This document shows, in pieces, positions 1-22,480 of a stretch of DNA of 22,480 nt (positions are counted from its first letter, which is position 1; every line of letters starts with the position of its first letter). The notes under the pieces are model-generated. The model was not told the DNA's origin, searched no databases, and saw nothing but the letters and a program-made list of their open reading frames with translations. This DNA comes from a virus: positions 1-22,480 of IMG/VR virus record IMGVR_UViG_3300046804_005676; one strand, 5' to 3'. A program made the translations under genes and the position numbers.

Positions 1-44
1 ATGTATCCTATCTCTCCCCACGGTGTTTGTAAATCTTTATTCAT
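1..44 (-). CDS. N-terminal fragment of a gene running off the left edge; possibly ribonucleotide reductase
   Basis: An ATG at 42-44 on the minus strand opens a frame that reads MNKDLQTPWGEIGY and then leaves the window. The leader before it is A-rich without a Shine-Dalgarno, as for the other genes here. The TPWGEIGY string resembles the start of class II (B12-dependent) ribonucleotide reductases, where a W-x-E-x-G-Y pattern commonly precedes K-R-T-Y. Such an enzyme would fit next to a replication cluster. Only 14 residues are visible, so the product is a guess; that a gene starts here is more likely than its identity. Confidence 0.45.
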   Translation of the reverse strand, partial: MNKDLQTPWGEIGY

Positions 45-113
45 TATGTATTTTTTTGTTGTTTACGTGTTTATACTACTCTAGACCCGAAAGAATCTTG
101 AGTTCTTTTTAGA

Positions 114-150
114 GACTAAAAACCGTTCGGTTAAGAACGGTTCTCTAGTC
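114..150 (-). terminator. Rho-independent terminator after the 74-aa gene
   Basis: An 8-bp perfect stem (AACCGTTC 121-128 with GAACGGTT 135-142, loop of 6) is flanked by a second 5-bp helix (GACTA 114-118 with TAGTC 146-150). On the minus strand the hairpin is followed by a short T-run that partly lies in the stem. It is about 30 nt beyond the stop codon of the 74-aa gene, the expected place for a terminator of that gene. The T-run is short, so strength is uncertain. Confidence 0.65.
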
Positions 151-179
151 TTGTCTCAATAAATGAAATTTTGAATTAA

Positions 180-404
180 TTAGGCATTTACACCTGGAAC
201 GGCGCTGTTACCAGAGGTAGACGATACCATTTGAGGTTGAGTTCTAGCCACTTTATTAAGAGTAGCTGAATCCAATTTACGATACTGATCTGCTCCAATG
301 CTATTAAGTTGTGCGATCTTGTCTGCGTACTTCATAGGTGGTTCAGCCATTCTGAAGCTGTCTCCTTTCGGAGCGTTTTTGTAGATGTCGATTAAGAATC
401 TCAT
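180..404 (-). CDS. Hypothetical 74-aa protein in its own transcription unit
   Basis: I do not recognise this protein. It starts at ATG (402-404), is 74 aa long, and has no signal peptide or membrane segment. The N-terminal half has several basic residues (MRFLIDIYKNAPKG), and the C-terminal 20 residues are Ser/Thr/Gly/Pro-rich and probably flexible. It lies between the helicase gene and a gene leaving the window. An ATATTTAT box lies 21 nt upstream of its start and a hairpin terminator follows its stop, so it seems to be transcribed alone. That arrangement is shared in this window only with the gp32-like and tail tube genes, whose products are abundant. A small abundant virion or DNA-associated protein is possible but is inference. 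Confidence 0.7.
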   Translation of the reverse strand: MRFLIDIYKNAPKGDSFRMAEPPMKYADKIAQLNSIGADQYRKLDSATLNKVARTQPQMVSSTSGNSAVPGVNA

Positions 405-425
405 GATAATTTTGTTTTTATATCA

Positions 426-433
426 ATAAATAT
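426..433 (-). promoter_or_regulatory. Promoter-like ATATTTAT box upstream of the 74-aa gene
   Basis: The coding strand reads CTATATTTATTGA, ending 21 nt before the ATG at 404. It is one of six near-identical boxes in short intergenic gaps in this window, and it falls in the 45-nt gap after the helicase start. A -10/-7-type promoter element is inferred from position and recurrence only. Confidence 0.5.
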
Positions 434-449
434 AGCTTATCGACGGAAA

Positions 450-1835
450 CTACATACCTAATTCAAAAAATTTCGATTTTAAGAAAGCTTTTTCTGAGTT
501 AGAAAAAGTAGAGCTTTTAAAACCATTATTATTGCTACCAGAATCAAAATTTAATTGATCGTCTGACATCTGATTTTCGTTTATTTCTATCTTACCATTA
601 TGAGTATTGACTATGGCCTCGTATGTCATACCATCTGCTCCAAATCTGTTCTTCATAATGTGAATTCTACCGGTTCCTTTGACTTTGTCTTCTCTTTTTC
701 TTGATAGTGACATCGCAAAATCGGCTATCATAATCTTGTTATAAGAACCCGCCGCTTTATCTCCTTCGATAACATCGTCCTTAGCACCAGCTCTATTAAC
801 TTGAGATACTGTCCAAATCGGTATTTTTAATTCTCTTGCCATTCCTTTGATCGATGTATAAACGTCATCTATCTCGTCTTTTCTATCTGTTGATTTTCTT
901 CTTGAGGAAAGCAGATCTACGTAGTCTATTATGATAAGATCTGGAACGAAATCTAGATCTTTACATTTTTGTATGTGGTTTTCTATGGCTTGAGGAGTGG
1001 TTTTACCCATTGGAAACTCTTTTATGATAAGTCGACCATCAAGTTTAGAAACTGCATCGTTTACTTTTGATCTATTTGATGATAGATTTTGAAAGTCTAT
1101 GCCAGTAAACAATGAATCATATCTCTTTCCCGTGTAATCTGCTGACAGTTCTAAAGTGTAATGCGCAACGTTCATGCCCATTTTTACTGCTTCAGCTCCT
1201 AAATTTACAAGCATCCACGATTTTCCTCCTCCAGGATTTCCAAAAACTATTCCTAAATCTCCTGCTCCAAGACCTCCCATCAATAGTCCATTCAAATGTT
1301 GCCATGGAGTGGAAATAGCGCCTCTCTCTTCTTCTCTGTACCTTGTCTCTACGTCCTTATCGTACTCGTGTCCAAGATTTTTATCTTGTCCTGCTTTCAT
1401 CGCCTGATCTACGAGTATACGAATGTCTTCGTATTGACCTTTTCCAAGCAAATCTACTGATGTTAGTAATGCTTTCTTTAACTGTTGATTACGGCAAAAA
1501 TTACTAAATTCTTCTTCTACGTAATCTCTATCTTCATTAACTGCTTTGTATGCTTCTTTAAGCTGATCGACAACACTCACCTTTAAAACTTCGTTGTCTA
1601 TTTTTTTAACTTCTATCTGAAGATAATCTAAACTTGGTGTAGTGTGATATTTGTAATAGTATTTTAGAATATTAGAAACTATCCATTGCGAACTAGGATT
1701 GTCGAACATCTGTGGATCTAACACATCATTTATAATCTGTAAAAATTCTTTGTGCTTTAGTAAGCTGTTAAGCACCTTCAATTGAAATCCTGCGCCGTAC
1801 GTAGTCAGCGTATTTAATACTTTTTCGTTCTCCAT
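450..1835 (-). CDS. Replicative DNA helicase, DnaB/T4 gp41-like
   Basis: Hexameric 5'-3' replicative helicase that unwinds the fork for the phage polymerase. At 461 aa it is close to T4 gp41 in size. Residues 1-150 form a helical N-terminal domain. A RecA-like motor follows: Walker A GNPGGGKS at 199-206, Walker B LIIIDYVDLL at 300-309, a sensor-like strand WTVSQVNR at 341-348, and a basic MKNRFG segment at 394-399 that matches the arginine-finger region of DnaB helicases. The last about 40 residues are Ser/Asn-rich and probably disordered. The gene begins 3 nt after the stop of the exonuclease gene, so the two are cotranscribed and probably translationally linked. The start is ATG in an AATAATAT leader with no Shine-Dalgarno. 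The family call is secure; orthology to gp41 rather than bacterial DnaB rests on the T4-like neighbours. Confidence 0.93.
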   Translation of the reverse strand: MENEKVLNTLTTYGAGFQLKVLNSLLKHKEFLQIINDVLDPQMFDNPSSQWIVSNILKYYYKYHTTPSLDYLQIEVKKIDNEVLKVSVVDQLKEAYKAVNEDRDYVEEEFSNFCRNQQLKKALLTSVDLLGKGQYEDIRILVDQAMKAGQDKNLGHEYDKDVETRYREEERGAISTPWQHLNGLLMGGLGAGDLGIVFGNPGGGKSWMLVNLGAEAVKMGMNVAHYTLELSADYTGKRYDSLFTGIDFQNLSSNRSKVNDAVSKLDGRLIIKEFPMGKTTPQAIENHIQKCKDLDFVPDLIIIDYVDLLSSRRKSTDRKDEIDDVYTSIKGMARELKIPIWTVSQVNRAGAKDDVIEGDKAAGSYNKIMIADFAMSLSRKREDKVKGTGRIHIMKNRFGADGMTYEAIVNTHNGKIEINENQMSDDQLNFDSGSNNNGFKSSTFSNSEKAFLKSKFFELGM

Positions 1836-1838
1836 ATA

Positions 1839-2861
1839 TTATTTTATGCTTTTGATATAATTAAAATTGTTGAATAACCAAGCTTGCAAATTATTTATAG
1901 AATTTCCTAGCTGATCTTCATGATACAATCTAATAAATTCTTTTGAATCTAATTCTCTATTCGGATTAAGTAGGCAACAATTTATTTCTTCAAGTGCATC
2001 TTCTGGAATATTAGGATTTTTCAAATCCATCAGTTGCTTGTTCACATGAAGCTGATGTTGAAAGTTTAGTATACTAGAATGAACTTTTTTGTTTTCTGTA
2101 GTGCATTTTTCTAAAATCTCGGTTATATCGACAATCTTATCAGATCCCAACTCCGGAAAGTGTTTTAGCATGGTTTTTGCTCCAAGACCTTTAACACCGG
2201 GAACATTATCTCCGCTATCTCCAAGAAGTATTTTCTGTGTTAAGAAATTTTGTGGAGTTACTCCGTACTCATCTAATACAGCTTTTTCATCGTAGAATTT
2301 CTTTTTTGTTGGTGAAAACACTGTAATTCTGTCTGATACTAATTGTAGATAGTCTCTATCAGATGAAACTATCCATACTTTCTCGTCTAATTGATTCGCC
2401 ATATATCCTACAACGTCATCTGCTTCGATCTTATCTATAGCAATCAAATCTACTGGCAAGCACTTTAGATATTCTACCAATCTAACTATTTGATTGGTTA
2501 TTGACTCAGATTCTTCCTGTTGTGATTCAAACATATCCCAGTTAGTCACCCGGTTTATGCCTCTGTTCGCTTTATATTCTGGATATAGATAACGTTTGTT
2601 AGTAGATCCACCGTGTCCATCGAACGCACAAATCACTCTGGTTGGTTTAACCAAATTAATTGCATAAGATAAAGACCGTAAAAAGCCGGTTAACCCTCCG
2701 ATGTGGTTACCGGCCTGATTTACGTGTCTTATGACTGTAAAGGATCTAAGAAAGCTATTGAGAGAATCTATTATTAGAACTCGACTGTTTACGGACAAGT
2801 CTAACTTCGTTTCTTTGTTCTCTTTCAAAGAATTGAAGATGTCCATGTATTGTTTATTCAT
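1839..2861 (-). CDS. 5'-3' exonuclease / FEN-type RNase H (T4 Rnh-like)
   Basis: Structure-specific 5' nuclease of the Pol I N-terminal/FEN-1 family, which removes RNA primers and 5' flaps during lagging-strand synthesis. The metal-binding acids are visible in order: D32 (LIIDSLN), D81 (CAFDGHGG), the EADD cluster at 147-150, SSDRD at 166-170, and the helix-hairpin-helix region with GDSGDNVPGVKGLGAK at 214-229. The basic KRYLYPEYKANRG segment (about 89-101) is typical of the family's DNA-binding helix. At 340 aa it is a stand-alone enzyme and not fused to a polymerase; a separate Pol A-type gene lies about 2.5 kb upstream. It lies 5 nt after the recombinase stop and 3 nt before the helicase start, within a tight operon. 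Confidence 0.93.
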   Translation of the reverse strand: MNKQYMDIFNSLKENKETKLDLSVNSRVLIIDSLNSFLRSFTVIRHVNQAGNHIGGLTGFLRSLSYAINLVKPTRVICAFDGHGGSTNKRYLYPEYKANRGINRVTNWDMFESQQEESESITNQIVRLVEYLKCLPVDLIAIDKIEADDVVGYMANQLDEKVWIVSSDRDYLQLVSDRITVFSPTKKKFYDEKAVLDEYGVTPQNFLTQKILLGDSGDNVPGVKGLGAKTMLKHFPELGSDKIVDITEILEKCTTENKKVHSSILNFQHQLHVNKQLMDLKNPNIPEDALEEINCCLLNPNRELDSKEFIRLYHEDQLGNSINNLQAWLFNNFNYIKSIK

Positions 2862-2866
2862 ACTAA

Positions 2867-3943
2867 TTATTCTTCTGTGTCAAAAATGTCTGCTTTTGAG
2901 GTAAAGTCCTCTTCTTCTTCAACTACTTCTATCGGACCGTTTCCTAAAACCTGTGTCCATTCGTCAGCGTGTTCTGCTTTGTATTTGTCCAATTGTTTCT
3001 TATCGTCCAAAATAAAACCGTGAACAGTCATGATTACTTTAGTAACTGCTGTAACACCTGTTACGTGATTTTTATCGCAACTAATTTTTGTTCTTTTAGC
3101 AAATTCTATTTCTTTACCGCCTTTAGTTGCTTTTATCTTGTTTGTACCAGCTGATGCGATGTTACCAAAAGTAATAACCAAAGATGAATCAAAATACATT
3201 GTATTTCCCCCCTTGTTACACAGCTTCGGTTGACTCATGATTGTCTCAGGTTTTGCAACCCACACTTTGTTAATAGCGACCATCGTATTTGTATACGGCT
3301 GATTTTCTTTTCTTGAGAGGACAATTCTTTGATTTATGAAATTACCGAATTGCTGACTCATTGCGCCTGCGTTCCATTCGTTATTGTTTTTATTAGACTC
3401 TATAGACAGTCTACAAGGAATAGATCCAACGGAATCCCAAAAGAAACAAAGATCGTAAGGTAAGTTGCCTTTTTTCTGCTCATCAAGAATATCTGCCATG
3501 AATGCTGATACGTCTTCTATGCAATTCAATTTTTCTCTATCTATGAAAAGGAAGAATCCTTTATAATCTGATACTACTCCGTCCGCATCTGCTACTTCTT
3601 CAAATTGAAGACCCATTTGTCTTGCGTGTTCCCACGACCATTTCATTTCTGTAATGATGAATACAGGAAGTATGCCCATTTTTTGACAAGATACTGCAGC
3701 TTCTAATAGAGCGGTAGTTTTACCTGTATCAGAGTGACCTCTTAAAAGAGTGATATGTCCAATTGGAATACCAGGTATTTGTAAAGCTTCTTGGAAAGCG
3801 GAAGACAGCGGTATCCACCTTTGATCTTTGAACTTTACTGATGTTGAACTTAAATTTTTTGATTTTTTAAAGCTGTCTAGATTAAAATTCCCTTTTATTG
3901 CCTGCGATACGCTCGCGTTAAGCGACTTTGTTGCTTTTGCCAT
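2867..3943 (-). CDS. uvsX: RecA-family recombinase, UvsX-like
   Basis: ATP-dependent strand-exchange protein for recombination-dependent replication and repair. Of its 358 aa, the core carries Walker A GHSDTGKT at 69-76 and a Walker B-like strand LCFFWDSVGS at 165-174. The ITEMKWSWEHA segment (about 97-107) occupies the place of the RecA catalytic glutamate region. The C-terminus (about 337-358) is strongly acidic (EVVEEEED...), as in RecA-family proteins where it modulates DNA binding. It follows the gp32-like gene, from which it is separated by a terminator hairpin, and heads the uvsX-exonuclease-helicase operon. The UvsX name rests on phage context and length; a more general phage RecA is the alternative. 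Confidence 0.88.
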   Translation of the reverse strand: MAKATKSLNASVSQAIKGNFNLDSFKKSKNLSSTSVKFKDQRWIPLSSAFQEALQIPGIPIGHITLLRGHSDTGKTTALLEAAVSCQKMGILPVFIITEMKWSWEHARQMGLQFEEVADADGVVSDYKGFFLFIDREKLNCIEDVSAFMADILDEQKKGNLPYDLCFFWDSVGSIPCRLSIESNKNNNEWNAGAMSQQFGNFINQRIVLSRKENQPYTNTMVAINKVWVAKPETIMSQPKLCNKGGNTMYFDSSLVITFGNIASAGTNKIKATKGGKEIEFAKRTKISCDKNHVTGVTAVTKVIMTVHGFILDDKKQLDKYKAEHADEWTQVLGNGPIEVVEEEEDFTSKADIFDTEE

Positions 3944-3954
3944 ACTTGTGATTT

Positions 3955-3985
3955 AAAAAAATCCCCCTCAATTAAGAGAGGGATT
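3955..3985 (-). terminator. Rho-independent terminator after the gp32-like gene
   Basis: A 10-bp stem (3960-3985, one T-G wobble, 6-nt loop TTAATT) is followed on the minus strand by seven Ts (3955-3961). It lies just after the stop of the single-strand binding protein gene and before the recombinase start. It would end transcripts of the abundant binding protein while letting some read through to uvsX. Confidence 0.88.
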
Positions 3986-3997
3986 GCTTGTGAAATT

Positions 3998-4801
3998 TTA
4001 GAAATCTGCGAATAAGTCGTCAATTTTTGAGTCGACTTCCGATTTCTTTGTGTTGAGAGAATACTTTGCTGTTGGTTTGTCCCAAGGCAAATCGCTCTCT
4101 GGAGTTTCTACTGAATCTGCCGATTCTTTGATTTCTTCTTCAGGATTGAGATGCGTCATTAATGCGGCTTTCATCTCATCGTAAGTGAAACGCTTGAATA
4201 GAGTGCTTGGATCGGGCTGATTCTCTAACCAAAGTTTTACTTTGTCAGCGTCTTCTGAAAGAGGCGTGATTTTAGTTCTAACCCTAACAGTTGAAGTGTT
4301 ATACATCAAACCTGTTGTTTCTTTACCCGAGGTTTCAACAGTAATGTCTCTACCTTGAATGGGGTCAGTGTAATCGCCTACGTCCTCATCTTCAACGAGA
4401 CTGAGCAAGTCCATGTAAACCTGTTTGCCAAATTCCCAAAGACGAACGCCCTTGTCTTCTTCGCCTCTTACGATAACGGGAACAAGAACTCTCAATTTTG
4501 GTTCTAGCTTTTTAGCAGTTGCCCAATTCTCCTTTTCGGATGTTTTTCTCAGACTCTGAGCAAATTCAACGATTGGATCTTTTTCACCGAAAGTGGTCGG
4601 TGATACCATCATCTTGTTTCCGATGCCATAGTGGATGAACACTTCCTTAAAAGGATTCTGCCTAGAATAAGCAGATGGCACAATTCTAACCAAATGTTTT
4701 CCCACTCCCGGTTTCCAGATAACTGTTGAGAAATCCTTCTTTTGTCCGCCACGGGGATTTTGTAACATGGCTAGTCTTGACTTTAAACTGTTTAAATCCA
4801 T
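3998..4801 (-). CDS. Single-stranded DNA-binding protein, T4 gp32-like, lacking zinc ligands
   Basis: Cooperative ssDNA-binding protein that coats single strands at forks and during recombination. Of its 267 aa, the basic N-terminus (MDLNSLKSRLAML) matches the gp32 self-interaction segment. The core contains KHLVRIVPS (35-43), SPTTFGEKDPIVEFA (67-81) and VRLWEFGKQVYMDLL (119-133), all typical of the gp32 OB-fold. The C-terminus is acidic and ends SKIDDLFADF (258-267), like the acidic protein-docking tail of gp32. In zinc-binding relatives the 67-81 region reads CP...CPIC; here the cysteines are replaced (S67, D75, V78), so this version probably binds no zinc. It has an ATATTTA box upstream and a strong terminator downstream, consistent with a monocistronic, highly expressed gene. 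Confidence 0.9.
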   Translation of the reverse strand: MDLNSLKSRLAMLQNPRGGQKKDFSTVIWKPGVGKHLVRIVPSAYSRQNPFKEVFIHYGIGNKMMVSPTTFGEKDPIVEFAQSLRKTSEKENWATAKKLEPKLRVLVPVIVRGEEDKGVRLWEFGKQVYMDLLSLVEDEDVGDYTDPIQGRDITVETSGKETTGLMYNTSTVRVRTKITPLSEDADKVKLWLENQPDPSTLFKRFTYDEMKAALMTHLNPEEEIKESADSVETPESDLPWDKPTAKYSLNTKKSEVDSKIDDLFADF

Positions 4802-4817
4802 AACTGTGTTTTTATTT

Positions 4818-4826
4818 TTAAATATA
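4818..4826 (-). promoter_or_regulatory. Promoter-like TATATTTAA box upstream of the gp32-like gene
   Basis: The coding strand reads GTATATTTAAAAA, 16 nt before the ATG at 4801. It shares the ATATTTA core with the five other boxes and lies in a 54-nt gene-free gap. Confidence 0.5.
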
Positions 4827-4855
4827 CGAAACCTTTTTTTACAAAATCAATTTAA

Positions 4856-5278
4856 TTATACAGTGATGATTTTGTGAATCGCTGTATTCAATTTTCTTAA
4901 CTGGGAATCTTGCGTGAGAAGTACGCTGTTGTGATAATCCTTCCAAGGTATTGGAAAGGTTGAGTCCAACACACCGTTATTTAAACTCTTAATCACAATG
5001 TTTAAAGCATTTATGGTATAGAGGGTGTTGGTTTCTTTTTTTCGGTGCAAAAGAATTGTATTCGGTATGATTTTTACCTGTTTGTCTTCTTGTTCTATAT
5101 TATAGGTGCACAAGTAGTCTTCTGATTCGGGGGAAGAAAGCACAAATATTTTATTATAGAGAATTTTGTATTCTCTATTTATCTCCGCCAATCTGGACTC
5201 TAAGTTGTCTTTAGGGGAAAATGTGCAAAAGAGTTTATTCATATAATCTGCGTCTAATAGATCTAGTTCGTCGTACAT
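4856..5278 (-). CDS. Conserved-looking hypothetical protein (140 aa) in the replication cluster
   Basis: I do not recognise this protein. It is 140 aa, soluble, with an acidic N-terminus (MYDELDLLDADYMNKLF), a central beta-rich stretch (about 43-85), and a C-terminal part with regular hydrophobic spacing (TINALNIVIKSLNNG, then a segment ending LNTAIHKIITV). It sits between the Pol A-type gene and the gp32-like gene and has its own ATATTTAT box. In T4 the genes next to 32 are 59 (helicase loader) and 33 (late transcription co-activator). Position makes a replication or late-transcription accessory role possible, but no motif supports a specific assignment. Confidence 0.7.
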   Translation of the reverse strand: MYDELDLLDADYMNKLFCTFSPKDNLESRLAEINREYKILYNKIFVLSSPESEDYLCTYNIEQEDKQVKIIPNTILLHRKKETNTLYTINALNIVIKSLNNGVLDSTFPIPWKDYHNSVLLTQDSQLRKLNTAIHKIITV

Positions 5279-5294
5279 AACTTTCTTGTCTTTA

Positions 5295-5302
5295 ATAAAT
5301 AT
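5295..5302 (-). promoter_or_regulatory. Promoter-like ATATTTAT box upstream of the 140-aa gene
   Basis: The coding strand reads AGATATTTATTAA, 16 nt before the ATG at 5278, in the 34-nt gap behind the polymerase gene. Same core and spacing as the box before gp32. Confidence 0.5.
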
Positions 5303-5312
5303 CTAAATAGTG

Positions 5313-6608
5313 TTATAATTGGTAATTTTTTCCGTATTTGTGTTTAACTTTAAAGCCTCCTGATTGTAATAAATCTCGAATTGATTCTAGTGTGCCTTTA
5401 CCGTCTGATAAACTGAAATCAAAAAGAAACGAATCGTAAGTTATTAAAACTATTTGAGTTTTTTTATCTTTTAAAAAGGCTTTTAATTGCTGGATTTTTT
5501 CTACATTTGTTGCTGTCTCCATGTTCTGGATGATGTAGTTGAAAACTCTCAGCTTATTCATCCCCTCTGTCTTCTTGATTGTCCTCCCTGTTGGTAAGAC
5601 CGCCGCTCCAAACGTATTGTATTTTTTCCATTCTTTCTCTATATAATTATCTAGTTTAGAGAAAAATTCTATATCTTTGTATTGATCTTCGATTCCTCCG
5701 TAAAGTTGTCTAAACGAAATCTCTTTTGACTTTTTATATTCCTCCTCAGTCAGTTCATCTTTGTCAAAGTATTTCTTACCGAGATACTCATGCATTGATC
5801 CATCAGGGCATTCATAATCAACTAATTTTGCTATGAGTCGTAGATGATAAGCATCAAAATCAAATTCCACAAACACATCGTTTTTTGGTAAAAAAGATTC
5901 TCTAGATCCATCGTCTTTGGGTATTGCTAAAAAATTTATGCCATTGAAAGCATTAGTAGGCCTGCCAGTTGTATTATATAAATTATAGTATCCATACATT
6001 ATGCTATTTTTTATTGAATAGCCAGGATTGGGTATTTTATAATACGATTCGAATTTAGATTTGTCAACTAATATGCCTTGCTCTTCTACATATTTGTATG
6101 AATCGGCTATTAAATCTTCCATATCTGAATTGGTTTCTAATCCCATTAGATAACTAACTTTATTATAGAAACACTCACATTTTTCGTAATGTTTGCTTAT
6201 TGGAATTAAACGATTCACATCTGAGTTTTGCGATAATCTATTATTAAAATCGTTATGCAATAATGTATCGCACTCTGTATGATCAAACTTTCCAAACTGA
6301 TTTATGGCAACAATTTGCAAGTCGACAGCGTTTGATATATCTAAAAAATATGAGTGATATTTCTTGTCAAACAGATATACTTTCTTGTGAAGCTTTAAAA
6401 AATCTATCACTTTATTTATATCTAGACTCATAGATTCAGAGTGATCTATGGAGAATATGTAACCTTTACTAAAATTATTGTAATAAATGAGGGAAGCTTT
6501 TGTAAGCTTTGGATGATAACTATCATTATGTGATATCACCTGAATGAACCCAGATTCACTTGGGCTCAGTTTGCTTAACTGATCTATGTGTTCTATTATG
6601 AAATACAA
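5313..6608 (-). CDS. Small family-A DNA polymerase with degenerate exonuclease region
   Basis: Template-directed DNA polymerase of the Pol I family, 431 aa. The polymerase core is recognisable: TTGRPTN (213-219, the Pol I TGR motif); motif A DFDAYHLRL with D250 equivalent to E. coli D705; O-helix motif B with K295, F299 and Y303 equivalent to K758, F762 and Y766; the NYIIQ segment (357-361); and motif C TYDSFLF with D392 equivalent to D882. Unusual changes are H255 for E710 (steric-gate position), Y391 for H881 and S393 for E883. Residues 20-105 look like a remnant 3'-5' exonuclease fold, but the DxE and later acidic ligands are absent (VISHND, KKYHSYF). Spacing between motifs is shorter than in Pol I, so fingers and thumb are reduced. 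The start is TTG (6606-6608): an in-frame stop lies three codons upstream, and the next ATG would cut into the fold. A matching 5' nuclease is encoded separately downstream. Confidence 0.82.
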   Translation of the reverse strand: MYFIIEHIDQLSKLSPSESGFIQVISHNDSYHPKLTKASLIYYNNFSKGYIFSIDHSESMSLDINKVIDFLKLHKKVYLFDKKYHSYFLDISNAVDLQIVAINQFGKFDHTECDTLLHNDFNNRLSQNSDVNRLIPISKHYEKCECFYNKVSYLMGLETNSDMEDLIADSYKYVEEQGILVDKSKFESYYKIPNPGYSIKNSIMYGYYNLYNTTGRPTNAFNGINFLAIPKDDGSRESFLPKNDVFVEFDFDAYHLRLIAKLVDYECPDGSMHEYLGKKYFDKDELTEEEYKKSKEISFRQLYGGIEDQYKDIEFFSKLDNYIEKEWKKYNTFGAAVLPTGRTIKKTEGMNKLRVFNYIIQNMETATNVEKIQQLKAFLKDKKTQIVLITYDSFLFDFSLSDGKGTLESIRDLLQSGGFKVKHKYGKNYQL

Positions 6609-6661
6609 AACCTTTTATTTTGATACAATCTAATCAATCGGATATTATCCAAGAAATTTTT

Positions 6662-7345
6662 TTATTCTGTGGGCCTTGCAAATTTATCGTATTGCCCACC
6701 GATAAAATCTACTAAACCCAAAAATGTCTTTTCTGCGGTTTCTACCAATCTTTTATTTGTATCTATAATACCTGCTCTTATATCGTATTGAGAATATCTT
6801 TTTTGATTGAGAGGTCCTGTAAGTTTCCACATTATTTTTGCGGTTAAATAAAAAGATACATCGTACGGCACAATTCCTTTTTGAATAGCAACGTATTCTT
6901 CTTCTGATATTTCGGTTACGTAACCTTTACTATTTATTCTTTTTGCAAAATATCTATTAAACGATCCATTAACGTAGTCTTCTGGAAGAGTTATTGGAAA
7001 ATACGATGTTGGCTCTCCTTTAAATTTTGGAGGTTGAATTGCTATTCCAGGAACAATCGAATCTTCTACAACGTTATTATCTGCTTGATTCCTATTACTG
7101 TTTGCGAGATTTTTTCTTAAACTATTAGCTAGAGGTCTTTCACTTAAATAGGGAGAGTAGATATATACAGGTGCGCGGTATATTTGCTTATTCGGTCCAA
7201 CGATAGGATTCGATCCAGTAAAAAATTTACCGTCAAAAGTTTCGTAATAATCCCCTAAATATGGTCTACCGTCAAGTAAAAATTCACCTGGAGTAGCTTT
7301 TTTGTTTGGTTTTATTTTTGAGATAGGATAATATCTTAATGGCAT
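6662..7345 (-). CDS. Probable virion structural protein (227 aa), function unknown
   Basis: I do not recognise a specific family. The protein is soluble, Pro/Tyr/Asn-rich and without membrane segments. Near the N-terminus it has a YLGDYYETFDGKFFTGSNP segment (about 29-47), a G-x-Y...DG-x-x-x-TG pattern of a kind I associate with phage neck, baseplate or tail proteins. A central Asn/Gln-rich linker (about 78-93) separates it from a C-terminal helical part. Its ATG follows the hub gene stop by 7 nt (leader AAATAATAT), so it is probably the last gene of the tail operon. Structural role is inferred mainly from position. Confidence 0.65.
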   Translation of the reverse strand: MPLRYYPISKIKPNKKATPGEFLLDGRPYLGDYYETFDGKFFTGSNPIVGPNKQIYRAPVYIYSPYLSERPLANSLRKNLANSNRNQADNNVVEDSIVPGIAIQPPKFKGEPTSYFPITLPEDYVNGSFNRYFAKRINSKGYVTEISEEEYVAIQKGIVPYDVSFYLTAKIMWKLTGPLNQKRYSQYDIRAGIIDTNKRLVETAEKTFLGLVDFIGGQYDKFARPTE

Positions 7346-7352
7346 ATATTAT

Positions 7353-10300
7353 TTAAGATAAAGTGAATAAATAACATTCCCACAAATCAGAATTTTTGCT
7401 ACCATATACGAAAGATGCTCCGTAATTATTAGACCAACTTGACGCCCATCCAGCTTTTCCGTGTTTTCCACCTTGCATAGACAAGTTATACGCGTTTTCT
7501 CCATGATAAATTTGAGTGTGTCCGTATATGTATGCGTAATTGTGATCTCTAACCGATGAAACTGGTTTTAAAGATGCGTAATTTATTATATCTCCGATTG
7601 CTCTAGGTCTATTTATCTCAGTTATTAATTGAGATTTTGTCATGCTTCCTAAACTTTGCATCTTATATCCTAACTGTTGCAATCTTTGTCTATAAGATGA
7701 ATCATTCGCGTTTCCTCCAGCGTGAACAAGACCTGGTAAATTAGACTCTCCGCGAAGAGCTTTTACGTAAGAATTAGCTATTGAATATGTATAGTACGCA
7801 CATAATCCAGAAGCTCCACCGCTTTTAAACACAGCGCTCATTGCTGCTGTCATTGCAGAAGCTGATCCTCCTGATCCTCCCGTTCCAGGAACATACGGCG
7901 GATTGCTATTTGGTGGTACATCTTCTTTTACGTATCCTACATTATCCATGCCTTCTACTTGACCTTGTGCTAAAGCATTCGTATTAAAGAATTTAGTACT
8001 TGTGTAATAATCGTATCGATCTTTCATAAAGAACATATTGGCTTTAACTGAAGTTTCCCAATTATTATTTGATATTGAATGATCTAATCCAATCACTACG
8101 AATCCTACTTTTTTACCACTCGCGTCCTCAAATCTTTCGTAAGCTCTAGGTAAAAGTTGTTTCGGTATTTCAAAAGCATGACCCATTGCAAGTCCAGATA
8201 TTCCGTCTGTAGTAAAATTAACAGATACTGGTATCATAGCCGAGGCTCTTGTGGCGTTTCTTTCCGCTTTTTTATCATTCATTCTCTCTACATAATAGTT
8301 TACCGCCTGATCGATGTTGTCCAATTTGGGTTGATCTGTTTTAAATATACTATTCATGTAATCGTTAAATGCTCTCGCCGCTTTTATTTCGCCTTTGTGT
8401 ATAGTATCGCTGCCAGCATCTATTATTCTAGTTTGATTAACGTACCTATTAATATAATTCATATTATATTGACCAAAAGGAGAAGCGTCTTTACCCGCGT
8501 CGGATTTCTTATCAGAATTTGCTGATATCGCTAGCATATTCGATAATTTGGTACTAACTTCTGTTTTTATATTTAGAGATTTCGCTATTGATTTTCTACC
8601 GTAGAGAGGTAATACAGAACTATTTTTGTCTATATCAACGTCTCCATACATTTGCTGACCTTTACTTCCTCCATAACTTCTGACGTACTGCTCTCCGTAT
8701 CCTAATGGTGAGGACTGGTCATCAACAATGAATAAACAATTTGATGGATCTGAATACGCCAGTCTAAATACATTTATATCTCCTAAACTTTTGCCTAAAT
8801 CTGTTATTAATTGTTGCAAAAATGGCTTTAAATAAACTCCATGAGAATCATCGCTGTTGGATTGATTAGCACACAATTGTAATAAGTAATCAACGTTAAC
8901 CAATACTTTCATAATTCTACCGCTCCATGCCCCAGTTGATAAATTTGTAGGATCTTTAAATTCCGGAAGATATGCCGATATTTTATCTTCTGATTCTGGT
9001 TTAAATAATGGGGTTGGTGGATCTTCTCCATCATCCTCTGATTCTATTTTAGTAGCTAAGTCTTTCTGTATTGTTATGCACTCTAATGCCTTTTCTCCTA
9101 AAAGATCTCCTATTTCTGATGCTGATTTTCCTGATTGAGCTAATTGCTGAGCTTCTTGAGCAAGTTTACTTTCGTTTAAAAAATCCTGATTGAATAAAGA
9201 TCTGTATTCCGAATTTGTTGCTCGAAACTGTATTAGAAATTTCATTATATCAACAGAAAGTTGTAAAGATGTCGATAAACATAGGTTAGTGTGAGTGTTA
9301 AAATCTACATACAGTAATGGAGTTTGATTTTTTGAAGTAGGTCCATTGTCTTTTGAAGGTCCACTTGTAGAATTAGAAGTTTGAGATTTGGGAGAATCAT
9401 ATAATAGACACATATGATTTATTGCCATTAATAGTAAATCTAATCTGATATATACGGGGTGATTTATATCAATGCCTTTTAAAACTTCTGTATTAATATC
9501 ATAAGGTATAACCCAAGATTGAAACATGCCTTTAAAATCACACACTTGTAATTTTTTAGATTTTACGAAAGCTTCTGGGTCTGCTGCGTGCATTAGATTG
9601 TGATTAAATCCATACGCTGCAAAACTTAAAAGTCTATCTATTTTATTAGCATCTTTTTTTAATCCCTTTTTTATAAATTCTGAGGTATCATCATAATCTT
9701 TTTCTGAATTCTCTAAAAAATTCTTTATATTTTCAGTAAAAAGTCCATTACTAAACAATTGATCTATTACGCTAGAAGTCGCTAAGTTAGGAATAGATAC
9801 TTCTCTAAAATCAAAATTTGGATTTGCATTTGAATTTCCCGATGTAACTGCATAATTTAGCGAATACAATTGTATAGATCTCAAAAAAGTTTCTAAACCT
9901 GAGCTGTATTTGAGACCTTCTTCTTTAACTGCTTGTTCTGCTTGAATCTTTATCTCTTCTGCTGCTTTTGCGGCTTCTTCTTCTTGTTTTTTCTTCTCCG
10001 CAGCCGCTTCTTTATCTAAATAGTCTTGTGTAATTAATGAGCCAGGTTTTGGTTTTGTTGCGGATAGAAATGAAAAGTCAGTGGTGTCTATAGTACAAAG
10101 CAACTCGGTTTCGGTAGTAGTCGCGTTGAGATTTTGACTGATTAGTCCTTCCCGCCAAGCTGTATGTGTTTGCTTACTTGATATATTACAGCCTATCGTT
10201 GAAGAAAGTCCCTGTTTTGTTTTTAAATAACTTACTCCTCCTATTGGACCTCTTTGCTCATTTGGATCACTTGTAGTTTGTAAGAATATATTCAATTTTG

Positions 10301-12068
10301 GAATACCATTGGAAAAATTAGTACCATTTTTTAATGGCATTATAGATGTTCTTAATAAACAATTTGCCCAATCTCTAAGATCAGAATGTAATGTTGCGCC
10401 TTTTGGACCCTGTGCTATAATAGAACTAAGTCTATCATAGGCTACTCGACTATCGTCGTTTCTTACACCATACCATGTGTCTATACCTCCGGACGAATCC
10501 ATACTTTTTATGGGCGTTAAATAGACACTGTCTCCTTGTTTTGATATAAATGGAGATTTTAACGGAATACTCATGTAATAGTGATAAGTCGATCCGTTGT
10601 TGCTCTTTGCGAGAGATTCTGCGATGATTTCTCCAAAGTTGCCTGCGCTTTCTCCAAGTTTAAAGTTATAAGTTAATCGAACTTTAGAACCAGTATAAAT
10701 AAATATAGCCACAGGTCCAATAATGGCTTTTGGGGTTAAAGCCTCAAATGAATTTATAGTTGCAATAGCTTCTTCCACATTTTTTGCGAAGTAGTAAAAT
10801 TTACTTCCGTCAAATTTAGTATCTTCTTTAGAAAGAGATTCTTCTTCTTTTCCTAACGGTATAATAACACCTAAATCTCTATACATTGCGGCCTGGACAT
10901 TGACCGAATTTGCAAGCACTACTCCGTTAGTTTTTGCGGCTATTTGTGCACTAGTGTTGTTTGAAGTTGGTACAGTATAATCTAATATATTACCGGTTCC
11001 ATTGTTAGATGTAAAAACTTCATCTATGGTTTGAGCTTTTGTGCCTTCAACCGTTTGACCATTAACAACTGTTACAATTGGCGCTTTATTTGCTGCTGCT
11101 TCTTCTTGTTGTTGTTTACGTAATTCTTCCTCTTTGTACTTTCTTAAGAGACTATAAAACTGTTCTATTAACTCTTTTTTAAAATCAGGTATCTTTGATG
11201 ATATGTTTATTTTCGCCGAGTCTGCAAGAGCTCCCAAACCTATCATTTTTATTGTGCAATCGTATCCTCCATCTTGATTAAAATCAAAATTAAATTGAGT
11301 ACACATTCCCAACATGGCATCATAATTGCCATCGTACTCTTCTTTCTTTTCGGAAATTTTTCTATTTAACTCTTCTTTTGTTATTCCTGGAGCAAATGGA
11401 TCGACTGTGACTCCCATTTGTTTCAACTTAGCGTCTTTGTTTGAGTAGTAGTATGCGTGTCCCCATTCCAAAAACATTAAATACCCCATTTTAAAGTATA
11501 AAGCATCTATAATATCTAATTGATCTTTGGTCCATACTTTAAAACTAATAGTGGCTTGTCTAACCGATCCCAATCTTCCTTGTGTTTGTATTTTTGCTTC
11601 AGTTATGCCTGGCATTGGTCTATAGCCTTGTGATTTAATTTCATCCATGCTGGCAATGTTGCCATAGGCCCCTAATGCACTTTCTTCGTTTCCGTCTGTT
11701 AAACTACTTCTAAAACCATATTTGAATCCAGAATCGCTGGATTGATAAATTGACGTTCCTGCTGAAAGCACATAATACTTTGCCAAAGAACTGCCATCAG
11801 TTAGTTTTACATTAGCAGGAACTATTCTTTTAAAGTATTCTAAATCTTCTCCAACCACATCAACTGATGATACTAATCTTGCCCAACCTGTCTTGTTTTC
11901 TAAATATTTTATATTGTCTGTGGATCTAGAATAGTCATATACACCTTCCACTGCATCACCAGTAACACTTGAGTTTTTTGCAGCACGAATTTGCAATTGC
12001 GCTCTAACTTGTAGAGGCAATCTAACTCCCATTACGTTACTTACTTTATTACTTAATCCTTCAGCCAT
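7353..12068 (-). CDS. Giant baseplate hub-like tail protein with C-terminal CHAP/NlpC-P60-type hydrolase
   Basis: A 1571-aa tail protein. The N-terminal part (about 165-210) has RLGSVRQATISFKVW followed by LMFLEWGHAYYY, a pattern I associate with T4-like baseplate proteins. Two Lys/Glu/Ala/Gln-rich predicted coiled coils lie at about 303-323 and 680-720. A hub-like segment around 1300-1360 reads FEIPKQLLP, then GFVVIGLDHSISNNNWETS, a pattern seen in hub/gp27-like proteins. A Gly/Ser/Pro linker (about 1385-1400) leads to the terminal domain: GLCAYYTYS with candidate nucleophile C1423, GDIINYAS (about 1492-1499), and YGHTQIYHG with candidate base H1517. This Cys...GDI...GH-x-x-IY-x-G order is typical of CHAP and NlpC/P60 peptidoglycan hydrolases. 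The likely role is a central baseplate component that opens the cell wall during injection, analogous to the T4 gp5 lysozyme but with a different enzyme. It starts 1 nt after the LysM gene stop. Confidence 0.78.
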   Translation of the reverse strand: MAEGLSNKVSNVMGVRLPLQVRAQLQIRAAKNSSVTGDAVEGVYDYSRSTDNIKYLENKTGWARLVSSVDVVGEDLEYFKRIVPANVKLTDGSSLAKYYVLSAGTSIYQSSDSGFKYGFRSSLTDGNEESALGAYGNIASMDEIKSQGYRPMPGITEAKIQTQGRLGSVRQATISFKVWTKDQLDIIDALYFKMGYLMFLEWGHAYYYSNKDAKLKQMGVTVDPFAPGITKEELNRKISEKKEEYDGNYDAMLGMCTQFNFDFNQDGGYDCTIKMIGLGALADSAKINISSKIPDFKKELIEQFYSLLRKYKEEELRKQQQEEAAANKAPIVTVVNGQTVEGTKAQTIDEVFTSNNGTGNILDYTVPTSNNTSAQIAAKTNGVVLANSVNVQAAMYRDLGVIIPLGKEEESLSKEDTKFDGSKFYYFAKNVEEAIATINSFEALTPKAIIGPVAIFIYTGSKVRLTYNFKLGESAGNFGEIIAESLAKSNNGSTYHYYMSIPLKSPFISKQGDSVYLTPIKSMDSSGGIDTWYGVRNDDSRVAYDRLSSIIAQGPKGATLHSDLRDWANCLLRTSIMPLKNGTNFSNGIPKLNIFLQTTSDPNEQRGPIGGVSYLKTKQGLSSTIGCNISSKQTHTAWREGLISQNLNATTTETELLCTIDTTDFSFLSATKPKPGSLITQDYLDKEAAAEKKKQEEEAAKAAEEIKIQAEQAVKEEGLKYSSGLETFLRSIQLYSLNYAVTSGNSNANPNFDFREVSIPNLATSSVIDQLFSNGLFTENIKNFLENSEKDYDDTSEFIKKGLKKDANKIDRLLSFAAYGFNHNLMHAADPEAFVKSKKLQVCDFKGMFQSWVIPYDINTEVLKGIDINHPVYIRLDLLLMAINHMCLLYDSPKSQTSNSTSGPSKDNGPTSKNQTPLLYVDFNTHTNLCLSTSLQLSVDIMKFLIQFRATNSEYRSLFNQDFLNESKLAQEAQQLAQSGKSASEIGDLLGEKALECITIQKDLATKIESEDDGEDPPTPLFKPESEDKISAYLPEFKDPTNLSTGAWSGRIMKVLVNVDYLLQLCANQSNSDDSHGVYLKPFLQQLITDLGKSLGDINVFRLAYSDPSNCLFIVDDQSSPLGYGEQYVRSYGGSKGQQMYGDVDIDKNSSVLPLYGRKSIAKSLNIKTEVSTKLSNMLAISANSDKKSDAGKDASPFGQYNMNYINRYVNQTRIIDAGSDTIHKGEIKAARAFNDYMNSIFKTDQPKLDNIDQAVNYYVERMNDKKAERNATRASAMIPVSVNFTTDGISGLAMGHAFEIPKQLLPRAYERFEDASGKKVGFVVIGLDHSISNNNWETSVKANMFFMKDRYDYYTSTKFFNTNALAQGQVEGMDNVGYVKEDVPPNSNPPYVPGTGGSGGSASAMTAAMSAVFKSGGASGLCAYYTYSIANSYVKALRGESNLPGLVHAGGNANDSSYRQRLQQLGYKMQSLGSMTKSQLITEINRPRAIGDIINYASLKPVSSVRDHNYAYIYGHTQIYHGENAYNLSMQGGKHGKAGWASSWSNNYGASFVYGSKNSDLWECYLFTLS

Positions 12069-12069
12069 A

Positions 12070-12378
12070 TTATCGAAGTCCGTTTATTGCATTAAATCTA
12101 TTTATCGCAGATTCTATATTTGATGGTAATCTTAATTGCATTCCAACTGGGGGATATATTGAATCGCCAGGTAAATTATTTGCTGATGCTATTACCCACC
12201 AGAGATTCTGATCTTTATATATATCAAACGCGAGTAAATCTAATCTATCTCCTACAGTAGTTATTACGTAATTATCGTTGTTTGATAGAGGAATATCTGG
12301 GTATATAGCATTAACAAAATAAGTGGTGCTATTTCCCGATAGTTTAGTTTTTCTTATATTTTCGTATCGGTAAGACAT
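12070..12378 (-). CDS. LysM-domain baseplate wedge protein, gp53-like
   Basis: A 102-aa protein. Residues 42-84 form a LysM-type module: VGDRLDLLAFDIYKDQ, LWWVIASANNL, then IYPPVGMQLRLP. The GD-x-x-D-x-LA...LWW-x-I-A...N...I-x-P-G-x-x-L-x-x-P layout is shared by phage tail protein X and T4 gp53-like baseplate wedge proteins. It would act as a small structural connector in the baseplate. It lies 6 nt after the 561-aa gene and 1 nt before the hub gene, with overlapping start/stop signals implying coupled translation. Family assignment is good; exact equivalence to gp53 is inferred from size, domain and neighbours. Confidence 0.82.
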   Translation of the reverse strand: MSYRYENIRKTKLSGNSTTYFVNAIYPDIPLSNNDNYVITTVGDRLDLLAFDIYKDQNLWWVIASANNLPGDSIYPPVGMQLRLPSNIESAINRFNAINGLR

Positions 12379-12384
12379 GCATTA

Positions 12385-14070
12385 TTAATTTATTGAATTT
12401 TCTCCTGTTTTATATAGTGGCTCTCCTATGAATTTTGTGTATGTAAGAGTTTCTTTCGCTCTCTGCGGCAAAGTTTTTTCTATTATTTTATAATCAAAAC
12501 TCACATTTATAAAATGGGGTAATTGAGAACCCTCTTCTACTTCCCATGAGCTTTTATCGTCTACTGTTAAATTCATACTCTCTAAAAATCCATAAGCTCT
12601 ATATAAATAATCTCCTATTGTTAATCTCATTAAAGGAGCTCTCATAAATTGAGTGTTCAAATTATAGTCAGGGTATAATTGTGAAATTAAATAATTTAAT
12701 TTATTATACGTTACTTTAAGTTCTTGGTGCGAACCTATTCCTATTTTAAAACTAGTGCCAAAAGTTCGATCAACACCTTGGTATGTATAAAAATTTTCCC
12801 CTCTTCCTAAATACTTAAAACCATTCCAACTTGCTTTATGACTATCGTTTATTGATCCAAGGTGTGCTCTAAATATTATAGCGTCGTTTTGTAATTCATA
12901 ATCATTACTTATACACTCAAAAACAAACTTTATCATATCATCGTTTGGTTTCGTTGATAGATCTAATTTATTTGCTGTTTTATTTTCTATGTAATATGCG
13001 CTATTATCAGGATCCCAAGGTCGCTTACTATTATCAAAGCTAAATGGACGTAATGTATTAATTCTATCGACTCTATTATCATAAAATCTTTTATCGATAG
13101 CATCTGTAGCATAAGATCCAGAAAGTTTCTTTCCTGCGTAATTTGGTATCTTATCTCTAAAATCAGAAAAATTAGAAATTACAGATTTTGCACCGGTTCT
13201 AGATGGTCCGGACTCGTTCATTAGATTGTCGTAAGTATATGTCAATTTATTCATGACTACTTGACTTCCCTCTATGTATGCACCTTTTTTTTCATCTACT
13301 GTAACATTAGTAGTGTCATAAGCTCTTCTAATTGTTGTAGAACCTACTCCGTAGACTGACCCAGGACCTCCCAAATAGTCGAAAAGATTCGTTCTATTGG
13401 TTGATATTCCTAAAAGATTTATTGTGTTAAAATCGTTTATTTTAGACAGAGGATCTTGATCTCTACCTGATAATTTTAATTGTCGAAGAATAAGTAATCT
13501 ATTTACGCCTTCTATCTCTACCGAATTCAATAAAAGCTCTTCTTTCATTACGTCTTTATAGAACTTTTCTCGAGGATTAAAAGGTAGTGATCCCGCCCTA
13601 TTTAGAAAAACTCCGTTTCCCATATATTGAACGGATGTAAGAGTGTTTCTTCCTTGATTATATAGTCTAGTGTTTTGTATTAATCCAGGCATCTCTTCTA
13701 ATTTGAAGCTTGGATTAACTTCTGAGGTTTGAATTCTTGGATTAGATAGTTGTAAACCCGTTTGTTTTCTTATGAATGCTGGACCTCTTTCGCCGTCTTT
13801 TAAGAATTTCTCTATTCTCTCTTTATCTATTTGATTTGCTATAGTTGAGCTACCTAAACCATTGGAAAGTTGTTGTAAAAATCCACCACCTCTCACAGGA
13901 AAATCGTGAGTCGTTTTATTTGCAATAAAAAAAGATTTGTACGGTTCCGGAACCAGAGAACCTTCGTCTCTGGGAAATTGAATATACGGTTGATTTGAAC
14001 TTCCTCCGTTTAATCTATCTCTTCCGAATTTTAAATCTTTTAAATTTGTCTTAAGACTTATTAATGGCAT
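12385..14070 (-). CDS. Baseplate/tail structural protein (561 aa)
   Basis: A soluble 561-aa protein between the tape measure and the LysM baseplate gene. The N-terminal half is Asn/Gly/Arg-rich with a GERGPAFIRKQTGLQLSNPR segment (about 92-111). The C-terminal region (about 422-545) follows a pattern I associate with myovirus baseplate proteins: GRGENFYTYQG-x-x-RTF, then QELKVTYNKLNYLISQLYPDY, then LTIGDYLYRAYGFLESM, then SWEVEEGSQLPHFINVSFDY. That region may be a tube-initiator or hub-type domain. There are no enzymatic motifs. Gene order (tape measure, this gene, LysM gene, hub) supports a baseplate role; I cannot match it to a specific T4 gene product. Confidence 0.72.
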   Translation of the reverse strand: MPLISLKTNLKDLKFGRDRLNGGSSNQPYIQFPRDEGSLVPEPYKSFFIANKTTHDFPVRGGGFLQQLSNGLGSSTIANQIDKERIEKFLKDGERGPAFIRKQTGLQLSNPRIQTSEVNPSFKLEEMPGLIQNTRLYNQGRNTLTSVQYMGNGVFLNRAGSLPFNPREKFYKDVMKEELLLNSVEIEGVNRLLILRQLKLSGRDQDPLSKINDFNTINLLGISTNRTNLFDYLGGPGSVYGVGSTTIRRAYDTTNVTVDEKKGAYIEGSQVVMNKLTYTYDNLMNESGPSRTGAKSVISNFSDFRDKIPNYAGKKLSGSYATDAIDKRFYDNRVDRINTLRPFSFDNSKRPWDPDNSAYYIENKTANKLDLSTKPNDDMIKFVFECISNDYELQNDAIIFRAHLGSINDSHKASWNGFKYLGRGENFYTYQGVDRTFGTSFKIGIGSHQELKVTYNKLNYLISQLYPDYNLNTQFMRAPLMRLTIGDYLYRAYGFLESMNLTVDDKSSWEVEEGSQLPHFINVSFDYKIIEKTLPQRAKETLTYTKFIGEPLYKTGENSIN

Positions 14071-14081
14071 TTTTATTATGT

Positions 14082-17000
14082 TTAGCTTTTTCTAACATTT
14101 GCGGCAATTTTTGAAGACTCTGCGTACGTTGATGGATCATTATTAACAACTTTAGATAGAGATTTACCCGTGATTGGATCGATGTTATTAACGACTGTCA
14201 CGTTTGTTGTGCCCTGTCCTCTTTCTACGTCTTTTTTTGTTGAAACTAAAGCTGTATTTACAGTTTTTTGAGTTTCAGCGGCTTGATTCATGGGCTTTAT
14301 TTCTTCTGCTGCTTCTTTTATAGCGGGTAATGCTTGCATACCGCCACCTGCACTACCACCGGATTCTCCGCCACCGCCACCGCCGACTTGAGATAAATAA
14401 CCAAATAGCATTGTAGCAGCTATTCCTCCTAAAATTGGACCTATTAATCCCCCTGCTCCGGTAACTTTTGCTATTGCATTCACTATACTAAATCCTGTGT
14501 TTACTTTTTCTTTGGCGCCTGACGCTGCGCTGGTTGCGAGATTTTGTTTAGATAGACCAAGTCTTGTTTGATCTACTGTTTTACCAACTTGATTTGTAGC
14601 TAAACTAATTTTTTCCGTAGTAGATTCTTGTTGAGCCAACATTTTTTTCATTTTCTTCTTTGAAACTCTTTGTCCATCTACTATGTTTCCTTTTTTTTCC
14701 GTTGCGAGATTGGCTTTATCCGCTACTCCCTCTTGTTTTACAGCCATATTTTTCGCTCTCTGAGTTAACAGACTACCTTTTTCCATTAACCACATTGCGG
14801 CTTTAGTCGCCTTGATTCCGACATACACGCTAGCCAATACTTTAGCTGTTGTAACTATATTATTTATTACGGATTCGATATTTTTTGTATCTGATAACCA
14901 GTTAGCCACTTTTTCTATAAGAGGCATAAATTGCTGCATTGCTTTACCGATCGCTTCATTTATTCTCTCCATTGTAGCCGCCATCTTTTCATTAACAGAT
15001 GCGCTTTCAGCTGATCTTGTGGCTTCAGCTCCCATTATCTTAGCAATCTCGTCGTGCTTCATTCCTCTTTTAACAAGAGCATTGTATTGTTCAACTTCTG
15101 ATTGATGTGCTAATTCGCCAAGTACTTTAGCTTTTTCTTGTTGACGATACATTTCATCCATCTCTTGACGACTCATACCTAACGCATCAGCGTAAGCTTG
15201 TCTTTGAATTACATTCATCTTCTCGTACTGCGCTTGACTTCCGATTTGTTTGTTGAGCTCTTTCATCAAACCACCTGTATCTCCAGCAAGCGCCAGTTCT
15301 CTGGCTTTCGATAGATTTATATCTTTACCTGTTAGCAATTGAGCTTCCATCTCTTTTGTCATGCTCGACTCAAAATCTAGCAACGAATCACCAATCTTAT
15401 CTATTTTGTCAAGGCTTAATCCCATTTTTTTTGCCTCAACAACTGCCGAGGCTAATTCTTTAACGTTGCCTTTAAAATTCATATAGACTGTAGAAGAAAC
15501 TTTAGATATTTCGTCCAATATCTGTTTCTCCGACATTGCCATCTTTAATTCGTATGCTCTTGCTTTTCCCGTTCCTACAACAGTGGCAAACGTATCTCTC
15601 ATCGTTTTACCGTTTTTAGCTGCCGTTAATTGCAACTCTGTCATACTTTCCGCAGAAGCTCCGAATCTTCTCATTATTAGAGTAGATTGCGTGGCAAATT
15701 CTTCAGTAGATGGAGCCATCATACCTAACGCCTCATTCAATTTACCTTGCGTTTCCAACATCTCTTTAGCTGTTAGAGCTAATTGTCCGTTCTTATTCGC
15801 TATCTGTTCATATGTGCCTCTTAGTTTTTCTGCTTGGAATACAGTCATTCCTAAAGCCTTTGCAGTTTCGAAAGATCTTGATTGGTATTCTGTTGCTTTT
15901 TTTACAACAAAAGTTAAAAGTCCAACAATTGATGTAATTTGACCAACTGGATCTTTCAACATATCCCCAAAGGTCTTCATTATAGATCCAACGCCAGCTA
16001 ATGCCACTTGCCATTTGTTTGCGCCTTCTGCAGCTTTTTTCTGCATCGCATCAATGGCTTCGTTAATCTTCATGAATTTACCAACTCCGTAGTGATCTAG
16101 AATTCCACCAACCACTTGCATACTCTTTCCAAAAACTCCCATTTTCTCTATTATAGAAGATTGACGTTTTTCTTCTTCTTTAAGAGCTTGTATAGTCTTA
16201 TCGTGTTGTTTTAATGTCTGACTTACGGATATATATTCCGCTTGCTTTAAAGATACTCCCTTCTGTAATTTTATAACCTGAGCAGATGCGATAGCGCTTG
16301 CTTTTTCTAAATCTTTAATATATTTTTCGTGTGCAGCTGCTTGAGCACCCGTTAAATCTCTACCCTCTATTATGGCTTCATTTAGAGCTTTTTGTGCTAA
16401 ACTTTCTGATTGTATAGCTTTAGATATTTCCTCTTGCTTTTTTAGAGCCTCTTGAGCATCTGGACCCATATCTTCCTCAAGCTGTTTAAGCCTTGCTTGA
16501 GCGAATACTCTTTGTTGAGCGGTTTTATGCATTAATTTCTCCAAATCAGCAAGCATTTCTCCATCTTCCACGGATGCGGCAATAGAGGATTCAATTCCTT
16601 CTCTTGTTTGAATAGCTTTATCTAATAGTTTTATGTTCTCTTTTTGAACTATTGAACTTTGACCCTCATAATCCATTGCCATTTTTGCTGCCTCTTGTAT
16701 TCCTCTAGCAGCTTGAAGCGTTGCTTCCCATGATTTTGGATCTGGATCTCCTGGGCCTGAGACCGTTGATTTATCTTTTGGCGGAGTTGGTCCTTTAGGA
16801 GGTGGAGGCGGAGGCGCAGCACCCGCTGCTTTAGCCACTGTTTCTGGTTTCTCTTTACGCTCTTTCGGCGGCTTAGCTGATTTCGTTATTGACTCAGAAG
16901 ATTCTTTTTTACTTGTCTTTTTAGATTTCTCTTCTGTGATTTTCTTGTGTATAGATAGTGTATCCTCTTGTGATTTTTTTAGTGCTTCTTGTTGTTCTCT

Positions 17001-20000
17001 TTCTTTTATTATCTGCTTGACTCTTGCTGAGGAAACATTTAGGAACTCTTCATTAACCACGTTTCCTTTTTCCATTTGATTATTCACCTCTTTTTGAGCC
17101 TGTGCTGTTTTTGATATAGTTTCAGGTGCAGGCACCATTTTAGGCGCAGCATTTTTCATTACTACGTCTTTCTCTACTTTAGCAACAGGTTTTTTCTTTT
17201 CTGTTGGTTTTTTAACTGTTGGAGATGCTGGAGAAGCGGGAACTATTGATTGCGTTACTTTTGGAACAGGAGCGATTTTTGGAGTAATAGATTCTGTTTT
17301 TTTAGTTTCTTTACTCTGTGTTGATTTTTTAGTAACACTCTCTGTCTTTTTTTCTATAGAAGATTGCTTATTTATAGTATCTTCTACTTTTTTGTATGTA
17401 TCTTTTTGTTTGTTTATGCTCGATTCAAACTTCTTATCTAGTGAAGATTGTTTATTTACATTCTCTTCAGCTTTTTTATGAGCATCTCTTTGTTTGTTTG
17501 TACTTGATTCAATTTTCTTATCTACAGAAGACTGTTTGTTTATGTTGTCTTCTACTTTTTTGTATGTATCTTTTTGTTTGTTTATGCTCGATTCAAACTT
17601 CTTATCTAGTGAAGATTGTTTATTTACACTCGATTCTAATTTCTTTTCTACTGTCTCCTTTTTATTTATACCAGTTTCTACTTTTTTATTTATAGAAGAC
17701 TCTTTATTCGTACTACTTTCTAATTTTTTATTTATAGATTCTTTATTACTTATGTTTGATTCTATTTTTTTATCTATAGATTTCTGATTTTCTATCGCGA
17801 CTATTTGTTTTTTTGAAGTACTAGACTCACTCGCTTTTTTAGTAGTCTCAGCTTTATTAGTAACACTTTTTTCAGCTTTTTTAACAACAGTTTTTTCTGA
17901 TTTTTTTGATGTAGATACATCAGAAGCTTTTTTAGCCTCTAAAGAAGTTTGTTTTATTATAGATAGCTCTTCTTTCTTAGATTCGTTTAATTCTTTCTGA
18001 GAAGAAATTTTTGCTTTCTGTTGAGCTATATACGAAGAAGACATATTCACAAATTGAGTTTCAGTCTGAATAGATTTTTCTATTTCAGAATTTAACTCTT
18101 TCTGCGCAATTGATGTTTTCGATACATTCTCTTCAACTATCTTAGATGCCTCAGTCTTTACCTCAGGAGCTTTTGATTTTGCTTCTGGGGCAGGAGTCTT
18201 GGATTTTTTAGGTAGTTGTACTTCTTTTGGTTCTACTTTTTTAGCAATCGATTCCGGTTTAGCGGGTTTTTCTACTGCTTTTGGTAAGGCTTTTTCTACA
18301 ACAGATTTTTCTTGTTTAGGTTGAGAAGCTTTAGGTTTTTCTGATTCTTTGGCGACTGTTTTCTCTGATATAGACAGACCTTCTTTTTTAGCTTTATTAA
18401 TACTTTCTTGACTGTTTATTGTCTTTTTAGATGTATCAAAAGATTCAAATGTCTTGTCTTCTATTTTCTTAGATATATCGAATTCCTCAGAAAGACCCTC
18501 AATAATTAAGTTTATGAACTCAGATTTTTTCCTTACCGAATTAACGATTTTAGATATTTGAGATCCAATCTTTTCAATTATACTAGACTCTTTTTCTGTT
18601 GATTTAGTATCAAATGCGGTCTTAGTAGAAGCCATTTTTTTCACCGGTGCAGGTGGCGGCACAAGTGCCGTTGGTTTCTTAATTGGCTGCTGTGGAACAG
18701 CAACTTTCTTAATTGGAGGTGGCGGCACAAGTGCCGTTGGTTTCTTAATTGGCTGCTGTGGAACAGCAACTTTCTTAATTGGAGGTGGTAGAGACGGTAA
18801 TGTTTTCGCAACGCTCTTAGACTCTTTAACAGTCGTAGTTTTCGATGTCTTCTCTGATTTAGAAGACAGTAATTCTTTTTTCTTTGTGTCTAATTCTATT
18901 CGTTTTATCACCGGCTCTTCTTTCTTAAATAGTTGCTCTTTCTTTTTAGTATCAGCTTCTATTCTTTTAAACACGTTTTCTTCTTTCTTAAAGAATTCAA
19001 TTTTCTTTTTTAAATGATCTTCTGATCTTTTTAAGATTGAATCTTGAGTGTTTAATACTAGAGTCTCCTCTTTTATTACGGACTGTTTTTCTTGAGTTTG
19101 TTTTGTAGATTTTTCTTCTGTTTCTTTTTTTACAGGAGGTAACGCTACAGCTTTTTTTATAGACTGAGGTGGTGGAGGAATGGTTGGAGCCACTTTTTTA
19201 ACAACAGGAGGTAACGCTGATTCTGATTTTGGTGCTAAAGTTTTTGAAACAGGACTGGTCGCTGGTTTTTTAGAAGACAGCGGCGACATCTTTTGTACTT
19301 GAGGAGCGGAAGCTTTTATTTTAGCGCTCTCAGTTAATATCTGTTTTACCAGATTCAGCTCTTTTGTTCTAGAATTAACTATCTTTGTTAATTGATTTGA
19401 ACTAGCCTGAAGTGATTGCGTAATCTTGTCAGAAACGTTTTTAATGTCTCTATAGAGTTTTAATTCCTGCTTTAGAGACTCAGTATTTTTTTCTGATTTT
19501 TTTGGTTGAGGATTTTCTTGTTCAGGCTGAGTTTCTACTGCTTTTTCCTCTTTGGCTTTTACCGGTTTTTCTTCTGACTTTCCGGATTTTATAGCATTTA
19601 ATCTTTTTTGATACCTCTCTCTGGCATTGGTTATTAGCTCTTGTACATTGAGCGATTCTTCTTCTTTTTTTGAGAGCTTTTCACTTATGCTTAACTCCTC
19701 TTTTTTCGCTTTGGTGTTTTTCTCAGCTTTATCTGACTTACTGGAATCGGAAGAATTCTTTACTTTTTTATTTATTGTCTCCTCTACTTCCGATATCTTT
19801 TTTGTAGTTTTTACATCGTCTTCTAACTTTTTAGATCTTTTCGATGTTGAGTCTAATAAGTTTTTGTTGGTTGTAGCAGTAGCTGAAGAAGTTTCTTTAA
19901 TTAATTTGCCCTCTTCTGATTGTTTAGTGGTAGAAACTAGTATGTCAGATATGCTATCTTTCTTCTTTTCAGTTAATTTAATAACAGACTCTTCGTCTAT

Positions 20001-20237
20001 TTTTACTTTATCCTGAAGAGCTTTGGTGAGATTTTGCGCAGAATTTAATTTCTCAGTATTTTCGTACTGCTGTTGAGTACTTTTTGAAATGTTTTCTGAA
20101 ATTGACGAATTTTCTGCCTTTAACGAAACCAATTCGTTTTCCAATTTCAGTAAATCTTTTAGTAGTTTACTAGCGCTGGTTTCTTTTTCTTCCTCAGGAT
20201 TTTCTTCGCCCTTGTTTTTAGCTGGTTTCTTCGGCAT
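14082..20237 (-). CDS. Tail tape measure protein with long repetitive N-terminal half
   Basis: A 2051-aa protein that would set tail length and be ejected ahead of the DNA. The first about 1130 residues are Lys/Glu/Ser/Thr-rich low-complexity sequence with predicted coiled coils and Pro-rich stretches (about 310-370, 483-535). They include a 22-residue tandem duplication (about 483-529) and about eleven 14-residue repeats (about 816-966). A six-proline linker (about 1139-1155) leads to a conventional tape-measure region: long helices and hydrophobic segments at about 1428-1444, 1794-1817 and 1928-1951, with a Gly-rich stretch just after the last. The hydrophobic segments probably insert in or near the membrane at infection. 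It follows the tail-assembly genes by 29 nt, has its own ATATTTAT box, and precedes baseplate genes, the standard tape-measure position. The family call rests on size, position and composition, not on a signature motif. Confidence 0.88.
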   Translation of the reverse strand: MPKKPAKNKGEENPEEEKETSASKLLKDLLKLENELVSLKAENSSISENISKSTQQQYENTEKLNSAQNLTKALQDKVKIDEESVIKLTEKKKDSISDILVSTTKQSEEGKLIKETSSATATTNKNLLDSTSKRSKKLEDDVKTTKKISEVEETINKKVKNSSDSSKSDKAEKNTKAKKEELSISEKLSKKEEESLNVQELITNARERYQKRLNAIKSGKSEEKPVKAKEEKAVETQPEQENPQPKKSEKNTESLKQELKLYRDIKNVSDKITQSLQASSNQLTKIVNSRTKELNLVKQILTESAKIKASAPQVQKMSPLSSKKPATSPVSKTLAPKSESALPPVVKKVAPTIPPPPQSIKKAVALPPVKKETEEKSTKQTQEKQSVIKEETLVLNTQDSILKRSEDHLKKKIEFFKKEENVFKRIEADTKKKEQLFKKEEPVIKRIELDTKKKELLSSKSEKTSKTTTVKESKSVAKTLPSLPPPIKKVAVPQQPIKKPTALVPPPPIKKVAVPQQPIKKPTALVPPPAPVKKMASTKTAFDTKSTEKESSIIEKIGSQISKIVNSVRKKSEFINLIIEGLSEEFDISKKIEDKTFESFDTSKKTINSQESINKAKKEGLSISEKTVAKESEKPKASQPKQEKSVVEKALPKAVEKPAKPESIAKKVEPKEVQLPKKSKTPAPEAKSKAPEVKTEASKIVEENVSKTSIAQKELNSEIEKSIQTETQFVNMSSSYIAQQKAKISSQKELNESKKEELSIIKQTSLEAKKASDVSTSKKSEKTVVKKAEKSVTNKAETTKKASESSTSKKQIVAIENQKSIDKKIESNISNKESINKKLESSTNKESSINKKVETGINKKETVEKKLESSVNKQSSLDKKFESSINKQKDTYKKVEDNINKQSSVDKKIESSTNKQRDAHKKAEENVNKQSSLDKKFESSINKQKDTYKKVEDTINKQSSIEKKTESVTKKSTQSKETKKTESITPKIAPVPKVTQSIVPASPASPTVKKPTEKKKPVAKVEKDVVMKNAAPKMVPAPETISKTAQAQKEVNNQMEKGNVVNEEFLNVSSARVKQIIKEREQQEALKKSQEDTLSIHKKITEEKSKKTSKKESSESITKSAKPPKERKEKPETVAKAAGAAPPPPPPKGPTPPKDKSTVSGPGDPDPKSWEATLQAARGIQEAAKMAMDYEGQSSIVQKENIKLLDKAIQTREGIESSIAASVEDGEMLADLEKLMHKTAQQRVFAQARLKQLEEDMGPDAQEALKKQEEISKAIQSESLAQKALNEAIIEGRDLTGAQAAAHEKYIKDLEKASAIASAQVIKLQKGVSLKQAEYISVSQTLKQHDKTIQALKEEEKRQSSIIEKMGVFGKSMQVVGGILDHYGVGKFMKINEAIDAMQKKAAEGANKWQVALAGVGSIMKTFGDMLKDPVGQITSIVGLLTFVVKKATEYQSRSFETAKALGMTVFQAEKLRGTYEQIANKNGQLALTAKEMLETQGKLNEALGMMAPSTEEFATQSTLIMRRFGASAESMTELQLTAAKNGKTMRDTFATVVGTGKARAYELKMAMSEKQILDEISKVSSTVYMNFKGNVKELASAVVEAKKMGLSLDKIDKIGDSLLDFESSMTKEMEAQLLTGKDINLSKARELALAGDTGGLMKELNKQIGSQAQYEKMNVIQRQAYADALGMSRQEMDEMYRQQEKAKVLGELAHQSEVEQYNALVKRGMKHDEIAKIMGAEATRSAESASVNEKMAATMERINEAIGKAMQQFMPLIEKVANWLSDTKNIESVINNIVTTAKVLASVYVGIKATKAAMWLMEKGSLLTQRAKNMAVKQEGVADKANLATEKKGNIVDGQRVSKKKMKKMLAQQESTTEKISLATNQVGKTVDQTRLGLSKQNLATSAASGAKEKVNTGFSIVNAIAKVTGAGGLIGPILGGIAATMLFGYLSQVGGGGGGESGGSAGGGMQALPAIKEAAEEIKPMNQAAETQKTVNTALVSTKKDVERGQGTTNVTVVNNIDPITGKSLSKVVNNDPSTYAESSKIAANVRKS
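17340..17790 (-). repeat. Array of about eleven 14-residue (42-bp) repeats inside the tape measure gene
   Basis: The encoded protein repeats a unit such as SLDKKFESSINKQK about eleven times (residues about 816-966), with KK at positions 4-5, E at 7 and N-K at 11-12 nearly constant. At DNA level an 81-bp stretch is identical at 17380-17460 and 17548-17628, 168 bp (four units) apart. The intervening units are diverged. Fourteen residues equal two heptads, so each unit may form four turns of a charged amphipathic helix. Confidence 0.9.
18651..18788 (-). repeat. 66-bp tandem duplication (22 aa, Pro-rich) in the tape measure gene
   Basis: Two copies of a 66-bp unit (18651-18716 and 18717-18782) are identical, followed by a few bases of a third. 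It encodes PPPPIKKVAVPQQPIKKP plus TALV twice. Perfect identity without synonymous drift implies a recent duplication or gene conversion. Confidence 0.93.
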
Positions 20238-20251
20238 TAAAAACGTTTCTT

Positions 20252-20259
20252 ATAAATAT
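20252..20259 (-). promoter_or_regulatory. Promoter-like ATATTTAT box upstream of the tape measure gene
   Basis: The coding strand reads GCAATATTTATAAGA, 14 nt before the ATG at 20237. It fills most of the 29-nt gap after the frameshift-frame ORF, giving the tape measure a possible start of its own inside the tail operon. Confidence 0.5.
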
Positions 20260-20266
20260 TGCTTAT

Positions 20267-20527
20267 CTATTTTTTAGTTGACTTTGGCGATGATTTAATC
20301 TTACTCACGAAAGACGGCATATTCACTTTTTGTAAATCTTTAGGTGCATTAGATATTATCTTTTGCGGATTGGTGGATGCGGTTATGATATCTCTACCAG
20401 AAGCTCTCTCGTACTCTTCTCGCTCTTTGTCATAGAAAGTTTTAATCTCGTTAAATGTATACCTTCTAAGCCAAATCGGCATATTGTAGACAGTTTCCCA
20501 ATCGTATCCACCTTTACCGTGAAACAC
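20267..20527 (-). CDS. C-terminal, +1-frame part of a tail assembly protein (probable frameshift product)
   Basis: The nominal ORF starts at GTG (20525-20527) and gives 86 aa, beginning FHGKGGYDWETVYNMPIWLR and ending in a Lys/Ser-rich tail. The frame stays open upstream of that GTG back to about 20578 and encodes ALHS-like sequence without any ATG, GTG or TTG start: HRSLVFKEIHEIV runs directly into the protein. The pattern (EIHEIVFHGKGG, then VYNMPIWLRRYTF) looks like one continuous conserved domain. The simplest reading is that it is made as an extension of the upstream 249-aa protein by a +1 (or -2) shift near 20577-20586, giving about 348 aa. This is the layout of lambda G/GT-type tail chaperones, and it lies between tail tube and tape measure where such genes sit. 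Independent initiation at GTG is the alternative. Confidence 0.72.
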   Translation of the reverse strand: MFHGKGGYDWETVYNMPIWLRRYTFNEIKTFYDKEREEYERASGRDIITASTNPQKIISNAPKDLQKVNMPSFVSKIKSSPKSTKK

Positions 20528-20588
20528 AATTTCGTGAATCTCTTTAAATACTAAAGATCTGTGATTAGAGTGCTGGATAAAAAAATGA
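20528..20588 (-). other. Candidate programmed frameshift site and overlap region
   Basis: Near the end of the 249-aa gene the coding strand reads TCA TTT TTT TAT CCA, with seven Ts (20579-20585) followed by A. The zero frame stops 12 nt later at TAA. Skipping one T gives TTT TTT ATC CAG and an open +1 frame that joins the downstream ORF. tRNA-Phe on UUU can re-pair perfectly after a one-base slide. A weak AT-rich hairpin (CTTTA/TAAAG) lies about 20 nt downstream. Polymerase slippage or a real/assembly indel in the T-run would look the same in a single sequence. Confidence 0.6.
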
Positions 20589-21314
20589 AAACCCGATAGG
20601 AATTTCTACACCCTCCTCGATGTATCCGTCAGATCCAACAAACGTAAATGTCATATCAGGTCCTGGTGATACTTTTTTCATGTAATCTCTTAAAGCCCTA
20701 GAATCAGTCGATAACATATACTCGTCAACAAACATTCTAATAGTCTTCTGACTAGTATCTCCATTTACAGATAAAATGCTAGCTTTTAATTTAGATGTGA
20801 TATTTGAAGATATATTTAGTTTCTTGTTTGCTTTAATATCCTCTTCAATTCTTTTCTCATCTGCGTGGGTTATAAGTTTAAATGTTATCTCGTCTCCTGA
20901 TGAAGGTAGTGTGAAACTAAATTCGTTTTTATTATCGAAAAGAGAATAGTCTACCGCTCTCTCTTTGATTTCTGTTAAATCGATATTATAATCTTCTTCT
21001 TCTCCTGTGCTTGGATTTTCATACTTAATCTGATAGTCTTTACCATAACCCAAGATTCTGGCGGCTACTAGAATGGCATCTTTATCTCCAATGATTAGAT
21101 CATTAAAGTTTATTTTTGACACAATCAGAGACTGAAGGAGCTTATCAAACACAATGCCCTGTTTCATGTAATTAGCGTTAGTTAAGATGTCTTCGTGTTT
21201 AGCTGTCATATAACGCATTTCAATTTTCCCCTCAGATAGAGGATTTTCTTTTGGATAAACCAATCCTTTGGAAGGTAGTTCAATTGTTTCCGTAGGAATC
21301 TTTAATTCTGCCAT
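20565..21314 (-). CDS. Baseplate hub assembly / tail chaperone, T4 gp26-like
   Basis: A 249-aa protein resembling the T4 baseplate gp26 family. Recognisable segments are LPSKGLVYP (13-21), MRYMTAKHEDIL (33-44), LLQSLIVSKI (59-68) and GDKDAILVAARILGYG (76-91), followed by a beta-rich middle and a helical C-terminal half ending IPIGFSFFYPAL. Relatives are thought to help hub or tail assembly and are not abundant in the virion. It lies between tail tube and tape measure. Its last codons overlap the beginning of a +1-frame ORF through a T7 run, so it is probably the zero-frame product of a two-product chaperone gene. It starts at ATG and has an ATATTTAT box 17 nt upstream. Confidence 0.8.
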   Translation of the reverse strand: MAELKIPTETIELPSKGLVYPKENPLSEGKIEMRYMTAKHEDILTNANYMKQGIVFDKLLQSLIVSKINFNDLIIGDKDAILVAARILGYGKDYQIKYENPSTGEEEDYNIDLTEIKERAVDYSLFDNKNEFSFTLPSSGDEITFKLITHADEKRIEEDIKANKKLNISSNITSKLKASILSVNGDTSQKTIRMFVDEYMLSTDSRALRDYMKKVSPGPDMTFTFVGSDGYIEEGVEIPIGFSFFYPAL

Positions 21315-21331
21315 AGATTTTTTATTTTATT

Positions 21332-21339
21332 ATAAATAT
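21332..21339 (-). promoter_or_regulatory. Promoter-like ATATTTAT box upstream of the gp26-like gene
   Basis: The coding strand reads TATATATTTATAATA, 17 nt before the ATG at 21314. It is downstream of the tail tube terminator, so it would restart transcription for the assembly and tape measure genes. Confidence 0.55.
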
Positions 21340-21396
21340 ATAAACATGAAATTTTCTAATAAAATTAATTTTTTTGGTACACTAATTATTTTACGC

Positions 21397-21427
21397 AAAA
21401 AAACCTCCACCGCAGTGCGGGGAGGCT
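21397..21427 (-). terminator. Strong rho-independent terminator after the tail tube gene
   Basis: On the minus strand CCTCC-CCGC, loop ACT, GCGG-T-GGAGG forms a 9-bp GC-rich stem with one bulged T, followed by seven Ts (21397-21403). It lies about 25 nt after the tail tube stop. It is among the most GC-rich spots in this AT-rich window. Confidence 0.92.
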
Positions 21428-21452
21428 TTAATATACAAGCGTTATGTACAGA

Positions 21453-21938
21453 TTAGTAGTTAAGGATGCAATAGTCCATACCAAGAGTCATTGTGATCTC
21501 AACTGGATCGCCTGAACCCCAATCGTATGTTCCAAATCCGGCTTCTGTAATGAATGCACCTTTGATGATCCACTCAGTAACGATATCACCGACAGGTCCT
21601 AAGAGAGACATACTAACGTCTTTCTTGTAGAAGTCTGAATAACCGTCACGACCAGTAACAGATTCGTGATGTAATCTCACCCACTCCATAACAGTCTGCT
21701 GACCAGAAGGAGAAATTGGGTTGTGAAGAGTTACTGATATATTTTTCCATTCAGCTTTACCCTTAAGCTTCCTGTATACGTTAATGTGATCAAGTTTGAT
21801 CTCATTCATTGTGATGCCTGGAGCATCTGCTTTCTTGATTAAATAAGATGGGATACCGTCTACGAACATTACAAATCGGTTGGCGACTGTGGGTTCAAAC
21901 GCCGTAAACATTATCTCATTGGGATCCAATACTGCCAT
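21453..21938 (-). CDS. Tail tube protein, T4 gp19-like
   Basis: A 161-aa subunit of the inner tail tube, which stacks as hexameric rings inside the sheath. The length matches T4 gp19 (163 aa). Typical features are the EPTVANRFVMFVDGIPSYLI strand pair (15-34), KADAPGITMNEI (36-47), the YRKLKGKAEW turn (55-64) and the C-terminal beta-strand region ending TMTLGMDYCILNY. It lies after the sheath gene, with one small gene between. The ATATTTAT box upstream and GC-rich terminator downstream make it a monocistronic unit, fitting a protein needed in hundreds of copies. Confidence 0.93.
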   Translation of the reverse strand: MAVLDPNEIMFTAFEPTVANRFVMFVDGIPSYLIKKADAPGITMNEIKLDHINVYRKLKGKAEWKNISVTLHNPISPSGQQTVMEWVRLHHESVTGRDGYSDFYKKDVSMSLLGPVGDIVTEWIIKGAFITEAGFGTYDWGSGDPVEITMTLGMDYCILNY

Positions 21939-21960
21939 GTTATGTCTATTTTATTTTTTT

Positions 21961-21968
21961 ATAAATAT
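21961..21968 (-). promoter_or_regulatory. Promoter-like ATATTTAT box upstream of the tail tube gene
   Basis: The coding strand reads ACAATATTTATAAAA, 22 nt before the ATG at 21938, in the 45-nt gap after the 125-aa gene. Confidence 0.55.
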
Positions 21969-21983
21969 TGTGTTTTTATGTTT

Positions 21984-22361
21984 TTATTCCTCATCAGAAG
22001 ACTTGTCAGTACCTTCTTTTTCTTCGGTTTGAGGTTTTTGTTTGCCGGCTTCGTAACCCTGATCTTTTTCGCTTTCTTTTTTGATCAGTTTTTTCTCTTT
22101 TACTAATTCTTTCATTAGGTTTTCAAGAGTTGCGACCCTTTCTTCTATCGTTTTTTCTTTGCCTTCTTCTTTTGGAGAAGTCGGTTTAGATTTTACGCCT
22201 TCGGCTTTTGGAGCTGAAGAGGGAGTCTTTTTTTCTTTTACGGTTTCTGTGTAGGCACCTCCTGAAAAATTAGACTGTCCCTCTTTTAACGCCAATTGCT
22301 TTTTTACGCTTTCGTATAGATGAGACGGTACTTTTATTCTTAATCTAGTTTTGTCGTTCAT
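21984..22361 (-). CDS. Lys/Glu-rich hypothetical protein (125 aa) between sheath and tube
   Basis: I do not recognise a function. The first about 45 residues look folded (RLRIKVPSHLYESVKKQL, then an ALKEG...FSGGAY segment). The rest is Lys/Glu/Ser/Pro-rich, with one helical stretch (about 71-97, TIEERVATLENLMKELVKE) suited to a short coiled coil, and an acidic terminal end (SSDEE). There is no signal peptide or membrane segment. It starts 18 nt after the sheath stop, so it is cotranscribed with the sheath. In T4 the sheath and tube genes are adjacent, so this is an extra gene at this spot. A tail assembly or scaffold role is only suggested by location. Confidence 0.7.
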   Translation of the reverse strand: MNDKTRLRIKVPSHLYESVKKQLALKEGQSNFSGGAYTETVKEKKTPSSAPKAEGVKSKPTSPKEEGKEKTIEERVATLENLMKELVKEKKLIKKESEKDQGYEAGKQKPQTEEKEGTDKSSDEE

Positions 22362-22379
22362 CGTTCTTGATTTGTTTTA

Positions 22380-22480
22380 TTAAGCTCCAAATGATGCTCC
22401 AGTTGGTAAGATGTTGAAATCTAAGTAAATGAATTCTGCTACTCTTGTTGGTTGTAGATAGATTGCACCTACTAATTGAT
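22380..22480 (-). CDS. Tail sheath protein, C-terminal fragment
   Basis: The frame enters from the right edge and ends at tandem TAA stops (22380-22382, then 22377-22379). The visible residues include LVGAIYLQPTRVAEFIYLDF followed by NILPTGASFGA. The G-x-I-x-x-QP-T-x-x-x-EFI-x-L-x-F...P-x-GASF pattern is the characteristic C-terminal strand and tail of contractile sheath proteins (T4 gp18 family). That strand exchanges with a neighbouring subunit in the assembled sheath. The nearby gp19-like tube supports the call. Only about 33 residues are visible. Confidence 0.82.
   Translation of the reverse strand, partial: QLVGAIYLQPTRVAEFIYLDFNILPTGASFGA

Follow-up and report, generated by a model that had tools for sequence, protein, structure and literature searches.

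A conserved T-run points to programmed +1 frameshifting in a gp26-family gene for a probable tail assembly chaperone of environmental phages

Introduction

Does the gene in front of the tape measure gene of this phage make one protein or two? The question is raised by a locus on the minus strand of the window (the whole 22,480-nucleotide stretch of viral DNA analyzed here), where an open reading frame of 249 aa (ORF1, 20565..21314) ends in a run of seven Ts, and a second frame is open across its end. On the basis of comparison with relatives, we infer that some ribosomes very probably shift by +1 at the T7 run, so that a tail chaperone would be made in two lengths, short and long.

Organization of the locus

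ORF1 ends in GGG TTT TCA TTT TTT TAT CCA GCA CTC TAA, with the stop codon at 20567..20565. The putative slip site TTT TTT TAT (20577..20585, minus strand; T7 at 20585..20579), corresponding to codons F244, F245 and Y246, sits six codons ahead of this stop and is preceded by TCA (20586..20588, minus strand), a codon whose third base is almost never T among relatives. From 20605 onward the +1 frame stays open until a stop at 20269..20267. Its earliest possible start is a GTG (20525..20527, minus strand), from which an 86-aa ORF would run (20527..20267); we judge this not to be the real start, as it lies inside a predicted helix and is not conserved in relatives. A +1 shift at T7 would join 245 residues of ORF1 to a 103-aa extension (20267..20578 with its stop, minus strand), giving a product of 348 aa. 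The earlier note had reported a 249-aa gene ending in TTT TTT TAT with a +1 frame lacking a usable start, and both are confirmed on the minus strand; its estimate of 249-aa and about 348-aa products from a slip at T7 agrees with the computed length.

The gene order tail tube, ORF1, extension, tape measure is found in the window and in annotated relatives. Adjoining ORF1 upstream is a gp19-like tail tube gene (21453..21938, minus strand; phrog_4542 tail tube, E 1.5e-20; PF06841, E 1.7e-4), and 29 bases past the extension begins the tape measure gene (14082..20237, minus strand; 2051 aa), the C-terminal part of which is the region matching the annotated tape measure protein of Flavobacterium phage immuto (BLASTP, E 2e-33). 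The tape measure protein is twice as long as that of immuto (1006 aa), and its N-terminal half contains long Lys/Glu/Ser-rich repeats. The remaining window carries T4-like replication genes (DnaB-type helicase, 5'-3' exonuclease, RecA family and gp32). A 431-aa ORF at 5313-6608 (minus strand) looks by eye like the catalytic region of family A DNA polymerases (DFDAYHLRLIAKLV, LPTGR, TYDSFLFD); it has no Pfam match, and such a likeness is unusual next to T4-like genes.

Identity of the short form

ORF1 matches PF12322 (T4_baseplate, the T4 gp26 family) with 38.9 bits, above the cut-off of 24.5 (E 9.9e-10), and phrog_150 with E 3.4e-16, which bears out the gp26-family assignment made in the earlier note. 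Its AF2 model has a pLDDT of 92, and the best of 375 PDB chains compared with it are 3klu (Z 5.6), 2ob9 (Z 4.9) and 3fgx (Z 4.9), all with weak scores (Foldseek E about 1). The 2ob9 chain is the HK97 tail assembly chaperone and 3klu is YqbN; 3klu and 3fgx we take to be of the XkdN type of prophage tail chaperones. Despite the weak scores, the agreement of the three top structural neighbors of the model on tail chaperones is suggestive. In our assessment, ORF1 and its extension, lying directly upstream of the tape measure gene, are very likely a G/GT-type (TAC-N/TAC-NC) tail assembly chaperone, as had been proposed from the arrangement of the locus.

Conservation of the open frame and the slip site

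Relatives were collected in a first scan (80 loci), in a profile scan that added 80 among at least 600 matching contigs, and from bacterial assemblies, which added ten loci, several of them labeled Flavobacteriales. The frame relation and the site are retained across about 200 loci, with 27-84% protein identity and including complete cultured phages, although counts over these relatives are not phylogenetically independent. When an alternative frame is scored as open if it reaches from at least 20 nt upstream to at least 150 nt downstream of the stop, all 116 non-redundant untruncated relatives qualify in the +1 frame, versus nine of 288 (3%) other gene ends on the same contigs, as expected for the programmed frameshift that the earlier note had postulated.

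In nearly all relatives, TTT TTT followed by TGG, TAT or TAC stands a few codons ahead of the stop with the +1 frame open. The site TTT TTT T(GG/AT/AC) is kept in 98 of 119 non-redundant genes (TTT TTT TGG in 84, TTT TTT TAT/TAC in 14), and the others are mostly close variants (CTT TTT TGG in six, TTT CTT TGG/TAC in six, and a few others). The occurrence of TTT TTT at this position far exceeds what each gene's own Phe codon usage would give. The same arrangement is present in the cultured phages immuto (with TTT CTT TGG), Microcystis phage Mel-JY01, Bacillus phage SP-15, Streptococcus phage GXN1 and Listeria phage LIS04, and in none of these five records is a frameshift annotated. Alignment of related loci, which had been suggested as a check, thus finds both the out-of-frame overlap and the T-run conserved, and the two ORFs lie in a single frame in none of the lineage relatives examined.

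Direction of slippage

The base in front of the run is informative about direction. At 100 in-frame T7 sites it is C in 73, G in 17, A in nine and T in one, whereas in front of other Phe codons of the same genes it is A in 558 cases, T in 284, G in 148 and C in 83, so that T accounts for a quarter and C for under one tenth. The canonical -1 signal X_XXY_YYZ is correspondingly missing: T precedes the run in one of the 100 T7 sites, and the -1 frame is open by the same measure in one locus. As the base before the run is almost never T, slippage by -1 would be blocked; a T there would create T_TTT_TTT, a -1 site leading into a closed frame, and so -1 appears to be selected against. Together, these patterns are strong evidence from sequence comparison that the site has been selected for tRNA slippage, with selection against -1.

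Re-pairing of the P-site tRNA one base forward is possible in all 122 sites examined, and the target frame is +1, consistent with the +1 (or -2) shift proposed in the earlier note. A shift of -2, in which tRNA-Phe moves back two bases on the T-run, would enter the same frame and add one extra Phe (...GFSFFFIQHSNHR). Phage Mu is known for a -2 frameshift, and TTT TTT T permits re-pairing two bases back in 119 of the 122 sites. However, three sites can re-pair only in +1, namely TTC_TTT_TGG (L246), TTC_TTT_CGT (L085, Streptococcus phage GXN1) and AAC_TTT_CTA (L087), and the TTT CTT TGG/TAC variants resemble the +1 site CTT T of release factor 2 (RF2). The broken-run variants TTT CTT TGG, TTC TTT TGG and AAC TTT CTA retain the +1 frame and re-pair in +1. 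We therefore regard -2 as unlikely and +1 as the likely direction, as judged from codon-anticodon pairing across the relatives.

In the +1 reading, we propose that ORF1 would itself be the short tail assembly chaperone (TAC-N, lambda gpG-like). While P-site tRNA-Phe occupies the second TTT, the codon after it (TAT in the window, mostly TGG among relatives) would be slow to fill, and a minority of ribosomes would move one base forward onto the overlapping TTT and continue in the +1 frame. The predicted junction peptide is ...GFSFFIQHSNHR, without the extra Phe, and the slip product would be the 348-aa long form (TAC-NC, gpGT-like). By analogy with lambda, the short form may coat the tape measure protein, while the helical extension of the long form may recruit tail tube subunits. 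In the window lineage, we found neither a conserved SD-like stimulator next to the site nor downstream RNA structure (z -0.33).

An alternative to slippage on the ribosome is slippage in transcription, in which RNA polymerase would omit one base in T7 so that part of the mRNA carries an in-frame fusion. A seven-base homopolymer is a typical polymerase slip site, and the protein product would be identical. However, the frame relation is kept where the run is broken by C (TTT CTT TGG, TTC TTT TGG, AAC TTT CTA and GAA TTC TTT CGT), which disfavors transcriptional slippage, and codon-anticodon pairing accounts for the avoidance of T before the run, which polymerase slippage does not. This makes a transcriptional origin very improbable.

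The extension domain

In the extension, relatives share the motif EYR..LF..IHEIVFHGKGGYDW.TVYNMPIWLR, and the domain is under purifying selection, with a median dN/dS of about 0.19. The short form and the extension were modeled separately, because a combined MAFFT alignment (fusion, short forms and extensions) misplaced the extensions, and alignment rows unacceptable to the predictor were omitted. The extension model (105 aa) has three predicted helices, spanning residues 6-61 and beginning just after the shift site, with a mean pLDDT of at least 90 over residues 11-60. A fold search with the extension found no solved relative, only weak matches to short uncharacterized phage proteins. DUF6760 (PF20546) matches ten of 47 extension domains (best E 7e-4; the window member at 0.095 only), with no match in three genomes searched nor in controls. 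These matches may hint that other contractile systems have related chaperone tails.

A few relatives depart from the usual arrangement. In L011 (about 4697-5400) and likewise in L012, an ORF that reads as a GIY-YIG homing endonuclease directly follows the ORF1 stop, the slip codons are changed to TTC TTC, and the extension domain stands apart after the endonuclease ORF, carrying the peptide VPLGLNLF, which is like that preceding the usual site. In L032 (3204-4229), the second domain has its own ATG 8 nt past the stop of the first gene, with no overlap, possibly a natural loss of the frameshift. These arrangements indicate that the two domains can be unlinked.

This raises the question of whether the two domains are generally separate genes, the second with its own (coupled) initiation. 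The unlinked second domains of L032 and of L011/L012 would fit this explanation, and T4 itself uses separate genes. However, no conserved start or SD accompanies the extension (38 of 117 relatives lack any start codon before +45, and ATG with an SD-like motif occurs in only nine of 117), whereas the overlap and the T-run are conserved nearly everywhere else. At the GTG of the window, where a start exactly at that codon had been considered as an outcome that would speak against a frameshift, no conserved start exists; the GTG is residue 20 of the extension model, within predicted helix 1 (residues 6-22), so that initiation there would remove most of that helix. Separate initiation is, in our view, very improbable. 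Finally, although T7 runs are error-prone, an assembly or sequencing indel in the homopolymer is already refuted by the relatives, as the same frame relation recurs throughout about 200 contigs as well as in complete genomes of cultured phages.

On comparative sequence evidence, we thus regard the frameshift as conserved and programmed and not the result of an indel. All comparative tests at hand support a real and functional feature, with conservation of the site, the frame, the domain and the gene order.

Relation to cyanophage, T4 and jumbo phage genes

For comparison, we assembled a group of cyanophage, KVP40-like and CC2-like gp26-gp51 loci (L107-L109, L111, L112-L191 and L272-L273). Here all 78 of 78 non-redundant gp26 genes end in T_TTT_TTC: the residue before the site varies (S, D, A, G, N), yet the codon for it has T as its last base in every case, and TTC invariably serves as the second Phe codon even though TTT is used more often. 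The product named "gp51" by the cyanophage depositors is encoded by the -1 frame, which is open. Positions -15 to -10 carry an SD-like GGAGGG, and the 60 nt downstream show more structure than codon-shuffled controls (mean z -2.0). In the deposited genomes of Aeromonas phage Asswx_1 (L111, 2905-3070) and S-RIM8 (L108, 3181-3369), the -1 extension either lacks an annotation or has one that starts at an internal ATG.

This group shares with the window lineage a homologous short form (hhalign E 2.4e-6), a homologous extension (E 1.3e-5) and the position of the site at two Phe codons just ahead of the stop. The two differ in that the former appears to shift -1 at T_TTT_TTC with an SD-like motif and RNA structure, while the latter would shift +1 (or -2) without either stimulator.

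The same profiles lead to T4. In hhalign comparisons, the gp51 C-terminus pairs with the cyanophage extension (E 8e-15), gp26 with the cyanophage short form (E 9.6e-21), and the N-terminal part of gp51 with gp26 (E 1e-23); thus in T4 a pair of paralogous genes supplies the short and the long form. The only in-frame fusion of the two domains that we saw is gene 51, which is a separate paralogue, and the end of T4 gene 26 has neither an open overlapping frame nor a slippery site. Direct profile comparisons of the window-lineage extension with the gp51 C-terminus, and of window ORF1 with gp26/gp51, were not significant, and the link is made through the cyanophages, for ORF1 also through PF12322. 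Profile comparison gave no support for a relationship between T4 gp28 and the short form.

In the tree, a fully supported branch parts the +1 genes together with the jumbo phages XacN1 and RAS14 from the -1 cyanophage group and T4 gp26/gp51; the rows are very divergent, and finer branching is not reliable. In XacN1 and RAS14 (L089, 4240-4500; L090, 4230-4490) the gp26-like gene ends in T_TTT_TTT with the -1 frame open; a separate small ORF is given in the deposited annotation, and no obvious tape measure gene is among the genes that follow.

We consider it reasonably likely that, within the T4 superfamily, the direction of frameshifting has been reversed between homologous chaperone genes: -1 with stimulators in the cyanophage, KVP40-like and CC2-like group, and +1 at (non-T)TTT_TTT_T, with no such stimulators, in a large lineage to which Flavobacterium phages belong, where the base enabling -1 is selected against, with XacN1 and RAS14 forming a -1 branch on the +1 side. 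Speculatively, the switch may be tied to hosts whose ribosomes rely little on SD sequences.

Comparison with known systems

A 2016 review described the G-T frameshift as conserved "except T4" (PMC5009743). According to papers that cite Vladimirov, Gautam and Davidson (2022, Virology 566:9-15), gp26 and gp51 are T4-like chaperones, produced by frameshifting in some groups and from separate genes in T4 (PMC10885494, PMC12846349); some T4-like phages have a short gene and a fused longer gene in place of frameshifting (PMC10885494), and poly-T -1 signals in T4-like TAC-N genes are cited (PMC12846349). The statement in the earlier note that T4 is not known for two tail chaperones made by frameshifting is therefore out of date, as far as these citing papers convey the 2022 work, and its link between T4 hub proteins and G/GT chaperones is well supported, whereas the newness it implied is not. 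Both the chaperone relation of gp26/gp51 and the frameshift in some groups are, by the same citing papers, already known and are re-derived here.

The window gene resembles T4-like gp26/gp51, as those papers present them, in its PF12322 short form, in the TAC-N/TAC-NC logic and in the poly-T site of some groups. It differs in that the T4-like poly-T sites are cited as -1 (PMC12846349) and T4 has two genes, while the window lineage probably shifts +1 (or -2) and avoids the T needed for -1. With lambda gpG/gpGT it shares the place before the tape measure gene and a short and an extended chaperone by frameshift, a likeness of gene place and frameshift arrangement; lambda shifts -1, the window lineage probably +1. 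The +1 direction in tail genes is shared with the chaperone of haloarchaeal myovirus HSTV-2 ("very likely +1") and the tail shaft gene of Listeria phage PSA (PMC5009743), but PSA slips on a proline codon before the stop, unlike the chaperone site of the window. The CTT TGA site of RF2 (prfB) is similar in its P-site +1 slip onto TTT, and some relatives have CTT TGG. RF2-type +1 signals combine an SD-like stimulator just upstream with a stop codon in the A site; in the window lineage the A site is a sense codon (TGG/TAY), no SD lies three bases upstream, and the site is not autoregulatory.

We found no description of the T7 +1 site of this lineage in the literature, the 2022 study being represented by papers citing it. 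As far as we found, the probable +1 shift at (non-T)TTT_TTT_T in a large environmental lineage including Flavobacterium phages, opposite in direction to a homologous gene, is new.

The analysis revises how a gene very common in environmental phages (at least 600 matching contigs) should be annotated, as the 86-aa ORF of the window and similar fragments would be the C-terminal part of the long chaperone and not genes. The probable switch of direction between homologous genes is the most interesting part: it would offer a natural comparison of +1 and -1, in which the features that set direction are easily testable by a few base changes in a reporter.
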